From Caballeronia sp. BR00000012568055 (GTDB lineage: Bacteria > Pseudomonadota > Gammaproteobacteria > Burkholderiales > Burkholderiaceae): a stretch of DNA of 64,000 bases. Shown piece by piece: positions 1-64,000 of the stretch. The translations under genes were made by a program, and so were the position numbers. The notes below the pieces were generated by a model. That model worked only from the letters and a program-made list of their open reading frames with translations, did not search any database and was not told the origin of the DNA. The stretch is taken from assembly GCF_029439455.1 (NCBI RefSeq), contig NZ_JAQFVG010000075.1, forward strand, positions 62,001 through 126,000, read 5' to 3'. Numbering within the stretch: the first letter of the stretch is position 1; each line of letters opens with the position of its first letter.

Positions 1-499
1 GCATCGAATGCGCGCCGATCCGCACGAACTGATGCACGCCCGACATGCCGCCAACGATCGCGTGATCGCCGACCGTCACGTGCCCGGCCAGTTGCGCATT
101 GCTCGACATGATGACGTTGTTGCCCAGCCGGCAGTCATGGCCGACGTGCACGTACGCCATGATCCAGCAGTCATCGCCAATCGACGTCAGACCCTGATCC
201 TGCACCGTGCCCGTATGCAGCGTGGTGAATTCGCGAATGGTGTTTCTATCGCCGATGGTGAGACGCGTCGGCTCGTCGCGATACTTCATGTCCTGCGGCC
301 GTCCGCCGATCGACGCGTAATGGCCGATACGGTTCTCGCGTCCGATGGTCGTATGACCTTCGATCACGCTATGCGAACCAACGGTCGTATCCGCGCCGAC
401 GACAACGTGCGCACCGATAACCGCGTACGGTCCGATCTCGACGGATTCGTCGAGCTGCGCGCCCGGCTCGATGATCGCGGTGGGGTGAATCTTGCTCAT
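1..499 (-). CDS. lpxA: UDP-N-acetylglucosamine acyltransferase LpxA (3' end outside window)
   Basis: First step of lipid A synthesis: transfer of a 3-hydroxyacyl chain from ACP to UDP-GlcNAc in the cytoplasm. The visible 166 residues start at MSKIHPTAI and are made of left-handed beta-helix hexapeptide repeats. The segment YVHVGHDC (about residues 116-123) carries the His matching the catalytic His125 of E. coli LpxA, and GVHQF near 154-158 is also typical. The gene follows fabZ by 67 bp in the bamA-skp-lpxD-fabZ-lpxA order. The coding sequence runs off the left edge, so roughly the last third (trimerisation/C-terminal helices) is missing. Confidence 0.97.
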
Positions 500-566
500 G
501 CGGCCTCGCCTCTGCTTGTTCGTGCTACTCGTTACGATGAACGCGGTTTTCTGAACACGAACGTGT

Positions 567-1031
567 TCAGGCAGCCGTGTTCTTCACGGTACACATGAGT
601 TCGGCTTCGCAGGCCACTACGCCATCGACTTCGGCGCGCGCCTTGAACTTCCAGATGCCTCGCATGTACCGCTCGAAATCCACATTGAGGATCAACTGGT
701 CGCCCGGTTCCACCACCCGCTTGAAACGCGCTCCGTCGATACCGACGAAGTAGTACAGCGTGGTGCTCGGATCGTGCGGCTCGGGTTCTTCGGCAAAGGT
801 CAGAAGCGCCGCGGTCTGCGCGAGCGCTTCGAGAATCAGCACGCCCGGCATGACCGGGCGCGTCGGAAAGTGACCCTGGAAGAACGGCTCGTTGATCGTC
901 ACGTTCTTCAGCGCTTTGATGCTCTTGTGCGGCTCGAGTTCGAGCACGCGGTCCACGAGCAGGATCGGATACCGATGCGGCAGCAGCGTGAGGATCTTGT
1001 GAATGTCGAGATTGATTTTTTCTGTGCTCAT
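567..1031 (-). CDS. fabZ: 3-hydroxyacyl-ACP dehydratase FabZ
   Basis: Dehydrates 3-hydroxyacyl-ACP during fatty acid elongation and competes with LpxA/LpxD for the same 3-hydroxyacyl-ACP pool. The protein is 154 residues, the usual length, with a single hot-dog fold. The motif [14 protein letters not shown] places catalytic His at residue 54 and Glu at residue 68. It lies between lpxD and lpxA, as in most proteobacteria, so lipid A acylation and membrane fatty acid synthesis are expressed together. Confidence 0.98.
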
Positions 1032-1136
1032 GGTCGTTCTGCTCGCGCGCGCTTCTGGCGCGGAAATTGAACGGCGGGCGCTGCTCGTTTGCGCGCCCGC
1101 CTTGGGAAACTGTTATTCGACGCCGCGGTTTCGGAC

Positions 1137-2219
1137 TTACTCGTCCTTGCCTGCGCCATCGCGCTCGCTCAAAGCCGTCTCCAGCGCCTTAATGCGGTCG
1201 CGTAATTTATCGAGATTGCGATACAGCGCGGCGCTGCGATTCCAGTCGCCGTGCGGCATGGTCGGGAACGCGCTGGTGTACATGCCGGGCTTGGTCAGCG
1301 ACTTCGATACGCCCGACTGCGCGGTCACGATCACATAGTCTGCCAGCGTCACGTGACCGGCGATACCCACCGCCCCGCCGATCATGCAATGCTTGCCGAT
1401 ACTGGTGCTGCCCGCGATGCCCGCGCACCCGGCGATCACCGTGTACGCGCCGATGCGGCAGTTGTGCCCGATCTGCACGAGATTGTCGATCTTCACGCTT
1501 TCTTCGATGACGGTATCCGCCATCGCGCCGCGATCGATCGTGGTGTTCGCGCCGATCTCCACGTCCTCGGCAATATCCACTGCGCCGACCTGCGGAATCT
1601 TCACCCACGAACCCGTGCGCGCCTCGCCTTCGCCGACGAAATCCGGCGCGAAGCCGAAACCGTCCGCGCCGATCACCGCGCCCGCATGCACGATCACGCG
1701 CGCGCCGAGCTTGCAGCCGTGATAAATCGTGACGTTCGGATACAGATGCACGTCGCCGCCAAGCTTCACGCCACGGCCAACCGACACGCCCGCGTCCAGC
1801 TTGACGCGTTCGCCGATCACCGCGCCCGCTTCCACCGTCACGTGCGGCCCGATCACCGCGCTCGCCGCGACTTTCGCAGCCGGATCGACATATGCGCTCG
1901 GATGCACGCCGGGCGTGGCTTTCGGCGTCGCCAGATCGATGAAAGCCTTCGCCACGCGCGCGAAGTAAGCGTAAGGATTCGGCGTGACGATGAAGTTACT
2001 GCCGTCGCGCCGCGTGAGTTTGTCGAGATCCGCAGGCGAAATCAGCACGGCGCCGGCGCGCGTGCTCTCAACCTGCGGCAGATATTTTTGATTCGCGAGA
2101 AACGCGAGCTGATCCGGCCCCGCCTTGTCCAGCGGCGCCAGCCCGCCGACGCAATGCGCGCCCTGGCCGACCACTTCGCCGCCGAAGCGCTTCACCAGCT
2201 CGTCGAGCGAGATCGCCAT
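1137..2219 (-). CDS. lpxD: UDP-3-O-(3-hydroxyacyl)glucosamine N-acyltransferase LpxD
   Basis: Third step of lipid A synthesis, N-acylation of UDP-3-O-acylglucosamine. The N-terminal uridine-binding domain is followed by many hexapeptide repeats (about residues 105-310) and a C-terminal helix. The motif LVQIGHN carries the probable catalytic His near residue 252. Three in-frame starts exist (GTG 2243, ATG 2231, ATG 2219). I use 2219, giving 360 residues beginning MAISLDEL, because this matches where homologues begin as I remember them; 2231 has a GAGGAG sequence about 11 nt upstream and remains possible. The stop is 105 bp before fabZ. Confidence 0.96.
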
Positions 2220-2249
2220 GCCTGATGCCATGCCTGTCACCACTCCTCG

Positions 2250-2837
2250 TCAGTTCGGGCTGGTGCCGCTGCCGCCACTCGTACCAGCGGCCCCGTTCGC
2301 GCCCGACGCGGCCAGCGCCTTGAGCACCTGATCCGTAATGTCGATACGCGGGCTCACATACACCGCTTCCTGCACGATCAGATCGTAGTGTTGCTGCTCC
2401 GCGATCTGCTTGATGACCTTGTTCGCCCGATCCAGCACCGCCGCGAGTTCCTCGTTGCGGCGCTGATTCAGGTCTTCACGAAACTCGCGCTGCTTGCGCT
2501 GAAAATCCGCGTCAAGCTGAGCGAGATCGCGCTGACGTGCGGCGCGATCCGTGGGCGCCATCGACGCACCGTTCTTGTCGATGTTGTCCGACATCGACTT
2601 GAGACGCTGCGCCATGTCCTGCAAGGCCTTGTCGCGCTTGGAAAACTCTTGTTCGAGCTTCGATTGCGCGGCCTTCGCGGCTGCCGACTCTCTCAGAATA
2701 CGGTCCGAATTGACCGCCGCGATACGCGCTTCCTGAGCGCTGGCGTTCGCCGCCGCGCCCAGGCCGAGAAACATCGACAACGCAAGCGCCAGCGCCATGT
2801 GTTTCGAAAGCTTACCGGTTCGCAAAGTCTTCCTCAC
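2250..2837 (-). CDS. skp: Periplasmic OMP chaperone Skp/OmpH family
   Basis: Skp binds unfolded outer-membrane proteins in the periplasm and hands them to the Bam complex. The 195-residue protein opens with a basic stretch and a hydrophobic signal peptide (about residues 14-34, cleavage probably after NASA), then IAAVNSDRIL, typical for the family. A highly charged, Gln/Lys/Glu-rich region follows that should form the two coiled-coil tentacles, and the tail is Gly/Ser-rich. It sits directly between bamA and lpxD, the canonical position. Confidence 0.95.
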   Translation of the reverse strand: MRKTLRTGKLSKHMALALALSMFLGLGAAANASAQEARIAAVNSDRILRESAAAKAAQSKLEQEFSKRDKALQDMAQRLKSMSDNIDKNGASMAPTDRAARQRDLAQLDADFQRKQREFREDLNQRRNEELAAVLDRANKVIKQIAEQQHYDLIVQEAVYVSPRIDITDQVLKALAASGANGAAGTSGGSGTSPN

Positions 2838-2877
2838 GTCACATCGAAATAATTGGAGTTCGCATTCGTTCGGCGCG

Positions 2878-5190
2878 TCAGAACGCCGTACCGATCTGGA
2901 ACTGGAACTTCTGATACTGGTCGCCTTCGTGCTTCTGCAGCGGGAAACCCAAACTCAGCTTGAGCGGGCCAATAGGCGAAATCCACGCGAGACCCAGACC
3001 GTAGCCGTAGCGCAGACCGTTCGCGCCGCTGCTGGTACCGCCCTGACCCGGATCGCCCCAGACGTTACCGGCATCGAGGAAGGTGAAGACGCGCAGCGTG
3101 CGGTCATAACCCGTGCCCGGCAGCGGGAATGTCAATTCGATATTACCGACCGCCATACGCGAACCGCCGATCGGATCACCCGTCTTCGCGTCGCGCGGAC
3201 CCAACGAACTCGGCGAGTAACCGCGCACCGAACCGATACCACCCGCGTAGTAATTCTTGAAGATCGGGAACGTCTGACCATCGAGGCCCTTGCCGTAACC
3301 GCCCTGCAGGTTGAAGCCCAGCACGAAGCCGCGCGCGAACGAGTAGTAATACTGGAACTGCGCGTCGAACTTGGCGTACGTGGTGTTGCCGATCGGCGTG
3401 CCGTACTCGGCGTTCGACTGCACGTAGTAACCACGGCTCGGCACCAGCGCGCTATCGCGATTATCGCGCGACCAGCCTACCGTCAGCGGGTAGTTGTTCA
3501 CCACGCGACCGAACTGCTGCACGTAGTTTTGATAGGACTGCGGCGTGTTGCTGTCCACGTCCATGGTGTTCTGCTCGGCGCCGACACCGAAGAACACCGT
3601 ATCTTGTTCCGAGAACGGGATACCGAACTTGGTGTCCGCGCCCATCGTCACGATCTTGAAGCTGGAATCTGTCGAGTAATACAGCGGCTCGTACGTGCGG
3701 TAGTACGCGTCCGTAATCCGCTTGATCCCGTCGATGGTGAAGTACGGATCGACCTGCGTAACTGTCAACGTACGGTACGTCTTCGCGGTGTTCACGTTCA
3801 CCGACAGCGACGTGCCCGAGCCGAACACGTTGTCCTGCGAGACGCCGGCTGAGAGCACCACCTTATCCGTCGAAGAGAAGCCCGCGCCCAGCGTGATCGC
3901 GCCGGTCGGCTTTTCCGCGACCTTCACGTCCACATCGACCTGGTCGTTCGTGCCTTCGACCGGCGTGGTGGTGACGTCCACGTCCGTGAAGTAACCCAGA
4001 CGGTTGATACGATCCTTCGACAGCGCCAGACGGCTCGAATCGAACCACGAGCTTTCGAGCTGACGCATTTCGCGGCGGACCACTTCGTCACGCGTACGCG
4101 TATTGCCGACGATATTCACGCGACGCACATACACGCGGCGGCTCGGATCGACTTGCAGCGTCAGATCGACGGAGTGATGAACCTGATCGATTTCCGGTTG
4201 CGCATTGACCTGCGCGAACGCGTAGCCATATTCACCGAGCTTATCGACGATGGCCTTGGTCGTGGCCTGCAGCTTTTCCGCCGAGAACAACTGACCCGGC
4301 TTGACCGTGATGAGCTTCTGCAACTCAGCCTGACGATCGAGCAGATTGCCGGCGAGCTTCACGCTGTTGACCTTGTACGGCTCGCCTTCATGCACGGCGA
4401 CCGTCAGATACATGTCCTTCTTGTCCGGCGAGATCGACACCTGCGTGGAGTCGATCGAGAACTCCAGATAGCCGTGATTCAGGTAGTACGAACGCACATT
4501 CTCAAGGTCGCCCGTGAGCTTTTCCTTGGCGTACAGATCGCTCTTCGTGTACCACGAGAACCAGTTCGGCGTGGACAACTGCATTTCGCCGAGCAGCGTG
4601 CTGCTGCTCACGGCCTTGTTGCCGACGAAGTTGATCTGGCGAATCTTCGCGCTCGGACCTTCGGCCACCGTGAACAAAATGGCCACGCGATTGCGGTCCA
4701 CTGGCGTCACCGTGGTGGTGACTTCGGCCGCATAGTAGCCGCGCGTCAGGTATTGGCGCTTGAGTTCCTGTTCGGCGCGATCGAGCAGCGCCTTGTCGTA
4801 GGAACGGCCTTGCGACAAACCCACCGAGCGCAGCGCCTTGGTGATGGTGTCTTTGTCGAACTCGTGCAAGCCTGCGAAGTCGATGGCCGATATGGCGGGA
4901 CGTTCCTGCACCTGCACGACGACCACGTTGCCTTCGGTCGCAACCTGAACGTCGTTGAAGAAGCCCGTTGCGTAGAGCGCGCGGATCGCTTCGGAGGCCT
5001 TGTCGTCGGTGAAGGTGTCGCCTTGCTTGATCGGCAGATACGCGAACACGGAGCCCGGTTCGATGCGCTGAAGACCTTCGATCCGGATATCCTGAACGAC
5101 GAACGGCGTGGTGGCGTGCGCCGCCATGCCCGTTGCGGCGAGTGCCGCGGCCACGGCCGACTTAGGAACAAAGCGATGAGGTTTGAACAA
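2878..5190 (-). CDS. bamA: Outer-membrane protein assembly factor BamA
   Basis: Central beta-barrel of the Bam complex, which inserts OMPs into the outer membrane. The 770-residue product has a cleavable signal peptide (MAAHA before TTPF), five POTRA domains (about residues 27-430) and a C-terminal 16-strand barrel with the SRGYY and GGIGSVRGY segments of the surrogate lid loop. It ends in aromatic phenylalanine (GTAF), the OMP signature. Length and architecture are complete. The gene lies 98 bp downstream of rseP and 40 bp upstream of skp in one transcriptional direction. Confidence 0.98.
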   Translation of the reverse strand: MFKPHRFVPKSAVAAALAATGMAAHATTPFVVQDIRIEGLQRIEPGSVFAYLPIKQGDTFTDDKASEAIRALYATGFFNDVQVATEGNVVVVQVQERPAISAIDFAGLHEFDKDTITKALRSVGLSQGRSYDKALLDRAEQELKRQYLTRGYYAAEVTTTVTPVDRNRVAILFTVAEGPSAKIRQINFVGNKAVSSSTLLGEMQLSTPNWFSWYTKSDLYAKEKLTGDLENVRSYYLNHGYLEFSIDSTQVSISPDKKDMYLTVAVHEGEPYKVNSVKLAGNLLDRQAELQKLITVKPGQLFSAEKLQATTKAIVDKLGEYGYAFAQVNAQPEIDQVHHSVDLTLQVDPSRRVYVRRVNIVGNTRTRDEVVRREMRQLESSWFDSSRLALSKDRINRLGYFTDVDVTTTPVEGTNDQVDVDVKVAEKPTGAITLGAGFSSTDKVVLSAGVSQDNVFGSGTSLSVNVNTAKTYRTLTVTQVDPYFTIDGIKRITDAYYRTYEPLYYSTDSSFKIVTMGADTKFGIPFSEQDTVFFGVGAEQNTMDVDSNTPQSYQNYVQQFGRVVNNYPLTVGWSRDNRDSALVPSRGYYVQSNAEYGTPIGNTTYAKFDAQFQYYYSFARGFVLGFNLQGGYGKGLDGQTFPIFKNYYAGGIGSVRGYSPSSLGPRDAKTGDPIGGSRMAVGNIELTFPLPGTGYDRTLRVFTFLDAGNVWGDPGQGGTSSGANGLRYGYGLGLAWISPIGPLKLSLGFPLQKHEGDQYQKFQFQIGTAF

Positions 5191-5288
5191 CGTGCTTCCC
5201 CAGTATTTAAAGCTGCATTCGTTCCGGCGGTCGCTTCATGCACACCTTCATGCACACCATAAGCGACGCCAGAATTTATCAACGTGGA

Positions 5289-6671
5289 TCAAAAACGGAT
5301 CAGACGAGCGAGGTCATTGAACAAGGCAATCATCGACAACGCGACGATGCAAACCAGGCCCGCTCTTTGCAGAACCAGCTGCCAGCGATCGGACACCGCT
5401 TTGCCGGTAACAGCCTCAACCAAATAATATAACAGATGCCCACCGTCCAAAACCGGAATCGGTAACAAGTTCAACACACCAAGACTGATGCTGACGAGGG
5501 CGAGAAACGATACGAAGGCCGCCGGACCGAGCCGCGCGCTCTTGCCCGCATAGTCTGCGATGGTCACCGGCCCCGACAGATTCTTGAGCGATGCCTCGCC
5601 GACGATCATCCGGCCAAACATGCGCAGCGAATACATGCTGATGTCCCACGTGCGGTTCACGCCCAGGCGCAGGCTTTCGATCGGACCGTAGCGCACCTGA
5701 ACCGTCGGCAGCTGATTGCCGAGCGCAGCGCCGATCCGGCCGACTTCCTTGCCCGTGGCGGCATCGTGTTTCAGATCGGGCGTGAGCGTCACGCTCCGCG
5801 TTTTCCCGGCGCGGTCGATGGTCAGCGTCACCGGCTTGCCCGCGTGCGCCTTCACATAATCGATGAAGCTGGTGGCGTTATCGACGGTGCGGCCATCGAT
5901 CGCGCGCAGCTTGTCGCCGGGCGCAAGGCCCGCCTTCTGCGCAGCGCTGCCCGCTTCCACGCCCGCAACCGTCAGCGTGCCGCCGCCCGGCGTGAAACCG
6001 AGCGTGTCCATGAAGTCCTGCTCGGAGTCGGCATCGTTGATGCCGGCGACGCTGACGGGAAAGTCGTAGGTTCCGTCGTGCGTTTTCGCCGTCAGCACGA
6101 TCCGCCGATGATCGAACGAAGCGTCGAGAATTTTCCAGCGAAGATCGGACCACGAACGAATCGGGTGCGTGTCGCCGCCGGACGCATCGCGAATCGAGAC
6201 GATGGTTTCGCCGCCTTCGAAGCCCGCGCGCGCGGCAAGTGTGTCGGGCGCTGGCGCCGAAAGGATGGCTGACGGCTCTGTCACGCCGCCCGCGAACACC
6301 GCCGAGAACAGAACGATCGCGAGCAGAAAATTGGCAATTGGGCCCGCCGCGACGATCGCAATACGCTTGGCCACGTTCTGCTGGTTGAACGCGCGCGGCA
6401 GATCTTCGGGCGGAATCGACTGCCCGCTTTCGGGATCGATTTCGCGCTCATCGAGCATCTTCACGTAGCCGCCCAAAGGCAGCGCCGCAATGGTCCATTC
6501 GACGCCGGTTTTCTTGCTGACCCAGCGCACAAGCGGCTTGCCGAAGCCCACGGAAAAACGCAGCACTTTCACGCCGCACATTCGCGCGACGCTGTAATGA
6601 CCGAATTCGTGGACGACGACGAGGACGCCTATCGCTACGACGAAGGCGACGATTTCGGTCAGAAAGTTCAT
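5289..6671 (-). CDS. rseP: Site-2 zinc protease RseP
   Basis: Inner-membrane intramembrane metalloprotease that performs the second cut of anti-sigma factor RseA in the sigma-E envelope stress response. The zinc motif HEFGH lies at residues 21-25 in the first membrane helix, two PDZ domains occupy about 125-300, and the second active-site segment (LLPIPVLDGGH) is near residue 400 in a C-terminal helix. The length of 460 residues is typical. It is 7 bp from dxr, so the two are probably cotranscribed, and its position upstream of bamA links OMP assembly with the stress response that monitors it. Confidence 0.97.
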   Translation of the reverse strand: MNFLTEIVAFVVAIGVLVVVHEFGHYSVARMCGVKVLRFSVGFGKPLVRWVSKKTGVEWTIAALPLGGYVKMLDEREIDPESGQSIPPEDLPRAFNQQNVAKRIAIVAAGPIANFLLAIVLFSAVFAGGVTEPSAILSAPAPDTLAARAGFEGGETIVSIRDASGGDTHPIRSWSDLRWKILDASFDHRRIVLTAKTHDGTYDFPVSVAGINDADSEQDFMDTLGFTPGGGTLTVAGVEAGSAAQKAGLAPGDKLRAIDGRTVDNATSFIDYVKAHAGKPVTLTIDRAGKTRSVTLTPDLKHDAATGKEVGRIGAALGNQLPTVQVRYGPIESLRLGVNRTWDISMYSLRMFGRMIVGEASLKNLSGPVTIADYAGKSARLGPAAFVSFLALVSISLGVLNLLPIPVLDGGHLLYYLVEAVTGKAVSDRWQLVLQRAGLVCIVALSMIALFNDLARLIRF

Positions 6672-6678
6672 GTCAGCC

Positions 6679-7896
6679 TCAATGGGCGATGGGTTCGGCG
6701 CCCGGCGCGCTCGCAGTCAGCTCGGTGACGAAACCGGATGCGAGACGGCGCGCGCTCGCGTCGGCGGCGAGCACGTCGTCGAGTTGCGCGGCGCTGGTAT
6801 TGGGCAGCGCGTTCAGAACACGATCGACGACATCGCCGATCGCCATAAAGCCGATACGGCGTTCGAGGAACGCATCGACCGCGATCTCGTTAGCCGCATT
6901 CAGCGCCGCACTGGCGATACCGCCCGCTTCCATCGCCTGAATGGCGAGCGCGAGGCACGGGAAGCGCTTGAAGTCGGGCTTTTCGAACGTGAGCTGCGCG
7001 ATCTGCGCGAGATCAAGCTGTGCGACGCCCGAATCCACGCGATCCGGAAACGCCAGCGCGTGCGCGATCGGCGTACGCATATCGGGATTGCCGAGTTGCG
7101 CGAGCACCGAACCGTCCGCGTACGAGACCATCGAATGGATCACGCTCTGCGGATGGATCAGCACTTCGATTTGTTTGCCGGGAAGATCGAACAGCCAATG
7201 CGCCTCGATCACTTCGAGGCCCTTGTTCATCATCGTGGCGGAATCGACGGAAATTTTGCGGCCCATCGCCCAGTTCGGATGCTTGACGGCCTGCTCGGGC
7301 GTGACATCGACCAAAGTGGATGGCTCGCGCGTGCGGAACGGCCCGCCCGATGCAGTCAGGATGATCTTCGAGACGCCACCGTGCATCTTCGCTTCCTTGT
7401 CGGCGCAAGGCGGCAGGCACTGGAATACGGCGTTATGTTCGCTATCGACCGGCAGCAGGATCGCGCCGTTGTCGCGAACCGCATCCATGAAAATCTGGCC
7501 GGACATGACCAGCGCTTCCTTGTTCGCCAGCAGAATGCGTTTGCCGGCACGCGCGGCGGCAAGCGTAGGCGCGAGGCCCGCCGCGCCGACGATCGCGGCA
7601 ACCACCGTATCGCATTGCGATGCGCGCGCCACTTCGACAAGCGCTGCTTCGCCATGCGCCACTTCCGTTTTGCAGCCCTGAGCGCGCAACGCAGCGGCGA
7701 CGCGTGAAGCCGTATCGGCATCGCCGACGACGGCGACTTCCGGCTGAAATCGCAGGCATTGCTCGACGAGCTTGTCGCCGTTGCGATGTGCGGTGAGCGC
7801 ATAGACCGAGAAACGGTCCGGATGCCGCGCCACGACGTCGAGCGTGCTATCGCCGATCGAGCCCGTGGAGCCGAGCAGAGTGAGACGTTTTTGCAT
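6679..7896 (-). CDS. dxr: 1-deoxy-D-xylulose 5-phosphate reductoisomerase
   Basis: Second enzyme of the MEP isoprenoid pathway (DXP to MEP, NADPH-dependent). The N-terminal nucleotide-binding motif GSTGSIG is at residues 9-15, and the metal/substrate segment with PVDSEHNA and the ASGGPFR motif are present. The 405-residue length is standard. It lies 7 bp upstream of rseP and 18 bp downstream of cdsA. Neighbouring uppS uses isoprenoid from this pathway to make the undecaprenyl carrier. Confidence 0.98.
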
Positions 7897-7914
7897 AGAT
7901 TCTTCTCTAGCCGA

Positions 7915-8727
7915 TCAGCCGAGCATGAGCAATGCGATCGGCAATACAGGCAACAATGCGTCGATGCGGTCGAGCACGCCGCCGTGGCCCGGCAGCAATC
8001 CGCTCGAATCCTTGACACCCGCCTGGCGCTTCAACAGCGATTCGAACAGGTCGCCGACCACGCTGAACGCGACCAGCACGGACAGCGCGACGAAGGCGCG
8101 ATCCCAGCCGAGATGGCTGACCAACTGCGTGAATACGGTAGGCGCATAAAAGCCGGTGGCGGCAGCGAGCGTGCCGATCACGATCACGGCAGCCCATCCG
8201 CCGATGGCGCCTTCCCAAGTCTTGCCCGGGCTGATCGACGGAGCCAGTTTGTGGCGGCCGAGCGCTTTTCCGGCGAAGTATGCGCCTATATCAGCCAGCC
8301 AGACTACTAGCAGTAGCGATAGCACGAACGCAACGCCCTGAGCGCGCGCATCGACGACGGCATGCCAGCAGGCCAGAAACACCACGATACCCGCAAAAAG
8401 CAGGAACGCGCGCCATGCGCCCGCCGAGAGCGTGGGCTTGCGGATCAGCGCATACGGCCCGGCCAGCACCCAGAAAATCCCGGCCATCTGATACAGCGCG
8501 TTGGAGCGCACGCCAAGAAACGCGCTCAGAATCAACGCGATGCCCGCCACCAGCGCATACGCGACCGGTCCCGCGCCGTTGAGCTTGAGCAGCCGCCCCC
8601 ACTCCCACGCGGCGAACACCACGACGAATCCGATCAACGCTCCGAAGGCGCCGATCGGCGCGAACAGCGTGATCGGCACGAGTACGGCCAGCAGGACGAT
8701 CGCCGTGATGACACGGGTTCTTAGCAT
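7915..8727 (-). CDS. cdsA: Phosphatidate cytidylyltransferase CdsA
   Basis: Makes CDP-diacylglycerol from phosphatidate and CTP, the branch point for phospholipid synthesis, in the inner membrane. The 270-residue polytopic protein has about seven or eight hydrophobic segments and the CDP-DAG synthase signature near the C-terminus ([13 protein letters not shown] followed by [12 protein letters not shown]). Its start overlaps the 3' end of uppS by 7 bp, indicating translational coupling. Confidence 0.97.
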
Positions 8728-9503
8728 GAAAGGGTGTCGGCCTTCTGCGATTGAGATGCGAGTTGCGCGCTGGTGCGCCCGAAGCGGCGCTCACGGCCGC
8801 CATACGAGCCGATCGCGCGGTCCAGCGCGGCGGCGTCGAAATCGGGCCAGTAGGTATCGGTGAAATAGAACTCGGTGTACGCGAGCTGCCACAGCAAAAA
8901 GTTGCTGATGCGCTGCTCGCCGCCCGTGCGGATAAAGAGATCCGGCTCGGGTGCGTACGCCATGCACAGATGCTGGGCGAAAGACTCGTCGTCCACGCGC
9001 ACCGGTACGCCCTTTTCGAGCGATTCGGCGATCAGCTTCTTGGTGGCCTGCATGATGTCCCAGCGCCCGCCATAGTTAGCGGCGATGGTCAGCGTCAGAC
9101 GCGTATTGCGCGCGGTCTTGGTTTCGGCGCGCTGAATGAGCGCGCGAATCTTGTCGTCGAACATGGCGATGTCGCCGACCACACGCAAACGGATGCCGTT
9201 GGCGTGCAGCTTGCCGATCTCGCGCTCCAGCGCGGTCACGAACAGACGCATCAGGAACGAGACTTCCTCGGTCGGGCGACGCCAGTTTTCCGAACTGAAC
9301 GCAAACAGCGTGACGAATTCGACGCCGCGCCGCGCACAGCTTTCGACGGTGGCGCGTACCGCATCGACGCCGCGCGTATGACCGGCGACGCGCGGCAGGC
9401 GCCGTTCGGTCGCCCAACGGCCGTTGCCGTCCATGATGGTCGCGACGTGGCGCGGAACAGCCGCGACATCGGGCACGGTAACGGTGGAGCTGGTATAGGT
9501 CAT
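8721..9503 (-). CDS. uppS: Undecaprenyl diphosphate synthase
   Basis: cis-Prenyltransferase that condenses isopentenyl diphosphate onto farnesyl diphosphate to form the C55 carrier lipid used for peptidoglycan and O-antigen. The motif IMDGNGRWA with catalytic Asp near residue 25 and the C-terminal [15 protein letters not shown] and FTDTYWPDF segments are clear. The length is 260 residues, with an N-terminal extension of about 15 residues rich in Thr/Val before the conserved core. It is upstream of and overlaps cdsA. Confidence 0.97.
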
Positions 9504-9585
9504 GGCCGCTGAATCTTGGAATCTGAGGGAGTGAGAGCCAGCCCGACTATAAGCGCATCGGGCCGGCGGAACCGTATCTACGGCC

Positions 9586-10146
9586 TCACACCGTCATGAT
9601 TTCGGCTTCTTTGGTTTGGACCAGTTTGTCGATCTCGGCAACCGACTTGTCGGTCGATTTCTGCACGTCGTCGCTGGCGCGGCGCTCGTCGTCTTCCGAG
9701 ATTTCCTTGTCCTTGACGAGCTTCTTCAGTTGCTCGTTGGCGTCGCGGCGCAGATTGCGCACGGCGACCTTGGCGGTTTCGCCTTCGCTCTTCACGACCT
9801 TGGTGAGTTCGCGACGGCGTTCTTCGGTCAGCGCGGGCATCGGCACGCGGATCAGATCGCCTTGCGTAGCCGGGTTCAGGCCGAGATCCGACTCACGAAT
9901 CGCCTTTTCGACGACCGCGACCATCTTCTTTTCCCACGGCTGCACGCCGATCGTGCGGGCATCGACGAGCGTCATGTTCGCCACTTGCGAGATAGGCACG
10001 TTCGAGCCGTAGTAATCGACCTGGATATGATCGAGCAAGCCCGTGTGGGCGCGGCCCGTGCGAATCTTGGCGAGATCGGCCTTGAATGCTTCGATCGACC
10101 GTTGCATCTTCTGATCGACGCCCTTTTTAATGTCAGCCACACTCAT
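9586..10146 (-). CDS. frr: Ribosome recycling factor
   Basis: Splits post-termination ribosomes together with EF-G. I use the start at 10146 (MSVADIKK, 186 residues); an in-frame ATG at 10158 would add four residues (MEVQ) that overlap the natural ribosome-binding region, including GGAGG just upstream of 10146. The domain I helical bundle and the QPWEKKMV and TGRAHTGLL segments are conserved. It lies between pyrH and uppS in the standard order. Confidence 0.98.
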
Positions 10147-10237
10147 TTGAACCTCCAAACCTGGGTTTTACCTGCGATGACGGCGCGTTCCGCGCATGAG
10201 CGTTCACCCCGCGCGCCGCGCCCGATACCGCGAGAGT

Positions 10238-10951
10238 TTACACGTGGACGAGCGTACCTTCGTCGTCGCCCTGCACGATGCGCTTGAGCGCACCGGGCTT
10301 GTTGATCGAGAACACGCGAATCGGCAATTTTTGGTCGCGGCACAGCGCGAATGCGGTGGCGTCCATCACTTGCAGATTGCGGCCGATCGCTTCGTCGAAG
10401 CTGATCGTGCTGTAACGCGTGGCGTCCGGATCTTTCTTCGGGTCGGCGGAGTATACGCCATCGACCTTGGTTGCTTTCAAGACCACTTCAGCGCCGACTT
10501 CCGAACCGCGCAGCGCAGCTGCGGTATCCGTGGTGAAGAATGGGTTGCCGGTGCCGGCCGCGAAGATCACGACCTTGCCTTCTTCCAGCTGGCGGATGGC
10601 GCGCGGACGGATATACGGTTCGACGACCTGATCCATGCGCAGCGCCGACTGCACGCGCGCTTCGATGCCCGCGTGACGCATGGCGTCCTGCAGCGCGAGC
10701 GCGTTCATCATGGTGGCGAGCATGCCCATGTAATCGGCGGTTGCGCGATCCATACCGGCCGCGCCGCCCGCGACACCGCGGAAGATGTTGCCGCCGCCGA
10801 TCACGACGGCCAGTTGCGTGCCCATTCGCACCACTTCCGCGACGTCCGCCACCATCCTTTCGATCGTTGCGCGATTGATGCCGAAGGCATCGTCGCCCAT
10901 GAGGGCTTCGCCGGAGAGTTTAAGGAGTACGCGTTTGTAGGCTGTGGGCAT
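10238..10951 (-). CDS. pyrH: Uridylate kinase PyrH
   Basis: Phosphorylates UMP to UDP in pyrimidine nucleotide synthesis; amino acid kinase fold, hexameric. The 237-residue protein starts [17 protein letters not shown], with the glycine-rich phosphate loop [10 protein letters not shown] and the later SADPKKDP segment. It follows tsf after a 201-bp gap. That gap holds a short palindrome (11022-11036) but no clear terminator, so read-through from tsf is likely. Confidence 0.98.
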
Positions 10952-11152
10952 ATTGAGTTTCCGATCGCGCCGAGGAGGGTTGCAACAACGTAGAACTGTA
11001 GGGGTGAAACAATATTTACTGCAAGCGGCCCGCTTGAGGCGACGGGCACGGCAGCTACGGGATAACCCGAATCTGACGCGCCCGTTGCTCGATTCAAAGC
11101 CGCTTTACTGCACGGCGTTCGCTATCACAACACGAAGCGCCTTATGACTGAC

Positions 11153-12034
11153 TTACGACTGCTTTGCCGCAGCGACTTGCGCCGCCACTTCAGCCGCGAA
11201 GTCGTCCTGCTTCTTCTCGATGCCTTCGCCGACCACGAACAGCGCAAACTTCTGCACCGATGCGTTGCCTGCCTTCAGGTATTGCTCGATGGTCTGCTTG
11301 TCGTTCTTCACGAACGGCTGGTTCAGCAGCGACACTTCCTTCAGGTACTTCTGTACCGAACCGTCAACCATCTTGGCGACGATTTCAGCCGGCTTGCCCG
11401 ACTCGGCGGCCTTCTGTTCGGCGATGCTGCGTTCCTTGGCGATCAGGTCGGCCGGCACGTCGTTCGACGACAGCGAGACCGGCTTCATCGCGGCGACGTG
11501 CATGGCGACGTCCTTGCCGACTTGCTCGTCAGCGCCCGTGAATTCGACCAACACGCCGATACGTGTGCCGTGCAGGTACGAGGCAACCTTGTTAGCCGAC
11601 TCGAAACGCACGAAACGACGAATCGACAGGTTTTCACCGATCTTGCCGACCAGCGCCAGACGCACGGCGTCAACCGTCGAGCTTTCCAGCGGCAGTGCCG
11701 ACAGTGCAGCCACATCAGCGGGGTTGCTCTTGGCGACCAGTTCAGCGATGGTCTTGCCGAATGCCAGGAAGTCGTCGTTCTTGGCCACGAAGTCGGTTTC
11801 GCAGTTCAGTTCGACCAGCGCGCCCACGCCGCCTTCCACGTGCGCCGCGACGATGCCTTCAGCCGTCACGCGCGATGCTGCCTTGCTCGCCTTGTTGCCG
11901 AGCTTCACGCGCAGCAGTTCTTCCGCGCGCGCCATGTCGCCGTCGGCTTCCGTCAGCGCCTTCTTGCATTCCATCATCGGCGCATCGGTCTTCGCGCGCA
12001 GTTCTGCCACCATGCTTGCGGTAATTGCCGCCAT
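11153..12034 (-). CDS. tsf: Elongation factor Ts
   Basis: Guanine-nucleotide exchange factor for EF-Tu. The start [13 protein letters not shown] at 12034 gives 293 residues, the family length. A longer reading frame extends upstream to 12088 but those codons (GECQSRRHV) are not family-like. The UBA-like N-terminal domain contains [12 protein letters not shown], and the TDFVAKND motif that contacts EF-Tu is present. It is downstream of rpsB, with a hairpin terminator between them that should reduce tsf transcription relative to rpsB. Confidence 0.98.
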
Positions 12035-12132
12035 CATTCGCTCCTTGAGTCTGTTTGATACGTGCCGCCGGCTTTGACACTCGCCCACGGCAGGAAAATT
12101 GGCACTTCTGTGGCTTCGATCAAAACGCGGCT

Positions 12133-12167
12133 AAAAAAAAGGGGCCTTTCGCAAAGCCCCCTTTTTT
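12133..12167 (-). terminator. Hairpin terminator/attenuator between rpsB and tsf
   Basis: On the minus strand a GC hairpin (arms at 12141-12144/12157-12160, extended by a bulged TTT/AAA stem around a CGC loop) is followed by a run of T complementary to 12133-12140. A-rich and T-rich flanks on both sides make it usable in either direction. It follows the rpsB stop (12185) and precedes tsf (12034), so it probably sets an rpsB:tsf ratio rather than ending the operon. Confidence 0.75.
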
Positions 12168-12184
12168 GTCGGCCGCAGGCTCGA

Positions 12185-12937
12185 TTACGCCTCTGCGTTG
12201 ACCTCGACGAACTCGTCGCCTTCGCCGCTACGGACGGCTTGCACGACTTCGTTCACCGCATTCGCGCGACCTTCGAGGATCGCGTCTGCCACGCCTTCTG
12301 CGTACAACGCCACTGCCTTCGATGCGTCGTCGTTACCCGGAATGACGTAGTCGATGCCTTCCGGCGAGTGGTTCGTATCGACCACGGCGATAACCGGAAT
12401 GCCCAGCTTCTTGGCTTCCGTCACGGCAATCTTGTGGTAGCCGACGTCGATCACGAAGATCGCGTCCGGAATGCCGCCCATGTCCTTCACGCCGCCGATC
12501 GACTTTTGCAGCTTGACCATTTCGCGTTCGAACAGAAGCGCTTCCTTCTTGCTCATACGCTCGGTTTCACCCGATTCCAGCGCTGCTTCCATGTCCTTCA
12601 GGCGCTTGATCGATACCTTCAGCGTCTTGAAGTTGGTCAGCATGCCGCCGAGCCAGCGTGCATTGACGAACGGCATACCCGAACGCGCTGCTTCCTGAGC
12701 GATGGTGTCGCGCGACTGGCGCTTCGTGCCAACGAAAAGGATCGTGCCGCGGTTCGCTGCCAACTGGCGCACATACTTCAGCGCGTCGTTGTAGAGCGGC
12801 AGGGTCTTTTCGAGGTTGATGATGTGAATCTTGTTGCGATGACCGAAGATGTACGGGGCCATCTTGGGATTCCAGAAGCGCGTTTGGTGACCGAAGTGGA
12901 CACCGGCTTCCAGCATTTGACGCATTGTGACTGCCAT
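12185..12937 (-). CDS. rpsB: 30S ribosomal protein S2
   Basis: Small-subunit ribosomal protein, 250 residues. It begins [18 protein letters not shown] and contains [12 protein letters not shown] and the [12 protein letters not shown] and [20 protein letters not shown] segments typical of S2. It heads the rpsB-tsf-pyrH-frr block. A leader of about 215 nt separates the predicted promoter from the start codon. Confidence 0.99.
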
Positions 12938-13189
12938 GAAATTCTCCGCGAGGGTTGGGTCTTAAGCCGGCTGCCGCATCCCGCTTCACGTCAGACGTTG
13001 CGCGAGACACCCTGGGTGCTGCCGGCTTGAGTTTCGACTTCCATGCGAAATCGCTGATTGATTTCGCTTCGTTCCAAGTCCTTTCACTGGCCAACGACGA
13101 GTTGCACTCGATTGTCCGAGGAAATCGTGACGGCAATATGGATTAGGACTTAGCCAATGAGTATAGCATGTGAGGATTGACTGGCTCAA
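12938..13189 (-). promoter_or_regulatory. rpsB promoter and long 5' leader
   Basis: Reading the minus strand, TTGAGC (13184-13189) and TATACT (13160-13165) are separated by 18 bp, a good sigma-70 promoter. Transcription from about 13153 would leave a leader of roughly 215 nt before the rpsB ATG. Long rpsB leaders in other proteobacteria bind S2 and repress rpsB-tsf translation; whether this one does is inference, since I cannot fold or align it here. The same 430-bp gap holds the upstream region of map on the other strand, including a GATAAT at 13314-13319 with no good -35. Confidence 0.6.
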
Positions 13190-13246
13190 GCCGCGTGTCA
13201 GTCGGAAACACGTAGAAAAACGTGCCGGCCATATGACCGACCTACG

Positions 13247-13272
13247 GACGACCCACCTGGACGACCCACCTG
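13247..13272. repeat. Perfect 13-bp tandem duplication upstream of map
   Basis: The 13-mer GACGACCCACCTG occurs twice head to tail (13247-13259 and 13260-13272), followed by GACGGACGG. It lies about 95 bp upstream of the map start in the intergenic region. It is most simply a replication-slippage duplication; a role in transcription is not supported by anything else I see. Confidence 0.7.
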
Positions 13273-13367
13273 GACGGACGGCGAATCCCGCTGCGGCCCC
13301 ATTGCTTAGGTGCGATAATGCCGAATTCGCGGTTCACGGCCGCTTACACGAATTTCGAGCCAGAGTC

Positions 13368-14180
13368 ATGTCAATTACGCTGAAAAACGATCACGATATC
13401 GCGCAAATGCGCGTCGCCTGCCGGCTCGCCAGCGAAGTGCTCGATTTCATCACGCCGCATATCGCGCCGGGCGTGACGACCGAAGAACTCGATCGTCTGT
13501 GCCACGAGTTTATGGTGAAGGAGCAAGGCACGGTCCCCGCACCGCTGAATTATCAGCCGCCGGGTTATCCGCCGTATCCGAAAGCTACCTGCATTTCCGT
13601 CAACGACGTGATCTGCCACGGTATCCCGGGCGAGAAAGTGCTCAAGAACGGCGACGCGCTGAATATCGACATCACGGTGATCAAGAACGGCTATTTTGGC
13701 GATACGAGCCGGATGTTCATCGTCGGTGAAGGGTCGATTCTGGCCAAACGGCTGGTGCAGACGACGTTCGATTGCATGTGGCTCGGCATCGATCAGGTGC
13801 GGCCGGGCGCGCATCTCGGCGATATCGGCGCGGCGATTCAGAAGCACGCGGAGTCGCAGGGTTACAGCGTGGTGCGCGAATATTGCGGGCACGGCATCGG
13901 ACAAGTGTTTCATGAAGAGCCGCAAGTGCTGCATTACGGGCGCGCGGGCACGGGCATCGAATTGCAGGCGGGCATGATTTTCACCGTCGAACCGATGATC
14001 AACGCGGGCCGCCGCGAAATCCGCACCATGCCCGATCAGTGGACCGTCAAGACGCGCGACCGCAGTCTGTCGGCGCAGTGGGAGCACACGGTGCTTGTCA
14101 CGCCGACTGGCTACGACGTGCTGACCGTTTCCGCCGGCACGCAGGCGCCTTCGAATTTGATCGCGGCGACCGCCTCCTGA
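13368..14180 (+). CDS. map: Methionine aminopeptidase type I
   Basis: Removes N-terminal Met after deformylation. I start at ATG 13368 ([15 protein letters not shown], 270 residues), which fits the family; an open frame continues upstream to 13170 but shows non-conserved sequence and includes the tandem duplication. The five metal ligands are visible: D in NIDIT, D in FGDTS, H in GHGIG, E in TVEPM and E in QWEHT. The gene is divergent from rpsB, a common arrangement, and lies 79 bp before glnD. Confidence 0.97.
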
Positions 14181-14259
14181 GTCCGCGTTTCCTTGCGCGT
14201 CGGCGGTATCAGCCGGCGCGCACTCCTCTCCTCGCCCTTCAAGCCTTTCACGTCGATCC

Positions 14260-16848
14260 ATGAGCAGCACTGCCGCCGTCGCCTCGCCCTGTGAAACGCT
14301 GCGCGCCGCCTACAAGGCGTCGAAGACGGCGCTGCTGGAACGCTTTCAGACCGCATCGAGCGTCGAGCCGCTGATGCACGCGCTCGGCCGCGCCACCGAC
14401 GACGCCCTCAAAGGCGCGTGGACCGCGTGCGACATGCCCGACAGCGCCACGCTGGTCGCGGTCGGCGGTTATGGGCGCGGCGAGCTTGCGCCCTATTCCG
14501 ATGTCGATATTCTCGTGCTGCTGCCCGAATCCGTATCCGATTCGGATGGCGATGCAACGCTGAACGGGCGTATCGAACGGTTTATCGGCATGGGATGGGA
14601 TCTGGGGCTGGATATCGGCAGTAGCGTGCGGTCGGTGGAACAGTGTATCGGCGAGGCGGCGAACGATATTACCGTTCAGACGTCGCTGCTCGAAGCGCGG
14701 CGCATCTGCGGCGATGCGGACCTGTTCCGGCGCTTTCGCACGCGTTATCAGGAAACGCTCGATCCGCACGCGTTTTTCCAGGCGAAAGTGCTGGAAATGC
14801 GGCAGCGTCACGCGAAGTTTCAGGACACGCCGTATAGCCTGGAGCCGAATATCAAGGAAAGTCCGGGCGGCCTGCGCGATTTGCAGCTTATTTTGTGGAT
14901 CGCGCGTGCGGCGGGGTTCGGCAGCAGTTGGCGCGAACTCGATCTGCGCGGTCTGATTACCGAACGTGAAGCGCGGGAACTGCGCCGCAACGAGAGTTTT
15001 CTGAAGACGCTGCGCGCGCGGCTGCATGTGATCGCGAAGCGTCGGCAGGACATTCTGGTGTTCGATTTGCAGACGCCGCTCGCCGAGAGTTTCGGCTTCG
15101 AGGCGACTACCGCCAAGCGCGCCAGCGAGCAGTTGATGCGCCGCTATTACTGGGCGGCAAAAGCCGTCACGCAACTCGCGACCATTCTGATTCAGAACGT
15201 GGAAGCGCAGCTTTTCCCATCGACGAGCGGCATTACGCGCGTGATTTCGGATCGCTTCGTCGAGAAACAGGGCATGCTGGAAATTGCGGATGACGAAGTG
15301 TTCGAGCGCGAACCGCACGCCATTCTCGAAGCCTTTCTGCTGTACGAACAGACGCGCGGTATCAAGGGATTTTCCGCGCGCACGCTGCGGGCGATTTACA
15401 ACGCGCGCGATCTGATGGATCGCGACTGGCGGCGCGATCCCGAGAATCGGCGGCTGTTCATGGAGATTCTGAAGCAGCCCGAAGGCATCACGCATGCGTT
15501 CCGGCTGATGAACCAGACGAGCGTGCTCGGGCGCTATCTGCTGAATTTCCGGCGCATTGTCGGGCAGATGCAGCACGATCTGTATCACGTCTATACGGTC
15601 GATCAGCACATTCTGATGGTGCTGCGCAATCTGCGTCGATTCGCGATTGCGGAGCACGCGCACGAGTATCCGTTCTGCAGTCAGTTGATCGGCCATTTCG
15701 ATCGGCCGTGGGTGCTGTACGTGGCCGCGCTTTTTCACGATATCGCCAAAGGGCGCGGCGGCGATCACTCGACTCTCGGCATGGCCGATGCCCGCCGCTT
15801 CTGCCGCGAGCACGATATCGGTCAGGAAGACAGTGATCTGGTCGTATGGCTCGTCCAGCAACATCTGACGATGAGCCATGTCGCGCAAAAGCAGGACACG
15901 AGCGATCCCGAAGTCATCAAGCAATTTGCTTCGGTCGTCGGGACCGAGCGTCGATTGACCGCGTTGTATCTGCTGACCGTGGCGGATATTCGCGGCACGT
16001 CGCCCAAGGTCTGGAACAACTGGAAAGGCAAGCTGCTGGAAGATTTGTATCGCGCGACGCTTGCTGTGCTGGGCGGTGCGCGGCCGGATATGCACTCCGA
16101 GCTTCAGTCGCGGCAGGAAGCGGCGCTTGCGCTGCTGCGACTGGAAACCGTGCCCGAGGGCGCGCAGAAACAATTGTGGGATCGCCTCGACGTCGGTTAT
16201 TTCCTGCGTCATGATCCCGCCGATATCGCCTGGCAGACGCGCGTGCTGTATCGCCATGTCGAAAGCGATCAACCGATCGTGCGCGCGCGGCCCTCGCCGA
16301 TTGGCGCGGCGCTGCAGGTGCTGGTGTACGTGAAGGACCGGCCGGATCTGTTCGCCGGCATCTGCGCCTATTTCGATCGCAACGGCCTCTCGGTGCTCGA
16401 TGCCCGCGTGACGACCACGCGTCACGGCTACGCGCTCGATAATTTTCTCGTCGCCCATCCGGATCACGACGGGAGTTATCGCGATATCGCCAATCTGGTC
16501 GAACAGCAGCTTGCCGCGCTGCTGACCGACGAGCGCATTTTGCCCGAGCCGTCCAAGGGACGCGTATCGCGGCTGGTGCGCACTTTCCCGGTCACGCCGC
16601 GCGTGGATTTGCGCCCCGACGAGCGTGGCCAGTACTACATCCTGTCCGTGTCGGCGAACGACCGGCAGGGCCTTCTTTATTCGATCGCGCGCGTGCTCGC
16701 GCAACACCGGATCGGCGTGCAGGCGGCGCGCATCAATACGCTCGGCGAGCGTGTCGAAGACGTGTTTTTGCTCGATGGGCGCAGCCTGTCGTCGAACCGC
16801 ACCCAGATCCAGGTCGAAACCGAACTGCTGCGCGCGATCGCAGCCTGA
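14260..16848 (+). CDS. glnD: Bifunctional PII uridylyltransferase/uridylyl-removing enzyme GlnD
   Basis: Senses glutamine and uridylylates or deuridylylates the PII proteins, controlling nitrogen assimilation. The 862-residue product has the nucleotidyltransferase motif [15 protein letters not shown] at about residues 68-82, the HD phosphohydrolase motif ([15 protein letters not shown], about 490-504) and two C-terminal ACT domains (about 687-760 and 792-862) for glutamine sensing. All four domains are complete. It follows map and ends 6 bp before the pseudouridine synthase gene. Confidence 0.98.
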
Positions 16849-16854
16849 GAATTT

Positions 16855-18825
16855 ATGCGCGTCAAACTGACAGCCAAACATCCGCGTCCCTCTTCCGAGA
16901 CGCGATCGCCGGTTCGTTCCGGTACTGCTACGGGGCGTAAGCCTGTGAGAGCGCCCGCGCCGCCGCGCGGGGAGGAAGCGCGTGGGGAGCGAAGCAGCGC
17001 CGAGCACCGGCCTTCTGAGCGTGGTGCGGGGGATGAGCGGCGGGCGTTCAAGTCGCGTGGGGACGAAGCGCGTGGTGAGCGTGGTAGCTTTGATCGTCGT
17101 CCCTCTGAGCGAGGTGCGGGGGATGAACGCCGCTCGTTTAAACCGCGTGGCGATGATGCGCGTGGTGAGCGCGGCAGCTTCGATCGTCGGCCTTCCACGC
17201 GCGGCGAAGGCGATGAACGCCGTTCGTTCAAACCACGTGGCGATGATGCGCGTAGTGAGCGTGGCAGCTTTGATCGTCGGCCGTCGTCGGATCGTGGCGC
17301 TGGCGATGAACGCCGTTCGTTTAAACCGCGTGGCGATGATTCGCGTGGTGAACGCGGCGGCTTTGATCGTCGGCCGTCGGATCGTGGCGCTGGCGATGAA
17401 CGCCGTTCGTTCAAACCGCGTGGCGATGATTCGCGTGCTGAACGTGGCAGCTTCGATCGTCGCCCGTCAACGCGCGGTGAAGGCGAGGAACGCCGCTCGT
17501 TCAAACCGCGTGGCGATGATTCGCGTGGTGAACGCGGCAGCTTTGATCGTCGTCCATCGACGCGCGGCGAAGGCGACGAACGCCGCTCATTCAAACCGCG
17601 CGGCGATGATTCGCGTGGTGAGCGCGGCAGCTTCGACCGTCGTCCTTCAACGCGCGGCGAAGGCGACGACCGTCGTTCGTTCAAGCCACGCGGCGACGAT
17701 TCACGCGGCGAACGCGGCAGCTTCGATCGCCGTCCTTCAACGCGCGGCGAAGGCGACGACCGTCGCCCATTCAAACCGCGTGGTGATGATTCGCGTGGTG
17801 AACGCGGCAGTTTCGATCGTCGCCCATCCGATCGTAGCGCTAGCGACGAACGCCGCTCATTCAAACCGCGTGGCGATGATTCGCGCGGCGAGCGCAGCAA
17901 CTTCGATCGCCGCCCTGCCGCGCGCGGCGCTGGCGATGAACGCCGCTCGTTCAAACCGCGCGGCGAAGATTCGCGCGGCGAGCGCAGCAGCCTCAAACGC
18001 GACGACCAACCCGCCGCCCAAACCCCGCCGCCACGCGAAGAATCCGCCCACAAACACCCGCCGCGCGACGGCCTCGTGCGCCTCTCAAAGGTCATGTCCG
18101 AACTCGGCCTCTGCTCGCGTCGCGAAGCCGATGAGTGGATCGAAAAAGGCTGGGTGCTCGTCGATGGCGTCGTAACCGACACACTCGGCACGCGCATCAA
18201 CCCGACGGCGGAGATCGACATCCTGCCGGCCGCGCGCTCGGCGCAGTCGCAACAGGTGACGATCCTGCTGCACAAGCCGGTCGGCTACGTGTCGGGTCAG
18301 GCGGAAGACGGCTACGAACCTGCCGTGGTGCTCATCAATCCGGCGAATCGCTGGGAAGAAGACCGTTCGCACATCAAGTTCACGCCAAACCATTTGCGCA
18401 CGCTCGCGCCCGCAGGACGGCTCGACATCGACTCGACTGGTCTGCTCGTGCTGACGCAGGACGGACGCATCGCCAAACAATTGATTGGCGGGCATTCGGA
18501 AGTCGACAAGGAATACCTCGTGCGCGTGCGTCTGGGCGAGCACACGGTCGATGTCGATAAACATTTCCCCGCGGAAAAGCTCGCGCTGCTGCGTCACGGC
18601 CTCGAGCTCGACGGCGTGCCGCTCAAAACCGCGCAAGTCAGTTGGCAAAACGGCGAGCAATTGCGCTTCGTGCTGCGCGAAGGCAAGAAGCGCCAGATCC
18701 GACGCATGTGCGAACTGGTCGGGCTGGACGTCGTCGGCCTGAAGCGAATTCGCATGGGTCACGTCACGCTCGGCGCGCTGCCGCAAGGTCAATGGCGCTA
18801 TCTCGCGCCTGACGAAAGCTTCTGA
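16855..18825 (+). CDS. RsuA-family 23S rRNA pseudouridine synthase (RluF/RluB-like) with repetitive N-terminal extension
   Basis: The catalytic part is the last 255 residues or so: an S4 RNA-binding domain (starting near residue 403, [20 protein letters not shown]) and a synthase domain with catalytic Asp in the motif [11 protein letters not shown]. The C-terminal segments ([33 protein letters not shown]) look more like RluF (U2604) than RluB (U2605), but I cannot settle the target. Residues 38-384 are a tandem array of 30-residue Arg/Gly/Asp/Ser-rich units, making the protein 656 residues against about 290 for E. coli RluF. The extension should be disordered and may bind RNA. The ATG lies 6 bp after the glnD stop, so the two are probably cotranscribed. 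Confidence 0.9.
16966..18006 (+). repeat. In-frame 90-bp tandem repeat array (about 11.5 copies)
   Basis: Eleven full units plus one partial copy encode a 30-residue consensus that opens [17 protein letters not shown] and closes with D/E-RRSFKP. One unit has a single-codon insertion (31 residues). Central units differ mainly in a TRGEG versus DRGAG block, and the outer copies are more diverged, as expected for slippage or recombination within an array. The reading frame is kept throughout. The high similarity creates long antisense and alternate-frame open stretches over 16.7-18.2 kb that are not genes. Confidence 0.95.
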
Positions 18826-18836
18826 TCCCACATGCC

Positions 18837-18864
18837 GCATCGTTGCCCAAACGGGTGACGATGC
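18837..18864 (+). terminator. Strong hairpin after the pseudouridine synthase gene, no U-tract
   Basis: GCATCGTTGCCC (18837-18848) pairs with the sequence ending at 18864 around an AAAC loop, with two G-U wobbles. It begins 11 bp after the stop codon. There is no T-run, so it may stabilise the 3' end or act with Rho rather than as a classical terminator. Confidence 0.4.
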
Positions 18865-18954
18865 GCGCCTCGCGCCTGTTGCGTCGCAAAAATGCCACGC
18901 AAAATCTACCGAAATCGCTTATATCTCGTCGCACATAACGGAAATATTTGTTCA

Positions 18955-18980
18955 TCTCATTTTGTTTAAAGAAAATGAGA
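18955..18980. promoter_or_regulatory. Perfect 9-bp inverted repeat in AT-rich spacer
   Basis: TCTCATTTT and AAAATGAGA form a perfect inverted repeat around an 8-bp centre, 86 bp upstream of the small gene at 19066. The surrounding stretch 18895-18985 is distinctly AT-richer than its neighbours. It could be an operator or the promoter region of the small gene; no partner regulator is evident nearby. Confidence 0.4.
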
Positions 18981-19065
18981 CAACGGTCCGTTAGTCAGTC
19001 ATGCACCTGAAACACGATGCACGACACAGCGGCCACGGCTTTGAACGGTATCGAGGAGAAACGCC

Positions 19066-19302
19066 ATGTCAGTTGAAATCATCGTCCGCGAGACATCCAC
19101 CGGTCTCGAAATCGTCAGCGGCCGACGACGGCTCGAAGCACTGCTCGCACTGCGCGATGAAGTCGTCGTGATGAGCCCGGGCGTCGGCGAAATGGTCGTC
19201 GCGCGCCTGCCGGATGGCCGCCTGCAAGCCTCAGCCAATCCCGAACACGTGGCGCTGTTCCGTCAGCCCGACGTCAGCGGTAATCTCAAAACCTTCGCGT
19301 AA
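19066..19302 (+). CDS. Small unknown protein with a ParB-box-like segment
   Basis: A 78-residue protein, preceded by GAGGAG about 8 nt upstream of the ATG and followed by a strong terminator, so probably expressed as a single-gene unit. Residues 14-26 (LEIVSGRRRLEAL) resemble the box II region of the ParB/Srx nuclease-like fold, where homologues have an IVAGERRLRAA-type segment. The rest is too short for a full ParB and has no helix-turn-helix. The second half (ARLPDGRLQASANPEHVALF) is not one I recognise. Function unknown; the ParB resemblance is a pattern match by eye. Confidence 0.7.
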   Translation: MSVEIIVRETSTGLEIVSGRRRLEALLALRDEVVVMSPGVGEMVVARLPDGRLQASANPEHVALFRQPDVSGNLKTFA

Positions 19303-19305
19303 GAA

Positions 19306-19333
19306 AAAAGCCGCTCCCATTCGAGCGGCTTTT
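19306..19333. terminator. Bidirectional terminator between the 78-residue gene and def
   Basis: AAAAGCCGCTC (19306-19316) pairs perfectly with GAGCGGCTTTT (19323-19333) around a 6-nt loop. The A-rich 5' side and T-rich 3' side allow termination from both convergent genes. Confidence 0.9.
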
Positions 19334-19360
19334 CTCTCCGGCACGTCAGCAAAAGATGCG

Positions 19361-21993
<2,633 letters not shown>

Positions 21994-22102
21994 CTATGAA
22001 TGCGTTGGATAAGGAAAATCGGTACCGACCGTTCGATTGTCTCAGAAGATCGGTAAATCGTGGCATCGGCCGAATGGCCTAGGCGTGTGTTTGCGCGCGC
22101 GC

Positions 22103-22129
22103 AAAAGAAAGCGCCCCGGCGTGGGGCGC
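22103..22129 (-). terminator. Rho-independent terminator after zipA
   Basis: On the minus strand GCGCCCC pairs with GGGGCGC (22111-22117 with 22123-22129) around a 5-nt loop and is followed by TTTCTTTT. It ends transcription 38 bp past the zipA stop and separates zipA from ligA. Confidence 0.85.
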
Positions 22130-22167
22130 AATCTTCAATCCCGGAGCGCTTTGCGCCGAGCCTATGA

Positions 22168-23409
22168 CTATTGGCTGAACAAGCGGCGCGTAGCAGGCGA
22201 ACCGGCGGGCATGCCTGCCTGTTCAAGTTTCGCGTACAGCGTCATCAATTGCTTTTCGATGGCCAGCAGCGACGACTCCGGCAGCGGGCGGCGCTGATCG
22301 TCCACCACGCGCGCGCCGATCCGTTCGGACAGCGACTTCGCGTAATCGCACATGAGACGGAACGGCAGAATGTCTTCATCGGCGACGGGCACATCGAGCA
22401 CCAGCGTGATCATCTGGCCGCCCTTGTACGTCAGGTCGTCGCGCAGGAAGTTGGTATCGCCGAATTGCAGCATGAAGACGGGGTTTTGCTTCGCGTCGAG
22501 CTTGACGAAGCGCGTGCCGTCGCGCGAAAGCAGCAAACCATCTTGCGATGCCACCGCCTGCACGTAATTGGCCGACCACGGCGCGCCGTCCGACAGAATG
22601 TTGATGGACAGTTGCGCGTCGCATTGCGCGGCGAAGCCGTCGAGTTCGCGCGCCATGCCAACGGTTTCCATCATGTCGGGGAATTCGGGCATGCCATCGA
22701 CGGCATCAGCCAGACGCTGCACGCCGGTCACAAACTCGGAGAATTCGAGTTCGTTCAGCGGCCCGCTGCGGTTCGCCAGTTGCGCGGCTGCGCGCAACTC
22801 TTCGTAACGCACGCCGCTGCGCGGCAGCTCCCACGTGCTTTCGCCTTCCGGCTTGCCTTCGATCGTCACCGGCTTGGTGCCCGCGCGACGCAATTTCTGC
22901 GCAAGCGGCATCACGCGATCACCCGCCACCGCGCTGCCAAGCCGAATCGGCACCACGCAGTCGATACGCCTATCCACCGCCGCGGGCGGCGCGGAGGAAA
23001 TCGTCGTGGCGGCGGGCATCACGGGTTCCGTGCGCTCGTCGTCCGTTGTTTCTTCGATGCGTTCGGGTTCATCGGGCGTCGTGGCTTCGGCCTGCACGTC
23101 GAGCGCCGTATCGGCAGGTGCAACGGGCGGCACGACCGCCGCCGCGCTCACCGCGCCAAAACTCGGCTCCACGCGCGATTCGCGTTCTTCATCACCACCG
23201 GCCGCCGCCGGACGCGGCTGGCGCACCGGCTCGATAAACGGCTGCTGCTCGTCCTCATGCTCCTGACGCGCGAGCGCATCCGCCGCTTCGTCGGGCATCG
23301 GGCGCGGCATTCTGCGGCGCACCTTGGCGTTTTGCCACGCGTTGTACACCACCACGCCGCCCACCACCACGGCACCCGCTCCGATCAAACCGAGTGTCAA
23401 CTCGTCCAT
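22168..23409 (-). CDS. zipA: Cell division protein ZipA
   Basis: Anchors FtsZ to the inner membrane at the septum. The 413-residue protein has a short periplasmic start, one N-terminal membrane helix (about residues 7-24), a basic stretch (KVRRRMPRPMP), a long low-complexity Pro/Ala/Glu linker (about 45-190) and a C-terminal FtsZ-binding domain of about 200 residues. The linker is longer than in E. coli ZipA (328 residues in total). It lies 179 bp downstream of smc and upstream of ligA, a frequent betaproteobacterial order. Confidence 0.93.
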   Translation of the reverse strand: MDELTLGLIGAGAVVVGGVVVYNAWQNAKVRRRMPRPMPDEAADALARQEHEDEQQPFIEPVRQPRPAAAGGDEERESRVEPSFGAVSAAAVVPPVAPADTALDVQAEATTPDEPERIEETTDDERTEPVMPAATTISSAPPAAVDRRIDCVVPIRLGSAVAGDRVMPLAQKLRRAGTKPVTIEGKPEGESTWELPRSGVRYEELRAAAQLANRSGPLNELEFSEFVTGVQRLADAVDGMPEFPDMMETVGMARELDGFAAQCDAQLSINILSDGAPWSANYVQAVASQDGLLLSRDGTRFVKLDAKQNPVFMLQFGDTNFLRDDLTYKGGQMITLVLDVPVADEDILPFRLMCDYAKSLSERIGARVVDDQRRPLPESSLLAIEKQLMTLYAKLEQAGMPAGSPATRRLFSQ

Positions 23410-23588
23410 GCATGCTCCATGTTCTTTTCAGGTTGTGAAGCGCCGCGCGATCTGTCGCGCGCATCGCCGCGTTCCGGCTGCTTCGCCGTCGCCTGCTCGA
23501 TGCGCGCACTCCGCGCCTGCGCTGCCCTTTGTTTCGTCGTTTCTCGTCGTTTCGTTTGAAGCTACTGCGACGTCAGGCCCAGCGAACG

Positions 23589-26500
23589 TCAACCATTCTG
23601 CGCAAATCCCGCCGCCGATTCCATGTCCACCGCGACGATCCGCGACACGCCCTGCTCCTGCATCGTCACACCGATCAATTGCTGCGCCATTTCCATCGCA
23701 ATCTTGTTGTGCGAAATAAACAAGAACTGCGTCTTGGCCGACATCGCGCGAACGAGGTTGGCGAAGCGTTCGGTATTGGCGTCGTCGAGCGGCGCGTCCA
23801 CTTCGTCCAGCAGACAGAACGGCGCCGGATTCAACTGGAACATCGCGAACACGAGCGCCGTTGCGGTGAGCGCTTTCTCGCCGCCGGACAACAGGTGAAT
23901 AGTCGAATTCTTCTTGCCGGGCGGCTGCGCCATCACCTGAACACCGGCGTCGAGAATTTCGTCGCCGGTCATGATGAGTTTGGCCTGACCACCACCGAAC
24001 AGTCGCGGGAACAGTTCGCCGAAGTGTTTGTTCACTTCGTCGAACGTGTCTTGCAGCAGTGCGCGTGTTTCCTGATCGATCTTGGCGATGGCATCTTCCA
24101 GCGTGCCGATGGCGTCGTTCAGATCGGCCGATTGCGCGTCAAGGAAGTGTTTGCGTTCGGTGGCCGCCGCGAGTTCTTCGAGCGCAGCCATGTTGACGGG
24201 ACCGAGCGCAGTGATCGCATTGTTCAGGCGCGTGACTTCGCCTTGCAGATACGACGGCTTCATATCCGGCGTGAGTTTGGCCTGCAATTCGGCCTCGTCC
24301 ACACCCGCCGCCTGCAACTGTTCGACGAACTGTTCGCCACTGATCCGCGCGGCCTGTTCCTTCAACTGCAATTCGTTGATCTTGTCGCGCAGCGGTTGCA
24401 GCGAGCGTTCGGCCAGCAAACGCTGCTCGTCCGACTGACGCAAACGCGCGGTCAGATCGTCCAGTTCGACGCGCGCCACATGCAGCGATTCTTCCCGTGC
24501 CGCGCGCACTTCGAGCGCATCCTGCAAGCCGGTTTGCGCGGTCTGCTCGTTGATGGTTTCGAGTTCCGCGCGCGCATCTTCGAGCGCGCCCGCGATGCGC
24601 TCGCTCTGGTCGTGCGCCGTATCGATATTGCGCTTGTACTCTTCGATCTTCGCGGCAAGGCCACGCGCGGCGAAATTCGCATCGCTGGCGGCGCGTTCGA
24701 GTTCGCGCAGTTCGTGACGCGCGCCCGTCAATTCCTCATCGAGTGATTCGAACGCAAGCTGGTTATCTTCGAAGCGCGCCTGCAATTGCGCGATATCGGC
24801 ATCGTGACGCTCGAATGCGGCTTCGGATTCGGCACGCAGCGCGCGCTGTTCCTCGACCTGCGCGGCGATCTCTTCGAGTTCCTCGCCGATCTGCGTATTG
24901 CGCTGCGTATAGCGTTCGTGTGCCTGCGCGAGCTTGAGCACATCCATCTGTAAGGCGTGGACGCGTTGCGTGGCGCGTTCGGCAGTGCCGCGCGCATCGG
25001 TGAGCACTTGCGATGCTTGTGTGTGCGCGGCATCGGCGCGAACGGCGGCGGCCTTGGCTTCATCGGACAGCAAAGCCTGCGCGCGCACTTGCTTCTGCAA
25101 GTTGTCGATTTCCTGCGCCCGAGCCAGCATGCCCGACTGCTCGGAATCGGCCGCGTAAAGCTGCACGCCCACACGCGTGACGACGTGTCCCGCCTTCACA
25201 ACGAACGCGCCGCCATCCGGCAACTGCGTACGCGATGCCAGTGCCTGCGCGAGATCGTCGGCGACGTAGACCTGGCCGAGCCAGTCGTTCAGCACGGCAC
25301 GCAAACCCGGATCGTCGATCTTCACCAGCGACAGCAGCGTGCGCAAACCTTGCGGCGTCTCCAGCGGCTTGCCCGCGACGGGCGGCGAATAGAACGCGAG
25401 CTTGGCGGGCGGCGCGTCGGACGCGAAAGCTTTGACCCAGTCGAGATTCGAAACTTCCAGCCCGTTCAGACGCTCGCGCAACACCGACTCCAGCGCCGCC
25501 TCCCAACCCGCTTCGACATGCAGCTTCTTCCACAGACGCGGCAGCGCGCCGAGTTCATGTTTGTCGAGCCACGGCTGAATTTTGCCTTCGGTCTGGACGC
25601 TTTCCTGAAGCGCCTTCAGCGCGGTCAGACGCGCTTCGAGCTGATGGATCTGCGCGCTTTCCTTCTGCACGCGCTCCTGCGCCGCGCGACGTTCGCCGTC
25701 CAGACGCGGCACGGTTTCCTGCGCATCGGAAAGACGCGCCTGCGCTTCGCTCAGAATTTCTTCGTGCTCGGCAAGCTGCATACGTAGCTCTTCGAGCTGC
25801 ACTTCATCCGGCGCATCGAGACCGCTTGCTTCGTTCTTCAAACGCTCCTGACGCTGCTGCAGTTGCTGAAGCTGCTGATCCGCGTTGCGCTGATGCGCCG
25901 CTTCCAGCTTCAACGCCTGCTCTGCCTGCGCGATACCCGCACGCTCCTCGTTCAGCTTCGCTTGCGCATCGCGATAACGGGCTTCGAGTGCGGGCAGCGC
26001 ATCATGTTTCGCAGCCGCATTCTCTTGCGCGATCGCGGCCTTTTCCTCGCCTTCGGCCAGTGCTTCGGAGGCCGTTTCGATTTCCTCGTGCGCCTTCTGC
26101 GCCTGCGCATTCCACTGCTCGCGCTGCGCCGTCAGCGCCGCGATCTGCGCCTGCACACGATTGCGCGATTCGACGATAAAACGAATCTCCGCTTCCAGCC
26201 GGCTCACTTCGGCATTCGCTTCGTACAACGCGCCTTGCGCGCCCTGCATGGCATCGCTTGCGCTGTAATGGGCGACGCGCAGCGTTTCCAGTTGCGCTTC
26301 CACCTCACGCAGACGCGCGGTCTGCGCTTCGAGTTCGATCTGCGCTTCACGAATGGCGCGCTGCTGGCGCTCGGCTTCATTGCCCGCTTCGTTCTTGCGC
26401 AGCAGCCACAACAGGCGCTGCTTCTCTTCGCCTTCGGCCTGCAAATCCTTGTATTTGGTCGCGACCACCGCCTGCGCTTCGAGCTTCTCCAGATTCGTCG

Positions 26501-27104
26501 ATAGTTCGCGGACGATATCTTCCACGCGCGTCAGATTCTCACGCGTATCGTGCAGACGGTTTTCGGTTTCGCGCCGCCGTTCCTTATATTTCGATACCCC
26601 CGCGGCCTCTTCGAGAAACACGCGCAGCTCTTCCGGCTTCGCCTCGATGATCCGCGCGATCATGCCCTGCCCGATGATCGCGTACGCACGCGGCCCGAGA
26701 CCGGTGCCCAGGAAAATGTCCTGAATGTCGCGGCGTCGCGCGGGCAGATTGTTGATGTAATAGCTCGATGTGCCATCGCGCGTCAGCACGCGCTTCACGG
26801 CGATCTCGCCGTAAGCGCTCCACTGACCGGCGGCGCGGCCATCGGCGTTATCGAAAATAAGTTCGACGCTTGCGCGGCTGCCGGGCTTGCGCGCCGTCGA
26901 GCCGTTGAAGATCACGTCCTGCATCGACTCGCCGCGCAGTTCCGAGGCGCGCGATTCGCCGAGCACCCAGCGCACGGCATCGATGATGTTTGACTTGCCG
27001 CAGCCATTCGGTCCGACCACGCCGACGAGCTGGCCGGGAACCTGAAAATGCGTGGGATCGACGAAGGACTTGAAGCCAGCGAGTTTTATCGAGGTCAGAC
27101 GCAC
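23589..27104 (-). CDS. smc: Chromosome segregation ATPase SMC
   Basis: Condensin core that organises the chromosome with ScpA and ScpB. The 1171-residue protein has Walker A GPNGCGKS at residues 31-38, two long coiled coils flanking a hinge (about 500-660), the ABC signature LLSGGEKAL and Walker B FCLLDEVDAPLDD near the C-terminus. It is full length. No scpA/scpB is in the window. It is probably cotranscribed with zipA. Confidence 0.98.
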   Translation of the reverse strand: MRLTSIKLAGFKSFVDPTHFQVPGQLVGVVGPNGCGKSNIIDAVRWVLGESRASELRGESMQDVIFNGSTARKPGSRASVELIFDNADGRAAGQWSAYGEIAVKRVLTRDGTSSYYINNLPARRRDIQDIFLGTGLGPRAYAIIGQGMIARIIEAKPEELRVFLEEAAGVSKYKERRRETENRLHDTRENLTRVEDIVRELSTNLEKLEAQAVVATKYKDLQAEGEEKQRLLWLLRKNEAGNEAERQQRAIREAQIELEAQTARLREVEAQLETLRVAHYSASDAMQGAQGALYEANAEVSRLEAEIRFIVESRNRVQAQIAALTAQREQWNAQAQKAHEEIETASEALAEGEEKAAIAQENAAAKHDALPALEARYRDAQAKLNEERAGIAQAEQALKLEAAHQRNADQQLQQLQQRQERLKNEASGLDAPDEVQLEELRMQLAEHEEILSEAQARLSDAQETVPRLDGERRAAQERVQKESAQIHQLEARLTALKALQESVQTEGKIQPWLDKHELGALPRLWKKLHVEAGWEAALESVLRERLNGLEVSNLDWVKAFASDAPPAKLAFYSPPVAGKPLETPQGLRTLLSLVKIDDPGLRAVLNDWLGQVYVADDLAQALASRTQLPDGGAFVVKAGHVVTRVGVQLYAADSEQSGMLARAQEIDNLQKQVRAQALLSDEAKAAAVRADAAHTQASQVLTDARGTAERATQRVHALQMDVLKLAQAHERYTQRNTQIGEELEEIAAQVEEQRALRAESEAAFERHDADIAQLQARFEDNQLAFESLDEELTGARHELRELERAASDANFAARGLAAKIEEYKRNIDTAHDQSERIAGALEDARAELETINEQTAQTGLQDALEVRAAREESLHVARVELDDLTARLRQSDEQRLLAERSLQPLRDKINELQLKEQAARISGEQFVEQLQAAGVDEAELQAKLTPDMKPSYLQGEVTRLNNAITALGPVNMAALEELAAATERKHFLDAQSADLNDAIGTLEDAIAKIDQETRALLQDTFDEVNKHFGELFPRLFGGGQAKLIMTGDEILDAGVQVMAQPPGKKNSTIHLLSGGEKALTATALVFAMFQLNPAPFCLLDEVDAPLDDANTERFANLVRAMSAKTQFLFISHNKIAMEMAQQLIGVTMQEQGVSRIVAVDMESAAGFAQNG

Positions 27105-27203
27105 GGCGATATCGCTGTTGGAAGTGAATTACGAAGGATGAATAGCAGACGAGCCGCAGTGCGGCCCGTCAATCATGTTCTACCGCTTATATCTTGAACG
27201 GCA

Positions 27204-28160
27204 TCATACCATCGCACGTCTCGATTTCTTTTTGCTTTCCGGCTCATCGTTCGATTGAGCCGCAGACGCCGCCGTCTGTCGATGCACCCACGCCGACAAC
27301 ACGCACGCCGCCACAATGCACGCACCACCCGCCCACTCGCGCGGACCCGGCACTTCGCCCGCGAACAGCCACGACGACAGGGCCGTCACCACGAGTTCGA
27401 ACAACATGATGATCGATGCCCGATTGGCCGGTACGCGCGCCAATCCGATCTGCACGATCATATTGTTGGTCGCGAGCACCACGCCCAAACCGATCACGAT
27501 AAACGCCACTGTGCCGAGTTGCGACGCGCCCGGAGGCGTGGGCATCGGCTCGAACAGCGTCACGATGGATGCGACGATCGCGGAGCCGCCGAAGATCACG
27601 GCGGTGCGCATCTCGGCTTTCATCGCAGGCAATTCGCGCGAGATACGCACGACCAGCACGTTGCTCATCGCGAAGCCCATGCCGCCCATCAGACCGGCCC
27701 ATTCGGCGAGATCGGCGGGTAAAGGAAGGCCGAGTTCGGGCGACCACAGCATGGTCACCGCGCCCGCGAGCGAAAGCAGCGATAGCAACGCATCGGCGCG
27801 CGCGAGGCGATCGCGCAGGATGAAGTGCGCGAAGATCGCGGTCCACGCAGGCGTGAGATAGAACAGCAGGAGCACGCGCATCACCTGACCGTGGATCGCG
27901 CCCCACACGAAGCCGATACTCGTCACGCCCGCCGCCAGCCCGAGCGCGATCAACAAGCGATGCGGTGTGATCGACGGAATCGAGCGTCGCTTCCAGACGA
28001 GCATAAAGAGACAGGCCGCGCCGCTGGTGGCGGCGCTCGCGGCCGTGCCGCTCAGGCCCATTGCGGCGAGCATGCGCATGGGATACCACACCACGCCCCA
28101 CACCGATGCGCCCAGCATGATCGCGAGCGTCGGCAATGCCTGTTCGAAGCGGTTGCTCAC
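27204..28160 (-). CDS. EamA-type drug/metabolite (DMT) transporter
   Basis: Inner-membrane protein of 318 residues with about ten hydrophobic helices in two EamA repeats (about 10-145 and 160-295) and a basic, Lys/Ser-rich cytoplasmic tail. The family exports metabolites such as amino acids and nucleosides; the substrate cannot be read from this sequence. It is upstream of smc in the same direction, with a 99-bp gap, and divergent from dapC. Confidence 0.9.
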   Translation of the reverse strand: MSNRFEQALPTLAIMLGASVWGVVWYPMRMLAAMGLSGTAASAATSGAACLFMLVWKRRSIPSITPHRLLIALGLAAGVTSIGFVWGAIHGQVMRVLLLFYLTPAWTAIFAHFILRDRLARADALLSLLSLAGAVTMLWSPELGLPLPADLAEWAGLMGGMGFAMSNVLVVRISRELPAMKAEMRTAVIFGGSAIVASIVTLFEPMPTPPGASQLGTVAFIVIGLGVVLATNNMIVQIGLARVPANRASIIMLFELVVTALSSWLFAGEVPGPREWAGGACIVAACVLSAWVHRQTAASAAQSNDEPESKKKSRRAMV

Positions 28161-28353
28161 CGCGTGTCTCCCATCTTTGGTTTCAGCTTATTCATTCGAT
28201 ATTTCGTCCTTCGTGTTGCTCACCGGCCCGCGCGGGAATTTTGAGACTGCGCGCTATAATCGACGGCTTATCGCGCGATTTTTCGACGTTTTGCGCTGAT
28301 GCATGACAAAAGCGGCGCAACGTTCTGCCTGTTCATCGATTACCGGTCACGCC

Positions 28354-29571
28354 GTGAATCCACTTCTCAAGAAACTTCAGCCGTACCCATTCGAAAAGCT
28401 GCGCCTGCTGTTCAAGGGCATCACGCCGCGCGCGGATTTTTCGCCGATCAGCTTCGGCATCGGCGAGCCGAAACATCCGACGCCCGCGCTGATTCGCGAT
28501 GCCGTCATTAACGCGCTCGACGGCATGGCGAGCTATCCGGCCACGCTCGGCAGCGAGCCGCTGCGCGAGGCGATCGCGACGTGGGTGAAGCAGCGTTACG
28601 GCCTGCCATCGGTCGATCCGTTGACGGAAGTGCTGCCGGTCGCGGGTTCGCGCGAAGCCTTGTTCGCGCTGGCGCAGACCGTTATCGACAGCAGCAAGTC
28701 GGATGCGGCGGAACCGCCCATCGTACTCTGTCCGAACCCGTTCTATCAAATCTACGAAGGCGCGGCGTACCTCGCGGGCGCGGAGCCTTACTTCGTCAAT
28801 AGCGATCCATCGCGCAACTTCGCCTGCGATTATTCGGCGGTGCCGGAGCACATCTGGGCGCGCACGCAATTGCTCTACGTGTGCTCGCCGGGCAACCCGA
28901 CCGGCGCGGTGCTCACGCTCGACAACTGGCGCGAACTGTTCGCGTTGTCGGACAAGCACGGCTTCGTGATCGCGTCCGACGAATGCTATTCCGAGATTTA
29001 TTTCGATGAAGCCACGCCTCCGCTCGGCGGACTCGAAGCGGCCAAACTGCTCGGGCGCGGCTTCGATCGGCTGATCATGCTGTCGAGCCTGTCGAAGCGA
29101 TCGAACGTGCCGGGCATGCGCTCCGGTTTCGTCGCGGGCGATGCGGCGATCCTGAAAGACTTCCTGCTGTATCGCACGTATCACGGCGCAGCGCTCTCGA
29201 CGGTGTTTCAGCGTGCGAGCGTCGTCGCATGGCAGGACGAAACGCACGTACGCGAGAACCGCGCGAAGTACGTGAAGAAGTTCGAAACGGTCACGCCGAT
29301 GCTCGCCGAAGTCCTCGACGTGCGTCTGCCCGATGCCGCGTTCTATCTCTGGGCCAACGTTTCGGGCACCGGACTCACCGATACCGAGTTCGCCGCCCGC
29401 CTGTACGCCGACTATAATGTGACGGTTCTGCCCGGCTCCTTTCTCGCGCGTCAGGCGCACGGCAGCAATCCCGGCGAAGGCTTCGTGCGCATTGCGCTCG
29501 TGGCTGAAACCGAGGAATGCGTCGAAGGGGCGCGTCGCATCGTCGAATTCTGCCGCACGCTCACGAAGTAA
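28354..29571 (+). CDS. dapC: N-succinyldiaminopimelate aminotransferase DapC
   Basis: PLP-dependent class I/II aminotransferase of the succinylase branch of lysine/DAP synthesis. The GTG at 28354 gives 405 residues starting [16 protein letters not shown], where homologues start; an ATG at 28303 would add 17 residues of no family character. The PLP lysine lies in [15 protein letters not shown] and the cofactor motifs CSPGNPTG and ASDECYSE are present. A TATAAT sits at 28255-28260 upstream. It is followed by dapD (38-bp gap) and dapE, a coherent pathway block. Confidence 0.94.
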
Positions 29572-29609
29572 GAGCGCTGCCGATCATCTCTCCATCTTTG
29601 AAGCCAACT

Positions 29610-30437
29610 ATGTCGCAACAACTCCAGAGCATCATCGATCAGGCGTGGGAAGACCGCGCGAATCTGTCCGCCAAGGCCGCGCCCGCCGAAGTCCGCGATG
29701 CGGTCGCGCATGCCATCGAGCAACTCGACAAAGGCCAGATGCGCGTCGCGGAAAAGCGTGACGGCGAATGGGTCGTCAATCAATGGCTGAAGAAGGCCGT
29801 GCTGCTGTCGTTCCGTCTGGAAGACAATGCGCCGATGCCCGCTGGCGGCTACTCCCAGTTCTACGACAAGGTGCCCTCGAAGTTCGCCAACTACACCGCT
29901 GAAGATTTCGCGGCGGGCGGCTTCCGCGTGGTGCCGCCGGCGATTGCGCGTCGCGGATCGTTCATCGCGAAGAACGTGGTGCTGATGCCTTCGTACACCA
30001 ATATCGGCGCTTATGTCGATGAAGGCTCGATGGTCGATACGTGGGCCACCGTCGGTTCGTGCGCGCAGATCGGCAAGAACGTGCACTTGTCGGGCGGCGT
30101 GGGCATCGGCGGCGTGCTGGAGCCGTTGCAGGCCAATCCGGTCATCATCGAAGACAACTGCTTTATCGGCGCGCGCTCGGAAGTGGTGGAAGGCGTGATC
30201 GTCGAAGAAAACTCGGTTATTTCGATGGGCGTGTATCTGGGTCAATCGACCAAGATTTACGACCGCGAAACCGGTGAAGTCACGTATGGCCGCATTCCGG
30301 CAGGCTCGGTGGTGGTCGCGGGCAATCTGCCTTCGAAGGACGGTTCGCACAGCCTGTACTGCGCGGCCATCGTCAAGAAGGTCGATGCCAAGACCCGCGC
30401 GAAGGTCGGCCTGAACGAACTGCTGCGAGGCGACTGA
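29610..30437 (+). CDS. dapD: Tetrahydrodipicolinate N-succinyltransferase DapD
   Basis: Succinylates tetrahydrodipicolinate, the first step of the succinylase branch. The ATG at 29610 gives 275 residues ([10 protein letters not shown]), the family length. The N-terminal helical domain is followed by left-handed beta-helix repeats containing [20 protein letters not shown] and a C-terminal domain. It lies between dapC and the small ArsC-like gene, whose GTG start is 2 bp after this stop. Confidence 0.98.
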
Positions 30438-30439
30438 AC

Positions 30440-30811
30440 GTGGCGCGCGGCTCTACCCCGACGACCGTCGTGTACGGCATTCCGAACTGCGACAGCGTGA
30501 AAAAAGCGCGCGTGTGGCTGGAAGAACACGGCGTGCCGTTCGAGTTTCACGACTTCAAGAAGGCTGGCGTGAATCAGCAACTGGTTCAGGACTGGCTGAA
30601 AGACGTGCCGCTGGATCAGCTTATCAACAAGCGCGGCACGACGTGGCGCGGTCTGTCCGACGTCCACAAGGCCGAAGCCGACACGACTTCCGGCGCGATC
30701 GCGTTGATGATCCACAAGCCGTCGATCATCAAGCGGCCGGTGGTGGTCGTGAACGGCCGCGTGAAGTCGCTCGGGTTTTCGGCCGAGCAGTACGAAACGA
30801 TCTTCGCCTGA
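30440..30811 (+). CDS. ArsC/Spx-family reductase, YffB-like
   Basis: A thioredoxin-fold protein of 123 residues with the single-Cys motif GIPNCDSVKKA and the late RPVVV segment typical of the ArsC/YffB group. YffB-like proteins are commonly next to dapE in proteobacteria, and here the gene sits between dapD and dapE. A glutathione-dependent reductase activity is proposed for the group, but the substrate is unknown. The GTG start lies 2 bp after dapD, indicating cotranslation. A strong terminator follows before dapE. Confidence 0.9.
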   Translation: MARGSTPTTVVYGIPNCDSVKKARVWLEEHGVPFEFHDFKKAGVNQQLVQDWLKDVPLDQLINKRGTTWRGLSDVHKAEADTTSGAIALMIHKPSIIKRPVVVVNGRVKSLGFSAEQYETIFA

Positions 30812-30861
30812 GTCGCGGCGATGGCTGTTGATCCGACGGTCATCGCAAGCACTTTGAAAAA

Positions 30862-30887
30862 GCCGGCCCGCGTGCCGGCATTTTTTA
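30862..30887 (+). terminator. Rho-independent terminator before dapE
   Basis: GCCGGC (30862-30867) pairs with GCCGGC (30874-30879) around CCGCGT and is followed by ATTTTTTA. It ends or attenuates the dapC-dapD-YffB transcript, and dapE begins only 17 bp further on. Confidence 0.85.
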
Positions 30888-30903
30888 TCGCAGTGGAAAA
30901 ACT

Positions 30904-32043
30904 ATGTCCGGCACCCTTTCTCTTACCGAAGCGCTGATCGAACGCGCATCCGTCACGCCCGACGATCAGGCTTGCCAATCGCTGATGATCGAGCGCCTCG
31001 CGCGCATCGGCTTCGAATGCGAAACGATTGAATCGGGCGGCGTCACCAATCTGTGGGCCGTCAAGCGCGGCACCGACGGCGATGCGGCCAAACTGCTCGC
31101 CTTCGCCGGACACACCGACGTGGTTCCCACCGGCCCGCTCGAACAATGGACCTCGCCGCCGTTCACGCCGACGCATCGCGAAGGCAAGCTGTATGGGCGC
31201 GGCGCGGCGGATATGAAGGCATCGCTGGCGGCGTTCGTGGTGTCGAGCGAAGAGTTCGTCGCGGCGAATCCGCAGCATCGCGGCAGCATCGCGTTTCTGA
31301 TCACGAGCGATGAAGAAGGCCCCGCCACCGATGGCACCATCAAGGTCGTCGAAGCGCTTCAGGCGCGCGGCACGCGGCTGGATTACTGCATTGTCGGGGA
31401 ACCGACTTCGAGCGTGACGCTCGGCGATATGGTCAAGAACGGCCGTCGCGGTTCCATGACCGGCAAGCTCGTCGTCAAGGGCGTGCAGGGGCATATCGCG
31501 TATCCGCATCTGGCGAAGAATCCGGTGCATCTGCTCGCGCCCGCACTGGCCGATCTCGTCGCCGAAAAATGGGACGATGGCAACGAATATTTCCCGCCGA
31601 CCACCTGGCAGGTGTCGAACCTGCACTCGGGCACGGGCGCGACCAATATCATTCCCGGCCACGCCGATCTGATGTTCAACTTTCGCTTCTCGACCGCGAG
31701 CACGGTGGAAAGTCTGCAAAGCCGCGTGCACGCCATTCTCGACAAGCACAAGCTGGACTACGATCTGAAGTGGATCGTCAGCGGACTGCCGTTTCTGACG
31801 CCGCGCGGCGCGCTGTCGGAGGCGCTAGAAAAGGCCATCCGCGATGAAACCGGCGTGCAGACCGAACTGTCCACGACGGGCGGCACATCGGATGGCCGCT
31901 TTATTGCGCGCATCTGCGATCAGGTTGTGGAATTTGGTCCGCCGAACGGCACGATCCACAAGATCGACGAACATGTCGAAGTGCGATTTATCGAGCCGCT
32001 GAAGAATGTGTATCGACGCGTGCTCGAACAATTGATCGCCTGA
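30904..32043 (+). CDS. dapE: Succinyl-diaminopimelate desuccinylase DapE
   Basis: Di-zinc hydrolase releasing LL-diaminopimelate and succinate. The 379-residue protein shows the M20 family ligands: His and Asp in AGHTDVVP and GRGAADMK, the Glu pair in TSDEEGP, and C-terminal GGTSDGRF and His in [13 protein letters not shown]. The dimerisation domain occupies about 180-290. With dapC and dapD it completes the three succinylase-branch steps that are found together here. Confidence 0.98.
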
Positions 32044-32081
32044 CTTCAACCGACAACTTCGATAAATACAAGGAGCCTTCG

Positions 32082-32966
32082 ATGGCGCTGCCCTTTTCCA
32101 CCGTGCGCGACCTGCTGCGCTTCGGCGTCTCGCGCTTCACGCAAGCCGGTCTTTCGTTCGGCCACGGCTCGTCCAATGCCTATGACGAAGCCGCGTATCT
32201 GATCCTGCATACGCTGCATCTGCCGCTCGACACGCTCGAACCGTTCATGGACGCGCGCCTGCTCGACGACGAAATCGATGCCGTCATGAAAGTGATCGAG
32301 CGCCGCGCAACCGAGCGCGTGCCGGCCGCGTACATCACGCACGAAGCGTGGATGCACGGCCATCGCTTTTATGTCGATGAACGCGTGATCGTGCCGCGTT
32401 CGTTTATCGGCGAATTGTTGCAGGATGGCTTGCAGCCGTATGTGGCCGATCCGGATCACGTTTCGCGCGTGCTCGAACTGTGCACCGGCTCCGGGTGTCT
32501 GGCGATTCTCGCCGCGCAAGCCTTCGAGAACGCCGATATCGACGCCGTCGATATTTCCGCCGATGCGCTGGCAGTGGCGCGCCGCAATGTCGATGATTAC
32601 GAGCTGGACGAGCGCGTGAAGCTGTACGAAGGCGACCTGTACGCGCCGCTGCCGACCACGAAGTACGAGGTCATCATCACCAATCCGCCGTATGTGAACG
32701 CGGGCGCGATGCAGGCCTTGCCGGAAGAATATCGCCATGAGCCGGAACTGGCGCTCGCGGGCGGCGCGGATGGCATGGACGTGGTGCGGCGCATCGTGCG
32801 TGAAGCGGGCAAGTGGCTGACGGAGGACGGCGTGCTGGTGGTCGAAATCGGCAACGAGCGCGCGAATGTGGAAGCGGCCTTCGGCGGTCTCGATCTCGTG
32901 TGGCTCTCGACCAGCGCGGGCGACGACAACGTGTTCCTGATTCAAGCCGCCGACTTGCCCGGCTAA
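32082..32966 (+). CDS. prmB: Ribosomal protein L3 N5-glutamine methyltransferase PrmB
   Basis: SAM-dependent methyltransferase of the HemK/PrmB family. The 294-residue protein has an N-terminal helical substrate-recognition domain, the SAM motif LELCTGSGCLAI and the catalytic NPPY at residues 201-204. The position after dapE and the N-terminal sequence favour PrmB (ribosomal protein L3 Gln) over PrmC (release factors), which normally sits beside prfA. SAM-dependent methylation of a glutamine is certain by family; the L3 target is inference. Confidence 0.92.
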   Translation: MALPFSTVRDLLRFGVSRFTQAGLSFGHGSSNAYDEAAYLILHTLHLPLDTLEPFMDARLLDDEIDAVMKVIERRATERVPAAYITHEAWMHGHRFYVDERVIVPRSFIGELLQDGLQPYVADPDHVSRVLELCTGSGCLAILAAQAFENADIDAVDISADALAVARRNVDDYELDERVKLYEGDLYAPLPTTKYEVIITNPPYVNAGAMQALPEEYRHEPELALAGGADGMDVVRRIVREAGKWLTEDGVLVVEIGNERANVEAAFGGLDLVWLSTSAGDDNVFLIQAADLPG

Positions 32967-33084
32967 GCCGGATAACGTCACAACTCGTCTCCTGAAACGC
33001 CGCGACCGCAATGGTTCGGTAATATGACGGATCGATGTCCGCGGCTTGTGCGTCGCGGACACATTCCAACTCCGATCGCGTCAT

Positions 33085-34563
33085 ATGCAAGCATCAGACT
33101 GGCTCCACGTCGGCACGCTCGTGATGGCCGCGCACGTGCTCGGCGTGATCGCCGCCATTCACGCCATCATCAATACGCGCACTTCGCAGGGCGCGGTCGC
33201 GTGGGCGGTATCGCTCGTCGCGATGCCCTACTTCACGCTCATTCCGTATCTGTTCCTCGGGCGCAGCAAGTTCGCCGGTTATATCGATGAACGGCGGCTC
33301 GAACTCGAAATCCTGCGCAATCGCTCGAAGCCCGCCGAATGGGATTCGACCGCCCGCAGCGATACCGCTTTAGTCGATGCCTCCGGCGCGCGCGGCGAGC
33401 TTGCGCCGGGACCGGCCGCGTATCTCGGCAATCCGACCATCCGCACCTTGCAACGGCTCTCGGGCATGCCGTTTCTGCGCGGCAATTCCGTGCGCGTGCT
33501 TGTCAATGGCGATGCTACTTTCCACGCCATTCTCGAAGCCATCGAAGCGGCTGAGCATTACGTGGTCGTGCAGTTCTTTATCGTGCGGGCGGATTCTTTA
33601 GGCGAACTGCTGAAGGAGCGGCTGATCGAGCGCGCGAAAGCGGGCGTGCGGGTCTATTTTCTCTACGACAGCATCGGCAGTTTCGACTTGCCGCATCGCT
33701 ATGTGAACGCGTTGCGCGCGGGTGGCGTCGAGGCGCATCCGTTCGCGGCCAAACGCAAATTCGTGCACCGGTTTCAAATCAACTTCCGGAATCATCGGAA
33801 GATCGTGGTGGTGGATGGCAAGCGCGCGTTTATCGGCGGGCATAACGTGGGCGTCGAATATCTCGGCGGCAATCCGCGCCTTTCACCGTGGCGCGACACG
33901 CATGTGGAAGTGCGCGGACCGGCCATTGCGAGCATTCAGTTCGTCTTCACCGAAGACTGGTATTGGGCGACGCAACGCCTGCCCGAACTCGGTCCCGCAC
34001 CGCATTCCGACGAGAACATGCACTGCATGGTGCTGTCCAGCGGCCCCGCCGATAAACAGGAAACCTGCTCGCTGTTTTTCGTCGAGGCGATCAACGCGGC
34101 GCGCGAGCGTATCTGGATCACGTCGCCGTATCTGATTCCCGATGAAGCCGTGTTCTCCGCGTTGCGTCTCGCCGTGATGCGCGGCGTGGATGTGCGTCTG
34201 CTGATTCCGAGCCGCCGCGATCATCGCGTGGTGTTCGCGGCGTCGAAGTTGTACGCGTATGACCTCGTTCAGGCTGGCGTGCGTATCTTCCGCTACAAGC
34301 CGGGTTTTCTGCATCAGAAAGTCGTCCTCGTCGATGACATCGCCGCGTCCGTCGGCAGCGCGAATCTCGACAATCGCTCGTTCCGGCTGAACTTCGAGAT
34401 CACCGTGCTGACCGTCGATCGAGACTTCGCGCGCGAAGTGGAAGCGATGCTGCTTGCCGACTTCGCGCAGTCCTTCGAGATCGATCGCGAAGACTATCGC
34501 GGCGCGTCCTTCTTCCGCCGCATGGCGATGCACGTCGCCCGCCTCTTCTCGCCGATTCTCTAA
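33085..34563 (+). CDS. cls: Cardiolipin synthase (phospholipase D family)
   Basis: Joins two phosphatidylglycerols to make cardiolipin at the inner membrane. The ATG at 33085 gives 492 residues. Two N-terminal hydrophobic helices (about 6-25 and 40-58) anchor the protein, followed by two HKD motifs: HRKIVVVDG (about residue 236 on) and HQKVVLVDD (about 409 on). This layout matches ClsA-type enzymes. It follows prmB by 118 bp and converges on the glutathione peroxidase gene with only 6 bp between the two stops. Confidence 0.94.
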   Translation: MQASDWLHVGTLVMAAHVLGVIAAIHAIINTRTSQGAVAWAVSLVAMPYFTLIPYLFLGRSKFAGYIDERRLELEILRNRSKPAEWDSTARSDTALVDASGARGELAPGPAAYLGNPTIRTLQRLSGMPFLRGNSVRVLVNGDATFHAILEAIEAAEHYVVVQFFIVRADSLGELLKERLIERAKAGVRVYFLYDSIGSFDLPHRYVNALRAGGVEAHPFAAKRKFVHRFQINFRNHRKIVVVDGKRAFIGGHNVGVEYLGGNPRLSPWRDTHVEVRGPAIASIQFVFTEDWYWATQRLPELGPAPHSDENMHCMVLSSGPADKQETCSLFFVEAINAARERIWITSPYLIPDEAVFSALRLAVMRGVDVRLLIPSRRDHRVVFAASKLYAYDLVQAGVRIFRYKPGFLHQKVVLVDDIAASVGSANLDNRSFRLNFEITVLTVDRDFAREVEAMLLADFAQSFEIDREDYRGASFFRRMAMHVARLFSPIL

Positions 34564-34569
34564 CCGCGT

Positions 34570-35061
34570 TCAGAGCAGCTTTTCGATGTCATCCACAATC
34601 GCGTCGGGCTTGGTGGTCGGCGCGTAACGCCTGACCACCTGACCGTTTCGATCGACCAGAAACTTGGTGAAATTCCACTTGATGGCTTCGATGCCGAGCA
34701 TGCCCGGCTCCTTGTCCTTCAGAAACTTGTAGAGCGGATGCGCGTTCGCGCCATTGACTTCGATCTTGGCGAACATCGGAAACGTCACGCCGAAATTCTT
34801 CTCACAAAAGCTGCCGATCTGCGCCGAATCGCCCGGTTCCTGCTTGCCGAACTGATTGCACGGAAAGCCGAGCACGTCGAAGCCGCGCGCTGCGAACTGC
34901 GTGTACAACTCCTGCAAGCCTTTGTATTGCGGCGTGAATCCGCATTCGCTCGCCACGTTGACGATCAGCACGACCTTGTCGCGGAAGGCGTCGAGACTGA
35001 CGGTTTTGCCATCGAGTGATTCGGCCGTGAAGCCGTAGATGCTGTCGGGATTCGCGCTCAT
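34570..35061 (-). CDS. Glutathione peroxidase (Cys type)
   Basis: Reduces hydroperoxides using a cysteine in place of selenocysteine. The ATG at 35061 gives 163 residues (MSANPDSIYGF); an upstream ATG at 35115 adds an unlikely arginine-rich stretch. Catalytic Cys40 is in NVASECGFT, the Gln is in FPCNQFGKQEPG, and the Trp/Asn are in KWNFTKFL. Similar to BtuE. It is convergent with cls and divergent from yheS. Confidence 0.95.
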   Translation of the reverse strand: MSANPDSIYGFTAESLDGKTVSLDAFRDKVVLIVNVASECGFTPQYKGLQELYTQFAARGFDVLGFPCNQFGKQEPGDSAQIGSFCEKNFGVTFPMFAKIEVNGANAHPLYKFLKDKEPGMLGIEAIKWNFTKFLVDRNGQVVRRYAPTTKPDAIVDDIEKLL

Positions 35062-35190
35062 GCTCGCTCCGGTTCGAAAAAAAGCATCGTACCGCCGCGC
35101 ACGATACTCCGCCATTAGCCGAACGGACGATCCCTGCGCGGCAATCGGTCCGGTCTAAAATAGCGCTTTCCCTCCGAACCAGCGCACGAC

Positions 35191-37122
35191 GTGATCCGCT
35201 TCAACCAGTTCAGCCTGTCCCGCGGCACCAAGCCGCTTTTCGAAGACACCAGCTTCACGCTCAATCCGGGCGAGAAAGCCGGTCTCGTCGGCGCGAACGG
35301 CGCGGGCAAATCGACGCTCTTTTCCGTGCTGCGCAACGAATTGCACGCGGACGGCGGCGATTTTTCGATGCCACCGTCGTGGCGCATCGCGCATGTCGCG
35401 CAGGAAACGCCGGCGGTGGATCGCACGGCGCTCGACTACACGCTCGACGGCGATACGCATCTGCGCGCCATCGAAGCACGCATCGCGCACGCATCCGCCG
35501 CGCACGACGGCGCCGCCGAAGCCGAAGCCCACGCCGCTTTCGCCGATGCCGACGGCTACACCGCGCCCGCGCGCGCCGAAACGCTGCTGCTCGGTTTGGG
35601 CTTCACGCTCGAACAAACGCGCGAGCCGGTCACGAGCTTTTCGGGCGGCTGGCGCATGCGCCTGAATCTCGCGCAGGCGCTGATGTGCCCGTCCGACTTG
35701 CTGCTGCTCGACGAACCGACCAACCACCTGGACCTCGACGCGATCGTCTGGCTCGAAGATTGGCTCGGGCGCTATCCCGGCACGCTGGTGGTGATTTCGC
35801 ACGATCGCGAGTTTCTCGATGCAATCTGCAATGTCACGCTGCATCTGGAAAATCGGACGGTCAAACGCTACGGCGGCAACTACAGCCAGTTCGAAATCAC
35901 GCGCGCGCAGCAAATCGCTTTGCAGCAGAGCGCGTATGAGAAGCAGCAGCGTACGGTCGCTCATCTGCAAAGCTTTATCGACCGGTTCAAGGCGAAGGCG
36001 ACCAAGGCCAAGCAGGCGCAAAGCCGCGTGAAGGCACTGGAAAAGATGGAGCTGATCGCACCCGCGCACGCGACTTCGCCGTTTACTTTCGAGTTCCGCG
36101 AACCCGACGCCGCACCTAATCCGATGATGGTGATGGAAGGCGTGCGCTGCGGCTATCACGCTGACGATGGACGCGAAATTCCGATCGTCGAAGGCGTGAC
36201 CTTGTCGATTCAGAACGGCCAGCGGATCGGATTGCTGGGCGCGAACGGTCAAGGTAAATCCACGCTTATCAAGACGCTGGCGCACACGCTGGATTCGCTG
36301 TCGGGCACGGTGCGTCAGGGCAAGGGCTTGCAAATCGGCTATTTCGCGCAGCATCAACTGGAAACGCTGCGTCCCGACGATTCCGCGCTTCAGCATCTCG
36401 CGCGCCTCGCGCCGGACACGCGCGAACAGGAATTGCGCGATTTCCTCGGCAGTTTCAACTTCTCCGGCGAGATGGCGACCGCGAAGATCGCGCCTTTCTC
36501 CGGCGGCGAAAAGGCGCGGCTGGCACTCGCGCTCATCATCTGGCAGAAGCCGAATCTGCTGCTGCTCGATGAGCCGACCAATCACCTCGACCTCGAAACC
36601 CGTCACGCGCTGACGATGGCGCTCGCGCAGTTCGAAGGCACGCTGATTCTGGTGTCGCACGACCGGCATCTGCTGCGCGCGACCACGGACACGTTCATGC
36701 TGGTGGCGAAACATCGCCTGAATCCGTTCGATGGCGACCTCGACGATTATCGCGACTGGCTGCTGCAACACGCTGCCGAAACGCGTGCGGCAGCGAAGGA
36801 AGCGGCCAGCGATTCCTCCGCGGTCGATGCCGGAATCAATCGCAAGGATCAGCGGCGTTTGGATGCGCAGGAACGGCAGAAGCTTTCGCATCTGAAGAAG
36901 CCGTTGCAGACGCGTATCGCGAAAATCGAAAAGGAGATGGAGAAGCTGAACGCGGAGAAATCCGCGCTCGATGCCTTCGTCGCCGACCCCGCGAGTTACG
37001 AAGCCGCGCAGAAGTCGAAGCTGACTGAGACGATTCGTCGTCAGGGTGAAGTCAACGCGCGGCTCGAAACGCTCGAAATGGAATGGCTCGAAACGCACGA
37101 AGAACTGGAGCAGATCGGTTGA
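35191..37122 (+). CDS. yheS: ABC-F family ATPase YheS
   Basis: A soluble twin-ABC protein of the ABC-F class, ribosome-associated translation factors that bind the E site. The GTG start at 35191 gives 643 residues. The two Walker A motifs are GANGAGKST (about 34-42) and GANGQGKST (about 348), each followed by a signature (FSGGWRMRL, FSGGEKARL) and LLLLDEPTNHLDLD. The inter-domain linker (about 250-300) is Lys/Gln-rich, and a charged coiled coil ends the protein. Length and wording match E. coli YheS closely. Its stop overlaps the next gene's start by 4 bp. Confidence 0.95.
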   Translation: MIRFNQFSLSRGTKPLFEDTSFTLNPGEKAGLVGANGAGKSTLFSVLRNELHADGGDFSMPPSWRIAHVAQETPAVDRTALDYTLDGDTHLRAIEARIAHASAAHDGAAEAEAHAAFADADGYTAPARAETLLLGLGFTLEQTREPVTSFSGGWRMRLNLAQALMCPSDLLLLDEPTNHLDLDAIVWLEDWLGRYPGTLVVISHDREFLDAICNVTLHLENRTVKRYGGNYSQFEITRAQQIALQQSAYEKQQRTVAHLQSFIDRFKAKATKAKQAQSRVKALEKMELIAPAHATSPFTFEFREPDAAPNPMMVMEGVRCGYHADDGREIPIVEGVTLSIQNGQRIGLLGANGQGKSTLIKTLAHTLDSLSGTVRQGKGLQIGYFAQHQLETLRPDDSALQHLARLAPDTREQELRDFLGSFNFSGEMATAKIAPFSGGEKARLALALIIWQKPNLLLLDEPTNHLDLETRHALTMALAQFEGTLILVSHDRHLLRATTDTFMLVAKHRLNPFDGDLDDYRDWLLQHAAETRAAAKEAASDSSAVDAGINRKDQRRLDAQERQKLSHLKKPLQTRIAKIEKEMEKLNAEKSALDAFVADPASYEAAQKSKLTETIRRQGEVNARLETLEMEWLETHEELEQIG

Positions 37123-38150
37123 CGACGCACGCCCTCTCCGGCCTGCGCGTGCTCGATCTGACGCGCCTGCTGCCCGGTCCGGTCGCCACGCTGCGGCTCG
37201 CGGAACTCGGCGCGGACGTGCTCAAGATCGAAGCGCCCGGTGAAGGCGATTACGCGCGCACCATGTTGCAAAGCGAAGCCGACAAGCTCAGCGATACACC
37301 GAGCGCGTTTTATCGGATCGTCAATCGCGGCAAGCGGTCGATGACGCTGGATCTGAAGTCGGAGCAAGGCCGCGCGCAATTGGTCGAGCTCGCGCGCGAT
37401 GCGGATTTGCTGGTCGAGAGCTTTCGGCCTTCGGTGATGGCGCGGCTGGGTGTCGGTTACCACGTGCTGCGCGCGGTGAACCCGAAGCTGGTTTATTGCG
37501 CGATTACGGGCTTTGGTGACGAAGGGCCGTTCGCTGAGAAAGCAGGCCACGATCTGAACTACATCGCGTATTCGGGCGTGCTCGATCAACTCGCCGCGCG
37601 CGACGGCACACCGATCGCGCCGAATTTTCAGTTGGCCGATTTGCTCGGCGGCGCATTGGCCGCGGTGATGGAAATGCTCGCCGCGCTATGGCATGTCGCG
37701 CGTGGCGGCGACGGGCGCTCTCTCAATGTATCGATGACGCATGCGGTGCACGCGCACAACGTCATGGCGCATATCGCACTGGAAAACGGCGATCACGGCA
37801 GCACGCGTGCAGGCGCGGGAATGCTGAATGGCGGCGTGCCCTGCTACGACGTGTATCGCACGAAGGATGATCGGTTTATCGCGGTGGGCGCGTTGGAGCA
37901 CAAATTCTGGCGAACGCTATGCGACGCGCTGGGACGCCCCGAATGGGCCGCGCGCCACTGGACGCTCGGACAAGCGATCGGCGGCGACGATGCCGCGCAA
38001 CTCTCGGCACAACTCGCCGCGATCATCCGCGAGCGCACGCGCGACGAATGGGTCGCGCTGCTCGAACCGCTGGATTGCTGCGTAGCACCCGTGCTTACGC
38101 CGGCCGAAGCCGCGCAGCACCCGCTATTTCAGCGACGCGGCAAAGTCTGA
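37119..38150 (+). CDS. Alpha-methylacyl-CoA racemase (CaiB/BaiF family)
   Basis: Family III CoA-transferase fold. Starting from TTG 37119 (overlap TTGA with the yheS stop) the product is 343 residues. The racemase active-site residues are visible: His144 in GHDLNYIAYSG, Asp174 in LADLLGG and Glu260 in VGALEHKF. The spacing His to Asp is 30 and His to Glu is 116, nearly identical to mycobacterial Mcr (126/156/241). This favours a racemase acting on 2-methylacyl-CoA (branched-chain or sterol side-chain degradation) over a CoA transferase. Its coupling to yheS is odd and may be accidental. Confidence 0.88.
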   Translation: MTTHALSGLRVLDLTRLLPGPVATLRLAELGADVLKIEAPGEGDYARTMLQSEADKLSDTPSAFYRIVNRGKRSMTLDLKSEQGRAQLVELARDADLLVESFRPSVMARLGVGYHVLRAVNPKLVYCAITGFGDEGPFAEKAGHDLNYIAYSGVLDQLAARDGTPIAPNFQLADLLGGALAAVMEMLAALWHVARGGDGRSLNVSMTHAVHAHNVMAHIALENGDHGSTRAGAGMLNGGVPCYDVYRTKDDRFIAVGALEHKFWRTLCDALGRPEWAARHWTLGQAIGGDDAAQLSAQLAAIIRERTRDEWVALLEPLDCCVAPVLTPAEAAQHPLFQRRGKV

Positions 38151-38392
38151 CGCGGCTGACGTTCGTCATCGATCAGCACGTGTTTGCGTCCTTCCACATG
38201 ATGTCGAATGGTCGCAACGACTTCGTCTTCCGTCACATCCGCCGATACGACGCGGCGCGAAATCTGCCCTTCCCCGTCGATCCATTCCACGATGCGGCAT
38301 CCGCTGCCCCAGGGCTGCTGGAGCGGCGCGGACACGCGGCATCCGCGTAAATGGAACGCGGGCATTTGCCGGCTTGATTTGGCTTGTTTCAA
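38129..38392 (-). CDS. Small DUF2866-like protein
   Basis: I start at TTG 38392, preceded by GAGAGGA 6 nt upstream, giving 87 residues beginning MKQAKSSRQMPAFHLRG. A longer frame reaches 38512 but its extra residues look non-coding. The core (SAPLQQPWGSGCRIVEWID, RRVVSADVTEDEV, HVEGRKHVLIDDERQ) matches my memory of a small Burkholderia-specific family (DUF2866) with no known function. It converges on the racemase gene and overlaps its 3' end by 22 bp. The composition suggests a small cytosolic protein. Confidence 0.8.
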   Translation of the reverse strand: MKQAKSSRQMPAFHLRGCRVSAPLQQPWGSGCRIVEWIDGEGQISRRVVSADVTEDEVVATIRHHVEGRKHVLIDDERQPRQTLPRR

Positions 38393-38559
38393 AGCGTGGT
38401 CCTCTCGATCCGTCTGATCACTGCGCCTGTCTGAGAGCCTCGGCACAGTTGACCAGTTCCGTAGCGATGAAAGGATAAGAAAACGACGCCTTAATTGGGT
38501 TACATTGCGCAACGCGATTTTTACGACCGATTACGAAGGGTCCGATCCGCCTAGCGTCT

Positions 38560-39936
38560 TTATTCCAATTCACGCACGCGATCGATCGCTTCCTCGATCC
38601 GATCCACCGCGATCACGTTCAGCCCGTCGATTGGTTGTTTCGGCGCGTTGGCCTTCGGAATCAGCGCGACCGAAAAGCCCAGCTTCGCCGCTTCCTTCAG
38701 CCGATCCTGCCCACGCGGCGACGGCCGAATCTCGCCCGCCAGCCCGACTTCGCCAAAAGTGATGAGCCCTTTGGGCAGCGGCTTGTTGCGCATCGACGAA
38801 TGGATGGCGAGCAGCACGGCCAGATCGGCGGCCGGTTCGGTGATCTTCACGCCGCCCACTGCGTTGAGAAACACGTCCTGATCGAAGCACGCGATGCCCG
38901 CATGCCGATGCAGCACCGCCAGCAACAAGGCCAGCCGGTTTTGCTCGAGACCGACCGCGAGCCGGCGCGGATTGGGCACATGGGCCGTATCGACGAGTGC
39001 TTGTACTTCGACCAGCAAAGGCCGCGAGCCTTCCTGCGTAACCAATACGCACGAACCCGCGACGCTCTGTTCGTGTTGCGATAGAAACAGCGCCGATGGA
39101 TTCGCCACACCGCGCAAACCCTTCTCCGTCATGGCGAACACGCCGAGTTCATTGACCGCGCCGAAGCGGTTCTTGAACGCGCGCACGAGGCGAAACGACG
39201 AGTGCGTATCCCCTTCGAAGTACAGCACGGTATCCACTATATGCTCCAGCACACGCGGCCCCGCGAGGCTGCCTTCTTTCGTCACGTGACCGACCATGAT
39301 GATCGACGTGCCCGTCTGCTTGGCGATGCGCGTGAGTTGCGCCGCGCACTCCCGCACCTGCGCGACCGAACCGGGCGCGGACGTCAGTGCTTCTGAGTAG
39401 ATGGTCTGGATCGAGTCGATAACGGCGACTTCGGGCCGCTGTTCGTCGATCGTCGCCTGAATCTTTTCGAGCTGGATTTCCGCCAGCAGCGCCAGTTCCG
39501 CCGCGCCGCCGATCAATCCGAGCCGTTGTGCCCGCAATGCGATCTGCGCGCCGGACTCCTCGCCGCTCACATACAGCGCGGGCCGGTCACGCGCGATCTC
39601 CGCGAGCGATTGCAACAACAAGGTCGATTTGCCGATACCCGGATCGCCACCGATCAGCACCACGCCGCCCGGCACCAGCCCGCCGCCCAGCACGCGATCG
39701 AATTCGCCGACGCCGGTGGTAAAGCGCGGCACATCCGCCGCTTCGATATCGGCCAGTTTCTGCACCGACGAACTCTTGGCCAGCGCCTGAAAGCGATGCG
39801 CCGAAGGCGCCTGCTCCACCGATTCGATCAGCGTATTCCACGCATGACACGCGACACACTGGCCGGTCCACTTGGGCGACTGCGCGCCACATTCACTACA
39901 GACGAACAACGTCTTTGCTTTCGCTGCTTTTGCCAC
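38560..39936 (-). CDS. radA: DNA repair protein RadA
   Basis: RecA-like branch-migration helicase in homologous recombination. The 458-residue protein has the N-terminal C4 zinc finger (CSECGAQ and CVACHAW, about residues 13-34), Walker A GGDPGIGKST, the RadA-specific KNRFG motif, and a C-terminal Lon-protease-like domain. It ends at 38560 and lies 34 bp downstream of alr, so the two are probably cotranscribed. Confidence 0.98.
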   Translation of the reverse strand: MAKAAKAKTLFVCSECGAQSPKWTGQCVACHAWNTLIESVEQAPSAHRFQALAKSSSVQKLADIEAADVPRFTTGVGEFDRVLGGGLVPGGVVLIGGDPGIGKSTLLLQSLAEIARDRPALYVSGEESGAQIALRAQRLGLIGGAAELALLAEIQLEKIQATIDEQRPEVAVIDSIQTIYSEALTSAPGSVAQVRECAAQLTRIAKQTGTSIIMVGHVTKEGSLAGPRVLEHIVDTVLYFEGDTHSSFRLVRAFKNRFGAVNELGVFAMTEKGLRGVANPSALFLSQHEQSVAGSCVLVTQEGSRPLLVEVQALVDTAHVPNPRRLAVGLEQNRLALLLAVLHRHAGIACFDQDVFLNAVGGVKITEPAADLAVLLAIHSSMRNKPLPKGLITFGEVGLAGEIRPSPRGQDRLKEAAKLGFSVALIPKANAPKQPIDGLNVIAVDRIEEAIDRVRELE

Positions 39937-39970
39937 GTATTGGTATTGCCTTGGTTAGTTTTGTTGTTCG

Positions 39971-41041
39971 TTATTCGGCGCGCACCGGCACGCGCTGCGC
40001 AATCGCGCACATCAGCTCGTAGCCGATCGTGCCGCAGGACAGCGCTACATCGTCGATGGGCAGATTCGCGCCCCACAGTTCCACGCGCGTGCCCATGCCC
40101 GCATTCGGGCACGGCGTCAGATCGACGGTGAGCATATCCATCGACACGCGGCCGACGAGTTTCGTACGCACGCCATCGACGATAACCGGCGTGCCTTCGG
40201 GTGCGACGCGCGGATAACCGTCCGCATAACCGCACGCGACCACGCCGATCTTGATCGGCTTGCCCGCCGTATAAGTCGATCCATAGCCAATGCTGTGCCC
40301 CGCTTCCACCGTCTGCACCGCGATGATCTCGGAATGCAGCGTCATGGCGGGCTTCAACCCCGTATCGGCAATATCGGCGGTCACGCCCGACGGCGACGCG
40401 CCATAAAGAATGATGCCGGGCCGCACCCAGTCGAAATGCGCGTCCTGATGCCACAGCACCGCCGCCGAGTTCGACAGGCTGCGCGCACCTGCAATCCCTT
40501 CCGCGCCCCGCTCAAACGCCGCAAGTTGATGCGCGATGCCACGTTCGCTATCGGCATCCGAAAAATGGGTCATGAGCGTAATCTGACCGATGCCCTGACA
40601 CGCCCGCGCCCGCTCCCACGCCGCACGGTACTTCTCCGGCGTGTATCCGAGCCGGTTCATGCCGCTGTTCATCTTCAACTGGATATTCACCGGTTTGGAC
40701 AGCCGCGCCATTTCCAGCATGCGCAATTGCTCGTCGCAATGGACCGCCGTGGTGAGGCTGTAGCGGTCGATCACGTCGATATCGGTTGGACGGAAAAAGC
40801 CTTCGAGCAGAAGAATCGGGCCGGCCCAGCCCAATTCACGCAACTTCGCGGCTTCTTCGAGGTCGAGAAGACCGAAGCCGTCCGTTGCACGTAATCCGGG
40901 GAACGCTCGCGCAAGTCCGTGGCCATACGCATTGGCTTTGACGACGGCCCAGATCTTGGACTTCGGCGCGTATTTGCGCGCGACCGACAGATTGTTAGCG
41001 AGTGCGGCAGTGTGAATGGTGGCGGAAAGGGGGCGAGGCAT
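39971..41041 (-). CDS. alr: Alanine racemase
   Basis: PLP enzyme making D-alanine for peptidoglycan. In the 356-residue protein the PLP lysine is Lys35 in [10 protein letters not shown], and the catalytic tyrosine of the second domain is in GYGSTYTAG. The length agrees with the shorter Alr/DadX group; without a dadA neighbour the biosynthetic role (Alr) is more likely. It is divergent from lplT, with a 275-bp shared upstream region. Confidence 0.96.
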
Positions 41042-41316
41042 GAGCGTTTGGTGGAAAAACCGTTACAGCGGACCGTCGGAATCAGTAAAACGAGGCCTTC
41101 GGAGACGCCTTGTGAATCAGTATCTTATGAGGAAAATCTTGCACGATCGTGTGTTTTCTCGCGCGGTCGAGAATACTGCTAGTCAGAATGCGCCTATTTT
41201 CGTGTTATAAAGCCGTGCGCACAACCCATTTCGAACGGCATAAGCCCGGATGCAAGACAGGCGGCACAGCAAGCATCCGGGGCGGATCACCCGCAGTGAG
41301 GAAAGCTTCGGATCAG

Positions 41317-42624
41317 ATGAAAAAAGGTTTTTACACCATCATGGCCGCGCAGTTTTTCTCATCGCTGGCCGATAACGCGCTCCTGATCGCTGCTATTGCA
41401 CTGCTGAAAGATCTTCACGCCCCGAATTGGATGACGCCGCTGCTGAAGTTGTTCTTCGTGCTGTCGTACGTCATTCTCGCGGCCTTCGTCGGCGCTTTCG
41501 CAGATTCCCGGCCCAAGGGTCACGTGATGTTCGTGACCAATTCCATCAAGGTGGTCGGCTGCATCACCATGCTGTTCGGCGCGCATCCGTTGCTGGCGTA
41601 CGGCATCGTCGGATTCGGCGCGGCGGCATATTCGCCTGCCAAATACGGGATTCTCACCGAGCTTCTGCCGCCTGAACGGCTGGTTGCGGCGAACGGGTGG
41701 ATTGAAGGGACTACAGTCGGTTCGATCATTCTCGGCACGGTGATGGGCGGCGCGCTGATCAGTCCGCATATCGCCAGTCATTTGCTGTCGCTGAACATTC
41801 CGCGCATTCACACGCCGTCCGAAGCCGCGATGCTCGTCATCATGGCGATGTACGTGGTCGCCGCGATCTTCAACCTGCGCATTCCGGACACCGGCGCGCG
41901 TTATCCGAAGCAGGAAACGCGGCCCATCAAACTCATCACCGATTTCGCCGATTGCTTTCTCGTGCTCTGGCGCGACAAGCTCGGCCAGATTTCGCTCGCC
42001 GTGACCACGCTGTTCTGGGGCGCGGGCGCGACGCTGCAATTCATCGTGCTCAAGTGGGCGGAAGTGTCGCTCGGCATGACGCTGTCGCAGGCGGCGATTC
42101 TGCAGGCCGTGATCGCGGTCGGCGTGGCCGTGGGCGCGGTGCTCGCGGCGGCGCGCGTGCCGCTCAAGCGGTCGCTGTCCGTGTTGCCCGTGGGCATCAT
42201 GATGGGAATCGCGGTGATGTTGATGGCGTTCTATACGCGGCATCTGTTTCCGGCGCATTGGGGCGTCTACGTCGGCAAACTGCATTTCCCCGGCTATCTG
42301 CTGATTGCCTATCTGTTCCTGATGGTCGTCGGCGGACTGTCCGGCTTCTTCGTCGTGCCGATGAACGCGCTGCTTCAGCATCGCGGGCATGTGTTGCTTT
42401 CGGCGGGTCATTCCATCGCCGTGCAGAATTTCAACGAAAATCTGTCCGTGCTGATCATGCTGTGCCTCTACGCCGTGCTCGTCTGGCTGGATATGCCGAT
42501 CCAGTTCGTCATCGTCATGTTCGGCTCCTTCGTGTGCCTGATGATGTACTTCGTCATGCGCCGCCATCAGGCCAATCAGCGCGCGTTCGATTCGGTCGCG
42601 CTGATTGGCGAGGCGCATCACTGA
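41317..42624 (+). CDS. lplT: Lysophospholipid transporter LplT
   Basis: MFS-type inner-membrane flippase that brings lysophospholipids back to the cytoplasmic leaflet for re-acylation. The ATG at 41317 (MKKGFYTIMAAQFFSSLADN) gives 435 residues with about twelve hydrophobic helices. A longer frame extends to 41149 but its residues are not membrane-protein-like. The usual partner Aas acyltransferase is not adjacent here. It is followed by thiM after 65 bp. Confidence 0.92.
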   Translation: MKKGFYTIMAAQFFSSLADNALLIAAIALLKDLHAPNWMTPLLKLFFVLSYVILAAFVGAFADSRPKGHVMFVTNSIKVVGCITMLFGAHPLLAYGIVGFGAAAYSPAKYGILTELLPPERLVAANGWIEGTTVGSIILGTVMGGALISPHIASHLLSLNIPRIHTPSEAAMLVIMAMYVVAAIFNLRIPDTGARYPKQETRPIKLITDFADCFLVLWRDKLGQISLAVTTLFWGAGATLQFIVLKWAEVSLGMTLSQAAILQAVIAVGVAVGAVLAAARVPLKRSLSVLPVGIMMGIAVMLMAFYTRHLFPAHWGVYVGKLHFPGYLLIAYLFLMVVGGLSGFFVVPMNALLQHRGHVLLSAGHSIAVQNFNENLSVLIMLCLYAVLVWLDMPIQFVIVMFGSFVCLMMYFVMRRHQANQRAFDSVALIGEAHH

Positions 42625-42689
42625 TCGCTTAATGCGGGTATTGGCTGCTTCTGGGCACGTTTCCGTTCCGGATGGGCTAAGATTTTTTG

Positions 42690-43502
42690 ATGATTCCATC
42701 CGCCGATCTCTACTCTTTCGTCACGCGCGTGCGCACTCAAGCGCCGCTCGTGCATTGCCTGACGAATCTCGTCGTCACTAATTTCACGGCGAACGTACTG
42801 CTCGCCGTAGGCGCTGCGCCCGCGATGGTCGTCGCGCGCGAGGAAGTCGGCGAATTCGCGCCGATTGCGAGCGCGTTGTCGGTGAATCTCGGCACGCTCG
42901 ATCTGCCGCAAGCGCACGCCATCCGTGCCGCCGTCGATGCCGCCAACGGCGCACACAAGCCGTGGATACTCGATCCCGTCGCGGTCGGCCCGCTCGCCTT
43001 CCGCACCGAATTCGCGTTCGATCTACTCGATGCGAAACCTTCGGTGATACGCGGAAACGCATCGGAGATCATCAGCTTGTCGGGCGGCGCGGCCAGCGGG
43101 CGCGGCGTGGACAGCACCGCCGCCACCGATGCCGCGCTCGACGCCGCGCAAGTGCTCGCGCTGAAAACGCAGGCCGTGGTCGCGGTCACCGGCCCGACCG
43201 ATTACATCACCGATGGCCGCCGCACGATCGCGCTCTCCAACGGATCGCCCTTGATGACGCGCGTGACGGGCGTCGGCTGCGCGTTATCGGCGACGGTCGC
43301 GGCGTTCGTCGGCACGGCGGCATCGCGCGATGAATACTGGAGCGCGACGGTCGCCGCCATCGCGTATTCGACTATCGCCGGCGAACTCGCCGCGCGCGAT
43401 GCCGCGCTGCCCGGTTCCTTCGCGGTCGCTTATCTCGACCGGCTGGCATCCGTCGATGAAGCCGCGTTCGAGAAAACGCTCGTGCAACGGGACGTTGCCT
43501 GA
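42690..43502 (+). CDS. thiM: Hydroxyethylthiazole kinase ThiM
   Basis: Salvage kinase phosphorylating 4-methyl-5-(2-hydroxyethyl)thiazole for thiamine synthesis. In the 270-residue protein the substrate segment PLVHCLTNLVVTNFTANVLL is near the N-terminus and the C-terminal VTGVGCALSA carries the catalytic Cys/anion-hole motif of the ribokinase fold. thiM-thiE-thiD are tightly packed (thiE starts 1 bp after this stop). I see no TPP riboswitch in the 65 bp upstream. Confidence 0.96.
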   Translation: MIPSADLYSFVTRVRTQAPLVHCLTNLVVTNFTANVLLAVGAAPAMVVAREEVGEFAPIASALSVNLGTLDLPQAHAIRAAVDAANGAHKPWILDPVAVGPLAFRTEFAFDLLDAKPSVIRGNASEIISLSGGAASGRGVDSTAATDAALDAAQVLALKTQAVVAVTGPTDYITDGRRTIALSNGSPLMTRVTGVGCALSATVAAFVGTAASRDEYWSATVAAIAYSTIAGELAARDAALPGSFAVAYLDRLASVDEAAFEKTLVQRDVA

Positions 43503-43503
43503 C

Positions 43504-44151
43504 ATGCGCACATCGTTCGATCTTTCGCTTTATCTCGTGCTCGATCCGGTTCAATGCGGCGGGCACGATGCGGCCATCGCGGTTGCGCGAAACGCGCTCG
43601 AAGGCGGCGCGACGCTCGTGCAACTGCGCGCGCCGGAATGGCACAAGCGCGCGTGGTTCGATCTCGCGCGTGAGGTGCTGCCGATTGCGCGGGCGCATCG
43701 TGTGCCCTTCGTCATCAACGATCACATCGATGTCGCGCTTGCGGTCGGCGCGGACGGCGTGCATGTCGGCCAACGCGATTTATCCGTCGATATCGCGCGT
43801 CGGCTGCTCGGGCCGGATGCGCTGATCGGCCTGTCCGTTTCGACGCTCGATGAAACCGAAGCGGCCGATCAGCTCGATGGCATCGTCGATTATCTCGGCG
43901 CGGGTCCGGTCTACGCGACGCCGACCAAGTCGGATGCGTCGACGCCCATTGGTATCGACGGACTGGCTTCGATCGTGCGGCGCGCGCGTTTTCCGACCGT
44001 AGCGATCGGCGGCATCCAGTCGCACAACGCCGCCGACGTGCTGCGCGCGAAGCCCGCCGGTCTTGCCGTCGTTTCCGCCATCTGTAAATCTCCGAATCCG
44101 CGCGATGCCGCCGCGTCGCTCGCCGCGACCATCGCGCAATCCCGAACCTGA
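43504..44151 (+). CDS. thiE: Thiamine phosphate synthase ThiE
   Basis: Couples HMP diphosphate and thiazole phosphate to thiamine phosphate. In this 215-residue TIM barrel the motifs VINDHIDVALAVGADGVHVGQ and LGAGPVYATPTKSD are clear. The ATG at 43504 directly follows the thiM TGA. It is the central gene of the thiMED salvage operon. Confidence 0.97.
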   Translation: MRTSFDLSLYLVLDPVQCGGHDAAIAVARNALEGGATLVQLRAPEWHKRAWFDLAREVLPIARAHRVPFVINDHIDVALAVGADGVHVGQRDLSVDIARRLLGPDALIGLSVSTLDETEAADQLDGIVDYLGAGPVYATPTKSDASTPIGIDGLASIVRRARFPTVAIGGIQSHNAADVLRAKPAGLAVVSAICKSPNPRDAAASLAATIAQSRT

Positions 44152-44158
44152 CCGATCC

Positions 44159-44962
44159 ATGACCTCCATTCCCAACGTGCTCACCATCGCCGGTTCCGAT
44201 TCGGGCGGTGGCGCGGGCATTCAGGCGGACCTCAAGGCGTTCTCCGCGCTCGGCGCGTACGGCGCGAGTGTCATCACGGCGCTGACCGCGCAGAACACGC
44301 GCGGCGTAACGGCCGTGCACGCGCCCGAACCCGCGTTCATCACCGCGCAACTCGACGCCGTGTTCGACGATATTCGTATCGATGCCGTGAAGATCGGCAT
44401 GCTGGCGAACGCGGGCATCGTGCGCGCCGTGGCGGAAGCGCTGCGGCGGTATCGGCCCGCGCATATCGTGCTGGACACGGTGATGATTTCGAAAAGCAAT
44501 CACGCGTTGCTGGCACCGGAAGCCGTCGCTGCCTTGCGCGATGAACTGCTGCCGCTCGCCACGCTCGTCACGCCGAATCTGCCCGAAGCGGCGGCCTTGC
44601 TCGGCACTCAATCCGCCGCCGATGAAGACGCGATGGTGCGTCAGGGCGAAGCCTTGCGTGCGCTCGGTGCAAAGGCCGTGCTCGTGAAAGGCGGGCATCT
44701 CGCCTCGTCGGATAGTCCGGACTGGCTGATCGAAGATGGCGGCGCGCTCAGGCTGGGCGGCGCGCGCGTGCCGCTGCCGAATACGCATGGCACGGGCTGC
44801 ACGTTGTCATCGGCGATTGCGGCGCTGATTCCGCAGAGCGGCGATCTCGCCACGGCAACCGCCGAGGCCAAGCGCTATCTGACCGGCGCGATCGAAGCGA
44901 GTGCGCGTTTGCAAGTCGGCAGCGGCGTCGGGCCGGTGCACCACTTTTTCAGGTGGTGGTGA
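44159..44962 (+). CDS. thiD: Hydroxymethylpyrimidine/phosphomethylpyrimidine kinase ThiD
   Basis: Phosphorylates HMP and then HMP-phosphate. The 267-residue ribokinase-fold protein starts MTSIPNVLTIAGSDSGGGAG, and the catalytic segment NTHGTGCTLSSA is near the C-terminus. It follows thiE by 7 bp. Its 3' end overlaps the convergent DUF1853 gene by 14 bp. Confidence 0.97.
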   Translation: MTSIPNVLTIAGSDSGGGAGIQADLKAFSALGAYGASVITALTAQNTRGVTAVHAPEPAFITAQLDAVFDDIRIDAVKIGMLANAGIVRAVAEALRRYRPAHIVLDTVMISKSNHALLAPEAVAALRDELLPLATLVTPNLPEAAALLGTQSAADEDAMVRQGEALRALGAKAVLVKGGHLASSDSPDWLIEDGGALRLGGARVPLPNTHGTGCTLSSAIAALIPQSGDLATATAEAKRYLTGAIEASARLQVGSGVGPVHHFFRWW

Positions 44963-45926
44963 GCGCGGCGGCTGCATAGGCGCGCGCGCGTTCCGGCCAG
45001 TCGTCCGGCACGATAAAACCGCGCGATTCTTCGGACCAGCGGTTCTCGTCGCCGTCGCGTTGGTAGACGGCGACCATCGTCGGCAACACGCTTTCGGCAA
45101 GGCGCGCGCTCAATAAAGGCGCGTCGTCGATCAAGCGTTCCGCGTCCTTCGCATCGATCGATCGCGACGCCAGCCACGCCATGCGCGGCTGCACGACCCA
45201 CGCGCGCTTCTGCTCGCGTCGCGTCGTGACATCATGCGACGCGCGCCATTCCGATGCCGTCATCCACCAGCCGCGCAGATGATCGCCGCCGAGTTCGGGC
45301 GCGGGTTCGGTGTGAGCATCGTGATAGAAAAGCCGGCCTTTCATGTAGAGCTGCGCGCGCCAGGGGCCGGCGAGATCGAGCGCATCGAATTCGGGACGCG
45401 TGGTCATCGACATTTGATGCGTGAGCAGGCGCGCGTGCTTCACATCGAAGCGATCCTGAAGATTCGGCCCCACGTAGTCCGACAAGCGCGCCGCCTGCCT
45501 GACACCATCGCCGATATGCAGATAGAACTTGACCGCGAGTTCCCAATGCAGACGCGCGCCGTCGTTCGATTCCAGCAAAAAATCGCATTCGCCGATGGTG
45601 CGCTTGCCCTGCCGCAGCGGCACATTCGCTGCCAGCAGCCGCAGCGACGGCCCGTTGGCGAGGAAAAATTCGAGCAGGCTTTCGGCGTAGATGCCCAGAC
45701 GCGTCGATTTGGGATTGCGGACGCGCGCGTGGAGCGCATCGGGCATGGCGTCGAGAGCGTGGAGCCAGGTGAGCGCGGCGTCGCGAGCGGTGTCATCGGC
45801 GAAGGGATGCGCGAGCGGCATGCCAGCACGATCCGCGCGCAGCAAGTCCGGCGCGAACAGCAACCAGGCCAGGTCTCGCACGGTGACGTCCTCGAAACGA
45901 TCGACGATCCGCGCGAGTCCGGTCAT
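44949..45926 (-). CDS. DUF1853 family protein (possible PD-(D/E)XK nuclease fold)
   Basis: A 325-residue protein of the DUF1853 family, function unreported as far as I know. The central region has TIGECDFLLES followed about 10 residues later by HWELAVKFYL. This Asp, then Glu and Lys on the next strand, resembles the PD-(D/E)XK metal site, with the Glu placed variantly. Its ATG overlaps the stop of the uracil-DNA glycosylase gene (TGATG), so the two are translated together. A nuclease or repair role is inference from motif and linkage. Confidence 0.85.
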   Translation of the reverse strand: MTGLARIVDRFEDVTVRDLAWLLFAPDLLRADRAGMPLAHPFADDTARDAALTWLHALDAMPDALHARVRNPKSTRLGIYAESLLEFFLANGPSLRLLAANVPLRQGKRTIGECDFLLESNDGARLHWELAVKFYLHIGDGVRQAARLSDYVGPNLQDRFDVKHARLLTHQMSMTTRPEFDALDLAGPWRAQLYMKGRLFYHDAHTEPAPELGGDHLRGWWMTASEWRASHDVTTRREQKRAWVVQPRMAWLASRSIDAKDAERLIDDAPLLSARLAESVLPTMVAVYQRDGDENRWSEESRGFIVPDDWPERARAYAAAALTTT

Positions 45927-46813
45927 CAGCGCGCGCCCTTTCCTTTGCCCTGTTCCGCCGATGGCTCGACGCCGAGCGCGCTGAGCGCATCGCGATAAGC
46001 GCCGCGCGCGAGGCACAGATCGGCCCATGCCTTGGCTTTTTCCGGCAGGCTGCGCAGCAAGTACGCCGGGTGATACGTGACCACCACCGGCACGCCGCGA
46101 TACTCGTGCACGCGGCCGCGCATCGACGAAATGCTGGCTTCGTTTTTCAGCAGGCTTTGCGCCGCGAAACGGCCGAGCGCGACGATCACCTTCGGCTTCA
46201 CCAGTTCGACTTGCCGTTGCAGATACGGCTCGCAACGCGCGATTTCATCGAGATCGGGATTGCGGTTGCCGGGCGGGCGGCACTTGATCACGTTGGCGAT
46301 ATACACGTTCGATTCGCGCGACAGCCCGAGCGCACGCAGCATGTTGTCGAGCAGCTTGCCCGCTTGTCCGACGAACGGTTCGCCCTGCTTGTCCTCGTTC
46401 TCGCCGGGCGCTTCACCGATTAGCATCCAATCCGCTTCGCGGTCACCGACACCGAACACCGTGTTCGTGCGGCGCTCGCACAAGCGGCATTGCTCGCAAG
46501 TCGATACGCGTGCGGCGAGTGCGTCCCAGTCGAGCGTGTGGACGTCAGACGGCGCGGCCATCGCCGGTTCGATTTGAAGCGGGGCTTCGTCGGTCCAGGG
46601 AAGATCGTCGTAGGCTTCGAAGGGCGGCGTGTCGAGGTCGGATGCGGGCTTTGGCGTTGGCTGCGGCGTTTCGACCGCAGAAGGCTCCGCAACTTCAGCG
46701 ACAGGCGCTACAGCTTCCACCTTCACATCGGCGACGACTTCGCGCGCCACGCCACGCCGAACCCAGACCGGCCCGATCCCCAACTCTTCCACCAGCATGT
46801 CATCGAGCGCCAT
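45926..46813 (-). CDS. Uracil-DNA glycosylase, family 4-like (Fe-S)
   Basis: Removes uracil from DNA. I use the start [12 protein letters not shown] at 46813 (295 residues). About 90 variable, Pro/Ala/Glu-rich residues precede the catalytic domain. That domain has the Fe-S cysteines ([10 protein letters not shown], then [10 protein letters not shown] and ARCEPYL), motif [19 protein letters not shown] and motif B HPAYLLR. The long disordered N-terminal extension is common in betaproteobacterial members. The 5' end overlaps rimI by 14 bp and the 3' end overlaps DUF1853. Confidence 0.94.
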
Positions 46814-47294
46814 GCGCACTCTCCTTCGAAAACGTCAGACGCATGACGATTGCGTCCTCGCGCATGCGATGCCGCGCGGGGTAATAGTTCTTGCGACGCC
46901 CGATGGCCTCAAAGCCGAATCGTTCATAAAGCTGGATGGCGCGCGGATTCGACGGCCGCACTTCGAGCAACACGCCTTCGAGCCGTTCCGATCGCGCGAT
47001 CCGCACCGCTTCACGCAGCAAAGTCAGCCCCGCGCCCGCACGCTGCGCGGCAGGCGCGACGCATAAGTTCAGCAAGTGCATTTCATCGACGACCGGCATC
47101 AACACGCAATAGCCGATCAGCGTGCCCGTCACATGACGCAAGCACACGCCGTAATAACCGTTGCGCAGCGAATCCTGAAAGTTGCCACGGCTCCACGGAA
47201 ACTCATAGGCGAGCTTTTCGACGGCGGCGACTTCGTCGAGATCGGTTTCGGTCATCGGCGTGAGATACCGATCCGCGAGCAGCACGCCGCTCAC
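46800..47294 (-). CDS. rimI: Ribosomal protein S18 alanine N-acetyltransferase RimI
   Basis: GNAT acetyltransferase of 164 residues. The acetyl-CoA segment (about RAGAGLTLLREAV) and the later EVRPSNPRAIQLYERFGF and RKNYYP motifs match RimI. It overlaps tsaB by 4 bp (ATGA) and the UDG gene by 14 bp. The tsaB-rimI pairing is conserved in many bacteria, which supports the assignment. Confidence 0.95.
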   Translation of the reverse strand: MSGVLLADRYLTPMTETDLDEVAAVEKLAYEFPWSRGNFQDSLRNGYYGVCLRHVTGTLIGYCVLMPVVDEMHLLNLCVAPAAQRAGAGLTLLREAVRIARSERLEGVLLEVRPSNPRAIQLYERFGFEAIGRRKNYYPARHRMREDAIVMRLTFSKESAHGAR

Positions 47295-48073
47295 CGAGTC
47301 GCCTCCTCGCGGGCCTGCATGCGTTCGGCGGTGGTCTGAGCGACCTTGTTGCGGATGTATTCCGGCGCGGCCAGTTCGGGCGCGACCGCGTGTCCCGCCC
47401 GCAGCACGCGCAAGCCGACCAGCGCGACCGGCAACGCGTGCGGCAGCGCTTCATGATCGACGACGGATGCTGCAGCAGCCACCGGCAAGCGATCGCCGAA
47501 TGCGGCGGCGGCGTTGCCTGCGAGCACGAACGGCGCATCGGGCAAAGGCAACGCGCCCGGCGCATCAAGCGATGCGGGATGCAGTGTGCGCCACTCGCCC
47601 TGAGCATCGTCGGCATCGTCGAAGAGATAGTCGGCCCAGTAGACCTCGTCCATGCGAGCGTCCAGCGCAACCAACACGCGCGCCGGCAGCGATGCGTCAT
47701 GCAGACGCGCAGCTTCGGCGCACGCGAGCAGCGTGCTCACGGGCACCACCGGCACGTTCAGCCCGAAGGCCAGACCTTGCGCGACGCCCGTCGCGGTGCG
47801 CAAGCCGGTGAACGAGCCCGGACCCGCGCCGAACGCGATGGCGTCGCAATCGGCGAGGACGAGACCGGCGGTATCGAACAGTTCGCGCACCATCGGCAGA
47901 ACGCGTGCGCTCGATACCGCGCCAGTCGCTTCATGGCGGAACCAGACGCGGATCGGCCCGCTCTCGTACTGAGGCGCGGAAGACGGCGGTGCGGAGACGG
48001 AATCGGCGAGCAGGAGCGCGGCGGAGCAGAACTCCGTCGAGGTATCGAGGGCGAGCAGAACGGTGCGTGTCAT
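47291..48073 (-). CDS. tsaB: tRNA threonylcarbamoyladenosine biosynthesis protein TsaB
   Basis: Partner of TsaD/TsaE in t6A37 modification of ANN-decoding tRNAs. The 260-residue ASKHA-fold protein has LALDTSTEFCSAALL at the N-terminus and the GPGSFTGLRTATGVAQGLA segment. An insertion of about 30 residues (GPIRVWFRHEATG region) is longer than in E. coli TsaB. It is first in the tsaB-rimI-UDG-DUF1853 run, whose genes all overlap. Confidence 0.96.
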   Translation of the reverse strand: MTRTVLLALDTSTEFCSAALLLADSVSAPPSSAPQYESGPIRVWFRHEATGAVSSARVLPMVRELFDTAGLVLADCDAIAFGAGPGSFTGLRTATGVAQGLAFGLNVPVVPVSTLLACAEAARLHDASLPARVLVALDARMDEVYWADYLFDDADDAQGEWRTLHPASLDAPGALPLPDAPFVLAGNAAAAFGDRLPVAAAASVVDHEALPHALPVALVGLRVLRAGHAVAPELAAPEYIRNKVAQTTAERMQAREEATR

Positions 48074-48224
48074 AGCGCGTATTGTAATGCGGGACCCGCC
48101 CTGCTTTGACGCCGATCAGCACGCGCGCGCGGTCAACCATCGCCTCGTTTCGAGGAAAGCTTCGACGGCCGCGCGCCGATCGCTTGCTAAGATCGTTCAT
48201 CCATCTCATTAAGAAGGAGCATGC

Positions 48225-48494
48225 ATGACCGATATCGATCAGCAATTCACCCAGGCCCAGACCGACGTGACGGAATTGCCCGAACGTCCCGGCAACCTGA
48301 CGTTGCTGCGTCTCTACGCGCTGTTCAAGCAAGGCAGCAGCGGCGATGTGAACGGCGACAAGCCCGGCTTCACCGATATCGTCGGCAAGTACAAATACGA
48401 AGCCTGGGCCGCCCTCAAAGGCACGCCCGCCGGCGACGCCAAGCAGCGCTACGTGGAACTGGTCGAATCGCTCAAGCGCGGCGAAGCGAGCTGA
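48225..48494 (+). CDS. Acyl-CoA-binding protein
   Basis: An 89-residue four-helix protein of the ACBP family. Conserved signs are LLRLYALFKQGSSGDVNG, KYEAWAALKGT and the late YVELVESL. The Shine-Dalgarno AAGAAGGAG lies just upstream of the ATG. ACBPs bind long-chain acyl-CoA esters and are common in eukaryotes but patchy in bacteria. It is monocistronic, between divergent tsaB and the rhlE leader. Confidence 0.95.
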   Translation: MTDIDQQFTQAQTDVTELPERPGNLTLLRLYALFKQGSSGDVNGDKPGFTDIVGKYKYEAWAALKGTPAGDAKQRYVELVESLKRGEAS

Positions 48495-48969
48495 ACCGGC
48501 GCATTTCTGCATCGAAAAAGTGAAAGCGTGCCGTCTTCTTGCCCCAAGTGGCACGCAGATGGCGCGCGATGCGTCAAAACGTGGCGCGACGCAGCAATTT
48601 CCGATATAATTCGGATTTAGCGCTTAATTGTCTGTGTTCTGACCCGGTTCTTCGGGAGGAATGCGGCGCAGATAGGCGCTTCGTAGCGTTTTGCTCCAAT
48701 CCAGTTTAGAAACTGTCCCTTCCCTGCTGAGCCGCGGCATTGCCTGATCCCAGAGCAATGTACGTTTCGCGGTCTGTCAAGCATCAGGCTGATGTCGGGA
48801 CCTTCGGGGTCTCGCGTATCCGATACAGCTTCTAACAAAGATTCTCGCCGCCCGTTCGCGCGAGTTGCCCCCGTTTTTCGATTTGCTCGCTGTTTCTTCG
48901 CTCGCTGAATCCAACGACTTGGGTATGCCGATTGGCGCCGACGCCTTATTTCTTGTTTCAAGGATCGAC
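48495..48969 (+). promoter_or_regulatory. Promoter region and ~350-nt leader of the rhlE-type helicase
   Basis: A clear TATAAT lies at 48605-48610 within CCGATATAATTCGG, with no good -35. Transcription from about 48617 would give a 5' UTR of around 350 nt containing several hairpin-forming stretches, for example GGGACC-TTCG-GGGTCTC near 48797. Upstream, TGGCACG-N4-TGGC at 48549-48563 is one mismatch from the sigma-54 consensus but may be chance. Long structured leaders are usual for cold-responsive DEAD-box helicases, so autoregulation or temperature response is plausible. I see no gene in this stretch. Confidence 0.55.
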
Positions 48970-50631
48970 ATGACTTCGAGCTTTACCCCCAGCCCGTTGG
49001 ACAACATTGCAGCACAAGCGCTCGGCAACGCGCCGGCCGCCGATGTACCCGCAGCACCCGCAGTAGCCGCCACGCCCGCCGCACCCGCAGGTCCCTCTTT
49101 CGAATCGCTCGGCCTTTCCGCCGAAATCGTCTCGGCGCTGACCGCAGCCGGCTATCAAAACCCGACGCCCGTGCAACAGCGCGCAATTCCCGCCGCGCTC
49201 GCCGGACGCGATCTGCTCGTTTCCAGCCCGACCGGTTCGGGCAAGACGGCGGCATTCATGCTGCCTGCCATCGAAAAATTCGCGCAGTTGCAGAAGCTGG
49301 ACGCGCAGAAGAGTCAGCCGCGTGACCCGAACGCCAAGCCGGGCCGTCGCCCGATGCCGGTTGCGCGTCCGCAACTGCTCGTGCTCACGCCCACGCGCGA
49401 ACTGGCCATGCAAGTGACCGCCGCCGCGACCACGTACGGCAAGCACCTGCGCCGTCTGCGCACCGTCAGCATTCTCGGCGGCGTGGCGTATGGTCAGCAA
49501 CTGATGTTGCTCGCCAAGAACCCCGAAATTCTCGTCGCTACGCCGGGTCGTCTGATCGACCATCTGGAGCGCGGCCGTATCGATCTTTCGAATCTGAGCA
49601 TGCTCGTGCTCGACGAAGCCGACCGTATGCTGGACATGGGCTTTATCGAAGACATCGAACGAATCGTCGATGCGACGCCCGCTTCGCGTCAGACGCTGCT
49701 GTTCTCGGCAACCATCGACGGCAAGATTTCGTCGCTGACCGGCCGCCTGCTGAAGGATCCGGAGCGTATCGAGATCGTTCAGAAGCTCGAAGCGAAGAGC
49801 AACATCGCGCAAACCGTGCATTACGTCGATGACCGCGATCACAAGGATCGTCTGCTCGACCATCTGCTGCGCGCTGACGAACTCGATCAAGCCATCGTTT
49901 TCACGGCCACCAAGAGCGATGCCGATCTGATCGCGAACCGTCTGGCCGATGCGGGTTTCGAATCCGCCGCGCTGCACGGCGATCTCCCGCAAGGCGCGCG
50001 TAACCGCACCATTCGCGCGCTGCGCGAGCGCCGTGTGCGCGTGCTGGTCGCAACGGACGTGGCGGCGCGTGGTATCGATATTCCGGGCATCACGCACGTG
50101 TTCAACTACGATCTGCCGAAGTTCGCGGAAGATTATGTGCACCGTATCGGCCGTACGGGTCGTGCGGGCCGTAGCGGTATCGCGGTGAGCCTGGTGCATC
50201 ATGCTGAAATGGGCGCGCTGAAGCGTATCGAGCGTTTCGTGCGTGCACCGCTGCCGGTGAACGTCGTTGTAGGCTTCGAGCCGCGCAAGGCGCCGCCGAA
50301 GGCTGGTTTCGGCGGTGGACGCGGCCGTCCGGGCGGTGGTAACGGCGGTGGTCGTCGTTTCGGCGGCAATGGCGGCGGCAGCAGCAGCGGCCGTGGCTAT
50401 GGTCCGGGCAATGCTGGCGGCTACGGCGGCAACAAGTCGAACGCGGGTTCGCGTGACGGCGGCGGCTATCGCAGCGAAGGTGGTGGTTATCGCGGTGAAG
50501 GCGGCGGTTATCGCAGCGAAGGCGGCGGCAACCGTGGCGATGGCGGCGGTTATCGCGGTGGCAATCGTGGCGAAGGCGGCTACGGCGCGCGTCGCAATGA
50601 CGGCCCGCGCGCACCGCGTCGCGGCAGCTAA
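48970..50631 (+). CDS. rhlE: DEAD-box RNA helicase, RhlE family
   Basis: ATP-dependent RNA helicase for ribosome assembly and RNA turnover. The ATG at 48970, preceded by AAGGA, gives 553 residues. The Ala/Pro-rich N-terminus (about 1-40) is followed by the Q-motif, Walker A SPTGSGKT, PTRELA, DEAD in VLDEADRMLDMGF, SAT and the C-terminal HRIGRTGRAGRSG. The last 110 residues or so are a Gly/Arg/Tyr/Asn-rich tail (GGGYRGEGGGYRSEGGG-type repeats) likely to bind RNA without structure. Its low-complexity tail parallels the repetitive arm of the pseudouridine synthase at 16.9-18.0 kb. Confidence 0.94.
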   Translation: MTSSFTPSPLDNIAAQALGNAPAADVPAAPAVAATPAAPAGPSFESLGLSAEIVSALTAAGYQNPTPVQQRAIPAALAGRDLLVSSPTGSGKTAAFMLPAIEKFAQLQKLDAQKSQPRDPNAKPGRRPMPVARPQLLVLTPTRELAMQVTAAATTYGKHLRRLRTVSILGGVAYGQQLMLLAKNPEILVATPGRLIDHLERGRIDLSNLSMLVLDEADRMLDMGFIEDIERIVDATPASRQTLLFSATIDGKISSLTGRLLKDPERIEIVQKLEAKSNIAQTVHYVDDRDHKDRLLDHLLRADELDQAIVFTATKSDADLIANRLADAGFESAALHGDLPQGARNRTIRALRERRVRVLVATDVAARGIDIPGITHVFNYDLPKFAEDYVHRIGRTGRAGRSGIAVSLVHHAEMGALKRIERFVRAPLPVNVVVGFEPRKAPPKAGFGGGRGRPGGGNGGGRRFGGNGGGSSSGRGYGPGNAGGYGGNKSNAGSRDGGGYRSEGGGYRGEGGGYRSEGGGNRGDGGGYRGGNRGEGGYGARRNDGPRAPRRGS

Positions 50632-50680
50632 GACGCGTTGACGAGGCGGCTTTCGGGCCGCTTCGGATCAGCTTCAGAGA

Positions 50681-50710
50681 AAACCGATGCCCTGTGCATC
50701 GGTTTTTTTT
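50681..50710. terminator. Bidirectional terminator between rhlE and uspA
   Basis: AAACCGATGC (50681-50690) pairs perfectly with GCATCGGTTT (50696-50705) around CCTGT, followed by a T-run to 50710. The 5' flank is A-rich enough to serve the convergent uspA gene as well. Confidence 0.92.
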
Positions 50711-50747
50711 CGTCCTTTTTCGTCCGTTCGGGACCACCGCTCGCTTT

Positions 50748-51182
50748 TCAGCGATACACGATGACCGGAATCTTGGTATGCGTCAGCACGCGCTGCGTTT
50801 CGCTGCCTATCAGCAGACTTCCGAGGCCACGACGTCCGTGCGACGCCATCAGAATCACGTCGCAACCCTGATGCTCGGCTGTGTCGATAATGCCGAGGTA
50901 CGGCGCGGCTTCGACGCTCGTCACGCTGTCGCATGTGACGCCAGCCTCCGCCGCCGCGCGCTCGACGGCGCGCAAATGCTCGCGGGCTTCGTTTTCGGCA
51001 CGGGCGTGGAAATCGTCGGGCGGCTCGACGGCGACATCGGCGAACGGTGAATAGGGATATTGCGGCAGACACGCATACGCCGTGATGCGCGCGCCCACGG
51101 ATTGCGCCAGATCGATCGCGCCGTCGATCGCCTTCTGCGACAGCGCGGAGCCGTCAGTGGGCACGAGAATGTGCTTGAACAT
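50748..51182 (-). CDS. Universal stress protein UspA family
   Basis: A 144-residue single-domain protein starting MFKHILVPTDGSALSQ; GGAGG lies 8-12 nt before the ATG at 51182 (an upstream frame to 51344 is not family-like). The nucleotide motif GRRGLGSLLIGSETQRVL (G-x2-G-x9-G-S) predicts an ATP-binding Usp. Role in stress survival; the exact trigger is not readable. Confidence 0.94.
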   Translation of the reverse strand: MFKHILVPTDGSALSQKAIDGAIDLAQSVGARITAYACLPQYPYSPFADVAVEPPDDFHARAENEAREHLRAVERAAAEAGVTCDSVTSVEAAPYLGIIDTAEHQGCDVILMASHGRRGLGSLLIGSETQRVLTHTKIPVIVYR

Positions 51183-51331
51183 GGCGTCCTCCTTCGGAGG
51201 TCGAGATGACTTTATTGTAGTAAGGCGGCGGGACGGGATGAAGGAATTGATATGGAACGTTCGCAAACGCCATGATTGTTGCCCATGCACGTCAATCAAT
51301 TTCACATACATAGTCATCCAAAACAATCGGC

Positions 51332-52237
51332 CTATTCCCCCCAATACCCCGCCGTCTGATACGTATGCTTGAGCAAATCAAGAAACAACCTCACGCGCAG
51401 CGGCAAATGCCTTCTCTGCGGGAACACGGCGTGTATCCCAATCGGCGGCGCGGCGAATGAATCGAGCACGCTGACGAGCCGTCCTGCGCCGATATCGTCG
51501 CCCACTTCCCACCACGATCGCCACGCCAGTCCGCGTCCTTCCAGACACCATTCGTGCAGCACCGCGCCATCCGAGCACTCCATCGTGCCGGACACTTTGA
51601 TGGTCACGACCTTGCCGTCTTCCTGAAACACCCATCCTCGCTGCTGATTCGCCGATGCCCCCAGCGCCAGGCAATTGTGATGCGCAAGCGAAGCCAGATC
51701 CGCAGGCTTTCCACGCTTACCCAGATACTCAGGCGACGCCACACACACCCGCCGATTCTCCCCGAGCTTCAGCGACACCAGCGACGAATCCGGCAGTTCC
51801 CCCAGTCGCACCGCACAATCAAAGCCTTCGTTGACCAGATCGACCATGCGATCGGTCAAATCCAGACTGACCGATACATCCGGATGCTGCGTCGTGAACT
51901 TAGGCACCAGCGACGCAACGTGCCGCCGTCCAAACCCCGCCGGCGCCGATACGCGCAAATGCCCGCTCGCCTTCACGCCGCCCGCCGATACGCTCGCCTC
52001 GGCGTTCTGCATATCGTTGATGATGCGCTGGCAGTCCTCCAGAAACGCCGATCCCTCGAACGTCAGCGTGATCCGGCGCGTGGTGCGCACCAGCAGCTTC
52101 ACGCCGAGCCGTTCCTCGAGCGCATCGAGCCTGCGCCCGATCACCGCTGGCGCGATGCCCTCGGCCTGCGCCGCCGCCGACAAACTGCCCTTCGCCGCCA
52201 CCGAGGCGAATGTCTCAATCTGCTTGAACCGATCCAT
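51332..52237 (-). CDS. LysR-family transcriptional regulator
   Basis: A 301-residue regulator with an N-terminal winged helix-turn-helix (about 1-60, SLSAAAQAEGIAPAVIGRRL) and a periplasmic-binding-protein-like effector domain (about 90-290). It is divergent from the haloacid dehalogenase-malate synthase operon, with a 137-bp intergenic region to the dehalogenase start. By LysR convention it probably controls that operon in response to a substrate or intermediate; the effector is unknown. Confidence 0.92.
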   Translation of the reverse strand: MDRFKQIETFASVAAKGSLSAAAQAEGIAPAVIGRRLDALEERLGVKLLVRTTRRITLTFEGSAFLEDCQRIINDMQNAEASVSAGGVKASGHLRVSAPAGFGRRHVASLVPKFTTQHPDVSVSLDLTDRMVDLVNEGFDCAVRLGELPDSSLVSLKLGENRRVCVASPEYLGKRGKPADLASLAHHNCLALGASANQQRGWVFQEDGKVVTIKVSGTMECSDGAVLHEWCLEGRGLAWRSWWEVGDDIGAGRLVSVLDSFAAPPIGIHAVFPQRRHLPLRVRLFLDLLKHTYQTAGYWGE

Positions 52238-52321
52238 GCGTTTTCATCGTGTTTGACATCGTTCCGACACAGATTAGTGATCGAAAAGTAAAAGATCAAG
52301 TGATTTTCGGGCGCTTTTTCC

Positions 52322-52332
52322 ATCACTGTGAT
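52322..52332. promoter_or_regulatory. Candidate LysR operator ATCAC-T-GTGAT
   Basis: A perfect 5-bp palindrome with a 1-bp centre in the LysR/dehalogenase intergenic region, 43 bp upstream of the dehalogenase start codon. It has the interrupted-dyad form of LysR sites. The intergenic region is AT-rich compared with both genes. Confidence 0.4.
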
Positions 52333-52374
52333 CACGAATACAATTCATTTGACCTCTAAATGGAGCGCAAGGCC

Positions 52375-53142
52375 ATGTCGGCCATAACGACAACCGCATC
52401 ATCTACATCCGCTTATATCGATACACCGCGCGCCATCGTGTTCGATGCGTACAGCACGCTGTTCGACGTTCATTCCGTGGTCGCTGCCGCCGAGCAACTG
52501 TTTCCCGGCAACGGCGCGGCACTCTCGGCGCTCTGGCGTCAGAAGCAGATCGAATACACGCAGTTGCGCACGCTCGGCGATCGATACGCGCCGTTCTGGG
52601 ACGTGACGCTCGACGCGCTGCGCCACGCCGCCGCGCGCCTCGCGCTCAGCGATGCCCTCACGAGCACCGCCGAAAAGCGCCTGATGGACGAATACGCGTG
52701 TCTCTCCGCGTTCCCCGACACCGTGCCCGCGCTCAAAACGCTGCGGGAAAACTATCCGCTTGCGATTCTCTCGAACGGCAATCCGCCGATGCTCGATATC
52801 GCCGTGAAAAGCGCGGGCATGGCGGGCCTGTTCGAACACGTCCTGTCCGTCGATGCCGTCCGCGTCTACAAACCCGCCGCCGCCGCGTACGCACTCGGCA
52901 CGCGCGCTTTCGATGCATTGGCGCGGGAGATCGTGTTCGTTTCATCGAACGGATGGGATATCGCGGGCGCGTCGTGGTTCGGCTACACGACGTTCTGGAT
53001 CAACCGTGCGGCGCTGCCCGTCGAACAATTGGGCGTGACGCCGGACGGCACGGGACGCGGCATGAACGAACTTATCGCGTTTATCGAAAGCGCAGGCAAC
53101 CAAACCCCACGCAGCAGCAGCAAAACACGCAAAACCGTCTGA
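52375..53142 (+). CDS. Haloacid dehalogenase, type II (HAD superfamily)
   Basis: Hydrolytic L-2-haloacid dehalogenase by family. I use the ATG at 52375 (255 residues), with GGAG about 9 nt upstream; an in-frame ATG at 52360 is possible. The nucleophile Asp is in VFDAYSTLFDVHS, the Ser/Asn in ILSNGNPPML, the Lys in VYKPAAAAYALG and the late Asp in FVSSNGWDIAGASWFGY, the full type II pattern. Family members convert 2-haloacids such as chloroacetate to 2-hydroxyacids. It is followed by malate synthase after 18 bp. Confidence 0.92.
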   Translation: MSAITTTASSTSAYIDTPRAIVFDAYSTLFDVHSVVAAAEQLFPGNGAALSALWRQKQIEYTQLRTLGDRYAPFWDVTLDALRHAAARLALSDALTSTAEKRLMDEYACLSAFPDTVPALKTLRENYPLAILSNGNPPMLDIAVKSAGMAGLFEHVLSVDAVRVYKPAAAAYALGTRAFDALAREIVFVSSNGWDIAGASWFGYTTFWINRAALPVEQLGVTPDGTGRGMNELIAFIESAGNQTPRSSSKTRKTV

Positions 53143-53160
53143 CCGACCAAGGAGAACCAC

Positions 53161-54753
53161 ATGTTGCATCCGATCCCCCTTCCCGCCGGCATGGCCATCA
53201 GCGCTGAGATTCAGCCGGGCTTCGAGTCCATCCTCACGCCTGAGGCGCTCGCGTTCGTCGCGTCGCTGCATCGGCAATTCGAGGCGCGTCGCCAAGAGTT
53301 GCTTGCAGCGCGTGTCGAACGCACCAGGCGGCTCGATGCAGGCGAGCGTCCCGACTTCCTCGCATCGACAAAATCGATTCGCGAAGGCGATTGGAAAGTC
53401 GCGCCGCTACCCGCCGATCTGCAATGCCGTCGCGTGGAAATCACCGGTCCGGTCGAACGCAAGATGATCATCAACGCGCTCAACTCCGGCGCGGATTCGT
53501 ACATGACCGACTTCGAGGATTCGAACGCGCCGAACTGGAGCAACCAGATCACCGGCCAGATCAACCTGAAGGAAGCGGTGCGCCGCACGATTTCGCTGGA
53601 ACAGAACGGCAAGTCGTACAAGCTCAACGACAAAATTGCCACGCTTATCGTGCGTCCGCGCGGCTGGCATCTCGACGAAAAGCATGTGACCGTGGAAGGT
53701 CAGCGCGTGTCGGGCGGCATCTTCGATTTCGCCTTGTACCTGTTCCATAACGCGAAGGAACTGATCGCGCGTGGCAGCGGCCCGTACTTCTATCTGCCGA
53801 AGATGGAAAGCCATCTCGAAGCGCGTCTGTGGAACGATATCTTCATCGCGGCGCAGGAAGGCGTGGGCATTCCGCGCGGCACGATTCGCGCGACGGTGCT
53901 GGTCGAAGTCATTCTCGCCGCGTTCGAAATGGACGAGATTCTGTACGAGTTGCGCGAGCACAGTTCCGGCCTCAACGCGGGCCGCTGGGACTACATCTTC
54001 TCGGCGATCAAGAAGTTTAAGAACGATCCGGACTTCTGTCTCGCGGACCGCTCGCAGATCACCATGACCGTGCCGTTCATGCGCGCCTATGCGCTCGAAT
54101 TGCTGAAGACGTGTCACAAGCGCAATGCGCCCGCCATCGGCGGCATGGCTGCGCTGATTCCGATCAAGAACGATCCCGCCGCGAACGACAAAGCGATGGG
54201 CGGCGTGCGTTCCGACAAGGCGCGCGATGCCACAGACGGCTACGACGGCGGCTGGGTCGCGCATCCGGGCCTCGTGCCGATCGCGATGGAAGAGTTCGTG
54301 AAGGTGCTCGGCGACAAGCCGAATCAGATCGGCAAGCAGCGTCCCGACGTGCAAGTCGCCGCAAGCGATCTGATGGACTTCCGCCCCGAAGCGCCGATCA
54401 CCGAAGCCGGTTTGCGCAATAACGTGAACGTCGGCATCCACTATCTCGGGGCGTGGCTCGCGGGCAATGGCTGCGTGCCGATCCACAATCTGATGGAAGA
54501 TGCCGCGACCGCCGAAATCTCGCGCTCGCAAGTGTGGCAATGGATTCGCTCGCCGAAAGGCAAGCTCGACGATGGCCGCAAGGTCACCGCGCCGATGGTG
54601 CGCGAGATCATCATCGACGAACTGGAGAAGGTGAAGGCGAGCGTCGGCACGGATCTGAAGTCATACGAGCGCGCCGCGAAAATCTTCGAAGAGATGTCAA
54701 CGTCCGAGCGCTTCACGGACTTTCTGACGCTGCCGCTCTACGAAGAAATTTGA
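53161..54753 (+). CDS. aceB: Malate synthase A
   Basis: Condenses glyoxylate and acetyl-CoA to malate. The 530-residue protein carries the signature [13 protein letters not shown] and the segments [20 protein letters not shown] and [19 protein letters not shown], consistent with isoform A. It starts 18 bp after the dehalogenase, so the two form an operon. No isocitrate lyase (aceA) is next to it; the likely job here is to use glyoxylate arising from glycolate as well as the classical glyoxylate bypass. Confidence 0.97.
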
Positions 54754-54773
54754 CCTTCGCAAAGACGCACGAA

Positions 54774-54800
54774 AAAACGGCCTTCGGGCCGTTTTCTTAT
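54774..54800 (+). terminator. Rho-independent terminator after aceB
   Basis: AAAACGGCC (54774-54782) pairs with GGCCGTTTT (54787-54795) around a TTCG tetraloop, followed by CTTATT. It closes the dehalogenase-aceB operon 20 bp after the stop. Confidence 0.92.
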
Positions 54801-54897
54801 TGCGAGGCGCTCCGTGGATCGTGCATGTCGTATGCTAAATTGCGCATCGTCTTTTTAACGATTCAACCGTGGAGCGCACTCAGGTGCGAACGACAGC

Positions 54898-55161
54898 ATG
54901 AGCAATATCCAGCTCGATATCGAATGGACCGAAGCAGCAGAGCGCAAGATCGAAAAACTGATGCCGCGCAATGCCAGGAACAAGGACGATTATCTGGCGC
55001 TGCCGCCGATCGAATGTCTGCCGATGGAAGGCGATGTGCTCTTTCTCGGGCCGTCGGGCAAGCAGCAGCCGTTTATCGTCGCGGAGCGTCAGTATCACCA
55101 TGACGGCGACGCCGACTGGACCATCATCCTGATCCTCGACGTGCCGCACGAAACGCACTGA
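54898..55161 (+). CDS. Small conserved-looking protein of unknown function
   Basis: An 87-residue, acidic protein (MSNIQLDIEWTEAAERKIE, ECLPMEGDVLFLGPSGKQQ, DADWTIILILDVP). It has no signal peptide, membrane segment or motif that I recognise; the pattern of alternating hydrophobics suggests a small beta-rich domain. It stands alone after the aceB terminator and converges on the monooxygenase-fold gene at 55194. I give no function. Confidence 0.75.
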   Translation: MSNIQLDIEWTEAAERKIEKLMPRNARNKDDYLALPPIECLPMEGDVLFLGPSGKQQPFIVAERQYHHDGDADWTIILILDVPHETH

Positions 55162-55193
55162 CGCGTTGTTTATCGTTATCGCTCAGTTATCAC

Positions 55194-55484
55194 TCATAGG
55201 ATCTTGGTCGCACGGCGCACTTCGCCGTGCTCGCACAGGTCCGGCATCTTGCTGCGGAAGCTCTGGATATGCGCCGACTTGCCGTGCTCCGCGAGCGTCG
55301 CTTCGTTTTCCCAGCGTTCGACGAAGATAAAGCGGCGCGGCTCGTCGTTATCGCGATGCAAGTCGTATTGAAGCGCGCCTTTCTCTTTACGCGTCGGTTC
55401 GACGTTGGCTTCCAGCACTTGCCGCAGTCCTTCTTCCCTACCCGGCTTTGCAACGAAAATAGCGACGACAGCGATTTCGGACAT
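55194..55484 (-). CDS. Antibiotic biosynthesis monooxygenase-fold protein (YgiN-like)
   Basis: A 96-residue dimeric alpha/beta-barrel (ABM) protein. The segments VAIFVAKPGREEGLRQVL, GALQYDLHRDN and FIFVERWENEATLAEHGKS are typical. Family members include quinol monooxygenases and heme-degrading enzymes; this one lacks partner genes that would narrow the substrate. It is preceded by a 511-bp gap containing a probable small RNA. Confidence 0.88.
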   Translation of the reverse strand: MSEIAVVAIFVAKPGREEGLRQVLEANVEPTRKEKGALQYDLHRDNDEPRRFIFVERWENEATLAEHGKSAHIQSFRSKMPDLCEHGEVRRATKIL

Positions 55485-55587
55485 AACATGCTCCTCGTTT
55501 TAGAAGTTGAAGCGAGAGCATAAACGCGTTGCCGTTTTAATGCCGCGCGCTTGCTCGCGCTTGGCTTTATGCCGCTAAAGACGTCGC

Positions 55588-55622
55588 CAAAAGAAAAAGC
55601 CCGCGTTCTGTGGAACGCGGGC
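55588..55622 (-). terminator. Strong minus-strand terminator
   Basis: GCCCGCGTTC pairs perfectly with GAACGCGGGC (55599-55608 with 55613-55622) around a 4-nt loop, followed on the minus strand by TTTTTCTTTT. It lies about 100 bp upstream of the ABM-fold gene and therefore ends transcription from something between bamC and that gene. Confidence 0.9.
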
Positions 55623-55789
55623 AAAAACCGTCGCCCTACGAGGATAGGCGACGGGGCCACCGGGGTTCGCGCATACGCGAACCATGTTCTGTTTGTTCTG
55701 TGTGTGTCCTGTCCGCAGTTTGTGTAGGCATACAAATAGTGTGCCGCTGTGGTGTACGCAATGTACTGTCTGGACCGCCCTTTCTTATA
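55588..55789 (-). ncRNA. Candidate structured small RNA with own terminator
   Basis: On the minus strand a possible -10 (TATAAG, 55784-55789) is followed by about 90 nt rich in A and C, then three hairpins in a row: GGTTCGCG/CGCGAACC (55664-55683), a stem of about 10 bp from CCGTCGCC/GGCGACGG (55628-55654) and a perfect 10-bp GC stem (55599-55622) ending in TTTTTCTTTT. The last is a strong terminator. No gene accounts for it, since bamC already ends with its own terminator at 55914-55947. An open frame of 75 codons crosses this stretch but has no ribosome-binding site and unusual composition. The promoter is weak, so I call it a candidate only. Confidence 0.5.
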
Positions 55790-55913
55790 AGCTCTTGCGC
55801 ACATTGAGCGATAAAAAAGAATCCTCTGCGCAATTCGGGCGTGAGCGTCGCATTAGCGTGCATTACGGTTTCTTTCTAAATCTTTCCCGAAGAACTCGCA
55901 TGCGATGAAATAA

Positions 55914-55947
55914 GCGCAAAAAAAGCCGCCTCGCAAACGAGGCGGCT
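55914..55947 (-). terminator. Rho-independent terminator after bamC
   Basis: GCCGCCTCG (55925-55933) pairs with CGAGGCGGC (55938-55946) around CAAA; on the minus strand a TTTTTTT run follows. It sits about 50 bp beyond the bamC stop. Confidence 0.92.
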
Positions 55948-55995
55948 TGTACGCGATGAAAACAGCAGACGCTTAAATCACGTTTAACGCATGGA

Positions 55996-57183
55996 TTAAC
56001 TGATTTGGTCGGCAAGCAAGGCCATGATCTGACGCGCTTGCGGAGACGCATCCGGCTGACCCTTGTCATCGACAATCGCCACGCGCGTCTGCTGTTCGGT
56101 GATAGCGCGCACGTTGACCTGATATTGCTTGGCGACCATTTCCTTGCGGCCGTGGAACACCTGGCTCCAGAAACCCTGCTCCGCCGATGTCTTGTCGTTC
56201 GGATCGACATAGCGCACGTAGTACACGCCCTTGGCGCGATCGCGATCGTCCACCGTGAAGTTCGCACGATCCAGCGCGATACCCACGCGCAGCCACGCAC
56301 GGTCATACGCCTCAGGCAGCGTCATTTCCGACGACGACGCCTCCGGCGCACGGTCGCTGCCGAGCTTGCCGCTGCTCGAATTCGCGACGTTCTGCGCCGC
56401 CACCGATGCAGCCTTCGCATCCGGCTTGGCCGACGATGCGCCCGCAGGCGCCGCCGCCAGCGCCACGCCCGGCGCGCCTGCATCCGTGTTACCCAGCGAG
56501 GACATCAGACGGCGCAGATATTCGTTTTCCAGCGCGGGATCGTTCGGACGCGCCTGCCATTGGCTGGAGTCATTGTTCACGCCGGTCAGCGCTTCACGCA
56601 TGCCCTTCTGGCTGACGAACACATAGGTGCCGCCATTCGGCGCGGCTTCCAGACGCGTACGGTACTTGTTGCGTTCGGCCGTGACATACGAGTTGCCAGT
56701 GGCCTTCGACAGCGTGTCGCGGATCAGGCCGTCGGAAATCTGCGGATGCGTTTCGTTCCAGTCGGTTTCCATCACGCCTTTATCGCGTGAATCGACCACC
56801 AGCAGAAAGCCTTGTTCCTGCCAGAAACGGCGGATTTGCGGCCAGACCTGATCCGGCGTCTTGCCGTCGATCACCAGCCAGCGCTCGGCGCCGTCACGCT
56901 GAATATGCATGCCCGAGACGGGCGGCACAACGGTCGGCAAGGTGGGCGCGACCTGCTGCACCTGCTGCAAACCGGACAAGGTCGCCTGACCGCCTTGCGG
57001 CGCGAGCGAGCGCTGGTCCGATGCCTCGTCGAGGAAATTGGGGGGAACCGCGAGAGACGCCTCTTTCGCGCGGCCATCGCTTTTGTAGTTGATCGCGTCA
57101 GACGACGAAGTACCGCAGCCTGCCACGATTCCGGCGACCGCAAACAACGCGGCCACCCGCTTGGTTACACGAAATTCTGTCAT
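55996..57183 (-). CDS. bamC: Outer-membrane assembly lipoprotein BamC
   Basis: Lipoprotein subunit of the Bam complex. The ATG at 57183 (MTEFRVTKRVAALF) gives 395 residues; an upstream frame to 57231 lacks family character. The lipobox is VAGC with Cys23. The conserved N-terminal segment (PPNFLDEASDQRSL) is followed by two helix-grip domains (about 90-210 and 285-385) joined by an Ala/Pro/Asp-rich linker. In many proteobacteria bamC follows dapA; here no dapA is adjacent and bamC is monocistronic with its own terminator. Confidence 0.92.
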   Translation of the reverse strand: MTEFRVTKRVAALFAVAGIVAGCGTSSSDAINYKSDGRAKEASLAVPPNFLDEASDQRSLAPQGGQATLSGLQQVQQVAPTLPTVVPPVSGMHIQRDGAERWLVIDGKTPDQVWPQIRRFWQEQGFLLVVDSRDKGVMETDWNETHPQISDGLIRDTLSKATGNSYVTAERNKYRTRLEAAPNGGTYVFVSQKGMREALTGVNNDSSQWQARPNDPALENEYLRRLMSSLGNTDAGAPGVALAAAPAGASSAKPDAKAASVAAQNVANSSSGKLGSDRAPEASSSEMTLPEAYDRAWLRVGIALDRANFTVDDRDRAKGVYYVRYVDPNDKTSAEQGFWSQVFHGRKEMVAKQYQVNVRAITEQQTRVAIVDDKGQPDASPQARQIMALLADQIS

Positions 57184-57617
57184 GTCTGGAAAGTCCTTCC
57201 GCAACGCCACGGCGGTTCTTCCGTGGATCAACCCGGCATTTTACCGGTCCCGCGCTTCGCCGTGCAAAAAGAGGGGCAAGCGGCGCAATTCGCACGATGT
57301 CGCTGCATCGAATTCGCCTTGCTGCCATTCGCCAGCGAAGTGCAAAAGCAGTCTGCCTATACTTAGGATAATTCAAAAGATAGTCTTATCTTATTCGATG
57401 CCACTCGCGACAAATTGACAATTTATGACATGTTCCGAAGATGGCAATTTCAGCTTTCAAATTTCGTAACACGCTGTTTTTGCTGGTCTTTTTTGACAAA
57501 ACTCGCAACATCGCCGCCCGGGCGTCAGCTTTTTCCCGCACATCTTTTTCGTTCGGATTCGTCCTAAAATCCGCCATCTCATAAATAAGAAGATTCACAC
57601 ACAGGACGAGGGCTGCA
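57184..57617. other. AT-rich divergent intergenic region bamC / DUF2844
   Basis: No gene is seen in these 434 bp. The right two-thirds (about 57355-57600) is clearly AT-richer than the rest of the window and contains two perfect TTGACA hexamers on the plus strand without good -10 partners, and TAAAAT near the right end at a plausible -10 distance from the DUF2844 start. The low GC and clustered promoter-like sites would suit an H-NS-type silenced or regulated promoter. Confidence 0.5.
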
Positions 57618-58088
57618 ATGAATATCGTAAGAAATCCTAAGCAAATTCCTCCGCTGCTGCGGATGGCGATGGCCGCATCGCTGGTGGCGAGTACGGCCTG
57701 CCACGCGCAACTCGGCTCGACATTCAACGCCGTCGCCATTTCGAGCGATGCCGTCGCGCATCACGCGCAAGGCGGGCTGCTCAATTACCGCGAAACCACC
57801 GACGCGAACGGCATCGTCGTGCATCAATACGTCGATTCGAGCGGCACGGTGTACGCCGTGACCTGGCGCGGCCCCGCGATGCCCGATGTGCAATCGCTGC
57901 TCGGCACGTACTTTCAGCGCTTCGCGACGGGCGCGAGCGCATCGGCGGGCGCGGTGGGACTGCATGCCGCGCGCGTCGCGGATGGCGATCTCGTGGTCGA
58001 GAACCAGATGCGGCTGCGCGAGTTCAGCGGACGCGCGTGGCTGGTGAGCGCGCTGCCGGCGGGTGTATCGACCGCTGATATTCAATAA
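57618..58088 (+). CDS. Secreted DUF2844 family protein
   Basis: A 156-residue protein with a signal peptide (basic start, hydrophobic about 13-27, probable cleavage after ACHA near residue 30). The mature part carries the family pattern: GSTF near the start, YVDSSGTVYAVTWRGPAMPDV in the middle and a LLGTYF segment. No enzyme motif is visible. It is followed after 16 bp by DUF3443, and the two families are typically neighbours in Burkholderia as I remember. It may be a partner, substrate or inhibitor of the DUF3443 protein; that is inference. Confidence 0.88.
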   Translation: MNIVRNPKQIPPLLRMAMAASLVASTACHAQLGSTFNAVAISSDAVAHHAQGGLLNYRETTDANGIVVHQYVDSSGTVYAVTWRGPAMPDVQSLLGTYFQRFATGASASAGAVGLHAARVADGDLVVENQMRLREFSGRAWLVSALPAGVSTADIQ

Positions 58089-58104
58089 AGCGGGAGAAAA
58101 CGAC

Positions 58105-59385
58105 ATGACCATCCGCACCTTTATTTCGATGATCGCCCTCTCCTGCGCGCTCGCTGCCTGTGGCGGAGGCGGAGGCAGCACGCAGAACACGAGCACGCCC
58201 GCGCCCGCCGCGCCTGCCTCCGCGAGCGCGCCAGGGACGGCAAGCGCGCCCTTGAGCGCGAGCGCACCGACCGCCGCGAGCACCACGAGCACCACCGTTC
58301 CTCAATCGACGACGCCGAACGTACAAGCCGTCCAGGTCACAAGCACGGCCACCGGCACGCGCAACATGCTGCAAACGAGCGTGACCATTTGCGTGCCCGG
58401 CACGAACAACTGCCAGACCATCAACAACATTCAGGTCGATACCGGCTCGCAGGGTCTGCGTGTGCTCGCATCGGCGCTGAATTCGTCGATTGCGCTGCCG
58501 CAGGTGCAAACCGCGTCGGGCGCGGGCGCGGGCGAATGCGCTTCGTTCGGTACGGGCTACACGTGGGGCGCGGTGCGTCAGGCCGATGTACGCATGGCCG
58601 GCCAGGTCGCCGCATCGACGTCGATACAAGTAATCGCGGATTCCGCCACCGGCAGCGCCCCGACCGACTGCACCCAATCCGGCCTGCCGATGCTCAACGC
58701 CACCAGCCTGCGCGGCAACGGCATTCTCGGCGTCGGACCGTTCACGGCGGATTGCGGCGCGGGCTGCGCGTCCACCGCGATGCCGCGCTGGTACTACGCC
58801 TGCAACGGCAGCAGTTGCACCAATAGCGCGCTTGCCGCCGCGCAGCAGGTGACCAATCCCATCGCCAACTTTCCCGCCGATAACAACGGCGTGCTGATCG
58901 AACTGCCCGCGGTTCCGGCGACGGGTGCATCGACGGTGGCCGGGACCATGACCTTCGGTATCGGGTCGCAGGCGAACAACCTGCTCGGCTCGGCGACGGT
59001 GCTGAAATCGAACTCGCTGACGGGCTATGTATCGACGAGTTTCAGCGGCAGCGCGTACGCATCGAGCTTTATCGACAGCGGATCGAACGGCATGTTCTTT
59101 CCTTCAACGACGCTCACGAAATGCGGCGTGTGGTATTGCCCCGCCACGCAACAGGCGCTGAACGCGACCATCAACTCGTCGAGCGGCGCGACAACGGTGG
59201 TCGCATTCAACGTCGGCACATCGACCACGCTGATATCGACCGGCAACTTTGCGTTCAACAATCTCGCCGGCAGCGCGAACGGTTACTTCGATTGGGGCTT
59301 GCCGTTCTTTTTCGGACGCCGCGTATTCACCGCGCTCGAAGGCCGCGTGACGCCCGCGGGCAACGGGCCGTACTACGCGTTCTAG
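58105..59385 (+). CDS. DUF3443 lipoprotein with pepsin-like aspartic protease motifs
   Basis: A 426-residue lipoprotein: lipobox LAAC with Cys19, then Gly5 and an Ala/Ser/Thr/Pro-rich tether to about residue 75. The globular part has VDTGSQGLRV (DTGS 112-115) and FIDSGSNGMFFP (DSGS 324-327), the paired active-site loops of bilobal aspartic proteases, plus GILGVG at 206-211, which matches the GILGLG landmark between them. Cysteines occur in close pairs (96/103, 217/221, 233/238, 340/345), as in pepsin disulfides. The C-terminus has a GLPFFFGRRVFTALEGR segment like the last lobe strand. The family is annotated only as a domain of unknown function; a protease role is inference. Confidence 0.88.
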   Translation: MTIRTFISMIALSCALAACGGGGGSTQNTSTPAPAAPASASAPGTASAPLSASAPTAASTTSTTVPQSTTPNVQAVQVTSTATGTRNMLQTSVTICVPGTNNCQTINNIQVDTGSQGLRVLASALNSSIALPQVQTASGAGAGECASFGTGYTWGAVRQADVRMAGQVAASTSIQVIADSATGSAPTDCTQSGLPMLNATSLRGNGILGVGPFTADCGAGCASTAMPRWYYACNGSSCTNSALAAAQQVTNPIANFPADNNGVLIELPAVPATGASTVAGTMTFGIGSQANNLLGSATVLKSNSLTGYVSTSFSGSAYASSFIDSGSNGMFFPSTTLTKCGVWYCPATQQALNATINSSSGATTVVAFNVGTSTTLISTGNFAFNNLAGSANGYFDWGLPFFFGRRVFTALEGRVTPAGNGPYYAF

Positions 59386-59397
59386 TTCTGAAAAGCA

Positions 59398-59434
59398 AAA
59401 AGCCGTCGCCCGCAAACCACGAGCGACGGCTTTT
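59398..59434. terminator. Bidirectional terminator between DUF3443 and pcaC
   Basis: AAAAGCCGTCGC (59398-59409) pairs perfectly with GCGACGGCTTTT (59423-59434) around a 13-nt loop. It lies between two convergent genes and can end both transcripts, closing the pca operon on the minus strand. Confidence 0.92.
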
Positions 59435-59450
59435 CTCGAAGTAAAGCAGC

Positions 59451-59834
59451 TTAAGCCTTGCTCTCTTCGTCAAAAATCTTCTGCGCCAGATGAAAGGCAG
59501 AATTCGCGGCCGGCACGCCGCAATACACCGCCGTCTGCAACAGCACTTCCTTGATCTGATCCTGCGTCACGCCGTTGTTCTTGGCCGCGCGCAAATGCAG
59601 CGCGAGTTCCTCGCTGCGATTGAGCGCCACCATCATCGCGATAGTGATCAGGCTGCGCGTGTGGCGCGGCAAGCCCTCGCGCGTCCAGATTTCGCCCCAT
59701 GCGTAGCGCGTGATGAAGTTCTGGAACTCGGTCGTCAGTTCGGTGCGATTGGCAAGCGAGCGGTCCACGTGCGCATCCGACAGCACCGCGCGGCGCACCT
59801 GCATGCCGGCTTCGTAGCGTTCGTCATCGGTCAT
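59451..59834 (-). CDS. pcaC: 4-carboxymuconolactone decarboxylase
   Basis: Converts 4-carboxymuconolactone to beta-ketoadipate enol-lactone. The 127-residue AhpD-like fold has the segments ITRYAWGEIW, GLPRHTRSLITIAMM and EVLLQTAVYCGVPAAN. The start directly abuts the pcaD stop (TAAATG). It is the last gene of the pcaIJFBDC operon and is followed by a terminator. Confidence 0.97.
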   Translation of the reverse strand: MTDDERYEAGMQVRRAVLSDAHVDRSLANRTELTTEFQNFITRYAWGEIWTREGLPRHTRSLITIAMMVALNRSEELALHLRAAKNNGVTQDQIKEVLLQTAVYCGVPAANSAFHLAQKIFDEESKA

Positions 59835-60626
59835 TTAGCGTTCTCCCAGAAAGTCGAGCACGGTGCGCGTGTATTCATCGCGCTTTTCGATGTTCGACAG
59901 ATGCGCCGCATCCAGTTCGACATAACGCGCGCCTTCGATATAAGCCGCCAGTTCGCGCCCTTGCTCCGCCGTGGTCGATAGATCGTGCGTGCCGGAAATC
60001 ACCAGCACGGGCAGCTTGATGGTCTTGGCTTCGTCGCGCAGGTCGGCGTCGCGGATGGCTTCGCAGTTGGACGCGTAGCCGTCGCCCGAAGTGTGACGGA
60101 ACACGTCGCGGATATTCGACAACCCGATCTGCTCGCGCTCGATAAACGGCGCGGTGAACCAGCGCGCGATCACGGCATCGGTCAAGGCGGGCATGCCGCC
60201 CGGTTCGCGCGCTTTCGCGGCGCGCGGCGTCCACACGGCATCCGATCCGATCAGCGCAGCAGTGTTCGTCAGCGCGACGCGCGTAAAACGCTGCGGATGA
60301 CGCGCCGCCAGTCCGATGCCGGTCAGCCCGCCCATCGACAAGCCGCAATAGTTCGCGCGCTCGATTTTCAGATGGTCCATCAGCCCGATCACGTCGCCGA
60401 TAAGCTGGTCGATGGTGTATGGACCTTGCGGCGCGTCGGAATGACCGTGGCCGCGCGTGTCGTAGCGCAACACGCGATACTGCTTCGCGAACGCCTCGAT
60501 ATTCGGCGACCACATCGAAATGTCCGCGCCGAGCGAGTTGGACAGCACGAGCCACGGCGCATTCTCGCCCGTCGTGACGTCGATGCGATAGTGAATCCGG
60601 GTGCCGTTGACGGCAGCGTATGGCAT
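59835..60626 (-). CDS. pcaD: Beta-ketoadipate enol-lactone hydrolase
   Basis: Alpha/beta hydrolase of 263 residues starting MPYAAVNGTRIHYR at 60626 (a longer frame upstream overlaps pcaB and is not family-like). The nucleophile is Ser97 in GLSMGG, the Asp is in ISGTHDLST and the His in DAAHLSNIE. It opens the enol-lactone to beta-ketoadipate. Four bases separate it from pcaB. Confidence 0.97.
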   Translation of the reverse strand: MPYAAVNGTRIHYRIDVTTGENAPWLVLSNSLGADISMWSPNIEAFAKQYRVLRYDTRGHGHSDAPQGPYTIDQLIGDVIGLMDHLKIERANYCGLSMGGLTGIGLAARHPQRFTRVALTNTAALIGSDAVWTPRAAKAREPGGMPALTDAVIARWFTAPFIEREQIGLSNIRDVFRHTSGDGYASNCEAIRDADLRDEAKTIKLPVLVISGTHDLSTTAEQGRELAAYIEGARYVELDAAHLSNIEKRDEYTRTVLDFLGER

Positions 60627-60630
60627 GTTC

Positions 60631-62004
60631 TTAGCGCTCCTGTTGTTTCGCGTGCTGTTTCGATTGTGCGATGGCCGCATCGACGAAAGCTTGCGCCTGG
60701 CCGACGTAATTCGCCGGATCGAGCAGTGCGTGCAGTTGATCGCGCGACAGATGGCGCATGACGGTTTCGTTGGCGGCGAGGGCATCGAACAGCGTGGTGC
60801 CGTTCGCCACCGACGCCTTCGATGCGCCTTCCACCAGCTTGTGCGCATCCATCCGGCCGATGGCGTCGCCGAGCGCGAGCATGACCGCTTCGCCGAGCAC
60901 GAGGCCGTTGGTGACGTCGAGATTCTTCTTCAGGCGTTCGACGTTGATTTCCATCGACGGCACGATCGCCAGCATGTTCGACAGCGCGCCCGCCGTGAGA
61001 CGCGCGAGATCGGGCAGCGCTTCCCATTCCGCCTGCCAGCCGCCGAGCGCGCGTTCGTGCTCCTGAACCATGCCCGCGAAAATCGTCGCGACAAGGTTCG
61101 GTGCGCGCGTCGCTGCGGTCAAAACCGCCGCACAACCGACCGGATTGCGCTTGTGCGGCATGGTCGATGAACCGCCCTTGCCTGCCGCCGCCGGTTCGGC
61201 CACTTCGCCGAGTTCGGTCTGCATCATCAGCGAGATATCGCGGGCGATTTTGCCGAGCGTGCCGCTCAACATGCCGAGAAACGACGCGCTTTCCGCGATG
61301 CGATCACGTTGCGTATGCCACGGCAACGCGGGCAGTTGAAGCCCGAGATCGTCGGCAAGCGATTGCGCGACCGGAAGCGCCTTGTCTCGCAGACTGGCGA
61401 GCGTGCCCGCCGCGCCGCCGAATTGCAGCACGAGCGCGCGCGCTTTCAGTTCGCTTAATCGCGCACGATGCCGCGTAACCGCATCCAGCCACTGCGCGAA
61501 CTTCAGACCGAGCGTGATCGGCAGCGCCTGTTGCAGCCAGGTGCGCCCGATCATCGGCGTTTGCTTGTGATGTTCGGCTTGCCTGACGAGCGCGTTCGAA
61601 AGCGCAAGCAATTCGGCATCGATCAGATCGAGTGCGGCGCGCAATTGCAGCACGACGCCCGTATCGATGATGTCCTGACTCGTCGCGCCCCAATGCACGT
61701 ATTTCGCGGCTTCCGCATCCTTCGCTTTCACGACGGCCGTGAGTTGCTTGACGAGCGGAATCGCGAGATTGCCGCCCGCGGCCGCGCCGATCATCAACGC
61801 ATCGGCGTCGATGTGGTTGGCTTTGCACGCGGCGACGATCGCGTCCACCGCGTTCGACGGAATCACCCCATGCATCGCCGATGCGCGCGCCAACGCGGCT
61901 TCGACATCGAGCATGGCCTGAACGGTCACGCGCGGCGACCAGATCTCGTTCGCGGCTGCATTGCCGCAAATGAGATCGGTCAACCTTCCGGTCGATGAAA
62001 ACAT
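60631..62004 (-). CDS. pcaB: 3-carboxy-cis,cis-muconate cycloisomerase
   Basis: Fumarase/ASL-superfamily enzyme converting 3-carboxymuconate to 4-carboxymuconolactone. I use MFSSTGRLTDLICG at 62004 (457 residues), 4 bp after the pcaF stop; an ATG at 62034 overlaps pcaF. The superfamily signature GSSTMPHKRNP is present, followed by a C-terminal helical domain. It is central in the protocatechuate branch. Confidence 0.96.
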   Translation of the reverse strand: MFSSTGRLTDLICGNAAANEIWSPRVTVQAMLDVEAALARASAMHGVIPSNAVDAIVAACKANHIDADALMIGAAAGGNLAIPLVKQLTAVVKAKDAEAAKYVHWGATSQDIIDTGVVLQLRAALDLIDAELLALSNALVRQAEHHKQTPMIGRTWLQQALPITLGLKFAQWLDAVTRHRARLSELKARALVLQFGGAAGTLASLRDKALPVAQSLADDLGLQLPALPWHTQRDRIAESASFLGMLSGTLGKIARDISLMMQTELGEVAEPAAAGKGGSSTMPHKRNPVGCAAVLTAATRAPNLVATIFAGMVQEHERALGGWQAEWEALPDLARLTAGALSNMLAIVPSMEINVERLKKNLDVTNGLVLGEAVMLALGDAIGRMDAHKLVEGASKASVANGTTLFDALAANETVMRHLSRDQLHALLDPANYVGQAQAFVDAAIAQSKQHAKQQER

Positions 62005-62008
62005 GCCG

Positions 62009-63211
62009 TCAAACACGTTCGATGATGACCGCAATACCCTGCCCCACGCCGATGCACATCGTGCACAACGCGTAACGTCCGCCGGTGCGCTGAAGCTGAT
62101 AGCTCGCGGTCGTCACCAGCCGCGCGCCCGATGCGCCCAGCGGATGCCCCAACGCAATCGCGCCGCCGTTCGGATTCACGCGCGGATCGTTATCGGCGAC
62201 GCCGAGTTCGCGCAGCACGGCGAGCCCTTGCGAGGCGAACGCTTCGTTCAGCTCGATCACATCCATCTGATCGATGGTCATGCCCAGACGCTTCAACAGC
62301 TTCTGCGAAGCCGGCGCGGGACCGATGCCCATCACGCGCGGCGCAACGCCAGCGGTGGCGAGGCCGAGAATGCGCGCGCGCGGCGTGAGGCCGTGACGCT
62401 TGGCGCTTTCTTCATCCGCGATCAACATGGCGACCGCGCCATCGTTGACGCCCGACGCGTTACCCGCCGTCACGCTGCCGTCCGGACGCACGACGCCCTT
62501 GAGCTTCGCCAGCGCTTCCAGACTCGTTTCACGCGGATGCTCGTCGCGATCGACGATCAGCGCATCGCCCTTTTTCTGCGGAATCGTCACCGCGACGATT
62601 TCCTGCGCCAGCGTGCCGTCCTTCTGCGCGCGCGCCGCCTTTTGCTGCGACAACACGGCGAACGCGTCCTGATCGGCGCGGCTCACCTTGTAATCGTCGG
62701 CGACGTTTTCAGCGGTTTCGGGCATCGAATCGACGCCGTACAGCTTCTTCATCAACGGATTGATGAAACGCCAGCCGATGGTCGTATCGTGGATTTCGGC
62801 CTGACGCGAGAACGCGCTGGTCGCCTTGCCCTGCACGAAGGGCGCGCGGCTCATGCTTTCCACGCCGCCCGCGATCAGCAGATTCGCTTCGCCCGACTTG
62901 ATGGCGCGCGCCGCGATCCCGACTGCATCCATGCCCGAACCGCACAGCCGATTCACCGTCGTGCCCGGCACGCCGAGCGGCAGTCCCGCCAGCAGCGACG
63001 ACATGCGCGCCACGTTGCGATTGTCTTCGCCTGCCTGATTCGCGCAGCCGTAGATCACTTCCTCGACCGCGTCCCAATCGACTTCCTTGTTGCGCTCGAC
63101 CAGCGCGCGCAGCGGCACCGCGCCGAGATCGTCGGCGCGCACGGACGACAGCGCGCCGCCGTAACGGCCGATGGGCGTGCGGATCGCATCACATACGAAA
63201 GCTTCTTTCAT
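62009..63211 (-). CDS. pcaF: Beta-ketoadipyl-CoA thiolase
   Basis: Cleaves beta-ketoadipyl-CoA to succinyl-CoA and acetyl-CoA. The 400-residue thiolase has the nucleophile Cys in [12 protein letters not shown] (about residue 90), the His in GHPLGASG and the second Cys in [10 protein letters not shown]. It is 31 bp downstream of pcaJ and directly upstream of pcaB. Confidence 0.97.
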
Positions 63212-63242
63212 TTTTTGTCTCTCCAGTTCTCTTGGATATCTC

Positions 63243-63899
63243 TCAGGCTGCTTCGGAAATTGGCGCGTATTGCAGCGGCACTTGCGCCAGCTTCTGCAAT
63301 TCTTCGAACGTCAATCCGTCCACCATCTCGCGTACGACGAAGCCTTCCGGCGTGACATCGAACACGGCGTGATCGGTGTACACGCGATCGACGCAATCCA
63401 CGCCCGTCACCGGATACGAGCATTGCGCGACCAGTTTGCTTTCGCCCTGCTTGGTCAGCAGTTCCATCATCACGTAGACCTGCTTCGCGCCGATGGCCAG
63501 ATCCATCGCGCCGCCGACCGCTGGAATCGCGTCGGGTGCGCCGGTGTGCCAGTTGGCGAGATCGCCGGTGGCCGAGACCTGAAACGCGCCGAGCACGCAG
63601 AAGTCGAGATGGCCGCCGCGCATCATCGCGAAAGAATCGGAATGGTGGAAGTAGGCACCACCCGTAAGCAATGTGACGTGTTGCTTGCCCGCGTTGATGA
63701 GTTCGTCGTCTTCCTCGCCCTTCGCCGGTGCCGGACCCATGCCCAACAAACCGTTTTCGCTGTGCAGAAAGATTTCGCGATCCGCCGCGAGGTGATTGGC
63801 GACCAGCGTCGGCACGCCGATACCCAGATTCACGTAAGCGCCTTCGGGAATATCCGCGGCCACGCGCTTGGCCATTTCGTCACGAGTGAGTTTCTTCAT
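63243..63899 (-). CDS. pcaJ: 3-oxoadipate CoA-transferase subunit B
   Basis: Beta subunit of succinyl-CoA:3-oxoadipate CoA-transferase, activating beta-ketoadipate for PcaF. In the 218-residue protein the catalytic Glu lies in HSENGLLGMGP, with the GAYFHHSDSF segment also typical. It is 12 bp downstream of pcaI and upstream of pcaF. Confidence 0.97.
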   Translation of the reverse strand: MKKLTRDEMAKRVAADIPEGAYVNLGIGVPTLVANHLAADREIFLHSENGLLGMGPAPAKGEEDDELINAGKQHVTLLTGGAYFHHSDSFAMMRGGHLDFCVLGAFQVSATGDLANWHTGAPDAIPAVGGAMDLAIGAKQVYVMMELLTKQGESKLVAQCSYPVTGVDCVDRVYTDHAVFDVTPEGFVVREMVDGLTFEELQKLAQVPLQYAPISEAA

Positions 63900-63911
63900 G
63901 GCTGTCTGTCC

Positions 63912-64000
63912 TTAAGCTGCGAGTTCGGCGGCATGAACCGCTTGCGGCACTTCCACGACGCGTTGCACGAAAATGCCCGGCGTCACGATGTTTTCCGGGT
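63912..64000 (-). CDS. pcaI: 3-oxoadipate CoA-transferase subunit A (C-terminal end only)
   Basis: Only the last 29 codons are inside the window, ending VQRVVEVPQAVHAAELAA before TAA. The visible PENIVTPGIFVQRVVEV is typical of the C-terminus of the CoA-transferase alpha subunit, and its position before pcaJ with 12 bp spacing confirms the assignment. The 5' end of the gene and any pca regulator lie to the right of the window. Confidence 0.9.
   Translation of the reverse strand, partial: PENIVTPGIFVQRVVEVPQAVHAAELAA

Follow-up and report, generated by a model that had tools for sequence, protein, structure and literature searches.

A DUF3443 lipoprotein of Caballeronia predicted to be a bilobal, pepsin-like aspartic protease

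The DUF3443 gene and its surroundings

The window, a 64,000-nucleotide stretch of a Caballeronia contig, carries an open reading frame (ORF) on the forward strand (58105-59385) that translates into 426 amino acids with no internal stop. The protein matches PF11925 (DUF3443) over model positions 2-367 of 367 (E = 1e-134; 449.6 bits against a curated cut-off of 25). This was its sole Pfam match at E ≤ 10, a threshold at which PF00026, PF20729 and PF13650 were all absent. A gene for a DUF2844 protein precedes it on the same strand. The pair is flanked upstream by genes for an NlpB/DapX lipoprotein and malate synthase, and downstream by genes for a carboxymuconolactone decarboxylase, an alpha/beta hydrolase, a lyase and a thiolase. 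The features are as follows, with counts out of 54 referring to the rows of alignment A2 (see below).

57618..58088, + strand: DUF2844 protein with a signal peptide by eye (PF11005, E = 1.3e-34); its 3´ end lies 16 bases before the DUF3443 start
58105..59385, + strand: DUF3443 lipoprotein, predicted bilobal pepsin-like aspartic protease, 426 amino acids (PF11925, models, fold searches)
58105..58161, + strand: lipoprotein signal peptide ending in the lipobox LAAC (Cys19), assigned by eye; lipobox in most relatives
58162..58314, + strand: Gly/Ser/Thr/Pro/Ala linker, residues 20-70 (these residue types make up 90% of 51 residues)
58438..58449, + strand: first active-site loop, DTGS 112-115 (D112 and S115 in 54/54)
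58546..58557, + strand: presumed flap tip, FGTG 148-151, at the pepsin Tyr75 place (Phe in 45 and Tyr in 9 of 54; hairpin tip in the L045 model)
58720..58737, + strand: GILGVG 206-211, N-lobe psi-loop (G209 in 54/54; hydrophobic pair before it in 54/54)
59074..59085, + strand: second active-site loop, DSGS 324-327 (Asp and Gly in 54/54; Ser or Thr at 325 and 327 in 54/54)
59290..59322, + strand: DWGLPFFFGRR 396-406, presumed C-lobe psi-loop (G398 in 54/54; compare SILGLPLMNNYFTVFDRS in the bacterial PF00026 protein L089)

A recount on the translated ORF confirmed the places that the sequence-only reading had given to DTGS (112-115), GILG (206-209) and DSGS (324-327), together with its spacings of 212 residues between the two aspartates and 94 from the first Asp to GILG. 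Its description of a tethered lipoprotein also agrees with the lipobox at Cys19 and the linker that follows. The linker bears a superficial resemblance to the disordered Ala/Pro-rich regions glycosylated by PglL enzymes, as described in PMC8423747.

Distribution, motif conservation and the DUF2844 partner

Relatives from titled records comprised 29 loci, from which alignment A1 omits L025, L037, L040 and L044. DUF3443 was detected in 50 of 399 genomes from the window's order, Burkholderiales (48 above the family cut-off), and in 11 of 398 genomes from its phylum (10 above the cut-off); the two samples overlap. A branch restricted to Burkholderia, as previously proposed from the sequence, does not fit this spread across the order, with few occurrences beyond it. 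An alignment scan of viral contigs returned 20 stretches, none of them a relative of DUF3443, and one DNA pattern search of viral contigs gave no DUF3443 match. One member that is 42% identical (L045) comes from a short contig whose title names a Spirochaetes metagenome-assembled genome, for which mis-binning is possible. A locus titled Candidatus Burkholderia brachyanthoides (L037, 2092-3388) consists of three ORF pieces in two frames and represents a decayed copy.

The larger alignment contains 84 rows, including two repeats (L001 is the window gene and L088 equals L014); the broken L037 lies outside it, and the weak hit L012 has no ORF match. Alignment A2 comprises 54 diverse rows of the 84, with 26-75% identity to the window protein. 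It omits 22 close named relatives, the masked L025, L040 and L060, the broken or cut L044 and L063, the repeats L001 and L088, and L065. Thirteen columns are invariant in A2, and D112, S115, G117, G209, D324, G326 and G398 are each found in 54/54 rows. Retention of the two aspartates, on which the sequence-only reading depended, extends to the larger alignment: D112 is present in 83 of 84 rows and masked (X) in the other, D324 is present in 83 and absent from one broken copy, and G209 is present in 84/84.

The first loop reads D[TS]GS in 52/54 rows of A2, and Ala replaces Gly in the other 2 (DTAS). One of these is L002 (G000:C354:97456-98538); the genome of the window thus carries a DUF2844-DUF3443 pair for the second time, and L002 belongs to that further pair. 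The second loop reads D[ST]G[ST] in 54/54. Position 327, at the Thr218 place, is Ser in 44 rows and Thr in 10, and is never Ala in A2; Ala at this place is linked to neutral pH in PMC2761423. When residues 20-426 were shuffled 200,000 times, two D[TS]G[ST] motifs arose in 243 shuffles, and in 58 of the 200,000 (about 3 in 10,000) with a motif spacing of 150-250. The conservation of the motifs is a stronger check than this shuffle control.

Cys96 and Cys103 are present in 54/54 rows of A2, Cys145 in 53, Cys189 and Cys233 in 51 each, Cys238 in 49, and Cys340 and Cys345 in 46 each, a pattern that suggests disulfides of an exported protein. The strict lipobox pattern occurs in 66 of 83 ORFs, with L048 and L006 being doubtful (more than 200 residues before the domain). 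Among the 17 ORFs outside the strict pattern, 8 have a clear lipobox by eye, 2 have a possible one, and 4 are masked, broken or cut; no lipobox was seen in the part of the sequence inspected by eye in L049, L063 and L077.

An iterated profile placed DUF2844 close to DUF3443, on the strand of that gene, in 81 of 87 loci: 78 have it upstream and 3 (L071, L076 and L080) have it downstream. The 87 include L001, a repeat of the window, and L088, a repeat of L014. For L025, L044 and L045, which lack DUF2844, the DNA available ahead of the match is no more than about 200-280 bases, and the same profile found no DUF2844 in the available locus DNA of the tandem or fused variants L085-L087. In the same 399 genomes at E ≤ 0.001, DUF3443 occurs in 50 and DUF2844 in 44, all of them within the 50 (hypergeometric P = 2e-52, a value that ignores kinship among the genomes). 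The genomes with DUF3443 and no DUF2844 at this threshold are G470, G508, G577, G632, G661 and G762. The iterated profile recovered a divergent DUF2844 in G470 and G632 (L076 and L080), and the DUF3443 genes of G508 and G762 are the tandem or fused variants that score below the cut-off. Across 21 loci, one of them being part of the window, DUF2844 and DUF3443 are alone in recurring in 21/21. The next cluster, in 12 of 21, is a shadow frame antisense to DUF3443 (coordinates checked in L097 only), and the remaining neighbours recur in at most 5 of 21 loci, indicating that the DUF2844-DUF3443 pair is the unit; we take the flanking genes to be incidental.

Several individual loci depart from this arrangement or add to it. 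A divergent DUF3443 on a Caballeronia plasmid (L129, 4977-6047) keeps both DTG motifs, lies two genes from a filamentous-haemagglutinin-type gene, and has no DUF2844 within the 11 kb examined. At G322:C3:402062-404464, two DUF2844 matches have no scored DUF3443 adjoining (4 of 7 candidates were scored), which points to extra pairs or orphan DUF2844 genes. In L061 (3-1373), L064 (1-1476) and L065 (2605-4080), DUF3443 is followed immediately downstream by a lipoprotein-like ORF, which in L064 and L065 matches calpain (PF00648, E = 3e-8) and in L061 is alike by eye, so that two unrelated protease types adjoin.

Sequence links to aspartic proteases and the predicted fold

When the PDB was searched with the window protein by phmmer, the single entry found at E ≤ 10 was a chitinase (E = 4.3), aligned through the linker, and not a protease. 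The family profile gave four PDB hits at the same threshold: three rhizopuspepsins lead the list (E = 0.036-0.055), with their alignments at a D-loop, and CurA comes fourth (E = 0.62). In a Pfam scan of the 54 A2 members, two touch Asp_protease_2 (best E = 0.0054) and one touches gag-asp_proteas (E = 0.01), with unrelated families matched at similar E-values. PF00026 is absent from the 18 families matched by these members at E ≤ 1, and it has no match in the window's own genome.

Profile comparisons with hhalign used alignment A3, composed of six bacterial PF00026 proteins, with the lobes compared on gap-filtered columns. The whole families aligned with a probability of 5%, and the gap-filtered comparisons of DUF3443 with A3 reached 8-23% over 8-32 columns, placing D-loop on D-loop in 5/5. 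Taken over all comparisons, the probabilities of 5-23% over 8-37 columns amount essentially to a match of the D-loop; in the positive control, the two lobes of pepsin aligned with each other at 43% over 88 columns. The observed score was attained by 0 of 60 column shuffles (5 comparisons), a control that mainly shows a loop match rather than a whole-lobe match because column shuffling breaks the D-loop. The best lobe score was obtained between the DUF3443 C-lobe and the pepsin C-lobe (29.3). For the DUF3443 N-lobe, the scores were 27.0 against the pepsin C-lobe and 24.5 against the pepsin N-lobe, and lobe assignment by sequence is therefore not firm.

A circular permutation was considered but set aside. 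It was hinted at by the profile search, in which the C-lobe aligned best with the N-terminal active-site loop of rhizopuspepsin, and by Cys340 and Cys345, whose placing resembles that of the first pepsin disulfide. From the flap through GILG and the second loop to the terminal psi-loop, however, the elements follow one another as in unpermuted pepsins, and the best-scoring pair is C-lobe with C-lobe.

The best sequence bridge, a weak one, appears to run from DUF3443 to PE-PGRS_C through L086. This 681-residue protein has D-T/S-G motifs at 86, 264, 386 and 571. Its module 1 matches PE-PGRS_C (PF20729; E = 2.6e-5, 24.1 bits, below the cut-off of 33) and its module 2 matches DUF3443 (E = 6e-5, 22.6 bits, below the cut-off of 25). 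Matches to PF13650 (E = 3.2e-4) and DUF3443 (E = 3.8e-4) cover overlapping stretches of L086, both below their cut-offs. L086 (430-2472) and L087 (390-2399) are lipoproteins of 681 and 670 residues, each with two tandem bilobal modules and four D-T/S-G motifs. L085 (328-2319) has one module with DSKA as the second motif, fused to about 300 more residues, and is likely an inactive variant. The bacterial PF00026 proteins L094, L095 and L096 have signal-peptide-like N-termini by eye, unlike the bacterial A1 homologues of PMC2761423, which are described there as having no signal peptides.

Structures were predicted for two different DUF3443 members. In both cases the top structural matches are pepsin-fold aspartic proteases, the best being A1 enzymes, with Foldseek TM-scores of only about 0.25-0.39 for the pepsin rows that head both lists. 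The mean pLDDT values are 49.0 and 55.6, and four other models of the second modelling job reached 33.8-39.1. The C-lobe is mostly below 50 and weak in both models, and the second model alone has a well-modelled N-lobe. The two models agree on the pepsin fold, their underlying alignments having members in common. At these confidences, the modelled fold sides with the sequence-only reading.

Directly after the first loop (DTGSxGLR), A2 contains Arg in 51 and Lys in 3 of 54 rows, in a column that presumably corresponds to the Trp39 place of pepsin. The N-lobe psi motif, hydrophobic-hydrophobic-Gly, is found in 54/54. In the C-lobe psi motif, Gly398 is invariant and preceded by a hydrophobic residue in 54/54, and the residue two before it is Asp in 39/54. 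The motif served to locate the flap, as did a hairpin of the L045 model, where the turn between strands 75-82 and 88-99 starts at the flap Phe. This column, at the pepsin Tyr75 place, is Phe in 45 rows and Tyr in 9, and the window protein has Phe. According to PMC2761423, none of the homologues with Phe75 had been shown to be active as of 2009, and the Tyr75Phe substitution in rhizopuspepsin weakens its activity.

A candidate envelope protease and its alternatives

DUF3443 is probably a lipid-anchored aspartic endopeptidase of the envelope, with a two-lobed pepsin architecture and DUF2844 as its dedicated partner. The predicted pepsin-like bilobal architecture is supported by the invariant motifs, the two models and the weak bridge to PE-PGRS_C. 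This part of the original proposal of a pepsin-type protease stands, whereas identity with the A1 pepsins, for lack of a PF00026 match, does not. A shewasin-type A1 enzyme is likewise at odds with the missing PF00026 match at E ≤ 10, the mostly Phe flap, and the signal peptide with lipobox. We would place DUF3443 in clan AA, the pepsin/retropepsin superfamily, as a new family outside MEROPS A1, because of two tested features, the absent PF00026 match and the replacement of the flap Tyr mostly by Phe.

The protein would be exported and then lipidated at Cys19, as its lipobox implies, and the long flexible linker may keep the catalytic domain off the membrane. Asp112 of the N-lobe and Asp324 of the C-lobe would activate a water molecule for attack on the substrate peptide bond, with the substrate, possibly an envelope or extracellular one, held under the hairpin flap (residues ~145-157). 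The DUF2844 protein could act as a regulator, a folding helper or a substrate. We infer the export route, the meeting of the two lobes, catalysis and the role of DUF2844, catalysis being predicted from conserved residues and models; the invariant Asp at both sites favours it. PecA of mycobacteria, which we take to belong to PF20729 (PE-PGRS_C), may by analogy provide a working precedent for this mechanism. It is surface-located and self-cleaving, contains DTG and DSG, and needs its first Asp (PMC6819658).

The proposed family can be set against known systems. The PE-PGRS_C proteins (PF20729; PE_PGRS16/Rv0977, structure 4ehc) are mycobacterial PE proteins that use type VII secretion, whereas DUF3443 is a lipoprotein with conserved cysteines of its own. 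The A1 pepsins, including the shewasins (PF00026), share with DUF3443 the two D-T/S-G-S/T loops, the GILG psi-loop and the pepsin-type fold of the models; DUF3443 differs in its mostly Phe flap, in Arg/Lys at the Trp39 place of pepsin, and in lacking a significant sequence match to them. Shewasin D is mainly cytoplasmic (PMC4814920), in contrast to the lipoprotein signal of DUF3443. The RloA proteases of Pseudomonas, relatives of RimB, resemble DUF3443 in being secreted proteobacterial enzymes of clan AA that carry signal peptides; they are retropepsin-like, with DTG followed by Ala, and are encoded in an operon with rloB and rloC (PMC12239564), whereas DUF3443 contains both lobes in one chain. 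Asp_protease_2 (PF13650), a model of 90 positions, is matched by L086 below its cut-off and not by the window protein at E ≤ 10.

The main rival reading makes DUF3443 a pseudoprotease: the lipoprotein would have the pepsin fold and bind peptides or glycans in its cleft without cleavage, like the plant xylanase-inhibitor (TAXi) proteins. Binding-only descendants such as TAXi tend to lose catalytic-loop residues, whereas in DUF3443 the Asp and Ser of the first loop and the Asp and Gly of the second persist in 54/54 rows, down to 26% identity, and we consider this rival rather unlikely. It does draw on the flap Phe (45/54) and on Arg/Lys in 54/54 at the Trp39 place of pepsin. It also draws on PE_PGRS16, which has the fold and for which no activity was found according to PMC6819658.

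A true MEROPS A1 pepsin, transferred from a eukaryote or from shewasin-type bacteria, would account for the bilobal motif order and for A1 enzymes being the best fold matches. This origin is nevertheless very improbable: no PF00026 match was found at E ≤ 10, nor any in the window's own genome, the flap and Trp39 places differ, and the sequence bridge leads to the bacterial PE-PGRS_C family. Chance motifs or another fold, with no aspartic protease architecture, would be compatible with the low sequence-level scores and the low model confidence, but this reading is the least credible of all in view of the shuffles (58/200,000), the motif invariance, and the pepsin fold in models of two members, whose alignments share members.

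A full-text literature search for DUF3443, DUF2844 and their Pfam accessions, which lay outside most subscription journals, found no paper on either family; the "PF11005" strings that it returned were by title all in malaria-parasite papers and are presumably gene numbers. A search on bacterial pepsin-like lipoproteins gave nothing on DUF3443 among the matches listed. Judged against the literature searched, DUF3443 would be a new clan AA family, predicted to be pepsin-like in its working. Aspartic proteases are described as relatively rare in bacteria, and as generally cytoplasmic there, in PMC6819658. If the lipid-anchored protease is real, DUF3443 would add an exported, lipid-anchored, bilobal type to the bacterial aspartic proteases, and two domains of unknown function, DUF3443 and DUF2844, would gain a function at once. 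The family also bears on the question of a bacterial origin of the two-lobed pepsins. More tentatively, as a possibility to which we give somewhat less weight than to its opposite, the DUF2844-DUF3443 pair may form a two-gene module for proteolysis in the envelope: a lipid-anchored bilobal pepsin of ancient bacterial origin, kin to PecA, which carries Phe in its flap and Arg next to the first active-site loop and which a dedicated secreted partner controls or uses. If this is true, the two-lobed aspartic proteases would make up an old bacterial lineage of exported enzymes, as opposed to scattered imports from eukaryotes.
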